Of a DNA stretch of 64,000 nt, positions 1 to 64,000 are shown one piece after another. The notes beneath the pieces are model-generated. The model ran no database searches. It was not told where the DNA came from and was given only the letters and a program-made list of their open reading frames with translations. The DNA is from Lutimonas zeaxanthinifaciens (GTDB lineage: Bacteria > Bacteroidota > Bacteroidia > Flavobacteriales > Flavobacteriaceae): contig NZ_CP129964.1 in the NCBI RefSeq assembly GCF_030503675.1, positions 930,001 through 994,000 of the forward strand, read 5' to 3'. How positions within the stretch are numbered: position 1 is the stretch's first letter; each line of letters opens with the position of its first letter. Position numbers and translations under genes: made by a program.

Positions 1-354
1 CCATTATTTGGAATCTGTTTGGGACATCAGGTCATTGCACTGGCCCATGGAGTTCCTACCTATAAAATGTTCAACGGACACCGAGGGATCAATCACCCTG
101 TGAAAAACCTTTTGACCGGTAAAGGAGAGATCACTTCTCAAAACCATGGATTTGTTGTAGATAAAAAAGCTGTTGAAGATCATGACATTTTAGAAATCAC
201 TCATGAGCATTTAAATGATCAGACCCTGGCTGGAATGCGTGTTAAAGACAAGAATTGTTTCTCTGTTCAATATCATCCTGAAGCCAGCCCAGGACCTCAT
301 GATTCAGCCTATTTATTTGATCAGTTTATTGAAATGATCAAGGCGTCAAAGTGA
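1..354 (+). CDS. carA: Carbamoyl-phosphate synthase small subunit, C-terminal part (truncated by window edge)
   Basis: The reading frame is open from base 1 and ends in TGA at 352-354, so only the last 117 residues are present. They form the end of a class I glutamine amidotransferase domain. The nucleophile elbow GICLGHQ is at residues 4-10 (Cys6) and the catalytic HPE is at residues 92-94 in [10 protein letters not shown], followed by the C-terminal helix. The SQNHGF segment (residues 46-51) and the PEASPGP ending are typical of CarA rather than TrpG or GuaA. CarA hydrolyses glutamine and passes ammonia to CarB to make carbamoyl phosphate for arginine and pyrimidines. carB is not directly downstream; eno follows after 118 bp. 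An internal methionine before HQVIAL is not the true start. Confidence 0.93.
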
Positions 355-460
355 GTTTAAACTCCGCTCAGATTATCGAAAACGATATCGTAGTTTAATC
401 AAGTTTAAAGGCCCAAAACCCTTTATATTTAGTAAATTTACATCAGTAAAAAACAATTAA

Positions 461-1762
<1,302 letters not shown>

Positions 1763-1782
1763 AATCTTCTTGTTTATAACAG

Positions 1783-1813
1783 AAAAAGCTGAATGAATGT
1801 TCAGCTTTTTTTG
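1783..1813 (+). terminator. Rho-independent terminator after eno
   Basis: An AAAAGCTGAA / TTCAGCTTTTT inverted repeat with a short loop and a T run lies 20 bp after the eno stop codon. Confidence 0.85.
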
Positions 1814-1906
1814 TTACTTAAATAGCTCAATTTACGAGGAAAATTGTGAGTTATTTTGTAATTTCGCGAGTATAACAAATTATTAAAAATTAAATATAAA
1901 TTACCT

Positions 1907-3193
1907 ATGTCAGAAGTAGCAAAATTGATTGTTAATGGGCAAGAATACGAATTCCCAGTTATTGTTGGAACCGAAAATGAGGTAGCCATTAATGTGAAAA
2001 CATTAAGGTCCGTAACCAATGGAATTATCACATTGGATTCCGGTTTTAAAAATACTGGATCCTGTGAAAGTAAAATCACTTTTTTAGATGGAGAAAAAGG
2101 AATCCTGCGACATCGAGGTTACGCTATTGAAGAATTGACAAAAAAGGCTAGTTTTCTTGAGGTAGCTTATATGATCATTTTTGGTGAATTACCAACAAAG
2201 GAGCAATTTGAAAAATGGGAAAAAGATATTAAATACCATCAGCTTTTAAATGAAGAGATGAAAGATATCATCGATGGTTTCCCAAAGAAAGCGCATCCGA
2301 TGGGAATGCTTTCCTCTTTGACTAGTGCATTAACTGCTTTTAATCCAGCTACGGTTGATATTACAAAAGAAGAACAGGTTTACGATGCCATTACCAAGTT
2401 AATGGGTAAGTTTCCTGTGATTGCAGCATGGGCTCATAGTAAGAATCTGGGGACGCCCCTTAATTACGGCGATAATTCTCTGAACTATATTGAGAATATC
2501 ATGCAGATGATGTTTAGGATCCCAACTGAAAAATATGTCTTGAACCCCATAGCGGTCAAAGCGCTGGATGAGTTGTTGATCTTACATGAAGACCATGAGC
2601 AGAATTGTTCTACATCTACCGTGCGAATTGTGGGTTCATCTGAAGCAGGATTATTCGCTTCTGTTTCTTCGGGAGTCTCTGCACTTTGGGGTAGACTTCA
2701 CGGTGGTGCCAATCAGGCGGTGCTTGAAATGCTTGAGAATATCCAGAATGATGGAGGAGACGTAGAAAAGTATATCCAGAAGGCGAAGGACAAAAATGAT
2801 CCTTTCCGTTTGATGGGCTTTGGTCACAGGGTGTATAAGAATTTTGACCCAAGAGCAAGAATCATCAAAAAAGCAGCTGATGAGCTGTTTGAAGATCTGG
2901 GTACCAATGACCCTGTTTTGGCCATTGCTAAACACTTAGAAGAAGTAGCGCTTAATGATGAGTATTTTGCGCAAAGAAAATTGTATCCTAATGTTGACTT
3001 TTATTCCGGAATTATTTATCGTGCCCTTGGCTTCCCAAGAGAGATGATGACGGTGATGTTTGCTATTGGTAGATTACCGGGATGGATCGCTCAATGGAGA
3101 GAAATGCGTTATAACCACGAACCGATAGGAAGGCCAAGACAATTGTACACGGGAGAACCTTTAAGGCCTTTTAAACCATTCGAGGAAAGATAA
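1907..3193 (+). CDS. gltA: Citrate synthase (type II, hexameric class)
   Basis: Condenses oxaloacetate and acetyl-CoA to citrate, the entry step of the TCA cycle. The 428 residues match the Gram-negative type with an N-terminal beta extension. The catalytic segments are all present: LHEDHEQNCSTS near residue 227, RLHGGANQAVLEML near 263 (active-site His), FGHRVYKNFDPRAR near 305 (oxaloacetate-binding His and Arg), VDFYSG near 364 (catalytic Asp) and the C-terminal RPRQLYTGE. Translation starts at ATG (MSEVAKLIVNG). The gene stands alone between two hairpin terminators, so it is probably monocistronic. I see no good TAnnTTTG promoter in the 140 bp upstream; TAATTTCG at 1859 is a partial match only. 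Confidence 0.97.
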   Translation: MSEVAKLIVNGQEYEFPVIVGTENEVAINVKTLRSVTNGIITLDSGFKNTGSCESKITFLDGEKGILRHRGYAIEELTKKASFLEVAYMIIFGELPTKEQFEKWEKDIKYHQLLNEEMKDIIDGFPKKAHPMGMLSSLTSALTAFNPATVDITKEEQVYDAITKLMGKFPVIAAWAHSKNLGTPLNYGDNSLNYIENIMQMMFRIPTEKYVLNPIAVKALDELLILHEDHEQNCSTSTVRIVGSSEAGLFASVSSGVSALWGRLHGGANQAVLEMLENIQNDGGDVEKYIQKAKDKNDPFRLMGFGHRVYKNFDPRARIIKKAADELFEDLGTNDPVLAIAKHLEEVALNDEYFAQRKLYPNVDFYSGIIYRALGFPREMMTVMFAIGRLPGWIAQWREMRYNHEPIGRPRQLYTGEPLRPFKPFEER

Positions 3194-3240
3194 GGCTTAA
3201 ACGGAACGATTTAAACGTTTTTGAATTGTTCATAAATTTT

Positions 3241-3283
3241 AACGCGCGCTGATGATTATTTATAATCAGCGCGCGTTTTTTTT
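3241..3283 (+). terminator. Rho-independent terminator after gltA
   Basis: A perfect GC-rich inverted repeat (AACGCGCGCTGAT / ATCAGCGCGCGTT) with an 11-base loop is followed by a run of eight T. It is the strongest terminator in the window. Confidence 0.92.
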
Positions 3284-3310
3284 ATTTATTTTTGCGAAAA
3301 ATTCAATTTT

Positions 3311-4222
3311 ATGAATCTTCATATTCAAAACGAGACATCCAGATTAAGAGCCGTTGTTCTTGGTACAGCCGAATCGAACGGTCCGGTTCCAAAGATTGAG
3401 GACTGTTATGATCCAAAATCAGTCGAGAACATCCTTGCCGGTACATATCCTAAGGAGGAAGATATGGTCAGGGAGATGGATGCCTTTGAAAAGGTGTTGA
3501 AGAAGTATGATGTTGAAGTATTCAGGCCAAAGGTTTTGAAAGATATAAACCAGATCTTTGCCCGGGATATTGCTTTTGTGGTTGAGGATAAATTTATACG
3601 ATCGAATATTTTGCCCAACAGGATTGAAGAACTGGACGCCATTGACCATGTTTATATTCAGGTTGATCCTGAAAAAAGAATTATTCCACCGGAGGATGTT
3701 CATGTGGAAGGAGGAGATGTCATGCCATGGAACGATTATATTTTTGTTGGAGTCTACACCGGGCCGGATTATGCTGATTATATTACGGCACGAACCAATT
3801 GGGAAGCCGTGGAATTTTTAAGAGAATTGTTCCCGGAAAAGAAAGTAAAGTCCTTTGAATTGAGAAAATCCAATACCGATGCTAAAAATAATGCCCTGCA
3901 CCTGGATTGTTGCTTTCAGCCTGTTGGAAAGGACAAGGCCATTTTACATAAGAATGGTTTTTTGGTGGAGGAGGAATATCAGTTCCTAGTAGATTATTTT
4001 GGAAAGGAAAATGTTTTTGAAATCACAAAGGAAGAAATGTATGAGATGAACTCTAATGTTTTTTCTATCTCAGAGGAAGTTGTGGTATCGGAAGTAGGGT
4101 TTATAAGACTGAACCAATGGCTGAGAGATAAAGGATTTACAGTTGAAGGGATTCCATACGCCGAAATTGGAAAACAGGAAGGGTTGTTAAGATGTTCCAC
4201 CTTACCTTTGATCCGGGATTAA
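3311..4222 (+). CDS. Dimethylarginine dimethylaminohydrolase / arginine-deiminase-fold enzyme
   Basis: A 303-residue member of the guanidino-group-modifying superfamily (five-fold pseudosymmetric beta/alpha propeller). The active-site signatures occur in the expected order: ARDIAF near residue 82 (substrate carboxylate/guanidinium binding), EGGD near 132, LHLDCCFQP near 197 (catalytic His-Asp) and the C-terminal nucleophile Cys in LLRCSTLPL near 295. Such enzymes hydrolyse arginine or methylated arginine to citrulline, or act as amidinotransferases; which of these applies cannot be read from sequence. A second enzyme of the same fold lies 62 bp downstream, so the two probably work in one arginine/citrulline pathway. 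The ATG start gives an N-terminus that fits the first beta strand. Confidence 0.88.
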   Translation: MNLHIQNETSRLRAVVLGTAESNGPVPKIEDCYDPKSVENILAGTYPKEEDMVREMDAFEKVLKKYDVEVFRPKVLKDINQIFARDIAFVVEDKFIRSNILPNRIEELDAIDHVYIQVDPEKRIIPPEDVHVEGGDVMPWNDYIFVGVYTGPDYADYITARTNWEAVEFLRELFPEKKVKSFELRKSNTDAKNNALHLDCCFQPVGKDKAILHKNGFLVEEEYQFLVDYFGKENVFEITKEEMYEMNSNVFSISEEVVVSEVGFIRLNQWLRDKGFTVEGIPYAEIGKQEGLLRCSTLPLIRD

Positions 4223-4284
4223 TCAAAGCCCCGCCAAGTAATATAATGTTTAAAAAATAACCAGAATTTATTATCAGATTTTTA

Positions 4285-5223
4285 ATGAAACTGCTTACCA
4301 ATACAATTTTAATGATCCGACCTGTTTCTTTCAGAATGAATGAAGAAACGGCTGTAAATAATTATTACCAGCATGAGATCAAAGGTCTTTCTGCCCAAGA
4401 GGTCCAGGAAAAGGCTTTGGCAGAATTTGATGCTTTTGTAGCGAAACTGAGAGAAGCAGGAGTAAACATCATTGTTGTTGAGGATACTATGGTCCCGGAC
4501 ACCCCTGATTCCATTTTCCCGAATAACTGGATTTCCTTTCATTCCAACGGAAAAGTTGGCGTATTTCCTATGTTTGCCGAAAACAGGCGCCAGGAAAGAA
4601 GAGAAGATATTTTTGATATTTTGGAAGAAAAGGGTTTTGTTATTGAAGAGATCGTGGATTATACTTCGGCCGAAGAGGAAGAGTTGTTTCTGGAAGCAAC
4701 AGGGAGTATCGTTTTGGACCGCGCCCAGAGAATCGCTTATTGCGCTTTATCTCCAAGAGCTGATGAAGATCTTTTCATAGAATTTTGCGAGGATTTTGAA
4801 TATACACCTGTCATATTTCACGCTTACCAAACTGTCGATGGAAACCGAGAGCTGATCTACCACACCAATGTCATGATGGCTGTGACCCGGGATTACGTGG
4901 TTGCCTGTCTGGATTGTATTGACGATAAGAAAGAAAAGAAAAACTTTATAAAACAGGTTAAAGCCAGCGGAAAACGAATTCTGGATATTAGCGAAGAACA
5001 AGTCGAGCATTTTGCCGGTAACATGCTTCAGGTGATGGATTCCGATGGAAACGCGATTACGGTGATGAGTCAGTCAGCTTATGATAGTTTGTCCTCTGAT
5101 CAAATAGCCATTTTATCGAAAGAAGCGGCACTTTTGTCAAGTGATCTCGGCACGATCGAGGCCTGTGGAGGAGGTAGTGCACGCTGCATGATGGCTGAGG
5201 TTTTTTTAGGTAAAAAATCATGA
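4285..5223 (+). CDS. ctlX: CtlX-like citrulline utilisation hydrolase (amidinotransferase fold)
   Basis: A 312-residue protein of the same pentein fold as its upstream neighbour but from a different subfamily. PNNWISFHS near residue 78, EATGSIVLDR near 137, YHTNVMM near 192 (His) and the C-terminal ACGGGSARCM near 293 (nucleophile Cys about 300) match the family called citrulline utilisation hydrolase CtlX in Bacteroidota and Francisella. From the family name it should act on citrulline or a related ureido/guanidino compound in the cytosol. The first in-frame ATG gives MKLLTNTILMIRPVSF; a start at the later Met (MIRPVSF) is also plausible. It probably shares a transcript with the preceding gene, as no terminator separates them. 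Confidence 0.85.
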   Translation: MKLLTNTILMIRPVSFRMNEETAVNNYYQHEIKGLSAQEVQEKALAEFDAFVAKLREAGVNIIVVEDTMVPDTPDSIFPNNWISFHSNGKVGVFPMFAENRRQERREDIFDILEEKGFVIEEIVDYTSAEEEELFLEATGSIVLDRAQRIAYCALSPRADEDLFIEFCEDFEYTPVIFHAYQTVDGNRELIYHTNVMMAVTRDYVVACLDCIDDKKEKKNFIKQVKASGKRILDISEEQVEHFAGNMLQVMDSDGNAITVMSQSAYDSLSSDQIAILSKEAALLSSDLGTIEACGGGSARCMMAEVFLGKKS

Positions 5224-5307
5224 TCATATCCTTATAAGATTTCAATTCATTTTCTTTTTATTTTCGTTACAAACAGTTCTCATTCAGGTTTATAAATAAA
5301 AAAATAT

Positions 5308-5337
5308 TTGTTTTTTATTAGTTTTTAATTAACTTTG
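5308..5337 (+). promoter_or_regulatory. Bacteroidota-type sigma-A promoter for the 5439 lipoprotein gene
   Basis: TTG at 5308-5310 and TAACTTTG at 5330-5337 (TAnnTTTG) are separated by exactly 19 bp, the consensus -33/-7 arrangement in flavobacteria. The predicted transcript start is about 95 bp ahead of the ATG. Confidence 0.7.
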
Positions 5338-5438
5338 TCTTCCCAATGCTATGGAAAAGTGTGACGATTTTTTATTATTTGCTAACTCTGTTTCATTTGC
5401 ATTGGATTAATATTTATTAATCTTAAAATCCCCTCGTA

Positions 5439-6569
5439 ATGAAAAAAATTACATTTTTATTTGTTGTTTTACTGGTTTTTGGTTTCTATTCGTGTGACCA
5501 GGACAATGGAATTGAATCATCCGGATATGAATCTCCCGGATTTGAATTAAATAGTAAAGGTGGTAAACCAGATCAATTACCTTTTACTGGTGATAAAGAA
5601 TATTCATCCATTTTAAATGATTCGAAAGTGGATTATTGTGGCGAACCTGTAGAGTGTATCTTATTAGCAGGTAGTACGGGTATTGATGCAGGAACGGTGA
5701 CAGTAGCAAATGACGATGATTATTTGTACGTCAAAGTTTATTCTAAAGCAGGTTTTCAAGATGTAGAAGAAAATATTAAGATGTGGATAGGACTCGAGGC
5801 CCCTGATAGAAGGCCTAGTGCTGGTCAATTTCCGTACAAGGCCTCTGAAGATACTGATACGCACATCTTTAAAATTGAATTATCTACTCTTCCTGAATGG
5901 GATGATGAAGAATGTGAAAAAGAATATGTGATCCTTGTTCACGTGGATATTAAGACGGAATCTGATGGTGATCAAACTGCATGGGCTGGTTGCGATGGAG
6001 TAATTGGGCAACCTTGGTGGGCTTATATGGAATATACTACTCAATGTTGTGAGGAGGAAGAATCTAGTTTGGGATGGTTGTACAAAGAAGATTCTACAGG
6101 TAGAAATACATGTTTTGATTTTTCTAAAGATGAAGAAGGAGTAAGTAGTATGTTTCCATATGCTGGAGGTGGTGTTTATGCCAATGGTAAAACTTTCTCA
6201 GTATTAGGAAATGTAGATTTTGATGAAGATTGTGGAGTTACATCCTCGGTAAAAATTGGTGAAGTTACTGTTTATCTCTTGGATTGGTTGGATGACAAAA
6301 ATGCACGTGTAAAATTGGTTTTCAATTTTGATTCCAATTATGATGTAACTATGGGATATGTATATATTGGATGGATTAACCCTATTATCTCAGGGGAGTT
6401 TGATCCTTCGCTTACTGGTGACATTGCATCTATTAGTGTTACTGGTAATACTGCAGAATATACATTATTGGTTGAAAATTGGCCAGGCGAGATAGGTGAT
6501 GGAGGCCCTACAGATAGTAACGGATGGGAACAGTATTATATTAGCACTAGATTCACATTTTCAGAATAG
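5439..6569 (+). CDS. Surface lipoprotein of unknown function
   Basis: The 376-residue protein begins with a lipoprotein signal peptide whose lipobox FYSC puts the lipidated Cys at position 19. The acidic residues right after the Cys (DQDNG) fit the Bacteroidota signal for export to the outer surface. The mature part is rich in Asp, Glu, Gly and aromatic residues. It looks all-beta, with several Cys (a CxxxxC pair near residue 68, a CC pair near 207) that may form disulfides. Phrases such as VTVANDDDYLYVKVY recall beta-sandwich modules common in secreted Bacteroidota proteins, but I recognise no enzymatic motif. It has its own promoter and terminator, so it is a stand-alone gene. A role in binding or surface architecture is a guess. 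Confidence 0.75.
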   Translation: MKKITFLFVVLLVFGFYSCDQDNGIESSGYESPGFELNSKGGKPDQLPFTGDKEYSSILNDSKVDYCGEPVECILLAGSTGIDAGTVTVANDDDYLYVKVYSKAGFQDVEENIKMWIGLEAPDRRPSAGQFPYKASEDTDTHIFKIELSTLPEWDDEECEKEYVILVHVDIKTESDGDQTAWAGCDGVIGQPWWAYMEYTTQCCEEEESSLGWLYKEDSTGRNTCFDFSKDEEGVSSMFPYAGGGVYANGKTFSVLGNVDFDEDCGVTSSVKIGEVTVYLLDWLDDKNARVKLVFNFDSNYDVTMGYVYIGWINPIISGEFDPSLTGDIASISVTGNTAEYTLLVENWPGEIGDGGPTDSNGWEQYYISTRFTFSE

Positions 6570-6597
6570 AAGTTAAAGCACTAAATTATTAAATATT

Positions 6598-6628
6598 AAA
6601 GCCCGTTGATGAAACGGGCTTTTTTTTA
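6598..6628. terminator. Terminator between convergent genes (5439 gene and lyase paralog 1)
   Basis: AAAGCCCGTT / AACGGGCTTT hairpin with a loop of about 5 bases and a run of eight T on the plus strand. The minus-strand side is A/T rich, so it may serve both genes. Confidence 0.85.
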
Positions 6629-6664
6629 AAAGTAAAATAAAAACTATTACATCATTATATCGTT

Positions 6665-9190
6665 TTACATGACCAATAATTTCTTTGATATACTTTGATT
6701 TTGATCAAAAAGTTTCATAACGTATAATCCGCTGCTATAGTTGGAAAAATCCAGTTGTTTCTTTTTGGTTGTAACTTTAGAATCTATTTTTTCCGAATAC
6801 ATAACAAACCCATTAACATTCATTAAAACAATGTTATAATCATTTAGAGGAGTTTCAGAATGAACATTAATAATTCCTTTTGTTGGATTTGGATATATTG
6901 TAAAGTCAAGAATGTTATCAGGATCCAAATTATCAGATTCCGTTGTGTCATTATCGATAATATCATCATTAGAGATTTCAATTATAGGGTTAACGGTAAC
7001 CCTTACGGTGTCTTTATCTTCACAGTTTCCGTTTGATACAGTTACTTCATAGGTTGTTGTAGAGTTAGGGCTTACAGTTATACTTTGAGTAGTTTCCCCT
7101 GTACTCCAAAGGTAATTACCTTCACCCGAGGCAGATAGAGTAACACTTTGTCCAGCTTCAATTGTCATATTGGCTCCAGCCCCTGCAACGGGTAATGGAT
7201 TTACATTTACAATTACTTCATCGGTATCAGAAGCATTTCCTTCAGACACAGTAACAGAATAGGTATTGGTTTCATCAGGGTTAACGGTAATGCTTTGAGT
7301 AGTTTCCCCATTGCTCCAAAGATATGTTGAACCACCAGAGGCAGTAAGTGTAGCGCTTTGACCTTGGCAGATTGATTGATCCTCACCGGCATCAGCAGTT
7401 ATCTCAGGAGTAGGAGGTTGGTTAACGGTAACCCTTACGGTGTCTTTATCTTCACAGTTTCCGTTTGATACAGTTACTTCATAGGTTGTTGTAGAGTTAG
7501 GGCTTACAGTTATACTTTGAGTAGTTTCCCCTGTACTCCAAAGGTAATTACCTTCACCTGAGGCAGAGAGAGTAACACTTTGTCCTGCTTCAATTGTCAT
7601 ATTGGCTCCAGCCCCTGCAACGGGTAATGGATTTACATTTACAATTACTTCATCGGTATCAGAAGCATTTCCTTCAGACACAGTAACAGAATAGGTATTG
7701 GTTTCATCAGGGTTAACGGTAATGCTTTGAGTAGTTTCCCCATTGCTCCAAAGATATGTTGAACCACCAGAGGCAGTAAGTGTAGCGCTTTGACCTTGGC
7801 AGATAGTCTTGTCAGGACCTGCATTTGCATCTAATTTCCCCACTGTATGGCTAAACAATCCTTTGTTAATATAATTAAATGTATCATTACCCCAAATTCC
7901 TTCCTCACCATCAGGAATACCATTTTTATTAGAATCTGTTATTAAATTTCCTGAAGGAATACGAGGATAACCACCAACTTCGCTCGGGTCATCTATCAGT
8001 CTACCTCCGGATTTATCCGTAACATAATTTATGACTCTTTTCTCCGCATCATTTCTCTTAAATGTTCCTACACCACCTTCACCAAGAACATTATCAATTA
8101 AATTTTCATGCTCAACAGTTGGAATATTTTTTAGAGGTGTGTCGAAAGCAGTCAATGATCGCTGACTAGTTGAAGCAGTAGATGTGAAAGGGGCACCGCC
8201 ACCTACGGCTTCCCATTCTGGCTGATTTGCGGATGTTCTATGAGTATTTATATTACCTCTAGCGTAGGCGGTTGCATTTGGATCTGTCAACAAAATATCA
8301 TACCTTGTTCGATTAATATTATTATTTTTAAAGGCGTAATTATTGATAAAATTTACATCCGAAGGAGAACTTATTACCATTCCAAAAGCACCATGATTGA
8401 TCATAACATTATTTACAATTTCAAATGTTCCTCTTACGCTATTTATTAAAGGATTTCTTTGATTGTTATTGGCAAATAAATTATTATAATATGTGAATTT
8501 ATTTGACCTGTCACCAATAAGTGCTCCCATACTATGCGGTGAATAGTAAGCTCGATGAGAGGAGTTTGTTGTATATTCATGAGTGGCATACATCAAGGCT
8601 TCAGCAATAATGCTATTTTGAACAGTTACATTCTCGGGGACGTACCAAGCTCCTATACTTTCATCAGTGCTCCATAAAACAGTACAATGATCAATTAAGA
8701 TATTTTTTCCTCCATCAATGGTAAGATTATCTCCGCTTGTGTTGCGATTACTCGTCGCCCCAATAGCAATAGTTAATCCTCTGATAATAATTCCATCTCC
8801 TCCTCTTACCCTAAGAATTGGCCCGGCAAAATCTCTGGCACCTCTAATTAAAATTCCATTATCCGAGGTTTGACCTGCAATGTAAACTTGGTGATTTGTT
8901 GGAATATCTATTATTGAATTAGATATTATAGTCCCGCTCAAACCATTAAATACTATAATTTTTGCATCATGGGTAGTTGGGGCTTCCACAGCTTCTTTTA
9001 AGCTTCCTGGCCCAGAAGAGTTTAGGTTTGATACTATTTTAACCTCGTAATTAGAACTAAAAATCCAATTAGCTCCATACCCAACTGCCCCTTCAAATAC
9101 TGTATTACCTTCAGAAGTTTGACTGAAACCCATATTGAACAATAAAAATACAGTTAGAAAAAAGTGAATTATTTTTTTTTTGTTTTTCAT
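6665..9190 (-). CDS. T9SS-secreted pectate-lyase-like right-handed beta-helix protein with Ig/PKD-like repeats (paralog 1)
   Basis: 841 residues. A signal peptide (1-23, ending GFSQ) is followed by a parallel beta-helix of about 415 residues. This opens with the NSSGPGSLKEAVEA motif typical of PL1-like polysaccharide lyases and has ladders of hydrophobic turns such as GIIIRGLTIAIGATSN and ILIDHCTVLWSTDE. Next come four beta-sandwich modules (two units of 144 residues; each module has SGGSTYLWSNGETTQSI or SGEGNYLWSTGETTQSI). A linker and a type A T9SS sorting domain (about 765-841, with YPNPTKGIINV and SGLYVMKL) end the protein. It should be exported and held on the surface or released. The catalytic Arg/Lys set of pectate lyases cannot be assigned with certainty, so lyase activity is inferred from fold only. 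Its location next to glycan biosynthesis genes suggests action on the cell's own exopolysaccharide or a similar uronate glycan. Confidence 0.87.
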   Translation of the reverse strand: MKNKKKIIHFFLTVFLLFNMGFSQTSEGNTVFEGAVGYGANWIFSSNYEVKIVSNLNSSGPGSLKEAVEAPTTHDAKIIVFNGLSGTIISNSIIDIPTNHQVYIAGQTSDNGILIRGARDFAGPILRVRGGDGIIIRGLTIAIGATSNRNTSGDNLTIDGGKNILIDHCTVLWSTDESIGAWYVPENVTVQNSIIAEALMYATHEYTTNSSHRAYYSPHSMGALIGDRSNKFTYYNNLFANNNQRNPLINSVRGTFEIVNNVMINHGAFGMVISSPSDVNFINNYAFKNNNINRTRYDILLTDPNATAYARGNINTHRTSANQPEWEAVGGGAPFTSTASTSQRSLTAFDTPLKNIPTVEHENLIDNVLGEGGVGTFKRNDAEKRVINYVTDKSGGRLIDDPSEVGGYPRIPSGNLITDSNKNGIPDGEEGIWGNDTFNYINKGLFSHTVGKLDANAGPDKTICQGQSATLTASGGSTYLWSNGETTQSITVNPDETNTYSVTVSEGNASDTDEVIVNVNPLPVAGAGANMTIEAGQSVTLSASGEGNYLWSTGETTQSITVSPNSTTTYEVTVSNGNCEDKDTVRVTVNQPPTPEITADAGEDQSICQGQSATLTASGGSTYLWSNGETTQSITVNPDETNTYSVTVSEGNASDTDEVIVNVNPLPVAGAGANMTIEAGQSVTLSASGEGNYLWSTGETTQSITVSPNSTTTYEVTVSNGNCEDKDTVRVTVNPIIEISNDDIIDNDTTESDNLDPDNILDFTIYPNPTKGIINVHSETPLNDYNIVLMNVNGFVMYSEKIDSKVTTKKKQLDFSNYSSGLYVMKLFDQNQSISKKLLVM
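6989..7805 (-). repeat. Two 432-bp direct repeats inside lyase paralog 1
   Basis: The marker GTTAACGGTAAC recurs at 6989 and 7421, a 432-bp period (144 codons). The unit nearest the gene's 3' end (6989-7420) appears identical to the units in paralog 2. The other (7421 to about 7805) has a few substitutions, for example around 7560-7590, and diverges after about 7803. Confidence 0.93.
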
Positions 9191-9857
9191 AGTTTTAACT
9201 TTTCCTTATGAATGATTCATCATGCACAGAATTTTTCCGATTGCTTTTTGAAAAAAATATTAGGAGAGATTTACTAAGCAATAAAACGAGAGAAAGAATA
9301 ATTTATTGTTTATTTGATAAGATCTTGGAAAATTTAAGTTTTACAAGGACCATAAAAAAAAGCGAAGCACCTTTACTCATATTTTTTCAAACTGAATCAG
9401 AATGATATTAGATTTGTACTTAATAATTCATGATATTTTACAAAAATATAAATAGAGGCAAGTAATATGAGTCTAGAAAAATGTAGTACATGAAAGAAAA
9501 TTCTAACCAAAATATTTCAATTATGGAAAATAAATTCAAATAAAATAATGTTTAGAAAAAAGAATTATCTGTAAAAAAATAGACTTAAATTACTTATTAA
9601 TAGTGAGTTACGCGTAATTTATGTGATTGATAAATTTGGAAATAGAATGCTAATATGTAATTCTCGAACAAGAATGACAAATAAAAATACATAGAAGATT
9701 AGTAGATAATCGTATTTTTTTATTAAATTTGCTCTAAGTAATAGTGAATATTTCATGAATAGTCCCCTCAATTTATGATGTTATTCCTTTATTAACGTAT
9801 TAAAATAATTTTTATTGTGTTAATTATGTGAGGGGAAAATTTTTAAACCCCTCTGCT
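9191..9857. other. Gene-free AT-rich spacer between lyase paralog 1 and the initiating transferase gene
   Basis: The two flanking genes are divergent. I see no convincing gene. A candidate -7 box TAAATTTG lies at 9724-9731 with no good TTG upstream of it. CAAAAATA at 9441-9448 (TATTTTTG on the minus strand) could be a -7 box for the lyase, also without a clear -33 element. The last 95 bp carry complementary G/C blocks, described separately. Confidence 0.6.
9763..9853 (+). promoter_or_regulatory. Possible alternative-pairing leader upstream of the initiating transferase
   Basis: TCCCCTCA (9763-9770) is perfectly complementary to TGAGGGGA (9829-9836). GAGGGG (9830-9835) can instead pair with CCCCTC at 9848-9853, five bases before the ATG at 9858. 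Two mutually exclusive stems in an otherwise AT-rich leader could control access to the start codon. Confidence 0.35.
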
Positions 9858-11057
9858 ATGAAAAATCAATTTTATTCCGCTTTGTATCCAGAAGATGGCA
9901 ACATGCTTCTCTTTCTTCTGTTTCAGTTTTTCGTTTCATTTTTAATTACCATTTTAATTACTCCGAAGTTAATTAGACTTGTTGTAAATAAGAATATTGG
10001 GGATAAACCTAATGAAAGAAGTTCTCACAAAAATATAACTCCTACTTTAGGAGGTATAGCGTTTTTCATTTCGTTAACAATTGGTATTTTAATGTTTTCC
10101 TTGTTAAATACTTGGTTACCGTTATATTTATTTCTAATGGGATTAAGTGTTTTGTTCATAACTGGGTTAATAGATGATATAAGGGTTCTATCGGCCAAGG
10201 CAAAATTGATTGCTCAGATTCTTGCAATATCAATTGTTTTAATTGGAATAGATTTGGATTCAATTAGCCTTCATGGTTTTATGGGATTTGAAGAGATTCC
10301 ATCTTTTTTTAAATTTATCTTGATTTATGGTACTTTTATTATTATCACCAATGCAATAAATTTAATTGATGGTATAGATGGTTTGGCAGCACTACTTGGA
10401 ATCATTATCTTAGGTATTTTTACGTTTTTCTTTTTCAATTTAGGATCCATATCAAATATGATTTTAAGTGTGGTTTTAATGGGTTCGTTATCAGCTTTTT
10501 TGTTTTTTAATTTATCGAAAAAAAGAAAAATATTTATGGGCGATACTGGAAGTATGATAATTGGTTTTGTTATTTCCTATTTGACAATTAACTTTTTGTC
10601 CTTGTCTAATGCAGATCTTGGTTCAATTGGTGTCAGCCCTCAAAATGCAGTTTACTTTCTGATAGGAATGTTGTTTATACCACTACTAGATGTCGTCCGT
10701 GTTTTTACTTTGAGAATTATGAAAGGATTAAATCCATTTAAGCCAGATCGAACACATATACATCATGTTTTAATTGATTGTGGATTGTCTCATGCAAAAT
10801 CCAGTTTGATTATTTCAGTTTTAGCAATTTTGAATGTTGGTATTATTTTTACACTTGGTATGAATAGTGATGTAAATATTTTTGTCGTAATTATGTTGAT
10901 TTCCGCTGTAATGTTGCAAGTGATCAGTTTTTTGAAGAATAACGCAGGGATTTTTAATAAAGGAATTTCGTTAACAGATGGAACTCATAAGATGATAGAA
11001 TATTTTCTTAAATCATTGAAAGAAGGAGCGTCGGTCGTGTTTCGAAGTCTATTTTAA
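9858..11057 (+). CDS. Undecaprenyl-phosphate glycosyl-1-phosphate transferase, WecA/TagO/MraY family
   Basis: Integral membrane enzyme expected to start glycan repeat-unit synthesis by moving a HexNAc-1-phosphate from a UDP-sugar to undecaprenyl phosphate. About ten hydrophobic helices are visible. Family motifs are present: DKPNERSSH with TPTLGGIAFF (first cytoplasmic loop), a GLIDDIRVLS segment, NLIDGIDGLAA (catalytic Asp pair), FMGDTGSM and the basic HIHH loop (PDRTHIHHVL). I chose ATG 9858 (MKNQFYSALYPE). An in-frame GTG at 9828 would add ten residues, and ATG 9903 (MLLFLLFQFF) would put the start right at the first helix. It lies alone on the plus strand between two minus-strand lyase paralogs and probably serves the downstream locus. 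Confidence 0.88.
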   Translation: MKNQFYSALYPEDGNMLLFLLFQFFVSFLITILITPKLIRLVVNKNIGDKPNERSSHKNITPTLGGIAFFISLTIGILMFSLLNTWLPLYLFLMGLSVLFITGLIDDIRVLSAKAKLIAQILAISIVLIGIDLDSISLHGFMGFEEIPSFFKFILIYGTFIIITNAINLIDGIDGLAALLGIIILGIFTFFFFNLGSISNMILSVVLMGSLSAFLFFNLSKKRKIFMGDTGSMIIGFVISYLTINFLSLSNADLGSIGVSPQNAVYFLIGMLFIPLLDVVRVFTLRIMKGLNPFKPDRTHIHHVLIDCGLSHAKSSLIISVLAILNVGIIFTLGMNSDVNIFVVIMLISAVMLQVISFLKNNAGIFNKGISLTDGTHKMIEYFLKSLKEGASVVFRSLF

Positions 11058-11119
11058 GAGATTAGGTTGTTATTCTCTTCGAATTCTACTTATCCTTATA
11101 AGACTAGTTAATCCTATAT

Positions 11120-14100
11120 CTATATAACTATTATTTTTCTTGAATGTGTGTCAAGTAAATTAAATAGTTTAATAATGTAAATTCCTTTTGGATAATTTGA
11201 AAAATCAAATTGCTCATTAATAATTTGGTTTTCTTTATATATTGGACTGGAATGAATCATTTGACCATTTAAATTATATATTAGAAGTTTATAATTATTA
11301 CCTAATTTACTCGAATGAAGATTAATAATTCCATTTGTTGGATTTGGGTAAATTTTAAGTTCTAGAGATTGCTCTATAATATTTTCTTTATTATTATTTA
11401 AATTTTTTACTATAGATTCATTGGTCAGGTTCTGTTCGTTTCCATTGTTGAATTCTTCATCATTTGATTCACAGTTTTTTACTGTAATCAAAGTTTGAAT
11501 TGTATATTGAAGTTCATTTCTAGTGTAAGTTAATGTATAGGCAGTTGTTCTTTTTGGACTTATTGTTATACTATTGGAAAAATCTCCTGTAGTCCATATA
11601 TAATTTTCTCCCTGCGGAGCGTTTAATGTGATGCTTTGACCTTGGCAGATTGATTGATCCTCACCGGCATCAGCAGTTATCTCAGGAGTAGGAGGTTGGT
11701 TAACGGTAACCCTTACGGTGTCTTTATCTTCACAGTTTCCGTTTGATACAGTTACTTCATAGGTTGTTGTAGAGTTAGGGCTTACAGTTATACTTTGAGT
11801 AGTTTCCCCTGTACTCCAAAGGTAATTACCTTCACCCGAGGCAGATAGAGTAACACTTTGTCCAGCTTCAATTGTCATATTGGCTCCAGCCCCTGCAACG
11901 GGTAATGGATTTACATTTACAATTACTTCATCGGTATCAGAAGCATTTCCTTCAGACACAGTAACAGAATAGGTATTGGTTTCATCAGGGTTAACGGTAA
12001 TGCTTTGAGTAGTTTCCCCATTGCTCCAAAGATATGTTGAACCACCAGAGGCAGTAAGTGTAGCGCTTTGACCTTGGCAGATTGATTGATCCTCACCGGC
12101 ATCAGCAGTTATCTCAGGAGTAGGAGGTTGGTTAACGGTAACCCTTACGGTGTCTTTATCTTCACAGTTTCCGTTTGATACAGTTACTTCATAGGTTGTT
12201 GTAGAGTTAGGGCTTACAGTTATACTTTGAGTAGTTTCCCCTGTACTCCAAAGGTAATTACCTTCACCCGAGGCAGATAGAGTAACACTTTGTCCAGCTT
12301 CAATTGTCATATTGGCTCCAGCCCCTGCAACGGGTAATGGATTTACATTTACAATTACTTCATCGGTATCAGAAGCATTTCCTTCAGACACAGTAACAGA
12401 ATAGGTATTGGTTTCATCAGGGTTAACGGTAATGCTTTGAGTAGTTTCCCCATTGCTCCAAAGATATGTTGAACCACCAGAGGCAGTAAGTGTAGCGCTT
12501 TGACCTTGGCAGATTGATTGATCCTCACCGGCATCAGCAGTTATCTCAGGAGTAGGAGGTTGGTTAACGGTAACCCTTACGGTGTCTTTATCTTCACAGT
12601 TTCCGTTTGATACAGTTACTTCATAGGTTGTTGTAGAGTTAGGGCTTACAGTTATACTTTGAGTAGTTTCCCCTGTACTCCAAAGGTAATTACCTTCACC
12701 CGAGGCAGATAGAGTAACACTTTGTCCAGCTTCAATTGTCATATTGGCTCCAGCCCCTGCAACGGGTAATGGATTTACATTTACAATTACTTCATCGGTA
12801 TCAGAAGCATTTCCTTCAGACACAGTAACAGAATAGGTATTGGTTTCATCAGGGTTAACGGTAATGCTTTGAGTAGTTTCCCCATTGCTCCAAAGATATG
12901 TTGAACCACCAGAGGCAGTAAGTGTAGCGCTTTGACCTTGGCAGATTGATTGATCCTCACCGGCATCAGCAGTTATCTCAGGAGTAGGAGGTTGGTTAAC
13001 GGTAACCCTTACGGTGTCTTTATCTTCACAGTTTCCGTTTGATACAGTTACTTCATAGGTTGTTGTAGAGTTAGGGCTTACAGTTATACTTTGAGTAGTT
13101 TCCCCTGTACTCCAAAGGTAATTACCTTCACCCGAGGCAGATAGAGTAACACTTTGTCCAGCTTCAATTGTCATATTGGCTCCAGCCCCTGCAACGGGTA
13201 ATGGATTTACATTTACAATTACTTCATCGGTATCAGAAGCATTTCCTTCAGACACAGTAACAGAATAGGTATTGGTTTCATCAGGGTTAACGGTAATGCT
13301 TTGAGTAGTTTCCCCATTGCTCCAAAGATATGTTGAACCACCAGAGGCAGTAAGTGTAGCGCTTTGACCTTGGCAGATTGATTGATCCTCACCGGCATCA
13401 GCAGTTATCTCAGGAGTAGGAGGTTGGTTAACGGTAACCCTTACGGTGTCTTTATCTTCACAGTTTCCGTTTGATACAGTTACTTCATAGGTTGTTGTAG
13501 AGTTAGGGCTTACAGTTATACTTTGAGTAGTTTCCCCTGTACTCCAAAGGTAATTACCTTCACCCGAGGCAGATAGAGTAACACTTTGTCCAGCTTCAAT
13601 TGTCATATTGGCTCCAGCCCCTGCAACGGGTAATGGATTTACATTTACAATTACTTCATCGGTATCAGAAGCATTTCCTTCAGACACAGTAACAGAATAG
13701 GTATTGGTTTCATCAGGGTTAACGGTAATGCTTTGAGTAGTTTCCCCATTGCTCCAAAGATATGTTGAACCACCAGAGGCAGTAAGTGTAGCGCTTTGAC
13801 CTTGGCAGATTGATTGATCCTCACCGGCATCAGCAGTTATCTCAGGAGTAGGAGGTTGGTTAACGGTAACCCTTACGGTGTCTTTATCTTCACAGTTTCC
13901 GTTTGATACAGTTACTTCATAGGTTGTTGTAGAGTTAGGGCTTACAGTTATACTTTGAGTAGTTTCCCCTGTACTCCAAAGGTAATTACCTTCACCCGAG
14001 GCAGATAGAGTAACACTTTGTCCAGCTTCAATTGTCATATTGGCTCCAGCCCCTGCAACGGGTAATGGATTTACATTTACAATTACTTCATCGGTATCAG

Positions 14101-15634
14101 AAGCATTTCCTTCAGACACAGTAACAGAATAGGTATTGGTTTCATCAGGGTTAACGGTAATGCTTTGAGTAGTTTCCCCATTGCTCCAAAGATATGTTGA
14201 ACCACCAGAGGCAGTAAGTGTAGCGCTTTGACCTTGGCAGATTGATTGATCCTCACCGGCATCAGCAGTTATCTCAGGAGTAGGAGGTTGGTTAAATATA
14301 CCTTTGTTTATATAACCGAAAGTATCGTCCCCCCAAACTCCTTCTTCGCCATCAGGAATCCCATTATTATTTGAATCCAATATAATTGTTCCTGAAGGAA
14401 TACGAGGATAGCCACCAACTTCGCTCGGGTCATCTATCAGTCTACCTCCAGATTTATCCGTAACATAATTTATGACTCTTTTTTCCGCATCGTTTCTTGA
14501 AAATGTTCCTACACCACCTTCGCCAAGAATATTACCGATCAATCTTTGATGATCAATAGTTGGAATATTTCTAAGTGGAGTGTTAAATGCTTGAGAAGAA
14601 AGCTGTCTGGAAGAAGCCCTTGATGTATAAGGGGCAACTCCTCCAATCGCATCCCATTCATCTTGATTTGCCGAGTTTCTGTGAGTATTTATATTCCCCC
14701 GTGCAAATGCATTAGCTTCAGAATCAGTGAGCAAAATATCATATCTAGAAAGGTTAATATCATTATTTTTAAAGGCGTAATTATTGATAAAATTTACATC
14801 TGAAGGAGAACTTATAATCATTCCAAAAGAACCATGATTAAACATGACATTATTGACGATTTCAAAAGTTCCTCTTCTACTATTTATAAGAGGATTCCTT
14901 TGATTATTATTTGCAAACAAATTGTTATAATAAGTAAATTTATCAGCTCGATCGCCAACTAAAGAACCCATACTATGAGGAGATCTATACTGAGAATGTC
15001 TAGAATCAGTTGTGTATTCGTGGGTTGAGTACATTAAAGCTTCAGCTATGATGCTGTTTTGGATAGTTACATTTTCGGGATCATACCATGCTCCTATATT
15101 CTCATCAGAGCTCCATAGGACCGTACAATGATCGATTAGAATATTTCTTCCTCCATCAACTGATATGTTATCCCCGACATGGTTATTGTTACTAGTTGCT
15201 CCAATGGCCAATGTTAGACCTCGAATTATAATACCATCTCCTCCTCGAATTTGAATTATTGGACCGGGAAAGTCTCTGGATCCGCGAATTAAAATTCCAT
15301 TTTTCGATGTTTGACCTGCAATATAGATTTGATGATTTCTCGGAGTTCTTATAATAGAATTCGAAACTATTGTACCGCTTAAGCCATTGAAAACAATTAT
15401 TTTAGCTCGACGTGAAGTTCTTGATTCAACAGCATCTTTAAGACTCCCAGGACCGGAGCTGTTTAAATTTGTAACCACGATTACTTCATAATCTTCACTA
15501 AAAGTCCAATTTGCACCAAATCCAGCAGCACCCTCGAATACCGTATTTCCTTGATTAAAAGATTGCCCAATTAGTATTATTGGAAATATACTGATACTAA
15601 TAAAAAGAAGTGACTTTTTTAGCGAAAAATTCAT
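11120..15634 (-). CDS. Giant T9SS-secreted pectate-lyase-like beta-helix protein with tandem Ig/PKD-like repeats (paralog 2)
   Basis: 1504 residues with the same architecture as the 841-residue paralog. A signal peptide (about 1-23) and a right-handed beta-helix (about 25-450; NSSGPGSLKDAVES start) are followed by six nearly perfect 144-residue units, each with two beta-sandwich modules. A seventh, diverged half unit (GENYIWTTGDFSNSI) and a type A T9SS sorting domain (last 80 residues, YPNPTNGIINLHSS and FSNYPKGIYIIKLF) complete it. The helix domains of the two paralogs are clearly homologous but diverged, whereas the repeat units are nearly identical between them. The repeats probably form a long stalk displaying the helix away from the outer membrane. 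Substrate and catalysis are unproven. The next annotated element upstream is a gene-free stretch, so the gene probably has its own promoter there. Confidence 0.88.
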   Translation of the reverse strand: MNFSLKKSLLFISISIFPIILIGQSFNQGNTVFEGAAGFGANWTFSEDYEVIVVTNLNSSGPGSLKDAVESRTSRRAKIIVFNGLSGTIVSNSIIRTPRNHQIYIAGQTSKNGILIRGSRDFPGPIIQIRGGDGIIIRGLTLAIGATSNNNHVGDNISVDGGRNILIDHCTVLWSSDENIGAWYDPENVTIQNSIIAEALMYSTHEYTTDSRHSQYRSPHSMGSLVGDRADKFTYYNNLFANNNQRNPLINSRRGTFEIVNNVMFNHGSFGMIISSPSDVNFINNYAFKNNDINLSRYDILLTDSEANAFARGNINTHRNSANQDEWDAIGGVAPYTSRASSRQLSSQAFNTPLRNIPTIDHQRLIGNILGEGGVGTFSRNDAEKRVINYVTDKSGGRLIDDPSEVGGYPRIPSGTIILDSNNNGIPDGEEGVWGDDTFGYINKGIFNQPPTPEITADAGEDQSICQGQSATLTASGGSTYLWSNGETTQSITVNPDETNTYSVTVSEGNASDTDEVIVNVNPLPVAGAGANMTIEAGQSVTLSASGEGNYLWSTGETTQSITVSPNSTTTYEVTVSNGNCEDKDTVRVTVNQPPTPEITADAGEDQSICQGQSATLTASGGSTYLWSNGETTQSITVNPDETNTYSVTVSEGNASDTDEVIVNVNPLPVAGAGANMTIEAGQSVTLSASGEGNYLWSTGETTQSITVSPNSTTTYEVTVSNGNCEDKDTVRVTVNQPPTPEITADAGEDQSICQGQSATLTASGGSTYLWSNGETTQSITVNPDETNTYSVTVSEGNASDTDEVIVNVNPLPVAGAGANMTIEAGQSVTLSASGEGNYLWSTGETTQSITVSPNSTTTYEVTVSNGNCEDKDTVRVTVNQPPTPEITADAGEDQSICQGQSATLTASGGSTYLWSNGETTQSITVNPDETNTYSVTVSEGNASDTDEVIVNVNPLPVAGAGANMTIEAGQSVTLSASGEGNYLWSTGETTQSITVSPNSTTTYEVTVSNGNCEDKDTVRVTVNQPPTPEITADAGEDQSICQGQSATLTASGGSTYLWSNGETTQSITVNPDETNTYSVTVSEGNASDTDEVIVNVNPLPVAGAGANMTIEAGQSVTLSASGEGNYLWSTGETTQSITVSPNSTTTYEVTVSNGNCEDKDTVRVTVNQPPTPEITADAGEDQSICQGQSATLTASGGSTYLWSNGETTQSITVNPDETNTYSVTVSEGNASDTDEVIVNVNPLPVAGAGANMTIEAGQSVTLSASGEGNYLWSTGETTQSITVSPNSTTTYEVTVSNGNCEDKDTVRVTVNQPPTPEITADAGEDQSICQGQSITLNAPQGENYIWTTGDFSNSITISPKRTTAYTLTYTRNELQYTIQTLITVKNCESNDEEFNNGNEQNLTNESIVKNLNNNKENIIEQSLELKIYPNPTNGIINLHSSKLGNNYKLLIYNLNGQMIHSSPIYKENQIINEQFDFSNYPKGIYIIKLFNLLDTHSRKIIVI
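11628..14290 (-). repeat. Six-copy 432-bp tandem array inside lyase paralog 2
   Basis: GTTAACGGTAAC begins at 11699, 12131, 12563, 12995, 13427 and 13859, exactly 432 bp apart, and the array ends at 14290. A partial copy of about 70 bp (11628-11698) precedes it. The variable positions I compared (for example CCCGAGGCAGATAGAG and TTTGTCCAGC) are the same in all six copies. Exact identity points to recent amplification or continuous homogenisation. Confidence 0.95.
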
Positions 15635-16391
15635 TGAGATTTACTTAAAATATTAATCTTTTTCTTTAACAATTTCATAAATAATTCAATTTATCTGTCT
15701 TATGTTTTGAAGCTGAGTTAGTCCTACAAAATATCGATACCATAAGAAGGACTGAATTAATATCATGCTAAGGCACAACAATTCAATCCAATTAGATCAC
15801 AAGAGATTATGAAAAGATAAAATGAGGGAGTGTAATTCAATCTTGCCTTAGAAAAAAACAAGCACAAAATTTTTTTTACGCTGCAAACGTATTATTAAAT
15901 TCTGGGAAAATTCTGAAGTTTTTTTGTTAAAATAGAAAAAATTAAAATAAAATTTTAAGGTGCTTAAAAAAAGGTATTTACGATTTTTATTTGAATTAAG
16001 TTTTTGTAACTTCTTATATTATTTTATTTGAAATAATGAATGATTACAAATTTAATCATTAAAGGGAAAATTTACATATATAATTTTTTTATATTTGAGT
16101 CGTTATTAAATCTATAAGAGTTCGAACCAAGCTATTTTCCCCTTACTTCTATTAGCTATATTGGACAAAATTTTACATTAAGGGACGAATACAGGTGATG
16201 AGAATTCCTTCGTAATATTCATAAGAATAAACGAATCGAATTTTCATAGTTCATTATTGATTAAGTGACAAATAGCTTTGTGATTTATAAGGGCGAAGCC
16301 GTTAATCTTAAAAAAAATCAAATGTTAAAATTATTATCATTTTTTAAAAAACAAGAAAAACATATTTAGTCTAATCGTGAAAAAGTACAAA
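15635..16391. other. Long gene-free leader region of the polysaccharide operon
   Basis: Very AT-rich divergent spacer with no convincing gene. TATATTTG at 16090-16097 matches the -7 box but lacks a TTG at 17-23 bp. If it is used, the operon would have a leader of about 290 nt. No NusG/UpxY-like gene or invertible-promoter repeat was recognised. Confidence 0.5.
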
Positions 16392-16628
16392 ATGAATTTA
16401 AAACAAGAAATCAAAGAATACATTATCGAAGCTTCTCTATCGGATTTTGACAAGATTAAAGATGAAACTTTAATTTTTGATAATGGATTATTAGATTCAA
16501 TGGGATTGTTATTTCTAATTGAATTTCTTAATGAAAAATATAAAATAGAAGTTAACGATCAAGAGCTAAATCCAAAAAATTTTGAATCTGTCAATAATAT
16601 TGCTGAATTTGTTGAAGGGAAGCTTTAG
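16392..16628 (+). CDS. Acyl carrier protein
   Basis: A small acidic four-helix carrier protein of 78 residues. The motif GLLDSMG (about residues 32-38) is the 4'-phosphopantetheine attachment site with the modified Ser, followed by the usual helix (LLFLIEFLNEKYKIEV). I prefer ATG 16392 (MNLKQEIKEYI). An in-frame GTG at 16377 would add MKKYK. It is the first gene of the operon and lies next to an amidotransferase, a NadE-like enzyme and an AMP-forming ligase. It is therefore more likely a dedicated carrier for an acyl or aminoacyl group destined for the glycan than the fatty-acid AcpP. Divergence from AcpP (no DSLDTVEL) supports this. Confidence 0.85.
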   Translation: MNLKQEIKEYIIEASLSDFDKIKDETLIFDNGLLDSMGLLFLIEFLNEKYKIEVNDQELNPKNFESVNNIAEFVEGKL

Positions 16629-16682
16629 ATATTTATTAAAGTATAGTAATTATTATATTTCAAGGTTTATTGAGTAAATTGA

Positions 16683-18656
16683 ATGTGTGGTATTGTTGGT
16701 TTTTATGGAGATTTTAAAGGTGACAAGACTCATGCCTTAAGATGTATGTTGACTAGAATACGTCATAGAGGACCGGATGAAAGTGGGGTGTTCCTTTCAA
16801 GAAAATGCAGTTTAGGAAGTGTACGATTAAGTATTATAGACTTGGAGTCTGGTACAATGCCGATTTCAAATCAGAATGAGTCGTTGTGGATAGTTTTCAA
16901 TGGGGAAATTTATAATCATAATGAGCTGAGAGAAGAGCTAGTTCATATCGGTTATCAATTTAGTACCAATTCTGATACTGAAGTTATTGTTAATCTTTAT
17001 CAAGAATATGGTCCTTCTTTTTTAAATAAATTAAATGGGCAATTTGCTATCGCAATCTATGATAAGGTCAAAAAACAACTTTTTTTAGGAAGAGATAGGG
17101 TGGGTATTAGGCCTTTATATTACACGCGTTTTAAGGATTCATTTATATTTGCCAGTGAAATAAAGGCTTTCTTAGATATTCCTGATTTTAATTTGTCGAT
17201 TTCTCCCGAAGCAATAAAACAATACTTTACTTTTTGGACTGCATTATCTCCTTCGACCCTTTTTAAAGAAGTGAGTGAAGTACCACCAGGTTGTTTTATG
17301 TTAATTAGTGAAGATGGGAATCAAATTGAGAGATACTGGAAATTAACTATTCCAAGACAAGGAGAACATACTTTTAAGGATTTGGATGAAGCTACATCGG
17401 AATTTGAAAAATTATTTACCAGTGCCGTTGAATTAAGACTCAGAGCGGACGTTCCCGTTGGGGCATATTTGAGCGGAGGTATTGATTCTAGTATAACAAC
17501 TTCGTTTATAAAGAAAATCAATCCATCTAATCTTAATACATTTTCAATTGGGTTTGATGAAAAAGAATTTGATGAATCTTCTTATCAAAAAATAGCTTCT
17601 GATTACTTTGGCACAAAACATTCGAGTGTCATATGTAGCTCTAAAGAAATTACAGATGAATTTAAGGAGGTAGTTTGGCATTGTGAATCTCCAATATTGA
17701 GAACGGCCCCGACTCCCATGAAATTACTTGCGAAAAATGTGAGAGAACATAATATGAAAGTTGTAATTACTGGAGAAGGAGCAGATGAGCTTTTGGGGGG
17801 TTATAATATTTTCAAAGAAACAAAAATTAGAAGATTTTGGGCGAAAGATCCGACCTCAAGAATTCGACCAACTTTATTAAGTAAGTTATATCCTTATTTG
17901 CCCCAAATTAAAAATTCAAATAGCAATGTATTGAAATTATTTTTTGGTTATAAATTGAATGAAACCGAATCTCCAATATATTCGCATTTACTTCGTTGGA
18001 ATAATACGAAAAGAATAAACAATTATTTGTCAGAGGAATTGAAAGAATTGCTAGATGGATATGACCCTATAGTGGATCTTATGAATCAATTGGCAGAGGA
18101 TTTTGAGGATTTTGATTATTTGTCAAGAGCTCAATGGTTGGAAATAAATTTATTTATGTCAGGCTACTTATTATCATCTCAAGGAGACAGAATGGCCATG
18201 GCAAATTCGGTAGAAGGAAGATACCCATTTTTAGATCATCGGATAATTGAATTTTGTATGCAACTGTCCCCAGATCTCAAATTAAATGGTTTAAATGAAA
18301 AGTTTTTATTAAAAAAAATGATGAAGGGAAGGATTCCAAATGTAATTTTGGAAAGATCTAAGCAAGCATATCGAGCCCCGATAAGAAGTGTTTTTCAATT
18401 TGATAACTTATCAGAATATCTGAAACGCATGCTCTCTGAGGAAGAAATCATAAAATCGAAAATATTTAGCATAGGTCACGTCACTAAACTATTGGATAGG
18501 ATGACAAATTATCAACGAATATCTGAAATTGATAATATGGCTCTTACAGGAATTCTTTCGATACAGATATTAAATGACCTTTTTATAAATAAATCAATTC
18601 CTAAATTGAATGAGGATGATTTGTTAAATCTAGATAAATTAATTATTGAATCTTAA
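16683..18656 (+). CDS. Asparagine synthase-like glutamine amidotransferase
   Basis: 657 residues with the full AsnB architecture. An N-terminal Ntn amidotransferase domain starts with MCGIVGF (Cys2 is the nucleophile after Met removal) and includes RHRGPDESG and FNGEIYNH. An ATP-pyrophosphatase synthase domain carries the PP-loop LSGGIDSS near residue 263 and EGADELLGGY near 365. In polysaccharide loci this family (for example WbpS and WbtH) is thought to amidate uronic acids or related carboxylates rather than aspartate. It lies 54 bp after the ACP gene and 11 bp before the NadE-like gene, so it is co-transcribed. True asparagine synthesis cannot be excluded from sequence alone, but the context argues for glycan or ACP-linked substrate amidation. 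Confidence 0.87.
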   Translation: MCGIVGFYGDFKGDKTHALRCMLTRIRHRGPDESGVFLSRKCSLGSVRLSIIDLESGTMPISNQNESLWIVFNGEIYNHNELREELVHIGYQFSTNSDTEVIVNLYQEYGPSFLNKLNGQFAIAIYDKVKKQLFLGRDRVGIRPLYYTRFKDSFIFASEIKAFLDIPDFNLSISPEAIKQYFTFWTALSPSTLFKEVSEVPPGCFMLISEDGNQIERYWKLTIPRQGEHTFKDLDEATSEFEKLFTSAVELRLRADVPVGAYLSGGIDSSITTSFIKKINPSNLNTFSIGFDEKEFDESSYQKIASDYFGTKHSSVICSSKEITDEFKEVVWHCESPILRTAPTPMKLLAKNVREHNMKVVITGEGADELLGGYNIFKETKIRRFWAKDPTSRIRPTLLSKLYPYLPQIKNSNSNVLKLFFGYKLNETESPIYSHLLRWNNTKRINNYLSEELKELLDGYDPIVDLMNQLAEDFEDFDYLSRAQWLEINLFMSGYLLSSQGDRMAMANSVEGRYPFLDHRIIEFCMQLSPDLKLNGLNEKFLLKKMMKGRIPNVILERSKQAYRAPIRSVFQFDNLSEYLKRMLSEEEIIKSKIFSIGHVTKLLDRMTNYQRISEIDNMALTGILSIQILNDLFINKSIPKLNEDDLLNLDKLIIES

Positions 18657-18667
18657 AAGTTAACATA

Positions 18668-19648
18668 ATGAACAATAATGAACGTAAAAAATTTTCTCGG
18701 GATATATTAAAAATCGAGGATATTGAATTCGTAAGTAATAAAATAGTTGAAAAATTAAAAAATGATGTAAAAAGTCAACTGAATCGTAGAGGTGCTATTG
18801 TAGGTATTAGTGGTGGTATTGATTCTTCCGTGGTATTAGCCCTTTCTGTCAAAGCATTTGGTTCAAAAAGAGTACTAGGGATTATGTTACCTGAACAAGA
18901 TTCCAGTGATGACAGTGAAATGCTGGCAAAGAAACTGGCAGATAAATTTAATGTCAATACGTTAGTAGAGAATATAACATCAGCTTTAGATGGTTTTGGT
19001 TGCTATGAAAGAAGAGATGAAGCGATTTCAAATGTTATTACTGATTTTGACCCAGTAGCTGATAAAGCTAAGATTGAAATTAAGCAAAACATTAATGAAA
19101 ATATTCCGGCAATTTTTTCTATAACTATCATCAAACCAGATGGGAAGGTGGTAAGTAAATTGTTACCGGCTAAAGAATATTTGAAAATTGTTGCTTCGAC
19201 CAATTTTAAGCAAAGAAGTAGAGCCTGTATGTTATATTATCATGCAGAATGCCTACATTATGCCGTAATTGGAACGCCAAATAAGCATGAAGTAGAGCAA
19301 GGTTTTTTTGTAAAACATGGCGATGGTGCTGCTGATGTCATGCCGATTGCTGGCTTATATAAAACTCAAGTATATCAATTAGCCAAATATTTAGGTGTTC
19401 CGCAGGAAATTATTGATAGAACTCCCACAACAGATACATATACCGCCGAGCAGACCCAAGAAGATTTCTTTTATCAAATGCCTTTTGAAGAGATGGATTT
19501 AATTTGGTATGGTTGGGAAAATGGATATTCCGAGGAAGAGGTTGCTCCAGTAATGGGAAAAACAGTTACGGAAATTAAAAACATATATAAAAATTTTGAA
19601 AGAAAGAGAAAAACTACTGATTATTTGAGGATGAGGCCAATTTTTTAA
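18668..19648 (+). CDS. NAD synthase (NadE)-like ATP-pyrophosphatase enzyme
   Basis: A 326-residue member of the adenine-nucleotide alpha-hydrolase (N-type PP-loop) superfamily. GISGGIDSSVVLAL near residue 47 is the PP-loop. GTPNKHEVEQGF, KHGDGAADVMPIAGLYKTQV and PTTDTYTAEQTQEDF follow the NadE pattern. The protein is about 50 residues longer than ordinary ammonia-dependent NadE, and there is an inserted segment (about 117-175) between the adenylate-binding half and the GTxNKxE motif. It has no glutaminase domain, so it would need free ammonia or ammonia from the neighbouring AsnB-like protein. Location inside the operon suggests a specialised amide-forming enzyme acting on a glycan precursor or acyl adenylate. 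A role in NAD synthesis is the alternative. Confidence 0.82.
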   Translation: MNNNERKKFSRDILKIEDIEFVSNKIVEKLKNDVKSQLNRRGAIVGISGGIDSSVVLALSVKAFGSKRVLGIMLPEQDSSDDSEMLAKKLADKFNVNTLVENITSALDGFGCYERRDEAISNVITDFDPVADKAKIEIKQNINENIPAIFSITIIKPDGKVVSKLLPAKEYLKIVASTNFKQRSRACMLYYHAECLHYAVIGTPNKHEVEQGFFVKHGDGAADVMPIAGLYKTQVYQLAKYLGVPQEIIDRTPTTDTYTAEQTQEDFFYQMPFEEMDLIWYGWENGYSEEEVAPVMGKTVTEIKNIYKNFERKRKTTDYLRMRPIF

Positions 19649-19682
19649 TAAAGATTAATTATGCTGTTTAAAATATTTTAAA

Positions 19683-21131
19683 GTGAACTTATTTGATTAT
19701 TTATTCGAAGACACAAAGGATCTTGAAAAAGATTTTGTTATTGGAAATGGAGAAATCATATCCTATAGTTTGTTGTATGATAAAAGTTTGAAATTCGCCT
19801 CTTATTTAATTGATAAGGTTGGTACGAATCAAAATATTATTATAATCAGTCAAAATTCAATAAACTTGATTATCGCCTATTTGGGTATATTGAAGTCTGG
19901 TAACGTAATAGTACCACTCGACTATTCACTTGAACAAGAAAATTTTAATTTTATTTCATCCAGTATTAATTGTTCGCTGTTAATCTGCAGCAGCAAAGTA
20001 AGTAAAAATTTAGATTTAAATAATATTGATTATTTAATAGAAGATGAATTGATTAATCTGATTGCTGATCAAGAAATCCGGAAATTTCAGAATGATTTTG
20101 TTTCGGACAGATTGGCGGAAATAATTTTCACTTCTGGATCGACTGGAAAGCCCAAGGGAGTAATGTTATCCCATCAAAATATTATTTCAAATACAGATTC
20201 AATATTAAAATATCTGAGACTTAATAGAGATGATATAGTATTAGTCGTATTACCCTTTTATTACTGCTTCGGTCTGTCTTTACTGCATTCTCATTTAAAG
20301 GTTGGCGGTCAAATAGTATTAAATAATTCATTCATGTTTTTAAGTACAGTGATAAATGATCTGAAAGAATTCAATTGCACAAGTTTTTCTGGTGTTCCTA
20401 GCCATTATCAAATGTTGTTAAAAAAATCAAAAACCTTTAAGAATTGTTCTTTTCCATCTTTAAAATATGTTACTCAGGCAGGTGGGAAGCTACATGATAA
20501 TTTTATTAGAGAATTTGTTGAGAATTTTACCGGTGTTAAATTTTTTGTCATGTATGGTCAAACTGAAGCAACGGCAAGATTATCATATTTAGAGCCAGAG
20601 TTGGTAATTAAGAAGATAGGTTCTATAGGAAGAGCGATCCCTGGAGTTACTTTGAAAGTTGTTGACAAAAACCTTCAGGAAGTAGAAAAAGGTGAGGTCG
20701 GTCAAATTATTGCTAAAGGAAAAAATATAATGAAGGGTTATTTTAAAGACCCACAGTCTACCGATTTAAGCTTAAGGGATGGCTGGCTGATAACTGGAGA
20801 TTTGGCAAGAGTGGATGGAGAGGGTTTTATATATATAGTTGGAAGAGAAAAAGAAATTATTAAAGTTGGAGGTAAAAGAGTTAGCCCAAAGGAGATAGAA
20901 TCCGTTATTATGAAAGTTTCTGGAGTAATAGACTGCTCGATAGAAGCTATTGATGATGATGTCTTGTCTGAAGGAATCAAAGCAGTTGTAGTTCGAGATA
21001 AGAACGTTAATGATCAAAATTTAAAAAGAGCAATTCTAAGAAGATGCAAAACCGAACTTTCGATATATAAAATACCAAAGGTTTTTGAGTTTACAGACGT
21101 ATTGATTACAAAAGTATCAGGAAAAAAATAA
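19683..21131 (+). CDS. AMP-forming acyl/aryl-CoA synthetase-like ligase (ANL superfamily)
   Basis: 482 residues. The adenylate-forming core motifs are visible: FTSGSTGKPKGVMLSH (about 149-164, P-loop), YGQTEAT near 291, ITGDLARVDGEGFIYIVGR near 370 and the C-terminal lysine motif KVSGKK as the final residues. The enzyme should activate a carboxylic acid as acyl-AMP and load it on the pantetheine arm of CoA or, given the context, on the ACP encoded first in the operon. The start is GTG 19683 (MNLFDYLFED). The gene follows the NadE-like one after 34 bp. A flavobacterial fatty-acid CoA ligase is the trivial alternative, but the short length and operon position favour a dedicated ligase. Confidence 0.86.
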   Translation: MNLFDYLFEDTKDLEKDFVIGNGEIISYSLLYDKSLKFASYLIDKVGTNQNIIIISQNSINLIIAYLGILKSGNVIVPLDYSLEQENFNFISSSINCSLLICSSKVSKNLDLNNIDYLIEDELINLIADQEIRKFQNDFVSDRLAEIIFTSGSTGKPKGVMLSHQNIISNTDSILKYLRLNRDDIVLVVLPFYYCFGLSLLHSHLKVGGQIVLNNSFMFLSTVINDLKEFNCTSFSGVPSHYQMLLKKSKTFKNCSFPSLKYVTQAGGKLHDNFIREFVENFTGVKFFVMYGQTEATARLSYLEPELVIKKIGSIGRAIPGVTLKVVDKNLQEVEKGEVGQIIAKGKNIMKGYFKDPQSTDLSLRDGWLITGDLARVDGEGFIYIVGREKEIIKVGGKRVSPKEIESVIMKVSGVIDCSIEAIDDDVLSEGIKAVVVRDKNVNDQNLKRAILRRCKTELSIYKIPKVFEFTDVLITKVSGKK

Positions 21132-21211
21132 CTTCCACGAATTAAACTCTATTTATAATAAGATTTAATTCTCGATTAGTGAATTAAAGCCTAAAAAAGC
21201 TGGAATAAAGT

Positions 21212-22027
21212 ATGAAGTTAAGATTATTACATATTAGTTTTATGTTTTTATTAATTATGGGATGCAGCAATATGAAAGAAGAAACAACTGAGGAAAAAAT
21301 AAACTATAGAAAAATGTATTTGTCCAAGAAAAAGTTAGCATCAAAAAGAATATTTTTTGGGCATCAATCAGTTGGTTCTAATATCATAGATGGACTCTTA
21401 ACTGAGATGAAGAAAAATCCTTCTGAAAAGTTAAAGCTAATCTCAACGGAGATGCTAAGTATCAGAGAAAATGATAACGGTGTCTTTGTGCATAAGGAAA
21501 TTGGTAAAAATGGGGATCCAATGTTAAAAATTAATGATTTTGTTTCTGTAGTTGAATCCGGAGTAGGTGATAAAGTAGAGTTTGCTGGTTTAAAATTTTG
21601 TTATGCTGATTTTACTTCAAGTACTGATATTAATAAGATATTTCTTTACTACAAAGAAAAAATGTCAATGCTTGAAAAAAAGTATCCAAATTTATCTATC
21701 ATACATTTTACTGTGCCATTGAGGACCGTTCAGGGGGGGCTCAAAGGCAGTATGAAACGTTTTCTAGGAAAAGATACTGGTATTAAAAATAATAGAGTTA
21801 GAAATGATTTTAATCATTTGCTTAGGGAGGAATTAGAAAGTAGCAAAATCTTTGATTTGGCTAGAATAGAATCTACCTTCGATGACGGCTCAAGAAATTT
21901 TATTTTGAGTAAAGGCGATACTATTTATGCATTGGTACCTGAATTTAGTATTGATGGTGGTCACTTATCGGAAAAAGGTAAAAATATTGTTGCCAGAAAG
22001 TTTATTTTATTTTTCGAAAACCTATAG
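21212..22027 (+). CDS. Lipoprotein with SGNH-hydrolase-like signature
   Basis: 271 residues with a lipoprotein signal peptide (LLIMGC, lipidated Cys18). FFGHQSVGSNI near residue 48 resembles an oxyanion/nucleophile block with a conserved Ser. SIDGGHLSEKGKNIVA near 247 has the Asp-x-x-His arrangement of block V of SGNH/GDSL esterases. HFTVPLR near 168 lies at the end of a predicted core strand. By analogy it may remove or transfer acetyl or acyl groups on the glycan in the periplasm or at the outer membrane. The family assignment rests on these motifs only. The next gene starts 1 bp after its stop, so it is firmly part of the operon. Confidence 0.68.
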   Translation: MKLRLLHISFMFLLIMGCSNMKEETTEEKINYRKMYLSKKKLASKRIFFGHQSVGSNIIDGLLTEMKKNPSEKLKLISTEMLSIRENDNGVFVHKEIGKNGDPMLKINDFVSVVESGVGDKVEFAGLKFCYADFTSSTDINKIFLYYKEKMSMLEKKYPNLSIIHFTVPLRTVQGGLKGSMKRFLGKDTGIKNNRVRNDFNHLLREELESSKIFDLARIESTFDDGSRNFILSKGDTIYALVPEFSIDGGHLSEKGKNIVARKFILFFENL

Positions 22028-22028
22028 T

Positions 22029-23060
22029 ATGAAAGAATTAATAAGAAGGATTGAAGAGTCGGATTTTGAACATGCAGCCCCTTTGTTCAAAGTTCCTTAT
22101 AAAAAGAGTATTGAAGAATTGAAATGGCTTTTTAAGGATCCAAATGATAAGAATGAATATAATGGATTCGTTTGTATTAGTAATGAAGAGTTGGTTGGAG
22201 TAATCGGGTATATTGATGTCAGCTATACAGACGGAACAGTTGATTTTAAGGGAGTAATACCAATGTCGTGGCAATTGAAGGAAAATTATAAGGGTTTTGC
22301 AGGAATCTTACTTTTCAAAAAAGTTTTAGCTTTAGGAGATTTCTGTATTGCAATTGCTGGTAGTAGTACTGCTAAACAAATGTATCCAATGTTTAAATAC
22401 AGGTATTTATTTAATATTTATGAATACTATAAGGTGTTAGATTTAAAATCTTCATTTTGCCTAATTACTAAAAAAGGTAGGTTAAAATCATTGGCCAAAT
22501 TATTATGGTTGAATACTGCAAGATTTCGTATTAACATAAAATTTAAAAAAACAAGAAATGTTGTATTTGAAAATTATAATCAAACGGAAGAACAAATAAA
22601 AGAAATCAATTATGGAATTATAAGAAGAAAATTAAACAAAAATCAAATTAATTGGTTTTTGAAATGCCCTTTGGTGAAGTCTATGGCATTTAAAGTATAT
22701 TTAGATGAGTCATTTTTAGGATATGTGATACTTTATATAAAAAGTCAAGATGGATGTAATCAAGGAAGAATTGTGCACTTACCTTATGTCGATGATAAAC
22801 ATCTCTCTTATGAAATTTTTCATAAATGTTTGCAAATACTCAAAAAACATAAATGTTCATTTGTCTCATCATGGCTTCACCATGATGCTCATAGTAGTTC
22901 CTTGAAAAATCACGGTTTTAAAAGAATAAAAAACAAAATCATTCCTTTTTACTTAAAAGACAAAAGAAATGTTTTTGAAAATCATAATCTAGATAACTGG
23001 TTTTTGCAATATTCCGAAGGAGATAAAGCTTATAGAAATTTTCCATTTTTTTCAGTCTAA
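22029..23060 (+). CDS. GNAT-fold N-acyltransferase-like protein
   Basis: I place the start at ATG 22029, two bases after the previous stop, giving 343 residues; an open frame extends further upstream but overlaps the preceding gene. The first 170 residues look like a GNAT domain. ELVGVIGYIDVSY is the beta4-beta5 region, SWQLKENYKGFAGILLFKKVL is the acetyl-CoA-binding loop and helix with a degenerate glycine motif, and SSTAKQMYPMFKYR follows. The second half (about 195-343) may be a second, degenerate acyltransferase-like domain. A GNAT in such an operon commonly acylates an amino sugar. It could accept the acyl group from the ACP made by the first gene of the operon, but that link is inference. 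Confidence 0.7.
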   Translation: MKELIRRIEESDFEHAAPLFKVPYKKSIEELKWLFKDPNDKNEYNGFVCISNEELVGVIGYIDVSYTDGTVDFKGVIPMSWQLKENYKGFAGILLFKKVLALGDFCIAIAGSSTAKQMYPMFKYRYLFNIYEYYKVLDLKSSFCLITKKGRLKSLAKLLWLNTARFRINIKFKKTRNVVFENYNQTEEQIKEINYGIIRRKLNKNQINWFLKCPLVKSMAFKVYLDESFLGYVILYIKSQDGCNQGRIVHLPYVDDKHLSYEIFHKCLQILKKHKCSFVSSWLHHDAHSSSLKNHGFKRIKNKIIPFYLKDKRNVFENHNLDNWFLQYSEGDKAYRNFPFFSV

Positions 23061-23136
23061 AAATTGTTTTCATTTAACCAAATTTACCGTTAAAAAAAAA
23101 TATGTCACAATTACTTTACCAAATTTATAGGGTCTG

Positions 23137-24453
23137 ATGAAAAAGTTCAAAATTGACAAAAAGCTCTTTTATCAAATATTAGTCCTTGCTTCGGCTACCC
23201 TTGTTGCAAAAGGCATGTCTTTTTTTAAAGAACTCTTTGTAGCATATTTCTTTGGCACATCTAGAGATTTAGATTTGTTATTGTACGCTTTGACTTTTAC
23301 AAGCACAATGTATTTTATTATTAATGGCGCTATGTCAAGCACGGTTGTTCCAAATTTTCTGAAATTTAAGAATAAAGATGAATCACAGAAGAATAATTAT
23401 TTGGCATCTGTATATTCGATCTTCTTAGGTATCTCGTTGCTGCTATGTACATCACTGTATTTCTTTCATGTTGAATTGATCCACCTTATAGCTCCGGGTT
23501 TTACTCCTGATGAATTACTCGATATCTCGAGTTTTATGAAGTATTTTATTGTCTATTTGTTTTTATCTTTTTTGGGTTCTTTATTTCAGATTATTTTGAA
23601 TGCAAATAAAAGATTTTTTGTCTCTGGTTTGTTAATGTCGATCACACCTTTTTTTATAATCTTAATGATTCTAATTTTTAATAAGTTAGGTGTGATATCA
23701 ATTGCATTTGGAATAGTTTCTGGAGCTTTTATCCAATATATTATAGCTTTTATAGTGATCAGGGCTGAGTTTAATTTGAATCTAATAAACTTAGAAGATC
23801 TAAGATCAAAATATGGTGACATATTTCATAATTTCAGCATCCTTTTTTTTGGTGGATTGTTTATTGGTTTGATAGATCTTACTGATCAATCCTTTGCATC
23901 TTTAGCTGGAGATGGAGGAATTTCATCTTTAAACTATGGAAACAAGATTCCCGCTCTTTTTGATGGTCTATTTGTAACGGTACTTGGAACCGTTTTATTT
24001 TCAACATTTTCTGAAAATATTGCTAAACGAAGAAATAATGCGAATAAAGTACTTTTTGTAAAAACAATTAAAATGGTATTAGTTTTTGGGGTTATTTTTT
24101 CTCTTATCCTTGTAATGATATCTAAGGATTTGATTTCTATTGTTTTTGAAAGAGGAGCTTTTAATCAGGAATCGGTATTAAAAGTTTATCCAATTCAATC
24201 GGCATTATTTTTGAGGCTTCCATTCAGTGCAATGGCAATTATTTCTGCGCGTATGATGAATTCATATGAATTAAATAAGGCCATGTTAATGATAAATATT
24301 ATTAGTTTTTTTTTAAATGCTGCATTGGATTTTATTTTGATAAAGAAATTTGGAGTAGTAGGTATAGCATTTGCAACTTTATTGACCTACATCTGGTCGG
24401 CAAGTTTGAACTACATTGTTGTAATTAGACATTTTAAAAGTAAATCGATATGA
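23137..24453 (+). CDS. MurJ/Wzx-type lipid-linked oligosaccharide flippase (MVIN family)
   Basis: 438 residues with about 12-13 hydrophobic helices and the features of the MOP superfamily, MVIN branch. The N-terminal helices contain ATLVAKGMSFFKELFVAYFFGTS, which is like the MurJ pattern of G-x-x-KELxxAxxFGxS. Later come FERGAFNQESV and an arginine in SARMMNSYELNKAM, matching the MurJ FxRGxF loop. In a glycan operon it most likely flips the undecaprenyl-linked repeat unit across the inner membrane. The housekeeping lipid II flippase would be expected elsewhere in the genome. Its stop codon overlaps the next start by 4 bp (ATGA), showing translational coupling to the GT4 gene. Confidence 0.83.
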   Translation: MKKFKIDKKLFYQILVLASATLVAKGMSFFKELFVAYFFGTSRDLDLLLYALTFTSTMYFIINGAMSSTVVPNFLKFKNKDESQKNNYLASVYSIFLGISLLLCTSLYFFHVELIHLIAPGFTPDELLDISSFMKYFIVYLFLSFLGSLFQIILNANKRFFVSGLLMSITPFFIILMILIFNKLGVISIAFGIVSGAFIQYIIAFIVIRAEFNLNLINLEDLRSKYGDIFHNFSILFFGGLFIGLIDLTDQSFASLAGDGGISSLNYGNKIPALFDGLFVTVLGTVLFSTFSENIAKRRNNANKVLFVKTIKMVLVFGVIFSLILVMISKDLISIVFERGAFNQESVLKVYPIQSALFLRLPFSAMAIISARMMNSYELNKAMLMINIISFFLNAALDFILIKKFGVVGIAFATLLTYIWSASLNYIVVIRHFKSKSI

Positions 24454-25529
24454 AAGTATTGTTCTTAATAAGTAAGTTGAATTTAGGCGGAGCCGAGAGA
24501 GTGCTGAGTACCCTCTCCAATTATTTGTGCCAGAATGGAGAATTAAGAATTCTAATTGCGACATATAATAACATTGAAAAGGATCTTTATCCAATTGACT
24601 CTCGAATTAAAAGAATTAATTATGGAGGTGATATTGTTGAGGGTAATTTCTCAAAGTTAATTTATAGAATGAATAGAATGAAAGACCTTCGTAATTTGGT
24701 TAAAGTTGAAAATCCTGATATTGTAATTCCTCTTATTTGGAAAATGAATTTGGAAACAATTTTAGCTTTAATTGGAATGAAAATAAACATAGTAGTGTGC
24801 GAGCATAACAATTACTACCAAATCAAATCTAAATTGATTAGAACTTGGAGGTTATTTTTATATCAATTTGCAAATAAAGTTATCTTATTAACACATAGGG
24901 ATGCTGATATTTACGAGCAATATCTTAACAATGTTAGTGTTATTCCCAACCCTATATTTCTCAATATACCACCAAAAAAATACAATAGAGAAAAAAGAAT
25001 TTTGTGTGCGGGAAGACTTTCGAAAGTGAAGCAGTTTGATCATACAATTTTTGTTTTTAGTGAAATATTAAAAACTCACCCCACTTGGCGATTAAGTATT
25101 GCTGGTGATGGTCCGGAACTCAATAAACTTAAAGAATATGCCAGATTGCTAAAAGTAGAGAGTAAAGTAGATTTTCTTGGAAATGTGGTAGATATGAGTA
25201 AAATTTATAAAAGTCACAGTATATACGTTTTATCTTCAGAATATGAAGGATTCCCAATGGTCTTAGGAGAGGCAATGCTCTGTGAAATGTCGGTTATAAG
25301 TTACGATTGCCCAACAGGGCCATCAGAAATGATTGAAGATGGAGTTTCTGGAATTTTAGTGGAGCATAATAATAAACTAGAATTAATCAATAGTGTCTTA
25401 AAAATTATAGAGGATGATGAATTACGTGAAAAAATGGGTTATAATGCAAAAATAAAAATGGAGGAATTTTCAATTTCGAAAATTGGATCAAAGTGGGAAG
25501 ATTTAATAAATGAATTTGATAAAAAATGA
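24450..25529 (+). CDS. Glycosyltransferase family 4 (first of three)
   Basis: 359 residues with a GT-B fold. The N-terminal Rossmann half starts with the glycine-rich SKLNLGGAERVLSTLS. The C-terminal half carries ILCAGRLSKVKQFD (near 185), SIAGDGPELNKLK, and the EYEGFPMVLGEAM segment (near 266) with the E-x7-E nucleotide-sugar-binding signature, followed by PTGPSEMIEDG. The cytosolic enzyme adds one sugar to the lipid-linked repeat unit; donor and linkage are not predictable. It overlaps both neighbours by 4 bp. Confidence 0.9.
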   Translation: MKVLFLISKLNLGGAERVLSTLSNYLCQNGELRILIATYNNIEKDLYPIDSRIKRINYGGDIVEGNFSKLIYRMNRMKDLRNLVKVENPDIVIPLIWKMNLETILALIGMKINIVVCEHNNYYQIKSKLIRTWRLFLYQFANKVILLTHRDADIYEQYLNNVSVIPNPIFLNIPPKKYNREKRILCAGRLSKVKQFDHTIFVFSEILKTHPTWRLSIAGDGPELNKLKEYARLLKVESKVDFLGNVVDMSKIYKSHSIYVLSSEYEGFPMVLGEAMLCEMSVISYDCPTGPSEMIEDGVSGILVEHNNKLELINSVLKIIEDDELREKMGYNAKIKMEEFSISKIGSKWEDLINEFDKK

Positions 25530-26044
25530 GATTAGTTGATTTATTTAATTTAGTAATAGCAAGAATCAATGGGCCGACAAAATTTGCTATTAAAAATGGA
25601 GTTAGTTTAGGTGATAATTGTAAAATCAGGACATTTAACTTCGGTAGCGAACCTTATTTAATAAAAATGGGTAGTAATGTGAGTACTGCACGGGGGGTGA
25701 GTTTTGTAAATCATGATGGAGGAGTAGAGGTATTGAGAAATCTTTACAATGAATTTAAGGATGCAGATCTAATAGGAACTATTGAGATTGGAGATAATGT
25801 ATTTATTGGACTAAACAGTACTGTTTTATACGGATCAAAAATTGGAAGTAATGTTATCATCGGAAGTCATAGTATTGTGAAAGGTGAGTTGAAATCCAAC
25901 AGTGTCTATGCCGGAGTTCCGGCGAAATATATTTGTAGTATTAACGAATACAGAGAAAAAAATTCTAAAAATATTGTTCGCACAAAAGGCTTAACTAATT
26001 CTGAAAAAAAGAAGTATTTACTAAATCATTTTTTTGATAATTAA
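25526..26044 (+). CDS. Left-handed beta-helix acyltransferase (WbbJ/maltose O-acetyltransferase type)
   Basis: 172 residues dominated by imperfect hexapeptide repeats (for example IGTIEIGDNVFIGLNSTVL, GSKIGSNVIIGSHSIV and NSVYAGVPAKYI) that form a left-handed beta helix. The FVNHDGG segment near residue 56 provides the likely catalytic His. The C-terminal GVPAKYI motif is typical of sugar O-acetyltransferases using acetyl-CoA. The gene lies between two GT4 genes with a 4-bp overlap upstream, so it probably acetylates a repeat-unit sugar in the cytosol. Confidence 0.86.
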   Translation: MRLVDLFNLVIARINGPTKFAIKNGVSLGDNCKIRTFNFGSEPYLIKMGSNVSTARGVSFVNHDGGVEVLRNLYNEFKDADLIGTIEIGDNVFIGLNSTVLYGSKIGSNVIIGSHSIVKGELKSNSVYAGVPAKYICSINEYREKNSKNIVRTKGLTNSEKKKYLLNHFFDN

Positions 26045-26085
26045 AAATTATTTCGATTCATTTGTTATAATCCTTTGGAAATGTA

Positions 26086-27183
26086 ATGCGTATGAGCTCA
26101 ATGAAAAAGAAAATTAAAATAATGTTTTTGGTTCCTTCAATGCGTGGAGGAGGTTCAGAGCGAGTTATTAGTAATCTATTAAAAAATTTAAACAATTCAG
26201 AGTATGAATTGGAATTAGTACTTGTGGCGAAGGAGGGGAAGTATTTATCCTCGATTCCAGAATATGTTAAAATTGTGGATTTGAAATCGAAAAAAGTAAG
26301 GAATGCCATTCCAAAAATAGTCAGTTATGTTTACAAAAATAAGCCCGATGTCCTAATGACTACTTTAAGTCATCTGAATTTAGCGATTGGATGTTTAATA
26401 CCAATACTTCCAAAAAAAATTAAATACATAGCTAGGGAATCTAATACGGTGAGTATATCAATAAAGGCAGAAAATAATTCAAGTTTACATTCTTTTTTAT
26501 ATCGAAAAGTTATGAATAATTTTGATTTGATTATATGTCAGTCTAATTTTATGGCAAGGGATATAATAGATAATTTTTCTGTTAATACGGAAAAAGTAAA
26601 GATTATTAATAATCCGGTTGATCATTCAGAAATTGAGTCCAAAGTTATGATTAAACAAAATTTATTTGATAATTTAAAAATTAATCTTCTTGGTGTCGGC
26701 CGATTTAATTTTGTGAAAGGGTTCGATAAGTTGATTATTGCAATAAAAAATTTACCAGAGGATTACCATTTGACACTAATTGGAGAAGGTGAGGATAAAG
26801 ATTTTTTACAACGTAGAGTTGAAGAATTTAACATTCAGAATAAAGTTTCTTTTTTAGACTTTCAAACGAATATTTTTCAATTCATGAAACAAGCCGATTT
26901 TTTAATTTCAACCTCAAGGTATGAGGGATTACCGAATGTCATTTTAGAATCCATTGCATGTGGAACTCCTGTAATTGCTTTTAACTGTCCAGGAGGTACC
27001 GGCGAAATAATTGAAGATTCTTATAATGGTTTTTTAGTGGAATGCGGAAACACTAGGGATTTAGTCGATAAAATATTAGAGGCCTCTAAAATGAAGTGGA
27101 ATTCTTCTAAAATAATTCAAAATAGTAAAGAAAGATATAGTATTTCCAAAATTATTTATGAATATGAAAAATTACTTAAATGA
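26086..27183 (+). CDS. Glycosyltransferase family 4 (second of three)
   Basis: 365 residues, GT-B fold. N-terminal MFLVPSMRGGGSERVISNLL; a central LLGVGRFNFVKGFDKLI that begins the donor-binding half; LIGEGEDKDFLQRR; and the SRYEGLPNVILESIACGTP segment (near 282) with the E-x7-E motif, then PGGTGEIIED. Several in-frame starts lie close together (MRMSSMKKK); the first ATG was kept. The gene overlaps the downstream polymerase gene by 4 bp. Substrate unknown. Confidence 0.9.
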   Translation: MRMSSMKKKIKIMFLVPSMRGGGSERVISNLLKNLNNSEYELELVLVAKEGKYLSSIPEYVKIVDLKSKKVRNAIPKIVSYVYKNKPDVLMTTLSHLNLAIGCLIPILPKKIKYIARESNTVSISIKAENNSSLHSFLYRKVMNNFDLIICQSNFMARDIIDNFSVNTEKVKIINNPVDHSEIESKVMIKQNLFDNLKINLLGVGRFNFVKGFDKLIIAIKNLPEDYHLTLIGEGEDKDFLQRRVEEFNIQNKVSFLDFQTNIFQFMKQADFLISTSRYEGLPNVILESIACGTPVIAFNCPGGTGEIIEDSYNGFLVECGNTRDLVDKILEASKMKWNSSKIIQNSKERYSISKIIYEYEKLLK

Positions 27184-28361
27184 CAACTTTCAAAAATGCA
27201 ATTTATTTTTTCGTTTCATTCTTTGTATTCAGTAATTTTTTCACCTATTGTGCGGTAAGGCCTGAAATATTACCCATTAATTTAACACATTTAGTTTTTG
27301 GGGTCATATTAGTTTCCTTGATTTTAGTCTTTATCTATTATAAAGATTTTCATTACTTCAAAAACAAGTTAATAGTCTGGATAATTTTTTATCTCTCGAT
27401 TTATATTATATGGGGTTCATTTAATGATTTTTATTTGAGTTCTAATGAGTTTAGAAGAAATTTTTTGGCTGTAATTTCACTCTTTGTTTTTATCGTGTTT
27501 TTATCTTTTGAAAGCAAAAGATTTTTCTTTACGAGATTTGGTATTCTAATTGCTACCTTAATCGGCTGTTTCAATAATGTTTTTGAATTTTTCTATCCCG
27601 AAACATTTTTCCCTATTGATTCTGAACATAAGGTTTTGGGACGATCTGCCGGGTTTTTTGTTAATGCTAATATAGCCGGAACAGCATTGAATCTGGGATT
27701 AATATTGTCAATAGAAATTATTCAGAAGAGATTCAGAAGCATATATTCATTTATTGTTTTTATTGGAATTTTGTTTACATTTTCAAGATCAGGAATGGCG
27801 GGCTGGTTTTTACTAATGGTTATATTTAGTTTTAAAAATGTTTTGGATGTCAAAAAGATTGTTTTTCTATCTGGAGCTCTTTTAGTATTTATTTATTTGG
27901 GATTGCCTAAAATTAACAACTTTTTGAATGATAATATGTCAGGTGCCGTATCAAATATTACGAATAGACTATTGTGGTTTTCAAACCCTGAAATTCATCG
28001 AGATTCGAGTCAAATTGAAAGAGAATTGGTGGCAGGAAGAGCCTGGAATGCTTTTTTGGAAAAACCGTATTTTGGAAATGGTATTGGTTATACGAGTAAT
28101 TGGGATTTACGTACAGGGCCTCATAATATTTATTTAGTTACTCTAGCAGAGTATGGTTTGATTGGAATTTTAATTTATCCAGCATTGATTTATTTGTCAA
28201 TTCTGAGGCTGGAAAATCTCAAAAATTATATAAATGTATCATTTTTTGTTTTGACCTTGTTTGTTGGGATTTTCAGCCATAATCTTCTAACTGACACCTT
28301 TTTGTTCTATACCTGTGCCATTATATCAATCATAAATTTCAATAAGAATGAATATGAATGA
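27180..28361 (+). CDS. O-antigen polymerase/ligase-like membrane protein (Wzy-type)
   Basis: 393 residues with about ten hydrophobic helices and a large periplasmic-type loop (about residues 245-310) before the last helices. That loop contains AGRAWNAFLEKPYFGNGIGY and ends in the RTGPHNIYLVTLAEYGLIG segment, the Wzy_C/O-antigen ligase signature with its conserved His. Polymerases of this kind link undecaprenyl-carried repeat units in the periplasm. Position among transferases and just before a third GT4 gene supports Wzy rather than a WaaL ligase. Overlaps are 4 bp with the upstream gene and 14 bp with the downstream gene. Confidence 0.85.
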   Translation: MTTFKNAIYFFVSFFVFSNFFTYCAVRPEILPINLTHLVFGVILVSLILVFIYYKDFHYFKNKLIVWIIFYLSIYIIWGSFNDFYLSSNEFRRNFLAVISLFVFIVFLSFESKRFFFTRFGILIATLIGCFNNVFEFFYPETFFPIDSEHKVLGRSAGFFVNANIAGTALNLGLILSIEIIQKRFRSIYSFIVFIGILFTFSRSGMAGWFLLMVIFSFKNVLDVKKIVFLSGALLVFIYLGLPKINNFLNDNMSGAVSNITNRLLWFSNPEIHRDSSQIERELVAGRAWNAFLEKPYFGNGIGYTSNWDLRTGPHNIYLVTLAEYGLIGILIYPALIYLSILRLENLKNYINVSFFVLTLFVGIFSHNLLTDTFLFYTCAIISIINFNKNEYE

Positions 28362-29511
28362 AAAACTTTTCGTAATTAATTCACTTACAAGTGGTGGTGC
28401 AGAAAAGGTACTTACAGTCCTGTTGCAGGAATTGATAAAATATGACCATAAAGTAAACCTAGCTGTACTTGAGAAAAATAATTTTTATGATTTACCGAAT
28501 AAAGTTAGGATTCATTATCTGTCAGAAAGCGATGGTAATGAAAAAGCATTCTATAAATTTCTTAAATTACCTTATTTGGCCTATAAAATGAATAAATTAA
28601 TTAAAAGAAATAATTTCTTAGTAGTTCAAAGCCATACTTATAGGTCCAATTATGTCAATTTAATTTGTAGTCTTTTAAACCGAAATTATGAATCTCAAAT
28701 AGTGAATCATGGTATTGCATCGAGATATAAAAAGAAAGGATTACTTGGTGCAATAAATTTGATTCTAATTAAATGGTTATATCCAAAGGCAGATGTCGTT
28801 ATCACGGTCTCAAAGATGATGATGGAAGATTTAACCAAACTAGTAGAATTAAAGGAAAAGACAAGAGTTATAAATAACCCTTATAATCTCGAAGAAATAA
28901 AAGAAATGAGTAAGGAAGAAGTTTCTAGTATTGAATTCAAAAGCGATCAAAAATATATTATAACTGTTGGAAGGATTATCCCTTTAAAGAGAATACAAGA
29001 TATTATTGAATCATTGATCAATCTGCCCGAGAACGTTAACCTGATCATTCTTGGAGAAGGTGAATTAAAGGAAGAGCTTGTTAAAATCGTCATTGGGAAG
29101 AAATTAACCCATAGGGTTCACTTTATGGGCTTAGTTAAAAATCCTTTTAAATATTTATCTAGATCTGATATTTTTGTTCTAGCTTCGGAGACGGAAGGAT
29201 TCCCAAACGTCTTAATTGAGGCAATGGCCTGTGGTACACCGATTGTTTCCAGTGATTGTTTAAGTGGGCCTAGAGAAATTTTAGCTCCCGAATCAAGTAT
29301 AGATTTTAGATTAGAAACTGGAATTGAAATGGCGAAATATGGTATATTGTTTGGAGTCGGAGATGTTGCAGCTTTGACTCAAGGAATAAATTTACTACTT
29401 AATGATAAGAAAAAAAACTTGATCTATAGATCAAATATAATAGAAAGAGCAAGGGAATATTCTGTAGAAAAAATCGTTTTAAAATATAAAAACATATTGC
29501 ATTCAGTATAA
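28348..29511 (+). CDS. Glycosyltransferase family 4 (third of three)
   Basis: 387 residues, GT-B fold. NSLTSGGAEKVLTVLLQEL at the N-terminus; IITVGRIIPLKRIQDII near 207 as the start of the donor domain; ILGEGELKEELVKI; and the ETEGFPNVLIEAMACGTP segment (near 280) with E-x7-E, then CLSGPREIL. The start overlaps the preceding polymerase gene by 14 bp; an alternative ATG six bases later would shorten the overlap. The 202 bp after this gene hold no gene and no terminator I recognise. Confidence 0.9.
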   Translation: MNMNEKLFVINSLTSGGAEKVLTVLLQELIKYDHKVNLAVLEKNNFYDLPNKVRIHYLSESDGNEKAFYKFLKLPYLAYKMNKLIKRNNFLVVQSHTYRSNYVNLICSLLNRNYESQIVNHGIASRYKKKGLLGAINLILIKWLYPKADVVITVSKMMMEDLTKLVELKEKTRVINNPYNLEEIKEMSKEEVSSIEFKSDQKYIITVGRIIPLKRIQDIIESLINLPENVNLIILGEGELKEELVKIVIGKKLTHRVHFMGLVKNPFKYLSRSDIFVLASETEGFPNVLIEAMACGTPIVSSDCLSGPREILAPESSIDFRLETGIEMAKYGILFGVGDVAALTQGINLLLNDKKKNLIYRSNIIERAREYSVEKIVLKYKNILHSV

Positions 29512-29713
29512 TTAAAATTAGTCAATTGTAACATATAAAATGACAATTCAATTCTTTTCATAAAGGCATAAAATATCTTAAACGATTCAATCAAAAAAAG
29601 AAAAATGCATATTAAATTAAATTTAGGGACTAAAGAAGGTTGATCAATTAACAAGGTATTGCAAATTATAAACAGATGATTAAAATAGAATTCTTAAAAT
29701 TTTGAGTTAGATT

Positions 29714-30673
29714 ATGAAAATATTAGTTACGGGGGGATCTGGTTTTATCGGCACTAGATTAATTGAAGACCTACTGTCGAATAATCATGATGTAATCATT
29801 TTTGATAAGGTTATAAGTAAAGTTTTTCCGAATTTATGTGTCGTTGGAGACGTAAGAGATGAAGAAGCATTAATTTCGGCATGCAAAGGAGTTGATATTA
29901 TTTTCAATTTAGCTGCAGAACATGCGGACGATGTTGCTCCTATTAGTCTTTATAAAGACGTTAATGTTCACGGTGCTTTGAATCTTATTAAAGCAGCCGA
30001 ATTGAATGGAGTGAAGAAAATTGTATTTACGAGTTCTGTCGCAGTTTATGGTCTGAATCAGGGTGCTCCGAACGAGAAATCAAAACTTTCTCCATTTAAC
30101 GAGTATGGAAAGTCTAAATTAGAGGCTGAATTAGCATTTAAAAAATGGGCCGATCAAAATGGCCTTAATTCATTAACAATCATTCGTCCTTCTGTAGTTT
30201 TTGGAGAAGGAAATAGAGGAAACGTTTATAATCTTTTGTTACAAATTAAGAATAAGAGATTTTTAATGGTTGGTTCAGGCGAGAATAAAAAATCTATGGC
30301 TTATGTTGGAAACATTTCTCACTTTTTATCTAAGTTAACGGATGGAAAAAGCGGAGTTCAGGTATTTAACTATGCTGATAAACCTGATTTAGATTCCAAA
30401 AACATTGTTGCAATAGCTAAGGATGCTTTTCAGATAAATACAAAATATCCCTCAATACCATATCCAATTGCTATGATAGCAGGTTACGCACTTGATTTAA
30501 TGGCAAAATTACTGAATAGGAAATTTCCTATAAGTTCAATTCGTATAAAAAAATTCTGTGCCGATACTACCATAGACACAAAAAAGTTAGAGGATTCAGG
30601 ATTTATCCCACCTTTTTCGTTGGAATTAGGATTGCAAAAAATGATTAAAAAGGATTTTTTGAACAAAATATAA
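29714..30673 (+). CDS. NAD-dependent epimerase/dehydratase (extended SDR)
   Basis: 319 residues. Rossmann motif VTGGSGFIGTRL (about 5-16), an NLAAEHADD segment, the SSVAVYG strand, and the catalytic YGKSK (Tyr about 134, Lys about 138) identify the extended SDR family acting on nucleotide sugars. GENKKSMAYVGN lies in the substrate-binding half. Whether it is a 4-epimerase, dehydratase or reductase cannot be decided. It is the only obvious nucleotide-sugar-modifying enzyme in the locus, so the other precursors must come from elsewhere in the genome. Confidence 0.86.
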   Translation: MKILVTGGSGFIGTRLIEDLLSNNHDVIIFDKVISKVFPNLCVVGDVRDEEALISACKGVDIIFNLAAEHADDVAPISLYKDVNVHGALNLIKAAELNGVKKIVFTSSVAVYGLNQGAPNEKSKLSPFNEYGKSKLEAELAFKKWADQNGLNSLTIIRPSVVFGEGNRGNVYNLLLQIKNKRFLMVGSGENKKSMAYVGNISHFLSKLTDGKSGVQVFNYADKPDLDSKNIVAIAKDAFQINTKYPSIPYPIAMIAGYALDLMAKLLNRKFPISSIRIKKFCADTTIDTKKLEDSGFIPPFSLELGLQKMIKKDFLNKI

Positions 30674-30752
30674 ATAGATTAATAACTTTTAGATTAAACT
30701 TTTTGAGCAAGTATTTTTTGATAAAAAAAAGTAAATTAAATTTTAATTAGGT

Positions 30753-33137
30753 ATGTCGAAATATAAAGGAGTAGAGAATTATGTAAATCCCGATTTTGGG
30801 AAAAAGGAATCAAAGGAAAATATTCGAATTTTACTCGAGAAATACTTTTATTTTAAGAATTGGTATATCTTTTCTTTGATTATTATGTTGATTTTGTCAG
30901 TTGTTTTTCTAATTATGAAACAAAAGAGTTACGAAATTCAGAGCACAATTTATATAGATGACAAGGAAAGCGGAGGATTAACAACTGAAATTTCATCTCT
31001 CGAGGATCTAGGAATTATGAATGCCTCGGCAAAAAAGTCAATCATTAATGAAATTAGCGTACTTAAATCAAGAAATTTAATTCAAAAGGTTATTGACGAT
31101 TTAAATTTGAATATCAGTTATTTTCGGAGGGATAATTGGATCGAAAGAGAAGTTTATGTTGAAGATATACCGTTTAGAGTTAATTGCTTGGGGATGGATT
31201 CACTGGTTTCAAAAATTGATACCTCGTTTTATGTTTTGCCAAAATCCAAGGATCAGATATGGCTCAAAGATCAAAATAAAGATCTCCTTGGTGAAGTGAC
31301 ATACGGAGAGGTGTTTCAAACCAAATTTGGAGACGTTATTATCCACAGAAATCTTGATATCCAATTTGATTATGATGAAGAATTCAGAGTTCAACTCAAG
31401 CCTAAAGATAGAGTATTGCATCAACTTAGTAATCAAATTATGGTTCAGCAAGAAAATGTAAAGTCTAGTATTCTTAAATTAAAATTACGAAGTAAAGTAA
31501 AAAAGAAAGGAATCCAAATTTTAAATTTATTGATTGAAACATACAATAATCAAGCTATTGATTATAAGCGCTTGATTACGGAAAATACAGATACTTTTAT
31601 CAATGATCGAATAATCGATATATCGAATGACCTGCGAGATGTTGATAAGGGAGTAGAAGAATTCAAAACAAGAAACAAGCTTTCAGATATTTCCCAAGAA
31701 TCATCCTTAACCCTGCAAAGCAATGCAGATCTTGAAGATAAAATTGTAGAATTAGGCTCGCAGATTCAATTAGTGGATTTTCTTCTCGATCATTTAAGAA
31801 ATAATAGTGATGATTTAATTCCTTCGAATATCATTTTGGTCGATGCCCGAGCAGATGAAAGTGCCAATATTTACAATCAACTGTTATTGGAAAGAAATCG
31901 GATTTTAAAGAATTCAAGTAGGCTTAATCCCACAGTTATTAATTTAGAATCACAGATGCTTACATTGAGAAGAGGAATTGAACAAAATCTCATAAATTTT
32001 CGCTCCTCATTAAATTTTTCACTGAAAGATGCCCGAAATCAGGAATATAGGCTTAACACAAAAAGGGGTAATACACCAGGTCAAGAAAGAGAGTTTCAAG
32101 ATATTAAAAGAAAACAGCAAATAGTTGAATCCTTATATTTGTATTTATTACAGAAAAAGGAAGAAAATGCTATTAAATTAGGTTTACCTGTTCCGAACGC
32201 TAAAATTATAGACTCCGCGTTTGTCGTAGAAGAAAGCGTTTCTCCCAAACCATTGTTAACTATTTTTGCTTTTGGATTTATTGGAATGCTAATTCCTATG
32301 GTTCTTATGTTTATTAGATTATCTTTAGATAACAAGGTTCATAGTAGGGAGGATGTTGAAAACTTCGTTAATGCCCCTGTTCTAGGAGAAATTCCCGAGA
32401 CTAAAATCCGGAATAAAATTGTTGTCTCCGATAACAACAATGATGAAATTGCTGAATCATTTAGACTTATAAGAACGAACATTGGTTTCTTATTACCAAA
32501 TATTGAATCGTCTGCTAAATCAATTTTTATTACTTCAACAATACCTTCAGAAGGAAAAACATTTATAACTATAAATCTTGCGGCATCTTTGGCGCTATTA
32601 GAAAAGAAAGTAATAGTAATCGGAGCTGATATAAGAAAACCGAAAATTCAGGAATATTTAGATATGAATCATAAAATTGGTTTATCAAATTATTTGATAA
32701 ATAAAAACTTTAAAGAAGAAGATATAATAATTAGTAGTGATAATTATAAATTTGATTTTATACCGAGTGGTGATATCCCTCCAAATCCATCAGAAATTTT
32801 AACAAATGGAAGATTTGATGAAATAATTAGTTTTTGTAAAGAGAATTATGATTATGTATTAGTTGACACGCCTCCTATCAAACTTGTTACAGACACATTA
32901 CTAATAGCACAATTCGCAGATCTTTTTATTTATACAATCAGAGCGGAGGTTTTGGACAAAAGAATGTTGAAATTGATCCAGTCTATTCAAACAAATAAAA
33001 GATTGCCTAATTTGACACTACTAATCAACGGACTTAATGTAAAGAGGCAACGGTATGGATACAGTAGTTACAATTATTACGGGAAAAGAAAAGTAACATG
33101 GAAAGAAAGAATTAAAATTAACTTTAGAACATTTTGA
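30753..33137 (+). CDS. Polysaccharide co-polymerase / tyrosine autokinase (Wzc-like)
   Basis: 794 residues. An N-terminal Wzz domain is bounded by two membrane helices (about 45-65 and about 510-530), with a long coiled-coil periplasmic region between them. A C-terminal BY-kinase domain carries STIPSEGKTFITINLA (Walker A, about 593-608), an ADIRKPKI segment (Walker A') and YVLVDTPP near 700 (Walker B). The tail has a tyrosine cluster RYGYSSYNYYGK (about 768-779), the expected autophosphorylation site. Wzc proteins control chain length and export of capsule or exopolysaccharide with an outer-membrane Wza partner. No wza-like gene is next to it. It closes the main run of the operon. Confidence 0.92.
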   Translation: MSKYKGVENYVNPDFGKKESKENIRILLEKYFYFKNWYIFSLIIMLILSVVFLIMKQKSYEIQSTIYIDDKESGGLTTEISSLEDLGIMNASAKKSIINEISVLKSRNLIQKVIDDLNLNISYFRRDNWIEREVYVEDIPFRVNCLGMDSLVSKIDTSFYVLPKSKDQIWLKDQNKDLLGEVTYGEVFQTKFGDVIIHRNLDIQFDYDEEFRVQLKPKDRVLHQLSNQIMVQQENVKSSILKLKLRSKVKKKGIQILNLLIETYNNQAIDYKRLITENTDTFINDRIIDISNDLRDVDKGVEEFKTRNKLSDISQESSLTLQSNADLEDKIVELGSQIQLVDFLLDHLRNNSDDLIPSNIILVDARADESANIYNQLLLERNRILKNSSRLNPTVINLESQMLTLRRGIEQNLINFRSSLNFSLKDARNQEYRLNTKRGNTPGQEREFQDIKRKQQIVESLYLYLLQKKEENAIKLGLPVPNAKIIDSAFVVEESVSPKPLLTIFAFGFIGMLIPMVLMFIRLSLDNKVHSREDVENFVNAPVLGEIPETKIRNKIVVSDNNNDEIAESFRLIRTNIGFLLPNIESSAKSIFITSTIPSEGKTFITINLAASLALLEKKVIVIGADIRKPKIQEYLDMNHKIGLSNYLINKNFKEEDIIISSDNYKFDFIPSGDIPPNPSEILTNGRFDEIISFCKENYDYVLVDTPPIKLVTDTLLIAQFADLFIYTIRAEVLDKRMLKLIQSIQTNKRLPNLTLLINGLNVKRQRYGYSSYNYYGKRKVTWKERIKINFRTF

Positions 33138-33308
33138 TCAAAACCTTCCTAACTGGATGCTTGAACGATATTTGACTCCAATATGTAGTTACAAAGAAAA
33201 AAGTAAAATTCTAATCTTTTAAATTATTTATCATCAAGATTAGTGTGATCAAAAAATACATTCTAAATATGTGTTGAAAAGTTAGAAACTATTCAATTCT
33301 CAAAAATT

Positions 33309-34358
33309 GTGATTAAATCCATAGTTTATTTGCGCGCAATCGCTTCAATTTTAGTATTAATAAGTCATTCTGCACATAAGGCTTCTCAATATAGTACAAA
33401 TCCTATGTATTGGTATAAGGTCAAGGGTATTGGGGTAGATCTTTTTTTTATAGTTTCAGGATTCATTCTTTGTTATATTACCTATGATAAAGTTAAAAAC
33501 CCATTTCATTTTTTAAGGGCAAGGATATTGAGAATAATGCCTTTATATTGGGTTTTAACAATTTTTGCTTTGGTAATATACTTTATTTTACCTGACAAAG
33601 TAAATAGTTCTGGGGGAGAAACTAATATATATGCTTCTTTTTTTATCCTTCCCACTAAGGATAATTTGCTTATAACAAATGGATGGACACTTAGGTATAC
33701 AGTATTATTCTATGTTATATATAGTATTGGTCTCTTTTTTTCCATAAAAAACAGGAATTTAATTATAGCTTTAATTTTAATTATTTTATTTTCATCGGGA
33801 CTATTTTTAAACCCAAAAAATATTTACTTAAATTACATTACTAGTGGGTATTTATTTGAATTTTTTTTAGGTATATTGATCTTCTATATTCATAAAAATA
33901 TAAAAATGGGACAGACATACGGACTAATTCTAATTTTCTTGTCAGGAGCAATAGTCGTTTTTCTAAAGCAAATGGAAATTTCCAGTGGTTACAGAATCAT
34001 TGATAACGGAATTACCAGTTTTTTCTTTTTCCTAGGAATGCTTGCTGTTGAACCTTTTTTTCAAAAACATAAGAACAGTCAAATAAGTAAACTAATGACA
34101 GAGATAGGAAATAGTTCATACTCTTTGTATTTATTCCATCCATTTATATTAGTACTGACATCATTAATATTGCAAAAATTTCATTTGACTAATTTCGGAT
34201 ACTTTTTTATTTTAAACCTTATGTTGAGTTCAATCATTGGTGGCTATATTTGTTATTTCTTCATTGAAAAACCTTTAATAAAATTTACCAAAGCCAAGCT
34301 GAATTCTGGGAATAATACAAATAAATTAAAAAGATTTCAAATAAACAATGTCACCTAA
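33309..34358 (+). CDS. Membrane acyltransferase family 3 (OafA/NodX type)
   Basis: 349 residues with about ten hydrophobic helices. The N-terminal signature YLRAIASILVLISHSAH carries the essential RxxA...H pattern (His about 20). VGVDLFFIVSGFIL-like sequence follows (here IGVDLFFIVSGFIL), then RARILRIMPLYW, which matches the acyltransferase-3 RRxxRIxPxYW motif. Such proteins move acetyl or succinyl groups from the cytosol onto periplasmic glycans. The start is GTG 33309. It follows the kinase gene after 171 bp, so it may be in the same transcript or have its own promoter. Confidence 0.88.
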   Translation: MIKSIVYLRAIASILVLISHSAHKASQYSTNPMYWYKVKGIGVDLFFIVSGFILCYITYDKVKNPFHFLRARILRIMPLYWVLTIFALVIYFILPDKVNSSGGETNIYASFFILPTKDNLLITNGWTLRYTVLFYVIYSIGLFFSIKNRNLIIALILIILFSSGLFLNPKNIYLNYITSGYLFEFFLGILIFYIHKNIKMGQTYGLILIFLSGAIVVFLKQMEISSGYRIIDNGITSFFFFLGMLAVEPFFQKHKNSQISKLMTEIGNSSYSLYLFHPFILVLTSLILQKFHLTNFGYFFILNLMLSSIIGGYICYFFIEKPLIKFTKAKLNSGNNTNKLKRFQINNVT

Positions 34359-34431
34359 GTTTAAAGGATTAACAACAAAATTTCAGAATTTTGATCTACC
34401 AGCGAATAAGATGATGATCAGCTTAATTTAA

Positions 34432-36084
34432 TTAATTTTTGGTTAATCTTTTTCTTTTGATTTGAGCGTCTAAAATTGTCATCCCTGAATTATGATTAAT
34501 TGTATGTGTTGATATGCAGTTTTTTCCTAAGTCGGTTGGTCTAATCGATTGAAAATTTATTTCCTTGTATTCTGTTTTAGTTAGATTTATAATTTCCATT
34601 ATTTCAATGCCGTAACCATAATGATTGGTACAGTTTTGTGAAGGTCTGAAAATTCTATTTTCTTTTTTAAAAACTGCTCCAGCTGACCTTGAATTTTTTG
34701 AATTTGAAACTATTGGATTTGAAGGATGTTCAATCCATTTTGCAGACAATAAAGAGTCAGAATAATAAAGGAAAAGATCATCTATTATTGGAGCTCCTTT
34801 CATTTCTGAAATATTGCAAAATAACCAATAGACATTATTATGTTTGAATATTGTCGTATCAACGGCTTTGATTTCTTTAAAAAGAACCTTTTTTAGTTTC
34901 CATTCCAAAGGGAAGTCTGTACAATGATAGATCTCTATACGGTTTTTTTCTGACGACTCAGGAATCATATATAATTCATCATTATCCTCTATCAGAAAAG
35001 GATAAGACAAATGATAATCTTTTTTCAAAATTGTTTTAGGTTGGGAATAATTACCATATTGATCAATTTCAATTAGAACAATATAACCTATATTTTCAGA
35101 AAAGATCAATTCCTCTACAAATACATAATAAGTATCAAATTTTTTAATGACAAAAGGATCTGCCCAAAACCTGTCCTCAGGAGGGATTATCCGAATATAT
35201 TGATTGAATATTTTTGGTGAAAGATTCAAACATTCAAATTGAAAAAGAAGAAACCACTGATTAACAAATTTTTTATTGTAAACATAATTTTGAAAGCTTC
35301 TTAAATAGTTTTTGAATAAGGAGTTAATGTAGTCTAATTCTGAGGGAAGAGTTTTGAAATTTCTACTTTTATCAGGAAGATAGTTTTCCGAAGAATGGAA
35401 CTCAGTTTTTAACGACTTAATTTGCTCCTTTTGGAGATTGTTCAATTTCCTCATAATAACGCCACAGACTTTCCACATAAGTTTGTTATTATTCCTCTTT
35501 ATGCTAATATCATCTGTGGATGAAAAAGATTCGTAAATACATTCAGTTTTTGAGCTAAAATTTTTTATGACATTAACTTGGAGTCTTGTTTGCTTAATTT
35601 TTTTTAAGACCTCCATGACACTAAATTCAGATACTGTTTCCGCAGAGTATGACCCAATAGTGTAAAACCATATTCCGAACTTGGGCAGAGTATATGGATT
35701 TTGATCCAGAGATATTGTACTTAGGTTTAGAACTAAATCAGGTTTTCCATTTGTACCTTTTATGAGATCATTATTAATTTTATTTTTCAAATCACAATAT
35801 TTTATGTGATTTTTAAAATATTCATCTATTTCAATGGTTTTTAAGGCATCGGGTTGAATTGAAAATAAATAATCCTCAACCTTTAGATAAGCCAAATTTA
35901 GAAGATTTATAATTATTGAATCGTTTGCATGCTTTCCGAAATTATTTTTAGAATTTTCATTGTTTATGTAAATTATGTTTAAGTCTAGTTGATTCGACAA
36001 ATGAATCTTCTTCAATAAGCAAAATATCCAAAATTGAATATTGTCTGAGTCCAAAAGAATATCAATTTTAATGGATGTTTTCAT
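34432..36084 (-). CDS. Protein with a GINT1-like (glucosamine-inositolphosphorylceramide transferase N-terminal) beta-propeller domain
   Basis: 550 residues. The C-terminal half (about 295-550) contains FWADPFVIKKFDTYYVFVEE near residue 306, YMIPESSEKNRIEIY, a DTTIFKHNNVYWLFC segment and RSAGAVFKKENRIFRPSQ. This is the blade pattern of the propeller domain first named in plant GINT1 and seen in bacterial polysaccharide loci. The N-terminal 280 residues are of the folate-independent formyl-transferase-like kind seen in front of such domains (KIDILLDSDNIQFWIFCLLKKI), but this is a weak recognition. It is the only plus-to-minus switch after the operon, so it is regulated separately. A role in sugar transfer or glycan processing is inferred from context and domain name. 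Confidence 0.66.
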   Translation of the reverse strand: MKTSIKIDILLDSDNIQFWIFCLLKKIHLSNQLDLNIIYINNENSKNNFGKHANDSIIINLLNLAYLKVEDYLFSIQPDALKTIEIDEYFKNHIKYCDLKNKINNDLIKGTNGKPDLVLNLSTISLDQNPYTLPKFGIWFYTIGSYSAETVSEFSVMEVLKKIKQTRLQVNVIKNFSSKTECIYESFSSTDDISIKRNNNKLMWKVCGVIMRKLNNLQKEQIKSLKTEFHSSENYLPDKSRNFKTLPSELDYINSLFKNYLRSFQNYVYNKKFVNQWFLLFQFECLNLSPKIFNQYIRIIPPEDRFWADPFVIKKFDTYYVFVEELIFSENIGYIVLIEIDQYGNYSQPKTILKKDYHLSYPFLIEDNDELYMIPESSEKNRIEIYHCTDFPLEWKLKKVLFKEIKAVDTTIFKHNNVYWLFCNISEMKGAPIIDDLFLYYSDSLLSAKWIEHPSNPIVSNSKNSRSAGAVFKKENRIFRPSQNCTNHYGYGIEIMEIINLTKTEYKEINFQSIRPTDLGKNCISTHTINHNSGMTILDAQIKRKRLTKN

Positions 36085-36501
36085 TTCTAAAGTTTGTTTG
36101 ATAAAATCATTTACTTTTCATCGAATACAAAGTTCGAGCGCTGATAAAATTAACTTAATTTATGATTAAAAAAATATCTATTAAAACATAATTTCTTAAT
36201 AAAAATGAAATTTACTGTTTTATTTTCCTTTTCGATTTAATATTTACTATTAAAATTTTTGGAGTAAGCTTTATGAATGATACTTTGATAAAAAGTCAAT
36301 AGTTACAGTCATTGAGATAATTCGGATAATTACGTATCATTAAACGCTCTTTTTTCATGATATTCTTTTTTTTAGAAATTAAATCATGATTTTTTTAATC
36401 AATTTTTTCTACAACGTTTAGAAATGCCTAAAAAAGATAATACCAAGGCGCGAAACAAAAATTAATTATATATTTGTAATAGTAATCTAACATCCTGCTT
36501 T
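36085..36501. other. Gene-free divergent spacer upstream of the giant repeat protein
   Basis: AT-rich; no gene seen. TATATTTG at 36469-36476, 26 bp before the ATG at 36502, matches the flavobacterial -7 box but has no TTG at the right distance. Confidence 0.5.
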
Positions 36502-39500
36502 ATGAAAAGAAATTTACTTTCGTTTATGTTCCTTTTAGGTACACTTGCGTTGTTTAGTCAAGAGACCATAACAATGACCTCAACTTCAAGTAGTGCTTCA
36601 TGGCAAATAGATAGAGTCACGTATTCTGGGACTACTCTTGATTGGGAGGCTGTCAATGGTGCCATAGGAACAGTAACAGCGACCGAAAACAGACCTCAAT
36701 TAAATTTTTCAGATAATCTTCTTAATGAAGTTATTGATATTACAATCACCAGCGATGACTTATCCAGCCTGACTCAGCTCGATTTATTTTATGATGTTAA
36801 CGATGGAGGTTCCCAAATTACTAACTTGAATATTTCAGAAGCTACGAATTTAACTACGCTTGCGGCTAGAGCTTCCAACTTGTCAATTTTGGATGTTTCT
36901 TCTAATATTAATCTTCAAAGATTATTTGTAACTGGTAATAGACAACTTGATGGCGAAAATTTGAATATATCGAGTAATACTGGTTTGACTGGATTGTGGA
37001 TTTATGGATCGGGAATTGTTTCAGTAGATATTTCAAATAATACCTTACTTAATGACCTTAGATTATACGATGCGAGATTGACTACATCGGTTTTAGATAA
37101 TATTCTTATTGATTTAGATAGTCACGGACTTTCTAACGGGAATTTACAGATTGCAAATCAAACGACTGGAGAAACGATCTCTTCTTCGGCACTCACCGCA
37201 TATAATAGTTTGTTGAGTAAAGGATGGTCCATAGATGTGGACCCTCCAACTGTTGATCCACCAGCTGAGACAATATCGATGACGACGACTTCAAATAGTT
37301 CTACTTGGCAGATTGACAGAGTTACTTATGTTGGTTCAGGTTTGGAATGGGAAGCTACCAATAGTGCAATCGGGACATTGAATCCTCCAGGAAATCAACC
37401 TGTATTTGATTTTTCAGATAATGTTTCAAATGAATTGATCAATGTCATTATTTCAAGTACAGAATTATCAGGTCTGACTCAGTTAGATTTATTTTATGAT
37501 CTTGGAGACGGAGGTTCTCAAATTACTTCTGTTGATTTATCGAATGCTTCTGAATTGAGTATTTTATATGCAAGAAATTCGTCTTTAAATTCATTAGATG
37601 TTTCTTCTAATACAAACTTAACCCGTTTATATGTAACTGGAAATAGGCAGTTAGATAATCAGAGTTTGTCAGTTTCTTCCAATACGCAACTTGATCGCTT
37701 ATGGATTTATAATTCAGGGATTAATTCTGTAGATATATCAGCAAACACTTTATTAACTGATGTGCGAATGGCTAATGCACGCTTGACGACATCAGTTTTG
37801 GATCAAATATTAATTGATTTAGATAATCACGGATTGTCTAATGGAATTATTGAAATCTCAAATCAAACGACTGGAGAAACATTGAGTGTTGCTTCATTAG
37901 AGGCATATTTTAGTTTGTTGAGTAAAGGATGGTCTATAGATGTGGACCCTCCAACTGTTGATCCACCAGCTGAGACAATATCGATGACGACGACTTCAAA
38001 TAGTTCTACTTGGCAGATTGACAGAGTTACTTATGTTGGTTCAGGTTTGGAATGGGAAGCTACCAATAGTGCAATCGGGACATTGAATCCTCCAGGAAAT
38101 CAACCTGTATTTGATTTTTCGGATAATGTTTCAAATGAATTGATCAATATCATTATTTCAAGTACAGAATTATCAGGTCTGACTCAGTTAGATTTATTTT
38201 ATGATCTTGGAGACGGAGGTTCTCAAATTACTTCTGTTGATTTATCGAATGCTTCTGAATTGAGTATTTTATATGCAAGAAATTCGTCTTTAAATTCATT
38301 AGATGTTTCTTCTAATACAAACTTAACCCGTTTATATGTAACTGGAAATAGGCAGTTAGATAATCAGAGTTTGTCAGTTTCTTCCAATACGCAACTTGAT
38401 CGCTTATGGATTTATAATTCAGGGATTAATTCTGTAGATATATCAGCAAACACTTTATTAACTGATGTGCGAATGGCTAATGCACGCTTGACGACATCAG
38501 TTTTGGATCAAATATTAATTGATTTAGATAATCACGGATTGTCTAATGGAATTATTGAAATTTCAAATCAAACGACTGGAGATGAATTGAGTTTCAATTC
38601 TTTGGTAGCATATGAAAGTTTAATTTCAAAGGGATGGACAATCGATGTGGATGCGCCAGCACCTGCTCCGGGAGCAGAAATCAATATAGTAAATAACGGA
38701 GTCTCGATACCAAATGGAAATACCCCTGATATATCTGACGGAACTGATTTTGGTCAGGTTGAAATTGGATCTCCAATATCCCAAATATTTGAAATTCAGA
38801 ATATTGGAGATTTGGATTTAACTATTAATTTTGCAGCTACAACTGGAACATATTTCACGCAAGATCCTCAGTTTATTTTTGGGGAAATAATTTCTTCGGG
38901 TTCTTCAACTTCGATTGAAGTAACTTATACACCGCTAACATCTGGAATTCAAACAGGTACCATAACCATTAACAATACGGATCCTGATGAAAGTAATTAC
39001 GTGATTAATTTAAGTGCGGAAGGAGTGGAGGCAATTAATGATGGGATTATAGATGTTCAAGGAGGTTCACCTCTTACTTCGATTCCTGGTGATTTGACGA
39101 ATACTCCATCATTTTTAGATGGTACTGATTTTGAAGAAGTTGAGATAGGATCGTCTCAAATTAATACGTTTACAATTTTTAACAATGGTACAACTGATTT
39201 AGACATTTCAACTATTCAAATTGTACCAGTAGATGGTTTTGAATTAGTAGGAACACCTTTCCCAGTAACGCTAGCCCCAGGAGGATCAACAACATTTGAT
39301 GTTGAATTTACGCCGAGTCAAATTGGAAACTCGGTTGCGATAGTTCAAATCTCTAATTCGGATCCAAATCTGGAATTATTTCAGTTTTTAATAAGTGGAG
39401 ATGGAGTTGAAAATATTATATCTGGAGATATTATGATTACTCAGTATTATGAAGGAACCACTGAAAGTAAATGGATAGAGGTAGTTAATAGGTCTGAGTC

Positions 39501-41619
39501 ATCGATCCCCGCAGGCACCTATGTTTTAGCATTATACAATGAGAGTGCGATTGCCAATATTGATAATTTGGCACCCTCGGAGTTTGAATCTATACCGGAA
39601 TTAGCGCCAGGCGAATTAGTATTATTTAGCAATTTAGCGGCTTCTTTACCTTTGCAGGCTAATCTTGGGGTACCGGCGGATGAAATTATCAGAACAGATG
39701 TTTGTAATTTTGATGGGAATGATGTGATTTTGATTTCAACAACATCCGATGAATCCTGTTATGCAAATAGGGAGGATATTATGGGTACCGTACCTGCATC
39801 AAGCTGGGGTGCAAATCTAGCTTGGATCCGAGGAGGTAATTCAAATGAAATTCCTGAAGTAGATTTTAACATTAATAATTGGATTGAATTATCACCAAGT
39901 GGTGACGTTGATGTTGCAACAGGAACGACGAATGTTATTTTAGGAAATCAGATTACCGGTGGAACAATTTGGAATGGTTCATGGACGAATGTTGCCCCTG
40001 ATAGGACAAGAAATGCAAGTATTGCGGCAGGATATTCTGCAACTAATGGTAACGTCGAGGCGTATAACTTAACAATTGAAGCTGGTAGTGATTTGAATTT
40101 TAATGGAGGGACTACAAATAGTGTTGTTGTTTATTCAGACTTGACCATCGAAGGATCATTTATAATTGGAGATCAGGAATCACTAGTTATGTTTGATAAT
40201 AACGCGTCAATAATCGGGAATATTACTAAACTCGAAAGTTCCACTTTCAGAAACGATATCTATGATATTACATATTGGTCATCGCCAATTACCAATGCGA
40301 GCATAGAAACTGTATTTACTGGTGTAGACCCTGATAGAATTTGGTATTATGATCAGTCTCAATCTACAGAATCAGAACCTCCATTAGATTATGAAGATCC
40401 TACTTCAACATATTGGAATACCTGGGTCGTTGCCACAGGCTTGATGACTCCTGGATTTGGTTATGCTGCTGAAGGTCCTTTACAGACTGGAACTCATGAT
40501 ATTTCTTTCACAGGAACGCCTAATAATGGATTAATACAGTTTGATATTTATGAGTTGCCGGATGATGATATAGGAAACGATTACAGTTTAATAGGTAATC
40601 CTTATCCATCGGCAATTGACATCAGAACATTTTTAATTACAAATAGTTCCATTATTTGGCCGGAAATTTACTTGTGGACACATACAACTCCATTAGATGG
40701 TTGGGATTTCGTAGAAACTGATTATGCGGTAAGAAATATTTCTGGTGGTGTTGGAGTAGCCCCAGGTGAGGATCCAACAGAAAATATTGGCTCGAGTCAA
40801 GGTTTTTTTGTAAGAGGTCTTGAGGGTGGTTCTGGCTTGCTTTCATTTACAAATGGAATGAGAATGATAGATGCTAATGATCAGTTCTTTAAAACATCGA
40901 CTAGCAAATCAAAAGCTATAGCTGCGAAAAATGATGAAATGGATCGTGTTTGGTTGAATTTGACATCAAATCAGGGTGGATTTAATCAGATTATGATTGC
41001 ATTTACAAATATGGCTACAGATGAAGGTGTGGAACCTGGGTATGATTCGAGACCATTTAGTGAATCAAAACCCCTCTTATTGTATTCAACAATTGCGGGT
41101 GAGAAATATACCATTCAATCCCTTGGATCGTTTACTCAAAACGAATCTAAAGTGAAAATAGGTTTTGATGCAAATGTGGCGCCAAGAGTATTATCAATTG
41201 GAATAGAAAAGAGTGAAGGTAAATTATCTAACTCACCAATTTACTTGGTGGATAATGTGTTAAAAGTAACTCATGATTTACAATTATCAGATTATAGTTT
41301 TGATCAAAATGAAACAGGTGAGTTTAAAGAAAGATTTACTTTAGTATTCACTGATGTCGATATTAATGGACCTAGTGATATTGAATTGAGTAACGATTTG
41401 AAAATTTCTAACAGAGTTGATGAGTTGAAAATTGATTCAAATGTAGAAGTTGAAAATATTAAAGTTTATGATATTTTCGGAAGGCTTCTTCAGGAAAAGA
41501 ATCCTAATAATAAATCGTTTACGATTGGTACCGAATTAATTAAATCAGGTACAGTTTTGATTTTAGAATCTAAATTGGAAAATGGATCAATTGTTAGAAA
41601 GAAAACAATACGTTACTAG
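36502..41619 (+). CDS. Giant secreted repeat protein (leucine-rich-like modules, choice-of-anchor D domains, T9SS type C signal)
   Basis: 1705 residues. A signal peptide (ending LFSQ) precedes three 235-residue modules (about 20-248, 248-483, 483-715). Each starts ETISMTTTSNSSTWQIDRVTY-like and contains short leucine-rich turns such as LTQLDLFYD and LDVSSNTNLTRLYVTGN. Two choice-of-anchor D domains (about 730-970; DGTDFGQVEIG and DGTDFEEVEIG) follow, then a lamin-tail-like domain (about 973-1093; ITQYYEGTTESKWIEVVN). A long beta-rich region leads to a C-terminal domain of type C (about 1470-1705), ending VENIKVYDIFGRLL...SGTVLILESKL, as in the flavobacterial ChiA-type sorting signal. It is exported by the T9SS and is probably an adhesin or surface scaffold; no catalytic motif is seen. 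Confidence 0.85.
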   Translation: MKRNLLSFMFLLGTLALFSQETITMTSTSSSASWQIDRVTYSGTTLDWEAVNGAIGTVTATENRPQLNFSDNLLNEVIDITITSDDLSSLTQLDLFYDVNDGGSQITNLNISEATNLTTLAARASNLSILDVSSNINLQRLFVTGNRQLDGENLNISSNTGLTGLWIYGSGIVSVDISNNTLLNDLRLYDARLTTSVLDNILIDLDSHGLSNGNLQIANQTTGETISSSALTAYNSLLSKGWSIDVDPPTVDPPAETISMTTTSNSSTWQIDRVTYVGSGLEWEATNSAIGTLNPPGNQPVFDFSDNVSNELINVIISSTELSGLTQLDLFYDLGDGGSQITSVDLSNASELSILYARNSSLNSLDVSSNTNLTRLYVTGNRQLDNQSLSVSSNTQLDRLWIYNSGINSVDISANTLLTDVRMANARLTTSVLDQILIDLDNHGLSNGIIEISNQTTGETLSVASLEAYFSLLSKGWSIDVDPPTVDPPAETISMTTTSNSSTWQIDRVTYVGSGLEWEATNSAIGTLNPPGNQPVFDFSDNVSNELINIIISSTELSGLTQLDLFYDLGDGGSQITSVDLSNASELSILYARNSSLNSLDVSSNTNLTRLYVTGNRQLDNQSLSVSSNTQLDRLWIYNSGINSVDISANTLLTDVRMANARLTTSVLDQILIDLDNHGLSNGIIEISNQTTGDELSFNSLVAYESLISKGWTIDVDAPAPAPGAEINIVNNGVSIPNGNTPDISDGTDFGQVEIGSPISQIFEIQNIGDLDLTINFAATTGTYFTQDPQFIFGEIISSGSSTSIEVTYTPLTSGIQTGTITINNTDPDESNYVINLSAEGVEAINDGIIDVQGGSPLTSIPGDLTNTPSFLDGTDFEEVEIGSSQINTFTIFNNGTTDLDISTIQIVPVDGFELVGTPFPVTLAPGGSTTFDVEFTPSQIGNSVAIVQISNSDPNLELFQFLISGDGVENIISGDIMITQYYEGTTESKWIEVVNRSESSIPAGTYVLALYNESAIANIDNLAPSEFESIPELAPGELVLFSNLAASLPLQANLGVPADEIIRTDVCNFDGNDVILISTTSDESCYANREDIMGTVPASSWGANLAWIRGGNSNEIPEVDFNINNWIELSPSGDVDVATGTTNVILGNQITGGTIWNGSWTNVAPDRTRNASIAAGYSATNGNVEAYNLTIEAGSDLNFNGGTTNSVVVYSDLTIEGSFIIGDQESLVMFDNNASIIGNITKLESSTFRNDIYDITYWSSPITNASIETVFTGVDPDRIWYYDQSQSTESEPPLDYEDPTSTYWNTWVVATGLMTPGFGYAAEGPLQTGTHDISFTGTPNNGLIQFDIYELPDDDIGNDYSLIGNPYPSAIDIRTFLITNSSIIWPEIYLWTHTTPLDGWDFVETDYAVRNISGGVGVAPGEDPTENIGSSQGFFVRGLEGGSGLLSFTNGMRMIDANDQFFKTSTSKSKAIAAKNDEMDRVWLNLTSNQGGFNQIMIAFTNMATDEGVEPGYDSRPFSESKPLLLYSTIAGEKYTIQSLGSFTQNESKVKIGFDANVAPRVLSIGIEKSEGKLSNSPIYLVDNVLKVTHDLQLSDYSFDQNETGEFKERFTLVFTDVDINGPSDIELSNDLKISNRVDELKIDSNVEVENIKVYDIFGRLLQEKNPNNKSFTIGTELIKSGTVLILESKLENGSIVRKKTIRY
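37209..38581 (+). repeat. Near-identical 705-bp tandem duplication inside the giant repeat protein
   Basis: Bases 37209-37876 recur at 37914-38581 with a 705-bp period (235 codons). Only scattered substitutions were seen, for example CAATGTCATT versus CAATATCATT. The first module (36560-37208) is related but clearly diverged. Confidence 0.92.
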
Positions 41620-41999
41620 AATAATTTTGCCAAAATAAACTAACCTTTGAAGGCCGCCTGTTTGGGCGGTCTTTTTTTATGCAATCACTGGCTTATAATG
41701 TTTTACGATCATAGATGACTATTGAAAATATGGGCTAATCTTTTTTTCAATGTTTGGCGGTTATCAGCCGAGACCATCAGATTTTAATAAATTCTTCGGT
41801 AAACAGGCTTTAAGCCTTTTGCATACACTTGAATATTATGGAACAAACATTTTAATAGTTTGTATGTAATCACAATCTAAGCCCTCTTATTGGAACTTAT
41901 TAGGAATAAAAATCATGAATGCCGGTATGATGCATTCCGGACCCCAAAACATGTTGAACAGATTATCTCTTGTATTGGGTTAACAAGTTTCAAGAACAG
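41620..41999. other. Gene-free spacer between convergent genes
   Basis: After the terminator at its left edge, about 320 bp hold no gene. Short palindromic stretches occur (AGGCTTTAAGCCT near 41805 and ACAAAC/GTTTGT near 41843), but none makes a convincing terminator for the minus-strand gene. Confidence 0.5.
41650..41677 (+). terminator. Terminator after the giant repeat protein gene
   Basis: AGGCCGCC / GGGCGGTC hairpin (one G-T pair) followed by seven T. Confidence 0.85.
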
Positions 42000-42695
42000 C
42001 TAAGGCACCACATACTCCAATTTGAGCCTGCTTAGCAGCTCCTGTACTTTCTCCTTGTCTTCAATTCTGCAGACGATATAATCAAAGTGGAAATTGTAGA
42101 TAAGAATGACAAGGCCTCTTTTTTTTAGTAGATTGTTGTTTCTGTGAAGGTAGTCATAGGCATATTCATCAGGTTTTGCCTTATAGAAATTGAGATCCTT
42201 CAGTACAATTAATTCATTGATTGCTTTTTGTGCAACTTTAGCCTTTTCGCTGTAGGCCATTAGACCTTCATAGGTGAGTATCTGGGTGATTGCCCAGTGC
42301 GAATAGATGAACTCATCTTCAGTGACGGTCCATTTGGCCAAATAGGGATTAGGTTCAAAATTCGGATCTTCAAACTTTATTTTAACTCCCCAGTTTTTAA
42401 TTGTATTTAACGAATAATCCTTATAGACAAAATCAAATTTCTGAGGGTTTGATACGGCCAGCCATAATTTATTGGCTAAAGCAGTCTTTTCCGACTCCGA
42501 AAAGGCTTCCATGGTTAGCATATCGGCCAACTGAACAAATAGATCTTTGTCGATGCCGAATTCTTCAGTTTTTGGTAAAACCTTGGTGTAATTTCTCAGC
42601 TTACTCTTAAATTTGATGGTCGTATAGTCTTTTTGCTGAGGAAAGGCCCAAATTCCATTGAGTATCAGAAAAAGTAATAGTATGGATTTTTTCAC
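42000..42695 (-). CDS. Secreted protein of unknown function (paralog of the next gene)
   Basis: 231 residues with a signal peptide (about 1-20, ending FPQQ). It is homologous along its length to the 231-residue product of the neighbouring minus-strand gene. Both share the order TEEFGIDKDL / TSELGIEKEL, KLWLAVSNPQKFDFVYKDYS / KTWLAMAKPRVFDYVYKDFS, KNWG, EPNPYLxxWTV, and a C-terminal LVxLIYN...VCxI/VC region. The mature protein is predicted as mixed alpha/beta. No catalytic signature or known family is recognised. The two genes are about 130 bp apart with a terminator between them, so they are probably transcribed separately. Confidence 0.7.
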   Translation of the reverse strand: MKKSILLLFLILNGIWAFPQQKDYTTIKFKSKLRNYTKVLPKTEEFGIDKDLFVQLADMLTMEAFSESEKTALANKLWLAVSNPQKFDFVYKDYSLNTIKNWGVKIKFEDPNFEPNPYLAKWTVTEDEFIYSHWAITQILTYEGLMAYSEKAKVAQKAINELIVLKDLNFYKAKPDEYAYDYLHRNNNLLKKRGLVILIYNFHFDYIVCRIEDKEKVQELLSRLKLEYVVP

Positions 42696-42766
42696 CTTTC
42701 TAAATATTATTGTGGTTTGATTGATTCCCTTTTAAACGCTACAAGCATTCAATTATTTGATAAATT

Positions 42767-42802
42767 TAAAAAAAAATCTGCTTTAAATTAATAAAGCAGA
42801 TC
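42767..42802 (-). terminator. Terminator on the minus strand after the 42826-43521 gene
   Basis: Read on the minus strand, GATCTGCTTTA / TAAAGCAGAT form a stem followed by a run of T (nine A on the plus strand at 42767-42776). Confidence 0.85.
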
Positions 42803-42825
42803 AATGAGGGGAACTTTGATGGAAA

Positions 42826-43521
42826 TTAGGGTTGAACCAATTCCCACCTAAATTTTTCGAACAGCTCTGTTATCTGTTCTTTACTGTTAATATCACACAC
42901 AACAATGTTGTAATATCCTTTTGTTACCAGTGCAACCAAACCTTTATCTTCCAACTCAGAATTCACTGTTTCAATATAGGAATAAGCCCAGTCATCATCT
43001 TTAGGTGCTTCAAAATCAAATTCCTTGGTAATCAGTAAATCATTAAATGAGGAAGCCACACTTTCAGCATCATCACCATAGGTCATCAATTGAAAATGTT
43101 CAAGGATTTTGTTAAGGGCTAACTGAAAATAGGGGTATTCATCATCACTCACGGTCCAGTCCGTGAGATAAGGATTAGGTTCGAGTACAATTTCTCCGTT
43201 AGCATTTTCTGACCCCCAGTTTTTGTTTGAGGATACGGAGAAATCTTTGTAGACATAATCAAAAACTCTGGGCTTCGCCATAGCCAGCCAGGTTTTATAG
43301 ACTATTTCTTCTTGTTCTTCTTTGGAATAAATATCCTTTCCCAGAAGGCCAACTATTTCTTCAAGTAATTCTTTTTCAATTCCAAGTTCGGAGGTTCTGG
43401 GGTCGACTTCCTTATATTTATAGATATAACTTCTGAATTCTACATTTGAATAATCCATTTGTCCAAATGCAAAATACGTAAAAGCCGACAAGATGTAGGT
43501 TACGAGTAATGTTCTTTTCAT
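42826..43521 (-). CDS. Secreted protein of unknown function (paralog of the previous gene)
   Basis: I place the start at the ATG at 43521 (MKRTLLVTYILSAF), which gives a clean signal peptide (cleavage near FAFGQ) and the same length, 231 residues, as the paralog. An upstream ATG at 43560 would add 13 residues before the signal peptide. Conserved blocks shared with the paralog include DYVYKDFS, NKNWG and EPNPYLTDWTVSDDE. I do not recognise the family. A tandem duplication is the simplest origin. It lies downstream of dnaN on the same strand, with a 217-bp gap. Confidence 0.7.
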   Translation of the reverse strand: MKRTLLVTYILSAFTYFAFGQMDYSNVEFRSYIYKYKEVDPRTSELGIEKELLEEIVGLLGKDIYSKEEQEEIVYKTWLAMAKPRVFDYVYKDFSVSSNKNWGSENANGEIVLEPNPYLTDWTVSDDEYPYFQLALNKILEHFQLMTYGDDAESVASSFNDLLITKEFDFEAPKDDDWAYSYIETVNSELEDKGLVALVTKGYYNIVVCDINSKEQITELFEKFRWELVQP

Positions 43522-43738
43522 AGGCGCAAATTCGTTCAACTTTTCTTTTATGCTCAACATAAAACACTAATATTCAGATTATTATCCAATTATTAGTTGA
43601 TCAGTTTTACTAAAAAATAAATTGAACTTTAGGGGATTCAACTATTTTCTTGGGGGCAATATAGGGTAAAACAGCCAAAAAACCAAATTTAGGCACAACA
43701 TAAACCTAAGAAAATTAGAAAGTTAAGTAATTTGAGCT

Positions 43739-44857
43739 CTAATTACTTAGCATAACAGGCATTACCAGCATGGTAATTTCTTCTCCTTCCTCCAACCCGT
43801 CAATTGGTGTTAGAATACCCGCTCTGTTTGGTAAAGACATCTCCAAAAGAATATCATTAGAATTCAAATGATTCAGCATTTCCAATAAAAATCTTGAATT
43901 AAATCCTATTTGCATATCATCTCCCTCATAACTACAGATGAGTCTTTCATCTGCTTTATTGGAAAAATCAAGATCTTCAGCCGAGATCTTCAGTTCAGTT
44001 CCAGCCATACGAAGTCGGATCTGATGCGTCGTTTTACTTGAGAAAATAGACACGCGTCTCACCGAATTGTAAAAAGAATTTCTATCCAGGGTTAGTTTAT
44101 TCGGGTTTTCTTTTGGAATTACAGCTTCGTAATTGGGGTATTTACCGTCTATAAGCCTGCAGATCAAGGTGCTGTTTCCGAAAGAAAATTTTGCATTCGT
44201 ATCATTGTATTCGATCACGACATCCTCGTCATTTCCTGACAGGATATTTTTTAATAAGGTTAATGGTTTTTTAGGCATGATAAACTCAGCCACTTCACTG
44301 GCGCTAACATCCTTTCGGATATATTTGACAAGCTTATGTGCGTCCGTTGCTACAAAAATCAGGTTTTCCGGGCTTAGCTGGAAAAATACACCACTCATAA
44401 CCGGCCTGAGATCATCGTTCCCGGAAGCAAAAATAGTTTTCGAAATACCTGCAGCAAGGACATTCGCTTTTAATGTGGTGCTACTTGGAGTTTCTAGCTC
44501 CACCGCCTTTGGAAATTCTTCACCGTCAGCATATGCCAAAGCATATTTCCCACTATCAGAACTGATCTCAATGGTATTGTTATCCTCTACTTTGAAGGTC
44601 AAGGGTTGTTCCGGAAAGGTTTTTAAAATATCCAAAAGAAGTTTTGCCGGCACGGCTATGGCGCCCGGGGCATCCGATTCCACTTCTATGGAGGTGCTCA
44701 TAGTCGTTTCAAGATCAGAAGCAGATATTCGCAATTGATCATCCGTTAACTCAAATAGAAAATTATCCAGAATAGGTAGTGTGTTATTGGTGTTAATGAC
44801 ACCGCCTAAAATTTGTAATTGTTTCAATAACTGAGAGCTGGAAACTATAAACTTCAT
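43739..44857 (-). CDS. dnaN: DNA polymerase III sliding clamp (beta subunit)
   Basis: 372 residues in three repeated clamp domains of about 120 residues each. The N-terminus MKFIVSSSQLLKQLQIL, the segment LRPVMSGVFFQLSPENLIFVATDAHKLV near 150, LICRLIDGKYPNYEAVIP near 235 and the C-terminal MLVMPVMLSN (the usual MPMR/MPVM ending) are diagnostic. The ring-shaped dimer tethers DNA polymerase to DNA. dnaA and recF are not next to it, as is common in Bacteroidota. It is divergent from the PIG-L gene across a spacer of about 335 bp. Confidence 0.97.
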   Translation of the reverse strand: MKFIVSSSQLLKQLQILGGVINTNNTLPILDNFLFELTDDQLRISASDLETTMSTSIEVESDAPGAIAVPAKLLLDILKTFPEQPLTFKVEDNNTIEISSDSGKYALAYADGEEFPKAVELETPSSTTLKANVLAAGISKTIFASGNDDLRPVMSGVFFQLSPENLIFVATDAHKLVKYIRKDVSASEVAEFIMPKKPLTLLKNILSGNDEDVVIEYNDTNAKFSFGNSTLICRLIDGKYPNYEAVIPKENPNKLTLDRNSFYNSVRRVSIFSSKTTHQIRLRMAGTELKISAEDLDFSNKADERLICSYEGDDMQIGFNSRFLLEMLNHLNSNDILLEMSLPNRAGILTPIDGLEEGEEITMLVMPVMLSN

Positions 44858-45215
44858 TCTTTTTATTTTAAATAGTCTTGATTTGATGTATGTTTTTTTA
44901 CCAGAAGATTCTATTCAAAACAGAATTTAAAAACCCTGATATTAAAAAGCAGTCAAGGTTCGATCTTTTGGAACTACATAAGCATACAAATATATTATTT
45001 TAAAGTTGAACTTTGAAAATTTATTTGGTCAGTATATTAACAAAATGATATGTTAAGGTTTTCTTAATAATTAAGGCCATCGTACATAATTTATTTAGAT
45101 TTGTTCGACTGTCGACAATCACTGATACGGACAATAAATGATTGTAAAATCATCATTATAAAGATGATCAGATCAACAATTTAAAAGAAGAATGATTTAT
45201 TTCTATACAAAACCT
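44858..45215. other. Divergent promoter region of dnaN and the PIG-L gene
   Basis: No gene. TAGATTTG at 45096-45103 (plus) and TATATTTG on the minus strand at 44987-44994 match -7 boxes for the two genes, but neither has a TTG at 17-23 bp. Confidence 0.5.
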
Positions 45216-47732
45216 ATGACAAGACGATTAACTTTATTTGTAGTTGCAGTTTTTACCTTTCTTAGTGCATTTTCTCAAGCGCCGAGAAAACCCGGATCTT
45301 CGGAAATTTATGAAGATATTAAAAAACTAAACTTTTTGGGATCTGTACTGTATCTCGCCGCTCACCCGGATGATGAAAATACAAGGTTGATCTCCTATTT
45401 TGCAAATAATGTACATGCAAGAACCGCCTATTTATCGATTACGAGAGGAGATGGAGGTCAAAACCTGATCGGCCCGGAAATCAGGGAGTTGTTAGGGGTC
45501 ATTCGAACAAATGAGTTATTAAAGGCCAGACAAACAGACGGAGGTGAGCAGTTTTTTACTCGTGCCAATGATTTTGGTTATTCAAAACACCCTGATGAAA
45601 CTTTGAGGTTATGGAATAAAGAAGAAGTCCTGAAAGATGTTGTAAAGGTGATCAGAGAATTTCAGCCCGACCTGATCATTAACAGGTTTGATGCAGAATC
45701 GGCGGGAAGGACTCATGGCCATCACACCTCATCTGCCATTCTGAGTCTAGAAGCATTTGACTTAGCCGCTGATACCAATTATGAGTCCTACGGTTTAAAT
45801 GCCTGGAAAACTCAAAGGGTTTTTTTTAATACCCATTGGTGGTTTTACGGGAGCAGGGAGAAATTTGAAGAAGTTGATAAATCAGAAATGATTGCTTTTG
45901 ATACTGGGGTTTATTATCCTACCCTGGGATTATCCAATTCCGAAATATCTTCTTTGAGCAGGAGCATGCATAAGTCCCAGGGCTTTGGAAGTACAGGAAC
46001 CCGAGGTGAGGAAATGGAATATATTGAGCTGCTTAAAGGTCAAATTCCAGTTGACAGACAAAATGTATTTGAGGGTGTGGATACAAGCTGGTCAAGAGTT
46101 AAGGGTGGGGAGGAGATCAAAGTTTTGCTCCAAAAGGTTCAAAATGAATACGATTTTTCAGATCCTTCCAAAAGTATCCCTGATTTGATCAAAGCATATG
46201 AGATGATAGGATCACTCGAAGATAGTCATTGGAAAACCCAGAAGTTACCTCAGATAAAAGATTTAATAGCTGCTTGCTCAGGACTTTATCTGGAAGCGGT
46301 TGCTTCTCAGGAATATGCAACAAAGAATCAGATTGTAAATTTGGAACTTGAAGCTGTAAACAGAAGTTCCCAACCCATGATATTACGTTCAGTGACCTTG
46401 TTGCCCCAGGATAACAAAGTGGATCTGAAAATCGATTTAAAGAATAATATGTCTTATGAAAGACAGATTGAAATAAGCATAGGAGATAATGCAGAATTGA
46501 CATCTCCTTATTGGCTCGAAGAACGAGGAGGCCTTGGGATGTATGAGGTGAAGGATACGATCAATATAGGAAGGCCATTAGCTTTTAGATCGCATCAGGT
46601 TGTTTTTCAGCTAGAAATTGAAGGCGTAGCCATCGATTATACGAGACCTGTGGTATTTAAGTACAATGACCCGGTTAAAGGTGAAGTTTATCAGCCTTTC
46701 GAAATACTTCCGGATCTGGTTTCAGGCATTGCTTCAAAAGTGATTATCTTTAGTGATGGAGCTGCTAAGGAGATACCGGTTCTTCTTAAATCCTTTAGAG
46801 ACGATGTAAAAGGAACAGTTGAACTTGAGGCACCCGAAGGGTGGGAGGTAAGCCCCCAAAAGAAAGAATTCAAAATCGAGAAAAAGGGAGAGGATTTGAC
46901 GTTGAACTTCACAGTAAGGCCCAGTTCAGAACAGAGCCAGGGATTTATCAAACCCGTCATTAGTGTGAACGGTAAAAAATTCACAAAATCTCTTGTAGAA
47001 ATAAACTATGACCATATTCCTAAACAGTCAGTTCTGTTGCCCTCTGAGTCAAAAGTTGTTCGATTGAACATTCTTAAAAAAGGACAGTTGATCGGATATG
47101 TAAAAGGAGCAGGAGATGAAGTTCCAAAATATTTGAAGCAGATTGGATATTCGATAACTGAAATTTCGCCTGAACAGATCTCAGAAAGGTCCTTAGATAA
47201 ATTTGACGCTGTAATCATGGGGATTAGGGCTTATAATACCGTTCCGGAACTTGAAGCAAAACAAAAACACATTCTGGACTATGTCAAAAATGGGGGTAAC
47301 TTGATCGTTCAATACAATACGAGCCATAATCTTGTTGTAAAGGAAAACCTGGCACCCTATTCGCTTACACTTTCAAGAGATCGCATCACTGATGAAACGG
47401 CAGAGGTGACTTTTCTCAATAAAGGCCACGAAGTGTTAAATTACCCGAATACCATAAAAAAGGAAGACTTTGACGGTTGGGTACAGGAAAGAGGCCTGTA
47501 TTTTCCAAATCAATGGTCAGAAGAATTTACACCTGTCCTTTCTTTTAAAGAAAATGGGGATGATGCAATGAATGGGAGCCTTTTGGTTGCAAAGTACGGC
47601 AAAGGGCATTATATTTATACAGGGCTTTCATTCTTTCGGGAGTTGCCTGCTGGCGTGCCGGGAGCTTATAAATTGTTTGCCAATATGATATCTGTTGGTA
47701 AAAATGACCTGGAGCAGGAGATTAAAGAATAG
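45216..47732 (+). CDS. Exported PIG-L family deacetylase with C-terminal amidotransferase-like domain
   Basis: From ATG 45216 (MTRRLTLFVVAVF) the protein has 838 residues and a good signal peptide ending AFSQ; an ATG 24 bp upstream would add eight residues. The PIG-L/LmbE deacetylase domain shows AAHPDDENTR near residue 47 (zinc-binding His and Asp-Asp) and the third ligand in RTHGHHTSSAI near 165. A beta-sandwich middle region (about 370-620) is followed by a Rossmann-like domain FDAVIMGIRAYNTVPE...DYVKNGGNLIVQYN (near 660-700), resembling class I glutamine-amidotransferase/ThuA folds without the nucleophile Cys. Such proteins deacetylate N-acetyl sugars. Next to it are a small membrane protein and a sodium:solute symporter, suggesting uptake of the product. 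Confidence 0.85.
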   Translation: MTRRLTLFVVAVFTFLSAFSQAPRKPGSSEIYEDIKKLNFLGSVLYLAAHPDDENTRLISYFANNVHARTAYLSITRGDGGQNLIGPEIRELLGVIRTNELLKARQTDGGEQFFTRANDFGYSKHPDETLRLWNKEEVLKDVVKVIREFQPDLIINRFDAESAGRTHGHHTSSAILSLEAFDLAADTNYESYGLNAWKTQRVFFNTHWWFYGSREKFEEVDKSEMIAFDTGVYYPTLGLSNSEISSLSRSMHKSQGFGSTGTRGEEMEYIELLKGQIPVDRQNVFEGVDTSWSRVKGGEEIKVLLQKVQNEYDFSDPSKSIPDLIKAYEMIGSLEDSHWKTQKLPQIKDLIAACSGLYLEAVASQEYATKNQIVNLELEAVNRSSQPMILRSVTLLPQDNKVDLKIDLKNNMSYERQIEISIGDNAELTSPYWLEERGGLGMYEVKDTINIGRPLAFRSHQVVFQLEIEGVAIDYTRPVVFKYNDPVKGEVYQPFEILPDLVSGIASKVIIFSDGAAKEIPVLLKSFRDDVKGTVELEAPEGWEVSPQKKEFKIEKKGEDLTLNFTVRPSSEQSQGFIKPVISVNGKKFTKSLVEINYDHIPKQSVLLPSESKVVRLNILKKGQLIGYVKGAGDEVPKYLKQIGYSITEISPEQISERSLDKFDAVIMGIRAYNTVPELEAKQKHILDYVKNGGNLIVQYNTSHNLVVKENLAPYSLTLSRDRITDETAEVTFLNKGHEVLNYPNTIKKEDFDGWVQERGLYFPNQWSEEFTPVLSFKENGDDAMNGSLLVAKYGKGHYIYTGLSFFRELPAGVPGAYKLFANMISVGKNDLEQEIKE

Positions 47733-47792
47733 CGAAAGCTTTGTTCCATAAATGTGGTGGTATTTGCCGCTGGAAGTAATAAAATTTATCAA

Positions 47793-47906
47793 ATGGAAGA
47801 AAAAGAAGTTGTTTCGAACAAATGGAGGAGGCTTTATACCTACATGCTGATTGCAAATATCATATACATTGTGATATTTTATATCATAACACAACTTTAT
47901 AATTGA
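47793..47906 (+). CDS. Putative 37-residue single-span membrane protein
   Basis: Short open frame ATG...TGA reading MEEKEVVSNKWRRLYTY, then a hydrophobic helix of about 17 residues (LIANIIYIVIFYIITQL) and a short YN tail. A basic KWRR just before the helix predicts an N-in topology. It ends 3 bp before the symporter start (ATG 47910), so translation coupling is likely. The 37-residue frame by itself is weak evidence; the amphipathic/TM pattern and position make it a credible small accessory subunit. Alternative: chance ORF in a spacer. Confidence 0.55.
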   Translation: MEEKEVVSNKWRRLYTYMLIANIIYIVIFYIITQLYN

Positions 47907-47909
47907 TCT

Positions 47910-49592
47910 ATGGTATTATTAGACTGGATCGTTTTATTGGCCACACTTTTGTTTATTGTGATTTACGGATCATGGAAAACCAGAGGAAGTAAAAATGTCA
48001 GGGACTTTATAAAAGGTGGAAGCGAAGCCAAATGGTGGACGATTGGCCTTTCGGTGATGGCAACTCAGGCCAGCGCCATAACTTTTTTATCAACTCCGGG
48101 CCAGGCATTTCACAGTGGGATGGGATTTGTTCAGTTTTACTTTGGATTGCCCATCGCAATGATCATTATTTGCATGGTTTTTATTCCTATTTACCACAAA
48201 TTAAATGTTTATACGGCCTATGAGTATTTGGAGTCGCGATTTGACTTAAAAACCAGGTCTTTAGCTGCTATTTTGTTCTTAATACAAAGAGGGTTGGCCG
48301 CCGGAATTACGATTTTTGCACCAGCAATCATTTTGTCTGCTGTTTTGGGTTGGGATCTACTGACTTTGAACATTATCATCGGAGTACTTGTGATCATCTA
48401 TACCGTAAGTGGCGGGACCAAAGCCGTGAGCGTGACACAAAAGCAGCAGATGGCGATTATATTTATCGGAATGTTTGCTGCCTTTTTCATTATTCTGGGT
48501 TACCTGCCCGAGGACGTTACTTTTTCAAAGGCGATTGAAATAGCAGGTGCCAGCGGGAAAATGGAGGTTCTTGATTTTTCATTTGACCTTAATAACCGTT
48601 ATACGGTTTGGACAGGGTTTCTTGGAGGAACGTTTTTAATGCTTTCTTACTTTGGAACGGATCAGTCTCAGGTTCAACGCTATTTATCAGGTAAATCTAT
48701 AAGGGAAAGTCAATTGGGACTGCTTTTCAATGGATTTTTAAAGGTTCCCATGCAGTTTTTTATTTTGCTTGTAGGGGTTATGGTATTTGTTTTTTATCAG
48801 TTTAACAATTCACCTTTGAATTTTAACCCGTCAGCGACCAACGCAGTGAAGGAGTCAAAGTATGCCGAAGATTATGGAGCGTTGGAAAAGAATCATTTAA
48901 ATCTTTTGAAAGAAAAGAAGCAACTGCAATTACAGTATGCTGAATTTCCCGAACAAACTGAGCTCGGTAACAAAATCAGCGTACTTCAAAAACAGGAGAT
49001 TGCTTATCGCGAAGAGGCCAAGGACCTCATATTAAAAGCAGATTCAAATCAGGAGGTTAATGATAAGGATTATGTGTTTATCCATTTTATACTTAATAAT
49101 CTGCCACGTGGCCTGATTGGGCTTTTACTGGCTGTAATCTTATCTGCTGCCATGTCTTCAACCGCATCAGAATTAAACGCTTTGGCGGCAACCACAACCA
49201 TGGATCTCTACAAACGTAACGATCATAAGGAAAGGGAAGATATATATTATGTTTCCGTTACCAAATGGTTCACTCTTGCATGGGGTGTTTTAGCTATTCT
49301 AGTAGCGAGCATTGCTAATTTATTTGACAATCTAATTCAGTTGGTAAATATCATCGGTTCCATTTTTTATGGTAATATTTTGGGTATTTTCCTCATTGCG
49401 TTCTTTATCAGGTATGTCAAAGGAAATGCTGTTTTTATAGCGGCCTTGATCACGCAACTTTTCATTATCTGGATTTACTTTATGGATGTTCTTCCTTATT
49501 TGTGGCTGAATTTACTGGGATGTGTGATTGTAATGCTCCTGGCGGTGCTCATTCAGTTTGTAAAAGGGATGGGAAGCACGAAGAAACTTTAG
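47910..49592 (+). CDS. Sodium:solute symporter (SSS family)
   Basis: 560 residues with about 13-14 transmembrane helices and the SSS fold. MATQASAITFLSTPGQAFHSG near residue 50 carries the small-residue-rich TM1, and SGGTKAVSVTQKQQM (near 167) is the conserved SSS signature. YFGTDQSQVQRYLSGKS (near 248) and AVILSAAMSSTASELNALAATT (near 412; Na2-site Ser/Thr) follow. A long hydrophilic, probably coiled-coil loop (about 310-385) is a distinctive feature. It likely imports a sugar or sugar-derived substrate with Na+; context points to the product of the neighbouring PIG-L deacetylase. The gene ends before a bidirectional terminator. Confidence 0.9.
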   Translation: MVLLDWIVLLATLLFIVIYGSWKTRGSKNVRDFIKGGSEAKWWTIGLSVMATQASAITFLSTPGQAFHSGMGFVQFYFGLPIAMIIICMVFIPIYHKLNVYTAYEYLESRFDLKTRSLAAILFLIQRGLAAGITIFAPAIILSAVLGWDLLTLNIIIGVLVIIYTVSGGTKAVSVTQKQQMAIIFIGMFAAFFIILGYLPEDVTFSKAIEIAGASGKMEVLDFSFDLNNRYTVWTGFLGGTFLMLSYFGTDQSQVQRYLSGKSIRESQLGLLFNGFLKVPMQFFILLVGVMVFVFYQFNNSPLNFNPSATNAVKESKYAEDYGALEKNHLNLLKEKKQLQLQYAEFPEQTELGNKISVLQKQEIAYREEAKDLILKADSNQEVNDKDYVFIHFILNNLPRGLIGLLLAVILSAAMSSTASELNALAATTTMDLYKRNDHKEREDIYYVSVTKWFTLAWGVLAILVASIANLFDNLIQLVNIIGSIFYGNILGIFLIAFFIRYVKGNAVFIAALITQLFIIWIYFMDVLPYLWLNLLGCVIVMLLAVLIQFVKGMGSTKKL

Positions 49593-49650
49593 CTTGTTAA
49601 CGCACAAAACTTTGACTGTATTAGGATCGGATAAGTTGTTTATATTACAT

Positions 49651-49679
49651 AAAAAAAGCCCTGATTATCAGGGCTTTTA
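49651..49679. terminator. Bidirectional terminator between the symporter and DUF2911 genes
   Basis: AAAAGCCCTGAT / ATCAGGGCTTTT hairpin with A run on the left and T run on the right, between convergent genes. Confidence 0.9.
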
Positions 49680-49700
49680 TCATATGGTTTTTGTTTTGCT

Positions 49701-50192
49701 TTATTCGACTTTAATATGAAGCCGTGCCTTTTCCCAGGCAAAAACAATCCCCGATTTATCCACAGCGTACATCAATTGCTCCTGTGTACTTGTATCAAAC
49801 TCAGGTTTTATCATTACACGCAGGGCATCGTCTGATTCTGAATACGAATAAGCTCCCCATGCATCATTTTTTTTATTAAAAATCGCTACCCAATCCCCTG
49901 ATTCATTCGGGATAATGAAAAATCCGTATTTACCGGCAGCAAGTTTTTTACCTTCAACGCTTACATCCTTATCAAACGAAATGGTTGTATTTTCGTTGGC
50001 TCCTGCCCTCCAGACCTGGCCATATTTTTCCAGGCCTCCCCAGACTTTTCTTCCTTTAACGCTGGGAGCCCCATAATCAATTTCAATGTTTGCACCGTTT
50101 ACGGTTCCCTTGGCACTTAATCTAGGGCTTTTTTGAGCACAGCTTACAGATACCACAAAAAAGAAAGCGAGTAATAAACTAAATGATTTCAT
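49701..50192 (-). CDS. DUF2911 family protein (short form)
   Basis: 163 residues with a lipoprotein-like signal peptide (VSVSC, Cys18). It contains the DUF2911 core: EIDYGAPSVKGRKVWGGL, YGQVWRAGANENTTISF, GKKLAAGKYGFFIIPN and WVAIFNKK. The family is common in Bacteroidota, its function is unknown and its products are predicted periplasmic or outer-membrane. It is 10 bp downstream of a longer DUF2911 gene on the same strand, so the two form an operon and probably arose by duplication. Confidence 0.88.
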   Translation of the reverse strand: MKSFSLLLAFFFVVSVSCAQKSPRLSAKGTVNGANIEIDYGAPSVKGRKVWGGLEKYGQVWRAGANENTTISFDKDVSVEGKKLAAGKYGFFIIPNESGDWVAIFNKKNDAWGAYSYSESDDALRVMIKPEFDTSTQEQLMYAVDKSGIVFAWEKARLHIKVE

Positions 50193-50202
50193 ATTATATT
50201 TT

Positions 50203-51045
50203 TTATTTGCTCCACTCGGCGATGGATTCTTTGTTCATTTTGATATAGTCGTCATTTCCTGCTTTTTCAGAAGCAGCTAAAGATACCTTAGCAGTAGCTA
50301 TGGCCCCTTCCTTATCTCCCAGGTCCGCCTGAATCAAAGATTTTTGACGTGACATCCAAAATGCATTTGGATTCATTTCTACAGCTTTGCTTACCCATTC
50401 CAAAGCCTGATTAAGATCCTTACCTGAGCTTCTGTAATAAGATGCGGCGCTAAAATAATCATTGGCAGATGGCCCTGCCATTGCGCTTTCAATACTTTTA
50501 ACAGCCATTTCATCTGTTGGGGTGTCAATGTTCAGCATGACCATTGTTTTTTCCCACATGATATACATCTTTCCGGAAACGCCATCAGCCAGATCTCCAA
50601 AACCAAATGTAAAGTTTTCCATTGGGTAATCCATAGGCATGGTTTTAGCAGATACTTTAAGCGCTACCTTACTTTCATCCAGTTCGGCCGGTGCTCCTCC
50701 TGCTTGATATTCTGTATAGAATACGATATCCCATGAATCTGAATTCGGGATGCTTAAAATGGCATAGGTTCCTTTTTTTAATTCCTTACCATCAATTTTT
50801 AAATCCGAATCAGTCGTAAATTTGGTTCTCATGTTGGCTCCGGTTCTCCAGATTTTACCATAAGGTACGAGATCGCCAAAAATAGTTCTTCCACGCATGG
50901 CGGGCCTTGAGTATTCAACTGAAACTTCAGTTAGGCCAATGGTTTGAGTCACTTTTGCCGCTGGGCTTGGTTGTGGGGTTTGAATTTGTGCCTGTAAAGA
51001 AAATACTGCACATAATAATGTCAGAATAGTTAGTTTAAATTGCAT
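50203..51045 (-). CDS. DUF2911 family protein with C-terminal TPR-like region
   Basis: 280 residues. A signal peptide (ending LQAQ) precedes the DUF2911 domain (SVEYSRPAMRGRTIFGDLVP, YGKIWRTGANMRTKFTTD, GKELKKGTYAILSIPN). An additional helical tail (about 190-280) contains LNQALEWVSKAVEMNPNAFW and KEGAIATAKVSLAASEKAG, a TPR-like pair. It is the first gene of a two-gene unit with the shorter DUF2911 gene. A role in envelope maintenance is plausible but unproven. Confidence 0.88.
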   Translation of the reverse strand: MQFKLTILTLLCAVFSLQAQIQTPQPSPAAKVTQTIGLTEVSVEYSRPAMRGRTIFGDLVPYGKIWRTGANMRTKFTTDSDLKIDGKELKKGTYAILSIPNSDSWDIVFYTEYQAGGAPAELDESKVALKVSAKTMPMDYPMENFTFGFGDLADGVSGKMYIMWEKTMVMLNIDTPTDEMAVKSIESAMAGPSANDYFSAASYYRSSGKDLNQALEWVSKAVEMNPNAFWMSRQKSLIQADLGDKEGAIATAKVSLAASEKAGNDDYIKMNKESIAEWSK

Positions 51046-51177
51046 ACATTAGAGTTTTTGTTAATAAAACTTAAATTTAATTCAATTCTCGGGGTTGATC
51101 CGAAAATACTTGGGAATTTAACAAAAATTTAAGAGGAATTCAGTTAATTGGCTAATCAAATTATTGGAATTACAGAT

Positions 51178-52824
51178 CTAACTGTATTTTCGTTTTCTAT
51201 TCCAATTAAATAACAATCCGAAAAGAAAGAGGGCGATCAAAGGAATTACAATATTCAAAAGCTGCCAGTAATTTCGTTCCGAATATGCTTTTTCTTTATC
51301 CAAGAACTGGATCTGAAGTGATTTTCCTCTTAGTTGCAGTAACCCTGAGTCATCCAGTAAATAATGTGCGCTGTTCAGTAAAAAGTCTTCATTGCCAAAG
51401 TTTTGACCGGTCCATTTGTCCTGACTGAGCGGTAAAGGTTCGTTCCTCATAACTTCGTTAACTGCGACGTCCCCATCACTTACAATGATCATTTGGTTTG
51501 GAACACTTTTAGGCTTGTAGTTGTCAAGCTCAAAGGGTAACACACGATTGGAATAAGCTGAGTTAAAAGACCCTTCCAAAAGGACGGCATAATTCGTCTG
51601 AGCATCTTTAAATTTTTCTTTGTCCACCGGGATAGCAACTTCGTTAAGGCTTATGTTTACCGGTGTGCCAATAATCTTGGCCAGTGGAGATGACTGTAAA
51701 AGGAGGGTTTTCTTTATGCCATTATCCAGCGTATCAATACTGCTCGGGAACTTCAATAATACGGGGTCAAGGTTTCTTGTAATCGGATTCGAATTATCCG
51801 CAAATACAAGTGGAAAGTAAAGCCATGGAAAATTTTGATACTGAACCTGGTTGCCCGTATTGCCGGCCGCCAGTCTAATACTGCTGCTGTACAGATCTTT
51901 TGTGACATTATAATTGATCCTGACTCCGTAACTAAAGAGCATATCGGTCAGATTGAGATCTCTGTTAAAGGCAAGCGAGGTACCTGAGGTCATTAAACTA
52001 TCCATCTCAGCATAAACATTATCCAGTAACCAAAGTGTTTTTCCCCCATTGGCTATATATTGATCCAGGACCAGTTTTTCATTTTCCTCAAATCGTTTTG
52101 AGGGTTTAACGATGATCGAAAGATCGTAGGCCGAAAGCTGCTCGAAGGTTTTTGCCGGATTGTTTGAGACCGAATCCATTGTGAATTCTGCAAGTTTGTA
52201 ATATTCTCCAAGCTTTTTAAGAAAACTGAAGAGATAAACGTCATCCGGTTGTCCGTTGCCTTTTAGTACAGCTATGGTTTTAGACTTTCCCTGACTTATT
52301 TTATGGATGGCATTGGCAAATTCATATTCGAGATTTTCAATCGAATTTTGCAATTGCTGTTCCTGACTCGGTGCCAGGGCACTGACAAGCAAGGGTACGT
52401 TTTCCTCATTTTGGCCATAGCTGATAACCGCCCAAGGAAAAATGACTTCTTCTGAAACCTTCCCGTCTTCTTGTACGGTTAACCTGCTAGGCTGAAGCCC
52501 TTTTTCGACCAATTCCTTGGAGGAACTCATCGGGTCAATGAACCTGAACTGTATCAATTCATTCATTTCATTGAATTCCTTCAGCAATTGATTGGTTTCC
52601 AATTGCAGCCTTTTGAATTCAGCCGGGAAGCTACCCTGAAGGTAGACCTTTATTGACATGGGCTTTTCGATCTCATTGATGAGTCTTTCTGTTTCATCCG
52701 ATAAGGTGTAACGTTTATCATGAGTCAGGTCGAATCTCTTATAATAAACGCTTCCAGCTATATTTAAGCCAATAAGCAAGATTAAAACAAGGAATATGTT
52801 CAGATATGTTTTTTTTCCATTCAT
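51178..52824 (-). CDS. gldG: Gliding motility-associated ABC transporter substrate-binding protein GldG
   Basis: 548 residues. It has an N-terminal membrane helix (LNIFLVLILLIGLNIAG), a large periplasmic region starting with YTLSDETERLINEIEKP, as in ABC-type uncharacterised transport proteins of the GldG family, and a C-terminal membrane helix before the basic tail FNWNRKRKYS. GldG, GldF and the ATPase GldA form an ABC transporter required for gliding in some flavobacteria. The gene lies 13 bp downstream of gldF. gldA is not in the window. Presence supports but does not prove gliding in this organism. Confidence 0.93.
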   Translation of the reverse strand: MNGKKTYLNIFLVLILLIGLNIAGSVYYKRFDLTHDKRYTLSDETERLINEIEKPMSIKVYLQGSFPAEFKRLQLETNQLLKEFNEMNELIQFRFIDPMSSSKELVEKGLQPSRLTVQEDGKVSEEVIFPWAVISYGQNEENVPLLVSALAPSQEQQLQNSIENLEYEFANAIHKISQGKSKTIAVLKGNGQPDDVYLFSFLKKLGEYYKLAEFTMDSVSNNPAKTFEQLSAYDLSIIVKPSKRFEENEKLVLDQYIANGGKTLWLLDNVYAEMDSLMTSGTSLAFNRDLNLTDMLFSYGVRINYNVTKDLYSSSIRLAAGNTGNQVQYQNFPWLYFPLVFADNSNPITRNLDPVLLKFPSSIDTLDNGIKKTLLLQSSPLAKIIGTPVNISLNEVAIPVDKEKFKDAQTNYAVLLEGSFNSAYSNRVLPFELDNYKPKSVPNQMIIVSDGDVAVNEVMRNEPLPLSQDKWTGQNFGNEDFLLNSAHYLLDDSGLLQLRGKSLQIQFLDKEKAYSERNYWQLLNIVIPLIALFLFGLLFNWNRKRKYS

Positions 52825-52837
52825 TATCAGTTTCCTG

Positions 52838-53560
52838 TTATTGTTTTAGATCAAAATTTGTCTTTGTGAAAAAGAGGAACAAAAAGGTTATACTTAAAAA
52901 ATATAAAAGGTCCTTGGTATCAATGACACCCCTGCCTATATTGACAAATCTTGCATAGAGCCCCAGGCTATTTATTTCAATTTTTTCAAAAGAAAAAATT
53001 CCATTGAGTGCTTCGAATCCGTAAAAGATAAAAAACGAAAATGCCACCCCCAAAATAAAGGCAACAATCTGATTATTCGAAAGGGTAGAGGTCCACATTC
53101 CAATTGCCGTGATCGAACTGGCAAGGAACAAAAGGCCAAAATAAGAACCAATAATACTTCCAAAATCGATATTCTCAGGTGTTGCACCCAACTTGGAAAT
53201 GGTATAAACATAGATTAGTGTCGGAATCAGTGCCATTAAAATCAAAAGTAATGAACCCAAATATTTTCCGATCACAATGTCCCAACTACTTATAGGCTTA
53301 GTCTTTATGATTTCAATTGTTCCCAACCTGATTTCATCAGAAAAAGTCCTCATGGTTATTGCCGGGATCATAAAAATAAAGAACCATGGAGTGATAAAGA
53401 AAAAGCTGTTCAAATCAGCAAAACCTGCATTCAATATATTAAAGTCGCCTTTGAATACCCATAAAAACAAGCCGTTGATCATCAAAAATATGGCAATGAC
53501 CAAATAGCCAATTGGGGTTGCAAAAAACATCTGAAGTTCTTTTTTTAATATCGCGAACAT
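52838..53560 (-). CDS. gldF: Gliding motility-associated ABC transporter permease GldF
   Basis: 240 residues with six hydrophobic helices in the ABC-2 permease pattern. MFAILKKELQMFFATPIGYL at the N-terminus, ITPWFFIFMIPAITMRTFSDE and LGTIEIIKTKPISSWDIVIGK are characteristic of GldF and similar permeases. It is the first gene of the gldF-gldG pair and works with an ATPase encoded elsewhere. Confidence 0.93.
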   Translation of the reverse strand: MFAILKKELQMFFATPIGYLVIAIFLMINGLFLWVFKGDFNILNAGFADLNSFFFITPWFFIFMIPAITMRTFSDEIRLGTIEIIKTKPISSWDIVIGKYLGSLLLILMALIPTLIYVYTISKLGATPENIDFGSIIGSYFGLLFLASSITAIGMWTSTLSNNQIVAFILGVAFSFFIFYGFEALNGIFSFEKIEINSLGLYARFVNIGRGVIDTKDLLYFLSITFLFLFFTKTNFDLKQ

Positions 53561-53580
53561 ATCTTATCTCAATTAAATGA

Positions 53581-53886
53581 TCATCCCGGTTTTTTCAAAC
53601 TTACAATTTTATCCACACTCCAGGCTTCTGGTTTCTCGGTGAACATAGTTTTGGTTTTCGCCCACACTTCCTTAAAAAAGTCTGATTCTCTGTATGCATT
53701 CAAATCTTTTGCTGTTTGCCAGTGACTGTAGGTAAAAAAAATACATTTATTGTTTTTATCCTGATGTAGTTCAAGATATTCACATCCTTTAAATTCAAGA
53801 ATCTTGTGTTTTATTTTATGAAAACGAGTCTTAAATGCATCTGTTTTGTCCGGTAAAAAAGTCATTTTAACAATTCTGATCAGCAT
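53581..53886 (-). CDS. Antibiotic biosynthesis monooxygenase (ABM) domain protein
   Basis: A 101-residue single-domain dimeric alpha/beta barrel protein. MLIRIVKMTFLPDKTDAF begins the first strand, and GCEYLELHQDKNNKCIFFTYSHWQTAKDLNAYRESDFF is the conserved strand-helix segment with the usual HW and S-x-x-F pattern. The family includes small monooxygenases but also proteins of unknown role. It lies 9 bp downstream of the SAM hydrolase gene, suggesting co-transcription. Confidence 0.83.
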   Translation of the reverse strand: MLIRIVKMTFLPDKTDAFKTRFHKIKHKILEFKGCEYLELHQDKNNKCIFFTYSHWQTAKDLNAYRESDFFKEVWAKTKTMFTEKPEAWSVDKIVSLKKPG

Positions 53887-53895
53887 GGCGACTTA

Positions 53896-54726
53896 TTAAA
53901 TGAAACGAACTGTGATATTATCTCTGTAATCCAGTCCAAGTAAATTGGAAGCTCCTCCTACTGTTTTTAAATTACTGCGGTAAATAGAGATTTCGAGATA
54001 ATTGGCACAATTAAATATTGCCAGTTTTTTCCCGTCATCCTGCCTCTTTTCAACAGGCGTATTATAGTCAACAATGTCGTTGTATTTTTCATAAATTCGT
54101 GTGAATTTATAATTTCTCGCAATAATTTCAAATTCTCTTCCTTTGCCTACGTTCTGAAAAATACTTTTGGAGATATTGCTTATGACATTTCCAAAGTTGT
54201 CAATATAGATGATGCTTCCAACAATCTGGTTCTTCTCAGCATTGACCAAAGGTTGAATTTCCTGAATTTTTTTTATTTCTGAAATTTGCTTCCCGATGAC
54301 GTCCAACGTACCACCCCTGGCTATATGACAAGCCACCTTGATAAAAATTCCAAGAATTGACAATTTGATATCTTCAGGTTTTGGCAGCGTGATTTCGACA
54401 ATCTTATCCGGATTGATCTCATTGGTGATCATCGAGAGAATACCATTATCACAACAGATAAAAAACTGCTCATCCATCTTGATGGCAATAGGTTTGTTTT
54501 CAATACTAATTTCGGAATCAACACCTACAATATGAATTGTTCCTGAAGGAAAGTTCCTGTAAGTGTTTTTCAGGATATATGCCGTTTCAGTTACGCTGAA
54601 AGGTGTTATATCATGGGATATATCAACAACACGAACTTCGTCCAGTTCTCCATAGATAGATCCTTTGACAGCACCAACAAAGTGATCTTTTGTACCAAAA
54701 TCGGTTGTTAAGGTAATGATTGGCAT
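53896..54726 (-). CDS. SAM hydrolase / SAM hydroxide adenosyltransferase (DUF62)
   Basis: 276 residues of the S-adenosylmethionine hydroxide adenosyltransferase family (formerly DUF62, related to fluorinase/chlorinase). TLTTDFGTKDHFVGAVKG at the N-terminus, VVDISHDITPFSV near residue 33, and FFICCDNGILSMI near 88 are the N-terminal-domain motifs. The C-terminal domain carries IIYIDNFGNVISNIS near 178. The family converts SAM and water to adenosine and methionine; halogenase activity is not predicted, as the halide-specific residues cannot be recognised here. Divergent from phoH across 152 bp. Confidence 0.87.
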   Translation of the reverse strand: MPIITLTTDFGTKDHFVGAVKGSIYGELDEVRVVDISHDITPFSVTETAYILKNTYRNFPSGTIHIVGVDSEISIENKPIAIKMDEQFFICCDNGILSMITNEINPDKIVEITLPKPEDIKLSILGIFIKVACHIARGGTLDVIGKQISEIKKIQEIQPLVNAEKNQIVGSIIYIDNFGNVISNISKSIFQNVGKGREFEIIARNYKFTRIYEKYNDIVDYNTPVEKRQDDGKKLAIFNCANYLEISIYRSNLKTVGGASNLLGLDYRDNITVRFI

Positions 54727-54878
54727 ATTTTTCTTAATGATTCCTGAAAATGGAATATAATATTTTTAACAAATGGTTTTTTGCTGTTAAAATGTGCTAT
54801 TTTTGTTGTACAAATCTAATCAAATTAAAATATTATTAAAGCGCAAAAGGCTTTATTTTTAAACTAAACTTTTTAGTA

Positions 54879-55823
54879 TTGAACGAAAGAATAATTGAAC
54901 TTGAGCAGGTATCTCCAAATGAATTTTTTGGTCCTCATAACAGTAACCTTGAGCTTATTAAAAAAAGCTTTCCAAAGTTGAAGATCGTAGCAAGAGGGAA
55001 TCGGGTAAGAATCTACGGTGAGTCAGTTATGCTCGATGAGTTTGAAAAGAAGTTCAATTCGCTCGTTAACTATTTTCACAGATACAACAAGCTGGATGAC
55101 AATAGTATAGAACGAATTCTGAGTACTGAGGTACAACACGGGAATTCGAAGGATTCGGATGGTGTACTGGTTCACGGGGTTTCGGGACGATTGATCAAGG
55201 CCCAATCTGTGAATCAAAGGAAAATGGTCGATATTATGAAAACCAATGACATGATGTTCGCCATTGGCCCTGCCGGAACCGGAAAAACCTATACTGCCGT
55301 TGCGCTGGCGGTAAAGGCGCTCAAAGAAAGAGAGGTAAGAAGAATCATATTGACGAGACCAGCTGTTGAATCGGGAGAAAACCTGGGGTTTCTTCCCGGT
55401 GACCTCAAAGAAAAGCTGGATCCCTACATGCAACCGCTCTACGATGCTTTAAGAGACATGATCCCTTATGAAAAACTGGAATCTTTTATTGAAAAGGGAA
55501 CCATCCAGATCGCCCCCCTGGCCTTTATGAGAGGTCGTACCCTTGACAGCGCATTTGTGATATTGGATGAGGCACAAAATACAACACATAACCAGATGAA
55601 AATGTTCCTCACCCGAATGGGTAAGAATGCAAAATTTATTATCACTGGCGATCCCGGCCAGATCGACTTGCCGAGAAGGCAGATTTCAGGACTAAAGGAA
55701 TCCCTATTAGCCTTAAAAGGCCTGAAAGGAGTTGGTTTTGTTCATCTCGACGAAAAAGATGTGATCAGGCACAAACTGGTCAAACAGATCATAAATGCTT
55801 ATAAAAATATTGAAACAGATTAA
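54879..55823 (+). CDS. phoH: PhoH-like ATPase
   Basis: 314 residues with a TTG start at 54879 ([18 protein letters not shown]), the usual N-terminus in this phylum. The PhoH ATPase domain follows an N-terminal KH-like segment. It shows [17 protein letters not shown] near residue 128 (Walker A), [20 protein letters not shown] near 165, [11 protein letters not shown] near 225 (Walker B) and [17 protein letters not shown] near 260 (sensor I-like). These cytosolic proteins are predicted RNA-related ATPases or helicases induced by phosphate stress in E. coli. The end overlaps slightly with an open frame upstream of purC, but not with the chosen purC start. Confidence 0.94.
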
Positions 55824-55842
55824 TACCAAGAATACCAGCAGA

Positions 55843-56796
55843 ATGAATACCATCAACGATACGAATTTTAATTTTCCCGGTCAAAAAAACGTGTATAAGG
55901 GAAAAGTCAGAGAAGTGTACAATATCAGTGATAAATATCTGGTGATGATCGCCAGTGACCGCTTATCGGCCTTTGACGTGATCATGCCAAGGCAGATTCC
56001 CTTTAAAGGGCAGATACTGAATCAGATCGCTTCGAATATGCTGGAATCAACAAAAGACCTGGTTCCCAACTGGTTGATTGCCTGTCCGGATCCGAATGTA
56101 GCCGTAGGGCATCTTGCCAAACCATTTAAAGTGGAAATGGTGATCAGAGGTTATCTGTCTGGTCATGCCTGGAGGGAATACAGAGATGGTAAAAGAACAT
56201 TATGTGGAGTAGCCATGCCTGATGGAATGAAAGAAAATGACAAGTTTCCTGAACCAATCATTACGCCTTCGACAAAGGCTGATGACGGGCTTCATGATGA
56301 GGATATTTCAAGGGAAGATATTATTGCTCAGGGTATTGTTTCTGAAGAAGATTATTTGGTTCTTGAGGATTTTACAAGAAAATTGTTTCAGAGAGGAACG
56401 GAACTGGCTGCCAGGAGGGACCTGATTTTGGTGGACACCAAATACGAATTCGGAAAAACCAATGAGGGAAAAATCGTGTTAATTGATGAAATCCATACCC
56501 CCGATTCTTCCAGGTATTTTTACGCAGATGGCTATCAGGATCGTCAGGAAAAAGGAGAATCCCAAAAACAACTTTCCAAAGAGTTTGTCCGCCAATGGCT
56601 GATAAGTAATGGGTTTCAGGGGTTGGAAGGGCAGGTTATTCCGGAAATGTCCGATGAAAAGATCAATGAAATTTCTGATCGATATATCGAATTGTATGAA
56701 AATATTACCGGTGATTCCTTTGAAAAAGCAAACACCGATGATATTCTTAAAAGAATTGAAGAAAATGTGAATTCGTTTTTGAACAATCTTCAGTAA
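55843..56796 (+). CDS. purC: Phosphoribosylaminoimidazole-succinocarboxamide synthase
   Basis: From ATG 55843 ([22 protein letters not shown]) the protein has 317 residues. The earlier in-frame start would overlap phoH. Motifs of the longer SAICAR synthase form are clear: [29 protein letters not shown] near 18-46, [17 protein letters not shown] near 108, [13 protein letters not shown] near 146, and [11 protein letters not shown] near 195 with [14 protein letters not shown] near 211. It catalyses step 8 of IMP synthesis (CAIR plus Asp plus ATP to SAICAR). Only 20 bp separate it from phoH, so they may be co-transcribed. Confidence 0.96.
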
Positions 56797-56803
56797 CCAA
56801 AAC

Positions 56804-58024
56804 TTACATTTCGACTGGAGTAACTTTTAGAATGTTGATTTTCTCCATGCATTCTTTCATTTCTGCATAGGTTCTCTCTATATTGTTATCCAGTCCGATA
56901 GAAAATCGAATTAATCCATCGGTGAGACCCATTTGTTTTTGTTCTTCCTGCGGAATTTCAGACGAGGTGGCTGTACCGGGAGCATTAAACAGGGTTTTAT
57001 AGAATCCGAGGCTAACGGCCAGATATCCCAGGTTTCTTTCCTGCATCAGTTCCATCAGGTCATCCGCTTTTTCAAGTGAGCCCGCATCAAGCGTAAGCAA
57101 ACCTCCGTACCCGTATTCGGGATTGTAAATCGATTTGTACAGTGCATGCTGTGGATGGCTTTTTAATCCGGGATACATGACCTTATAACCGTCTTCTTCA
57201 AATCGTTTTGCAAGATATAAGGCATTTTCACTGTGTTTCTTCATTCGGATATGCAGTGTCCTAAGGTTTTTTAGTACACTGGCAGAACGCAGGCTATCCA
57301 TAACCGGACCGAGCAGCATACTGGCTCCGTCATTTACGTTTCTCAGGCTGTCAATGAACTCGCCCGTTCCGCATATCACACCACCTACGGTATCACTGGT
57401 TCCGTTGATAAACTTTGTTAAACTGTGGATCACCACATCGGCTCCTAATGAAGCAGGTGAAATCTGAAGGGGAGAAAAGGTATTATCAACCACCAAGGCC
57501 AGATTGTATTTTTTAGCTAGTTTTCCGAGTTTGACAATATCAGCTACTTCCAGTAGTGGGTTACTGACACTTTCGCAATAAAGGATCTTTGTTTTGTCAT
57601 TGATGGACGCTTCAACTTTTGCCAGATCAGTGATGTCGACAAAAGAGTTAGAGATCCCAAATTTTGGCGTAAAGTTTTTCAAGAAGGCATAAGTTCCTCC
57701 ATAGATGGTCCTTGAAGAAATAATATGGTCCCCTTGAGAGCACAACTGAAGGATCACCGAAGAAATTGAACCCATTCCGGAAGCAGATACATTGGCAGAT
57801 TCTGTACCTTCCATAGCAGCAAGAGCCTGTCCCAGATATAAGTTGGAAGGACTGGTATGCCTGGAGTAGAGATAACACCCTTCGAGATTTCCTTCAAAGG
57901 TATCAATCATGGATTTTGCCGCCAGAAACGTGTAGGTTGAGGAATCAGAAATGGAAGGATTAACTCCTCCAAATTCACCAAAATATTGCAAATCTTGAAT
58001 TTTATCGGCCGGGTTGAATTTCAT
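56804..58024 (-). CDS. Trans-sulfuration PLP enzyme (methionine gamma-lyase / cystathionine gamma-synthase family)
   Basis: 406 residues of the Cys/Met metabolism PLP-dependent family. The cofactor-binding pieces are present: YSRHTSPSNLYLGQALAAMEG near 53-73, ASGMGSISSVI near 80 (phosphate-binding loop), LVVDNTFSPLQ near 182 and the Schiff-base Lys in HSLTKFINGTSD near 205. The FSIGLDNNIERTYAEM C-terminal segment ends the fold. The SRHTSPSN variant and the neighbouring Lrp-type regulator favour a methionine gamma-lyase or similar degradative enzyme, but exact specificity cannot be read. Divergent from the regulator, with which it shares a 167-bp promoter region. Confidence 0.85.
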   Translation of the reverse strand: MKFNPADKIQDLQYFGEFGGVNPSISDSSTYTFLAAKSMIDTFEGNLEGCYLYSRHTSPSNLYLGQALAAMEGTESANVSASGMGSISSVILQLCSQGDHIISSRTIYGGTYAFLKNFTPKFGISNSFVDITDLAKVEASINDKTKILYCESVSNPLLEVADIVKLGKLAKKYNLALVVDNTFSPLQISPASLGADVVIHSLTKFINGTSDTVGGVICGTGEFIDSLRNVNDGASMLLGPVMDSLRSASVLKNLRTLHIRMKKHSENALYLAKRFEEDGYKVMYPGLKSHPQHALYKSIYNPEYGYGGLLTLDAGSLEKADDLMELMQERNLGYLAVSLGFYKTLFNAPGTATSSEIPQEEQKQMGLTDGLIRFSIGLDNNIERTYAEMKECMEKINILKVTPVEM

Positions 58025-58051
58025 GACTTTTGTTTTATATTCATAATTAAT

Positions 58052-58083
58052 ACAAAAATAAATTTTAATAGAATAAAAATCAA
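58052..58083 (-). promoter_or_regulatory. Bacteroidota-type promoter for the PLP enzyme gene
   Basis: On the minus strand TTG (58083-58081) is followed after 21 bp by TATTTTTG (58059-58052), matching TTG-N(17-23)-TAnnTTTG. It is about 30 bp ahead of the start codon. Confidence 0.5.
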
Positions 58084-58191
58084 TGACAACAACTTTATAT
58101 AGAAAATAAAACTAATTTATACCTATTATATAGATTTAATGCCATATGATTTTCTATATTTGTGCAATAAACAGAATATATTTCCGAAACT

Positions 58192-58647
58192 ATGGATCAA
58201 CAGGATAAAAGAATTTTGAAATTTCTACAAAAAGACAGTAAGATTACAATTAAGGAGTTATCAATGCATCTTGGGCTTTCGGGTACAGCCGTATACGAGC
58301 GTATAAGGAAGATGGAAAGAAAAGGGATCATCGAAGCCTACTCCATACGCGTGAACAAGGAGCTGGCCGGGTTTGGATTTGTGGTATTCTGTCAGATAAA
58401 ATTAAAAGAGCATAAGCATGAGTATCTCGTAAAGTTTGAACGGGAAGTGATCAAATTCAAAGAAGTATTGGAATGTTATAATGTAAGTGGTGACTATGAC
58501 TATCTATTGAAGATTGCCGTAAAAGATATGGCCGCTTATCATCAGTTTTTGAACGACAAGTTAACCTACCTCGACCACATTGGAAGTGCTCATAGCACCT
58601 TCATAATCAATGAGGTAAAAAATACTCAAGCAGTAGAGTTTGAATAA
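58192..58647 (+). CDS. Lrp/AsnC-family transcriptional regulator
   Basis: 151 residues. The N-terminal winged helix-turn-helix DQQDKRILKFLQKDSKITIKELSMHLGLSGTAVYERIRKMERKGII occupies residues 2-48 (cited here only as a region: the recognition helix is SGTAVYERIRKME). The C-terminal RAM/Asp-rich domain contains ECYNVSGDYDYLLKIAVKD near 98-116, the conserved GxxDY(L/H)L effector-binding segment. It is divergent from the PLP enzyme gene and probably controls it in response to an amino acid such as methionine. A bidirectional terminator follows. Confidence 0.92.
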   Translation: MDQQDKRILKFLQKDSKITIKELSMHLGLSGTAVYERIRKMERKGIIEAYSIRVNKELAGFGFVVFCQIKLKEHKHEYLVKFEREVIKFKEVLECYNVSGDYDYLLKIAVKDMAAYHQFLNDKLTYLDHIGSAHSTFIINEVKNTQAVEFE

Positions 58648-58675
58648 AAAAAAGAGCCTATAAGGCTCTTTTTTT
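58645..58675. terminator. Bidirectional terminator between the Lrp-type regulator and YceI genes
   Basis: AAAAAAAGAGCC / GGCTCTTTTTTT hairpin with a four-base loop and flanking A and T runs, between convergent genes. Confidence 0.9.
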
Positions 58676-58691
58676 ATACGTTGAAAATTTC

Positions 58692-59285
58692 TTATTTATT
58701 AGCCTCAACCTCAACGGAGAGCTCTACGTCATCAGAAATGAACTTGTCTCCCAGATCGCTAAAAAAGGACTGGGACTTATATTTAACATCCCATTTTGAT
58801 CGGTCTATTATGAAAGTGTCCGTTTTCAGGAATAGATTCTTGTCAGAAATAGAAACATCCGCTAAAAAAGAAATGGCATGAGTCTTTTCTTTGATCCTTA
58901 ATTCACCGTTGATCAAAGTTTGATCTCCTTTTTTTTCTGTTGAGGTCACTTTAAAATTCGCCATAGGATAGGTTGCTGCACCAAAGAAGTCATCGCTTTT
59001 TAGGTGTTTAACCAGTTTTGCATTTGATTTATCATCCTGAGGCAGGTCCTCTACAATAATAGAGTTCATGTCTATATTGAACTCTCCGCCTATGATCATT
59101 CCTTTCGAAACATTGAAATGGCCATCTTTAATTTTCACCTTGCCATAATGTTCTCCGGTTGGTTTAGACCCTTTCCAGTTTACTACTGAAGACGCCGTCT
59201 CGGCTATGTACTGATCTTGAGCCATAACCGCCATTGAAAACAATAGGAACACGGCATAAACAACTTTTTTCATCATAATTTTCAT
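58692..59285 (-). CDS. YceI family protein (periplasmic isoprenoid-binding type)
   Basis: 197 residues with a signal peptide (ending AVMAQ). The lipocalin-like YceI barrel shows SSVVNWKGSKPTGEHYGKVKI, HLKSDDFFGAATYPMANFKV near 88-107, INGELRIKEKTHAISFLADV and the C-terminal DVELSVEVEA. YceI proteins bind long-chain isoprenoid or amide lipids in the periplasm. Methionines at positions 1, 4 and 5 make the exact start uncertain by a few codons. It is 19 bp downstream of the M1 peptidase gene on the same strand and probably co-transcribed. Confidence 0.92.
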   Translation of the reverse strand: MKIMMKKVVYAVFLLFSMAVMAQDQYIAETASSVVNWKGSKPTGEHYGKVKIKDGHFNVSKGMIIGGEFNIDMNSIIVEDLPQDDKSNAKLVKHLKSDDFFGAATYPMANFKVTSTEKKGDQTLINGELRIKEKTHAISFLADVSISDKNLFLKTDTFIIDRSKWDVKYKSQSFFSDLGDKFISDDVELSVEVEANK

Positions 59286-59304
59286 ACTGTTTTTTCTTTT
59301 TTAT

Positions 59305-61578
59305 TTAGTTCGATAAACTCTTTTTCTTAAATGATTCAAATTTTGAATCACTTTCCTCCCTTGGCCAGCTGTTGTTATCGGTATTCACGTCTGCAGTCAA
59401 TCCGTTAGGATCAATTTTTATGCCAGTGATTTTTTTCTCTGTTCCTAAAACCTTTTTAACCTCCTTGTCGTTAAACCTCCAGATTTCAGCGGGGTAATAT
59501 TTATTCTCCACGGTGCCATCTTCATAGGTAATCTCGGCAAGAATAGGCATCACCAATCCACCTGGTTTTTCAAAAATAATTTCATAAAAATATTTCGTAT
59601 CTCTCAGTTTCTCTCTTTCTTCCTTGCTAAAGTTATCGGCGAGGTATTCGCTTAAGGCAGTGTTTTCTTCTAATGATTTTGTTGCATCCGCACCATTCAT
59701 ATCATTAGGGTCCATTTCGGCCAGATAAAGGTAATTCGTTCTAAGAACCTCATCGCTCATACCATATCTTTTACCCATTCTTTTCGCTCTTTCCGTAGGT
59801 TCACTGGTAGCCTGATACATTTTGATATCCTTGATACCGATGTCATTATAATGCGTTGTGTAAAACCATCCTCTCCAAAACCAGTCAAGGTCTACTCCTG
59901 AAGCATCTTCCATTGTCCTGAAAAAATCTGCTGGTGTTGGATGCTTAAATCTCCATCTTTCTGCATAGGTCTTAAAGGCCTTGTCAAACAAATCATGACC
60001 CATAACCACTTCGCGCAAAATATACAATCCAGCCGCAGGTTTGGAATAGGCATTTGAGCCGCTGTTGAATACATTGTCGTGTTGTGTCATAATTGGAGCC
60101 AGCCTGCTTTGATCTCCACTCATATAGGATACAACGTTTTTCGGATATCCTCTTGATGGAAATCCAGGTTCAAAATCCTGTTCAGCCAAAAGTTGAGCAA
60201 AGGTATTCAAACCTTCATCCATCCAACCCCACTGGCGTTCATCAGAATTAACAATCATCGGAAACCAGTTGTGACCCACTTCATGGATAATTACACCAAT
60301 CATTCCGTTTCTTGTTCTTTCTGTATAAGTACCATCAGGTTTTGGCCTTCCAAAATTAAAACAGATCATAGGATATTCCATTCCCTGTCGTTGAGCATGA
60401 ACCGATATTGCTTTATGATAGGGATAGTCAAACATTTGTGCAGAGTAGGATTTCACTGTACTTGCAACCACTCGGGTCGAATATTCCTCCCATAACGGGT
60501 TTCCTTCTTTTGAGTACAATGAAATTGCCATTACGGTTCTATCTCCAAGTTTTACGGCCTGACCGTCAAGTATGTATTTTCTGGAAGAGGCAAAAGCAAA
60601 GTCTCTAACATTTTCTGCTTTTAATTTCCAGGTTTTTGTCCCCTTGGCAACTGTCTTCTCATTTTCTTCTGCTTCTTCCTGAGTTACAATGATAACAGGT
60701 TCGTCATAAGATTTTAATGCCTTTTCATAACGTCTCCACTGTTTACCGGTCAGCATCTCCTTGCGATTGGTAATCACTCCGGTACCGTCTAAGATGTGAT
60801 CTTCGGGAGTCGTAATGTTTACTTCATAATCTCCAAAGACCAATGCAAATTCTCCGCGTCCTAAAAACTGCATATTTTGCCAACCTTCCACATCGTTGTA
60901 AACTGCCATTCTGGGAAAGAACTGGGCAATGACATAGTTATTGTTTCCATCCTCAAAGTGTTCGAATCCCGATCTTCCTCCGTCGATCACATGATTTGGT
61001 ATATTATACCACCATTTGATCTTAAAACTTATATTTTCTCCTGATTTTAAGATTGCCGGCAGATCAATCCTCATCATTGTACCGTTAATAGTATAAGGTA
61101 GATCATTATCGCTGTTACTCTTCACATAATCGATGTTAAATCCTCCTGGGAAGGGTTTTCCAAGGAATTCTTCGGTAAATTTTTTGGGTCTGTAGAACGT
61201 AGATGGCCCGGCACCTTTGACGTCATTGGTCTTTGCATCAGGAGCTCTTATATTTTGATCCAACTGAACCCATAAATACTCCAGCTCATCTGGTGAATTA
61301 TTGTAATAGGTTATTACTTCTTCCCCATAAATTCTTTGGTTTTCATCGTCCAGGATGATGTCCATTTTATAGTCGGCTTTTTGCTGATAATATTCATGAC
61401 CAGGTGCTCCGGAAGCTGTTCTGTATGTATTGGGCGTAGGAAGTTCCTGCTTCAATTGCCTGAATTTACTGATATTATAATGCCCTTGCTGTTCATCATT
61501 CTGTTCTACTCCTGTCTGCTGTGCAAATCCTGATAAGGATATGAGAACTGCAGTTGCAAATACTATAAGTTTTTTCAT
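59305..61578 (-). CDS. M1-family metallopeptidase (exported aminopeptidase-like)
   Basis: 757 residues with a signal peptide (about 1-19, ending GFAQ). The zinc site is complete: HEVGHNWFP near residue 433 provides two His and the catalytic Glu, and the third ligand Glu lies in WMDEGLNTF about 20 residues later. The exopeptidase GAMEN motif is not recognisable in the usual form (AQRQGMEYPMI near 400 contains the GMEYP variant found in bacterial M1 relatives). The protein likely removes N-terminal residues from peptides in the periplasm or at the surface. A DUF6702 gene precedes it and a YceI gene follows. Confidence 0.9.
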   Translation of the reverse strand: MKKLIVFATAVLISLSGFAQQTGVEQNDEQQGHYNISKFRQLKQELPTPNTYRTASGAPGHEYYQQKADYKMDIILDDENQRIYGEEVITYYNNSPDELEYLWVQLDQNIRAPDAKTNDVKGAGPSTFYRPKKFTEEFLGKPFPGGFNIDYVKSNSDNDLPYTINGTMMRIDLPAILKSGENISFKIKWWYNIPNHVIDGGRSGFEHFEDGNNNYVIAQFFPRMAVYNDVEGWQNMQFLGRGEFALVFGDYEVNITTPEDHILDGTGVITNRKEMLTGKQWRRYEKALKSYDEPVIIVTQEEAEENEKTVAKGTKTWKLKAENVRDFAFASSRKYILDGQAVKLGDRTVMAISLYSKEGNPLWEEYSTRVVASTVKSYSAQMFDYPYHKAISVHAQRQGMEYPMICFNFGRPKPDGTYTERTRNGMIGVIIHEVGHNWFPMIVNSDERQWGWMDEGLNTFAQLLAEQDFEPGFPSRGYPKNVVSYMSGDQSRLAPIMTQHDNVFNSGSNAYSKPAAGLYILREVVMGHDLFDKAFKTYAERWRFKHPTPADFFRTMEDASGVDLDWFWRGWFYTTHYNDIGIKDIKMYQATSEPTERAKRMGKRYGMSDEVLRTNYLYLAEMDPNDMNGADATKSLEENTALSEYLADNFSKEEREKLRDTKYFYEIIFEKPGGLVMPILAEITYEDGTVENKYYPAEIWRFNDKEVKKVLGTEKKITGIKIDPNGLTADVNTDNNSWPREESDSKFESFKKKSLSN

Positions 61579-61644
61579 CTGAAATATGTGTTTTTTGAAA
61601 ATTTCGCTCGAAATTAACGAATTTTAATAAATTAGGAAAAAACC

Positions 61645-62142
61645 CTAAAATTTTAACATTTCTTTATCATTGGCCTTAACAAGGATAATCGTTTTTTCGA
61701 TCCCGTTTATTTTGAGTTTTACTATGTTTTGCTGCTCTTCAAAGGCCTCCAGCAGGATACTGTTTTGAATAGAAATTGAATTGATCTTATCAATATTTTC
61801 GAGTTCCATATAAAAGAAAACTTCATCATTTTCATATTCCTTTCCAAGAAAATTGTAGTTCATTTCCACGCCATCGATCCAAATACTGAATTTATTTTTA
61901 ATATAGGATTCAAGATAGAAGCCCGCCCTTTCATGCTCATTTTGCGAGGCGAGTTCGAGCTTTTCACCTGTCCTGTCTTCTATGGCCTCCTCAATGTCAT
62001 CCAGAAAGCACCTCATGGTAACTTGAACCGCTTCCTTATCTTCTATATATTCAATCTGAGTAAGACTTACATAGTGTTTATGCAGAGTAAATGAGATAAG
62101 AGGAATGGTTAAAAAGATGAACAGAAAAAAGTACTTACGCAT
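61645..62142 (-). CDS. DUF6702 family protein
   Basis: 165 residues. It has an N-terminal signal/anchor (YFFLFIFLTIPLISF), then HKHYVSLTQIEY, VTMRCFLDDIEEAIEDRTG and the C-terminal NIVKLKINGIEKTIILVK. This is the conserved short protein found just upstream of M1-type peptidases in flavobacteria (DUF6702). Function unknown; it is predicted exported. It is divergent from the DNA glycosylase gene and 66 bp from the peptidase gene, which is on the same strand. Confidence 0.82.
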   Translation of the reverse strand: MRKYFFLFIFLTIPLISFTLHKHYVSLTQIEYIEDKEAVQVTMRCFLDDIEEAIEDRTGEKLELASQNEHERAGFYLESYIKNKFSIWIDGVEMNYNFLGKEYENDEVFFYMELENIDKINSISIQNSILLEAFEEQQNIVKLKINGIEKTIILVKANDKEMLKF

Positions 62143-62218
62143 AATGTTAAAATGATTAAATTAGAAGTGCAAAGGTAAGTAGACATTTAATAAAATTCAC
62201 AAGTTTTAATAAATAGAA

Positions 62219-62827
62219 TTGAATTCACCTGAAAAAATATTAGAACATTACAAACGAGATAAATTACTTTTTGAGATGATCAAAAACCTCGAAGTTCAGA
62301 TACGCCCCAAACCTGATACAGATATTTATCACTCACTGCTTGAATCTATTGTTTCTCAGCAATTATCAACAAAAGTCGTTCAGGTTATCTGGAGACGTTT
62401 TACCGGCCTTTTTATTGATGGCTATCCGGATGCAGAAAGTTTGTTGATCAAGGAACATGAAGTATTACGAGGAATCGGATTGTCGAACAGCAAGGCCAAT
62501 TATGTCAAAAATGTCGCTGAGTTTAGTTTAAAGAATGATATGAGTTTCGATTTTCTTCAGCAAAAGCGGGATGAAGAGATAATAGACTATCTGAGTCAGA
62601 TCAAAGGGGTGGGAAGATGGACCGTTCAGATGATATTGATGTTTCCGATGGATCGCCCCAATGTTTTTCCTGTCGATGACCTTGGAATCCAAAATGCGAT
62701 GAAAAAGCTTTATGGCCTGGAACTTGAAAAGAAAGAATTAAAGTTGAAAATGATTGAAATCGCTTCGGGATGGCATCCTTACAGGAGTCTTGCGACTAAG
62801 TACTTGTGGAAATATCTCGGCACCTGA
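62219..62827 (+). CDS. DNA-3-methyladenine glycosylase II-like protein (AlkA/HhH-GPD)
   Basis: 202 residues with the TTG start 62219 (MNSPEKILEHYKRDKLL). HhH-GPD core: LLESIVSQQLSTKVVQVIWRR near 41-60, the helix-hairpin-helix LSQIKGVGRWTVQMILMF near 125-142, and the catalytic Asp in VFPVDDLGIQNAM near 152. It lacks the N-terminal domain of E. coli AlkA, as in short AlkA-type glycosylases. It excises alkylated purines during base-excision repair. Divergent from the DUF6702 gene. Confidence 0.9.
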   Translation: MNSPEKILEHYKRDKLLFEMIKNLEVQIRPKPDTDIYHSLLESIVSQQLSTKVVQVIWRRFTGLFIDGYPDAESLLIKEHEVLRGIGLSNSKANYVKNVAEFSLKNDMSFDFLQQKRDEEIIDYLSQIKGVGRWTVQMILMFPMDRPNVFPVDDLGIQNAMKKLYGLELEKKELKLKMIEIASGWHPYRSLATKYLWKYLGT

Positions 62828-62854
62828 GTCTTTTTTTATTTAAGGATTCGTTTA

Positions 62855-63634
62855 CTATTCGTCTATCGTGTTTAAGGATCTAAAATACGCTTCTTTATTT
62901 TTAAGGAGAATATCGATTACTTCGATCATTCTGCCCTTGTCATAAAGGCCAACTATCCCTAAGGGGATACAATAATTGATGTAGGCATTGATATGCTCAA
63001 TCTCAATCTTTACCGAATCGATGAAAAAATCATCTTGTAATTGTTCTCTGAGTTTTTTTGAAAAGCTAAGGTTTCGTACATCCTGTTCATCCTGTTCAAT
63101 CAGGGCTTTTAACTTTCTGTCTCTTTTTCTGTTGCCCGAAACAATGTTGTAGATATCATCTATACCTCCCGGTTTAAAGAGCAGGGCCTGTAAGACGACA
63201 ACTGCGGTACTTTTCTGACTATAGTGGTTTAGGTTGCGCTCAAGCTTGTTCAAAGGCTTTTTACCGGCATTGGGAAGTCCTAGTTCTTCGGACATATCTT
63301 CATATTGCCTGACAATGACTTCATCGAGTTCATTGGTCAGTTCAAGCAGGTTGATCAATAGAAACTTATCGAGAATGTGGCCTTGGTTGACCAGGATGAC
63401 CCGCTCTTCAAACTGTATATCCGAAATGATCAGCGTATCGTTTACGGCAACCGAAATTTTAAAATGTCCAAGTTTGTTGGTGATTGTTCCTTTCTGAGAA
63501 TTTTTGTTTATGACATGAACGTTTTCCAGTGGGATGGAGTCGTTTAACACTTTACCTGAAATCATTTTCCGGTTCTCCTGACCATTGGCCAAAAAGGAAA
63601 GAAGAAAAAAGAACAGAAGAGGAGCCCGATTCAT
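62855..63634 (-). CDS. Carboxypeptidase-regulatory-like domain protein (CarboxypepD_reg)
   Basis: 259 residues with a signal peptide (ending FLANGQ). The N-terminal beta-sandwich (about 20-105) has the ISGKVLNDSIPLENVHVIN and TNKLGHFKISVAVNDTLIISD pattern of CarboxypepD_reg-like domains found at the start of TonB-dependent receptors. Here it is followed not by a plug and barrel but by a helical region of about 150 residues (KPLNKLERNLNHYSQKS, LKALIEQDEQDVRNLSFSKKL). It is an exported flavobacterial protein of unknown role. It is convergent with the glycosylase gene, 27 bp apart. Confidence 0.83.
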   Translation of the reverse strand: MNRAPLLFFFLLSFLANGQENRKMISGKVLNDSIPLENVHVINKNSQKGTITNKLGHFKISVAVNDTLIISDIQFEERVILVNQGHILDKFLLINLLELTNELDEVIVRQYEDMSEELGLPNAGKKPLNKLERNLNHYSQKSTAVVVLQALLFKPGGIDDIYNIVSGNRKRDRKLKALIEQDEQDVRNLSFSKKLREQLQDDFFIDSVKIEIEHINAYINYCIPLGIVGLYDKGRMIEVIDILLKNKEAYFRSLNTIDE

Positions 63635-63689
63635 GATTCAAAGTAACGAATCTGTAACTGAAAAGAAAACCCTGATTATGATAATCTTT

Positions 63690-63718
63690 TGTTAAAGCGC
63701 ATATTTCCTTAAGTTTGT
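63690..63718 (+). promoter_or_regulatory. Bacteroidota-type promoter for pepE
   Basis: TTG at 63690-63692, 18-bp spacer and TAAGTTTG at 63711-63718. The -7 box ends only 12 bp before the ATG, so the 5' leader would be very short. Confidence 0.65.
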
Positions 63719-63730
63719 ATAAAAATCAAC

Positions 63731-64000
63731 ATGAAAAACCTTATCGTTGCCAGTACTTCTACATTACACGGAAGTTCTTTTCTAGAATATTTACTACCTG
63801 AGCTAAAAGACCATTTTCAACAAATAAAAACCTTGTTGTTTGTTCCCTTCGCTCGTCCTGGTGGCATAAGCCATGACGCCTATACCAATCATGTCAGGGA
63901 AGGTTTGAAAGCTTTAAAAATAGAAGTAAAGGGCCTTCATGAATTTAAAGACCAGGCCAGGGCAGTGGAGGAGGCTGAAGGGGTTTTTACAGGAGGAGGA
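63731..64000 (+). CDS. pepE: Dipeptidase E (peptidase S51), N-terminal part truncated by window edge
   Basis: ATG 63731 opens a frame that runs off the window after 90 codons: MKNLIVASTSTLHGSSFLEY begins a first strand-helix typical of S51 peptidases, LLFVPFARPGGISHDAYT near 36-53 corresponds to the FIPYA segment, and FTGGG at 86-90 begins the GGGNT motif. PepE is a cytosolic serine peptidase that cleaves Asp-X dipeptides; its nucleophile Ser and the rest of the fold lie outside the window. Confidence 0.88.
   Translation, partial: MKNLIVASTSTLHGSSFLEYLLPELKDHFQQIKTLLFVPFARPGGISHDAYTNHVREGLKALKIEVKGLHEFKDQARAVEEAEGVFTGGG

What the first reader, a model, noticed from the sequence alone, without database searches (positions are those of the whole stretch)
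16392..21131. ACP / AsnB-like / NadE-like / AMP-ligase cassette heading a polysaccharide operon
Four consecutive genes with gaps of 11-54 bp encode an acyl carrier protein, a glutamine amidotransferase of the AsnB type, a NadE-like PP-loop enzyme and an AMP-forming ligase, directly followed by acyltransferase-like and flippase/transferase genes. Established: AsnB-like enzymes in O-antigen loci amidate uronic acids, and ANL ligases load acyl groups on carrier proteins. Inference: the set makes an acyl or aminoacyl substituent on the ACP, with ammonia-derived amide chemistry, and places it on the glycan. I know no described system with exactly this four-gene set.
Basis: partly seen in the sequence, partly recalled or inferred. 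Interest (0 to 1): 0.72.

Follow-up and report, generated by a model that had tools for sequence, protein, structure and literature searches.

The report
Carrier-protein amide-making gene module
Four genes (a carrier protein, a ligase that probably charges it, and two amide-forming enzymes, one of them a repurposed NAD synthetase) travel together across distant bacteria, in different gene orders and surroundings, and probably build a small amide-bearing group that in this genome is likely placed on a surface sugar chain.

Summary
In detail: ACP, AsnB-type amidotransferase, NadE-like enzyme and AMP-forming ligase lie in one operon-like run. They are a conserved module. All four lie within 8 kb in 55 of 64 loci found through the NadE-like protein (one of the 55 has a doubtful ligase). 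In 395 sampled Bacteroidota genomes, 13 carry the NadE-like family; of the 12 besides our own, 10 have all four, in six arrangements. Of 20 ordinary NadE loci, none has any partner within the 11-16 kb examined. The NadE-like enzyme keeps the ATP/adenylation core but has a different substrate loop; the genome has a separate NadE. The module is also in Sinorhizobium meliloti, where it includes SMb20651/SMb20650; a paper reports that this ligase acylates this ACP. There, and in Winogradskyella, it lies among non-glycan genes, so 'glycan cassette' is only partly right. Best reading: an acid is loaded on the ACP, a carboxyl becomes an amide, and a partner acyltransferase moves the group to an acceptor; in loci with one ligase type a PrmC-like methyltransferase may methylate the amide. 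Product unknown. New variant of a known kind.

The parts
16392..16628 (+). dedicated acyl carrier protein (78 aa from ATG; GTG start at 16377 possible)
   Evidence: Asp-Ser attachment motif in 57 of 57 aligned ACP rows, window included
16683..18656 (+). AsnB-type glutamine amidotransferase; Cys2 glutaminase and SGGIDSS/GEGADE synthetase motifs intact, segment after the conserved Lys reads YRAP
18668..19648 (+). NadE-like PP-loop ammonia ligase with altered substrate loop (PTTDTY..EQTQEDFF) and about 50 extra residues in the middle
   Evidence: separate ordinary NadE at G000:C1:2851519-2852247
19683..21131 (+). AMP-forming (ANL) ligase, class A; expected to load the ACP
21212..22027 (+). lipoprotein of unknown function, SGNH-hydrolase-like by eye; relatives near the module in L036 (fragment), L044, L080
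   Evidence: no Pfam or NCBIfam hit; tblastn; the SGNH and lipoprotein readings are by eye, not tested
22029..23060 (+). GNAT-like protein, candidate acyltransferase that unloads the ACP
   Evidence: start corrected by the L044 homologue; no Pfam hit; weak profile match to the GNAT-like genes near rhizobial modules (probability 50, E 1.6e-4, 158 columns)
23137..24453 (+). MurJ/Wzx-like flippase of the host polysaccharide operon
25526..26044 (+). left-handed beta-helix (hexapeptide) acyltransferase, alternative transferase
   Evidence: same blast cluster (F37) as genes just upstream of the ACP in L077 and, by blast, L105-L107

Best explanation
The four genes are a mobile biosynthetic module that makes a carboxamide-bearing acyl group on a dedicated carrier protein. 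Step 1: the ligase adenylates a small acid and loads it on the ACP. Step 2: the AsnB-type enzyme, with ammonia from glutamine, and the NadE-like enzyme, with ammonia, turn a free carboxyl group (or two) of the precursor into amide through acyl-adenylates. Step 3: an acyltransferase moves the group to an acceptor; in this genome probably the GNAT-like gene 22029-23060 or the hexapeptide transferase 25526-26044, the acceptor probably an amino sugar of the polysaccharide built by the same operon. Elsewhere the ligase type and the neighbouring transferase differ, so the acid and acceptor may differ while the amide chemistry stays. Shown here: conservation as a unit, altered substrate region in both amide enzymes with the ATP core kept. 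Reported elsewhere for a homologue: ACP loading. Inferred: amide on the acyl group, order of steps, transferase, acceptor.
For: All four within 8 kb in 55 of 64 loci; of the 9 without, 6 lie close to contig ends and 3 (L081, L104, L106) do not. Eight different same-strand orders among the loci with all four, in Bacteroidota, Chloroflexota and Rhizobiales, so linkage is not one frozen operon. 0 of 20 ordinary NadE loci have partners in 11-16 kb. NadE-like: core residues shared with 29 ordinary NadE, loop changed. AsnB-like: glutaminase and synthetase motifs kept in at least 95% of 55 rows, a segment after the conserved Lys changed against the genome's own AsnB. Ligase: Arg just after YGxTE in 61 of 62 ligases, fitting an acid with a second polar or anionic group (the pocket reading is recalled from NRPS/MatB work). 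S. meliloti pSymB holds one AMP-binding gene and it is this one, hence SMb20650, reported to acylate ACP SMb20651 and not to replace FadD. A PrmC/HemK-like methyltransferase, NPPY in 8 of 8, accompanies 8 of 11 modules with the Asp-type ligase and 0 of 47 (window included) with the Cys type alone; PrmC methylates a carboxamide nitrogen (recalled). Hexapeptide transferases are the commonest immediate neighbour: 13 of 94 neighbour genes at 47 loci.
Against: No substrate or product is known, and none can be read from sequence. Whether the amide is on the acyl group or elsewhere is not shown. The S. meliloti experiment concerns a ligase of the other type, 37% identical to the window's over 345 residues, and I saw it only as cited in a later paper. 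81 of 94 immediate neighbours are not hexapeptide transferases, and many loci have no recognised acyltransferase next to the set. L104 lacks AsnB and L106 lacks a ligase nearby; L081 has the NadE-like gene alone. The methyltransferase is absent from 3 of 11 modules with the Asp-type ligase and was not found with the window's type; in S. meliloti it lies about 11 kb away.
Confidence: 0.55

Rival explanations
1. Two separate jobs in one glycan: the AsnB-like enzyme amidates the uronic acid of a nucleotide sugar or glycan (as WbpS does), while ACP and ligase supply an N-acyl group; the NadE-like enzyme makes another sugar amide.
For: WbpS (PGN_1234) of Porphyromonas gingivalis is AsnB-like and needed for the uronamide of the T9SS linking sugar, and related exosortase-locus AsnB proteins match TIGR03108 (PMC7468200, passages); the window AsnB-like hits TIGR03108 at 414 bits. 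The window context is a polysaccharide operon.
Against: The four genes stay together in loci without recognised glycan genes; a uronic acid amidase would be expected to follow uronic acid genes rather than an ACP and ligase. TIGR03108 cut-off 817 not met. No sugar dehydrogenase among the 20 window genes scanned.
Confidence: 0.2
2. The module makes a soluble small molecule (signal, metallophore or antibiotic-like amide) released from the ACP; glycan loci are just one place where it landed.
For: Stand-alone operons in several Rhizobiales and between housekeeping-type genes in Winogradskyella; GNAT-like and methyltransferase genes near some.
Against: Sugar transferases, hexapeptide transferases, glycosyltransferases and export genes recur as immediate neighbours, mostly in Bacteroidota loci. 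I did not search for a thioesterase or an exporter.
Confidence: 0.17
3. Ordinary metabolism: a spare NAD synthetase, a spare asparagine synthetase and a fatty-acid ligase/ACP pair happen to be neighbours.
For: Automatic annotations in public records are names of this kind.
Against: Conserved linkage in shuffled orders, control loci, a separate NadE and AsnB in the genome, altered substrate regions, SMb20650 unable to replace FadD.
Confidence: 0.05

Closest known systems
Exosortase A (XrtA/PEP-CTERM) exopolysaccharide gene set: ligase TIGR03098, amidotransferase TIGR03108
   Same: These models are second-best for ligase and AsnB in the window (275 and 414 bits), and TIGR03098 is the top hit for the S. 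meliloti, Mesorhizobium AR07 and L102 ligases (458, 481, 444 bits). AMP ligase plus AsnB-type amidotransferase in an EPS setting (that the set also has an ACP and a decarboxylase is recalled).
   Different: Under the curated cut-offs (592, 817); the partner here is a NadE-like enzyme, no TIGR03099 decarboxylase over cut-off; no FemAB TIGR03019; exosortase only a marginal match in a 182-aa frame 91 kb from the window.
S. meliloti ACP SMb20651 / ligase SMb20650
   Same: Belongs to a homologous four-gene module on pSymB, order ASN-ACP-LIG-NAD.
   Different: The passages I read describe only the ACP-ligase pair; the two amide enzymes are not named there. Asp-type ligase; no glycan genes annotated nearby in strain ml46.
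WbpS / PGN_1234 uronamide synthase
   Same: AsnB-type amidotransferase of a surface-glycan pathway.
   Different: Not linked there to an ACP, AMP ligase and NadE-like gene in the passages read.
AsnB-type amidotransferases acting on acyl units, such as OxyD (malonamyl starter of oxytetracycline) and the hydroxyamidotransferase of PDB 7ylz
   Same: Carboxyl to amide on a small acyl building block (recalled); 7ylz is the best solved match of the AsnB-like protein (2e-62).
   Different: Natural-product setting; no NadE-like partner known to me (recalled).
Butirosin BtrI/BtrJ/BtrK (acyl-ACP side-chain tailoring then transfer to an aminoglycoside)
   Same: Logic: ligase loads ACP, group is tailored on ACP, then transferred (recalled).
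   Different: Different tailoring enzymes; no sequence comparison made here.

Membership tests
XrtA/PEP-CTERM exopolysaccharide set | ligase over TIGR03098 cut-off (592 bits) | tested here: not met
   window 275 bits; best in the phylum sample 556 bits, 0 of 395 genomes over cut-off
XrtA/PEP-CTERM exopolysaccharide set | amidotransferase over TIGR03108 cut-off (817 bits) | tested here: not met
   window 414 bits
XrtA/PEP-CTERM exopolysaccharide set | exosortase in the genome | tested here: inconclusive
   one PF09721 match, 26.2 bits against cut-off 25.7, 182-aa frame, 91 kb from the window start
XrtA/PEP-CTERM exopolysaccharide set | PLP decarboxylase TIGR03099 and FemAB TIGR03019 | tested here: not met
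   TIGR03099 best 165 bits of 478; TIGR03019 no match at E 0.001
NAD(+) synthetase NadE | sole NAD synthetase of the cell | tested here: not met
   ordinary 267-aa NadE elsewhere in the genome
NAD(+) synthetase NadE | ATP/adenylation core motifs | tested here: met
   SGGIDS, N179, R183, R185, GDG, K232 shared with 29 ordinary NadE
NAD(+) synthetase NadE | ordinary substrate loop (PTDGLW..RTDED) | tested here: not met
   replaced by PTTDTY..EQTQE(E/D)FF; D256, T257 and Q264 invariant in 35 rows
Asparagine synthetase AsnB | Cys2 glutaminase and PP-loop synthetase motifs | tested here: met
   55 rows
Asparagine synthetase AsnB | makes asparagine | not testable with these tools
   a separate 562-aa AsnB exists in the genome; the segment after the conserved Lys differs from it
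Malonyl-CoA synthetase MatB | ERYGMTE signature (as given in PMC7232532) | tested here: not met
   window reads VMYGQTE
Ligase-loaded carrier protein pair | ligase acylates its neighbour ACP | not tested
   reported for the S. meliloti homologues; not tested for the window genes

The most novel reading that the evidence does not exclude
An undescribed, widely transferred biosynthetic module in which a repurposed NAD synthetase and an AsnB-type enzyme act in series on a carrier-bound acid, making a diamide or, by a second activation of the amide, an amidine; exchangeable ligases set which acid is used, and partner transferases and an amide N-methyltransferase decorate and place it on surface glycans or other acceptors.
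Probability: 0.3. Interest if true: 0.78.

Novelty: new variant of a known kind. Interest (0 to 1): 0.62.

Why it matters
It gives a likely context to an ACP-ligase pair in print since 2009 (SMb20651/SMb20650), suggests that genes annotated 'NAD(+) synthase' in this setting are probably something else, and points to an unknown amide-bearing acyl group that can be looked for directly by mass spectrometry of the ACP or of the glycan in laboratory strains. The ligase swaps and the methyltransferase pairing make testable predictions about the chemistry.

Tried and rejected
Ordinary NAD or asparagine synthesis: rejected because of separate NadE and AsnB genes, altered loops and conserved linkage. 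Malonate as ligase substrate: the MatB signature is absent. Amino acid as substrate of the window ligase: unlikely, since the column that holds Asp in one ligase type (9 of 62) is Cys in 48 of 62, the window included; the meaning of that column is recalled from NRPS work. XrtA membership: cut-offs not met. Window 21927 start of the GNAT-like gene: replaced by 22029.

Led nowhere: PHROGs (AsnB-like, NadE-like and ligase match phage families, nothing on function), viral contigs (no relatives), PDB match for the GNAT-like protein (none), literature searches for the four-gene set (on malonamyl amidotransferases gave listings only). Papers: PMC7232532, PMC7468200, PMC5686131, PMC10315480 and PMC11340318 seen as passages; PMC9386255 and PMC12794305 as a reference-list entry only; PMC1569441 as outline and abstract, with no hit for the terms sought; the others as search listings. 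Ramos-Vega 2009 not held, not seen. Methanosarcina acetivorans, a control genome, is over the NF002048 cut-off; its locus was not examined.

Rows dropped or special: L086 (not of the NadE-like subfamily, 90 bits). L109 has the same sequence as L052 and is counted in the 64. L079 counts among the 55 by score, but its 459-aa ligase lacks the class motifs. L114 and L115 are two strains of S. meliloti; only L115 is in the 64. L123-L128 are not in the 64. Some loci are near relatives (8 are Winogradskyella), so counts are not independent. The 47 loci of the neighbour count leave out near relatives and short contigs. The first control saw less flank for ordinary NadE genes; the wider one was made when checking this report.
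Full report
What is there. Four + strand genes at 16377/16392-21131 encode an acyl carrier protein, an AsnB-type amidotransferase (657 aa), a NadE-like PP-loop enzyme (326 aa) and an AMP-forming ligase (482 aa), with gaps of 54, 11 and 34 bp. Pfam supports all but the ACP over cut-off; the ACP hits several ACP models below their cut-offs and has the Asp-Ser attachment site. Two further genes follow: a lipoprotein (by eye) with no family hit (21212-22027) and a GNAT-like protein whose likely start is 22029 by comparison with L044. Then come a MurJ-like flippase, glycosyltransferases, a hexapeptide transferase, a polymerase-like protein, an SDR enzyme, a Wzc-like kinase and an acyltransferase (the glycosyltransferase, polymerase and Wzc names are read from sequence, those genes were not scanned).

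Conserved as a unit. A scan for the NadE-like protein gave 51 loci. With 12 loci from a phylum sample and two plasmid records, 65 loci were typed with profiles of the four proteins; L086 is not a member, leaving 64. All four lie within 8 kb in 55 of 64 (L079's ligase is doubtful). Of the nine others, six sit close to contig ends (L059, L065, L068, L072, L074, L082); L081 (NadE-like alone), L104 (no AsnB) and L106 (no ligase) are real exceptions. The order ACP-ASN-NAD-LIG is found in 35, and in 5 more with extra or split genes. In the phylum sample 13 of 395 genomes, 12 of 171 genera, carry the family over cut-off, our own included; among the 12 others ACP is present in 12, AsnB in 11, ligase in 11, all four in 10, in six arrangements, two of them with the ligase on the other strand. 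Over all loci eight same-strand orders occur: besides the window's, ACP-ASN-LIG-NAD (L080, L107), NAD-ASN-ACP-LIG (L102, L110), ASN-NAD-ACP-LIG (L111-L113), NAD-LIG-ACP-ASN (L062), ACP-LIG-ASN-NAD (L084, Anaerolineae), ASN-ACP-LIG-NAD (S. meliloti) and NAD-ASN-LIG-ACP (Mesorhizobium AR07). Shuffled order with constant content argues for a shared function. As control, stretches of 11.4-16 kb around 20 ordinary NadE genes hold none of the three partners.

Acquired here. Among 60 genomes of the window's genus, family and order (the own one included) only the window's genome is over the cut-off. The nearest NadE-like proteins are in a Flavobacteriia MAG (79-81%). The cassette has 31.5% G+C and the operon after it 29.5%, against about 38% in stretches on either side. 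This fits horizontal gain, though low G+C is common in such loci (general knowledge).

Not tied to glycans. In the 8 Winogradskyella loci the set sits with a hexapeptide transferase among genes of clusters whose tested representatives are an M1 peptidase, a patatin and RecG. In S. meliloti, Mesorhizobium ciceri, Rhizobium ACO-34A and Shinella it stands among transport, minCDE and other genes without annotated glycan genes (the plasmid gene tables are incomplete). Against this, Mesorhizobium AR07 has an FkbM-type and a polysaccharide-biosynthesis gene some 5 kb off. In many Bacteroidota it is beside sugar transferases, Wzc/Wza-like or glycosyltransferase genes: of 94 immediate neighbours at 47 of the 64 loci, 13 are hexapeptide transferases, 9 bacterial sugar transferases, 4 group-1 glycosyltransferases and 3 export proteins, but also 6 with a type IX sorting tail and 2 RecG.

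The enzymes. NadE-like: 64 rows against 29 ordinary NadE share SGGIDS, N179, R183, R185, N205, GDG, D223, K232, T254 and E265, but the substrate loop PTDGLW..RTDED becomes PTTDTY..EQTQE(E/D)FF; about 50 extra residues lie in the middle region, placed by the aligner in two stretches, and that region has invariant residues of its own (Y113, K135; 35 rows). AsnB-like: Cys2, SGG.DS, GEGADE and K560 are kept in at least 95% of 55 rows; after the Lys it reads YRAP where the genome's own AsnB reads FSDG. Ligase: by one column of the A4 motif, Cys in 48 of 62 (class A), Asp in 9 (class B), Ser, Thr or Leu in 5; 61 of 62 have Arg just after YGxTE. On the NadE-like tree the Cys and Asp kinds interleave, so ligases have been exchanged within the module. 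L036 shows both: a class-B ligase with a methyltransferase upstream, and a class-A ligase frame without its C-terminal part.

A reported test for a homologue. S. meliloti 1021 pSymB has one PF00501 gene and it lies in this module. PMC7232532 places ligase SMb20650 on pSymB, so this is that gene (by elimination), and the adjacent ACP is SMb20651. The paper (passages) states that the two are cotranscribed, that co-expression in E. coli gave acylated SMb20651 (citing Ramos-Vega 2009, which I could not read), and that SMb20650 does not restore oleate growth to fadD mutants. PMC5686131 says the function needs further investigation (passage); PMC10315480 lists smb20650 among down-regulated fatty-acid activation genes, an annotation-based view that differs from mine (passage). 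Together this supports ligase-to-ACP loading and speaks against a FadD-like role.

Clues to the chemistry. A PrmC/HemK-like methyltransferase lies in L036, L061, L072, L074, L116, L124 and L128, and about 11 kb off in S. meliloti, with NPPY in all eight. All eight have an Asp-type ligase: 8 of 11 such modules typed (the nine plus L124 and L128; not L062, L080, L103), against 0 of 47 with the Cys type alone, window included, and none in L125-L127, whose ligases have Gly there. PrmC methylates a carboxamide nitrogen (recalled), which fits an amide product. A GNAT-like protein of about 360 aa lies near the module in L102, L103, S. meliloti (about 10 kb off), L124, L125 and L126; the window's GNAT-like gene matches its N-terminal half weakly (E 1.6e-4, probability 50). 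Five loci carry a glyoxalase/epimerase-like (VOC) gene, in L076 between NAD and LIG (two of the five were scanned with Pfam).

Conclusion. The module most likely makes an amide-bearing acyl group on its ACP and hands it to a transferase; in this genome the acceptor is probably the polysaccharide of the same operon. Shown: the unit, its exchangeable ligase, altered amide enzymes. Reported for a homologue: ACP loading. Inferred: amide on the acyl group, transferase, acceptor. It is related to the exosortase-A exopolysaccharide set but fails its cut-offs and has a NadE-like enzyme in place of the decarboxylase. On checking, the added control and ligase typing strengthened two points; I left the odds as they were.

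Noticed in passing
window 11120-15634 (- strand): 1504-aa secreted-looking protein with seven copies of a 144-aa-spaced repeat (PPTPEITADAGEDQSICQGQS..., counted), a lyase-like front and a sorting-tail-like end (the last two by eye).
   Followed up: partly
L036:9311-10600 and L036:2370-4854: One MAG carries a class-A ligase frame without its C-terminal part, running on into a g5-like tail, next to a class-B ligase with methyltransferase: looks like ligase replacement in progress.
   Followed up: partly
L076:6244-6672; also L063, L071, L106, L107: A VOC/glyoxalase-family gene resembling methylmalonyl-CoA epimerase (recalled likeness) recurs near the module, in L076 inside it; hints at a chiral alpha carbon in the acyl group.
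   Followed up: partly
L123 (Paludibaculum fermentans plasmid): ACP plus related ligase (40%) directly beside a flippase, with acyltransferases and an exosortase-associated EpsI gene nearby, without AsnB or NadE-like matches in the 19 kb held: a reduced form of the set in a polysaccharide locus.
   Followed up: no
control genomes: The archaeon Methanosarcina acetivorans has a NadE-like protein over the NF002048 cut-off; an ACP-dependent module in an archaeon would be notable.
   Followed up: no
L081:8019-8975: NadE-like gene of the same subfamily in a KSB1 MAG without ACP, AsnB or ligase within the 14 kb held.
   Followed up: no
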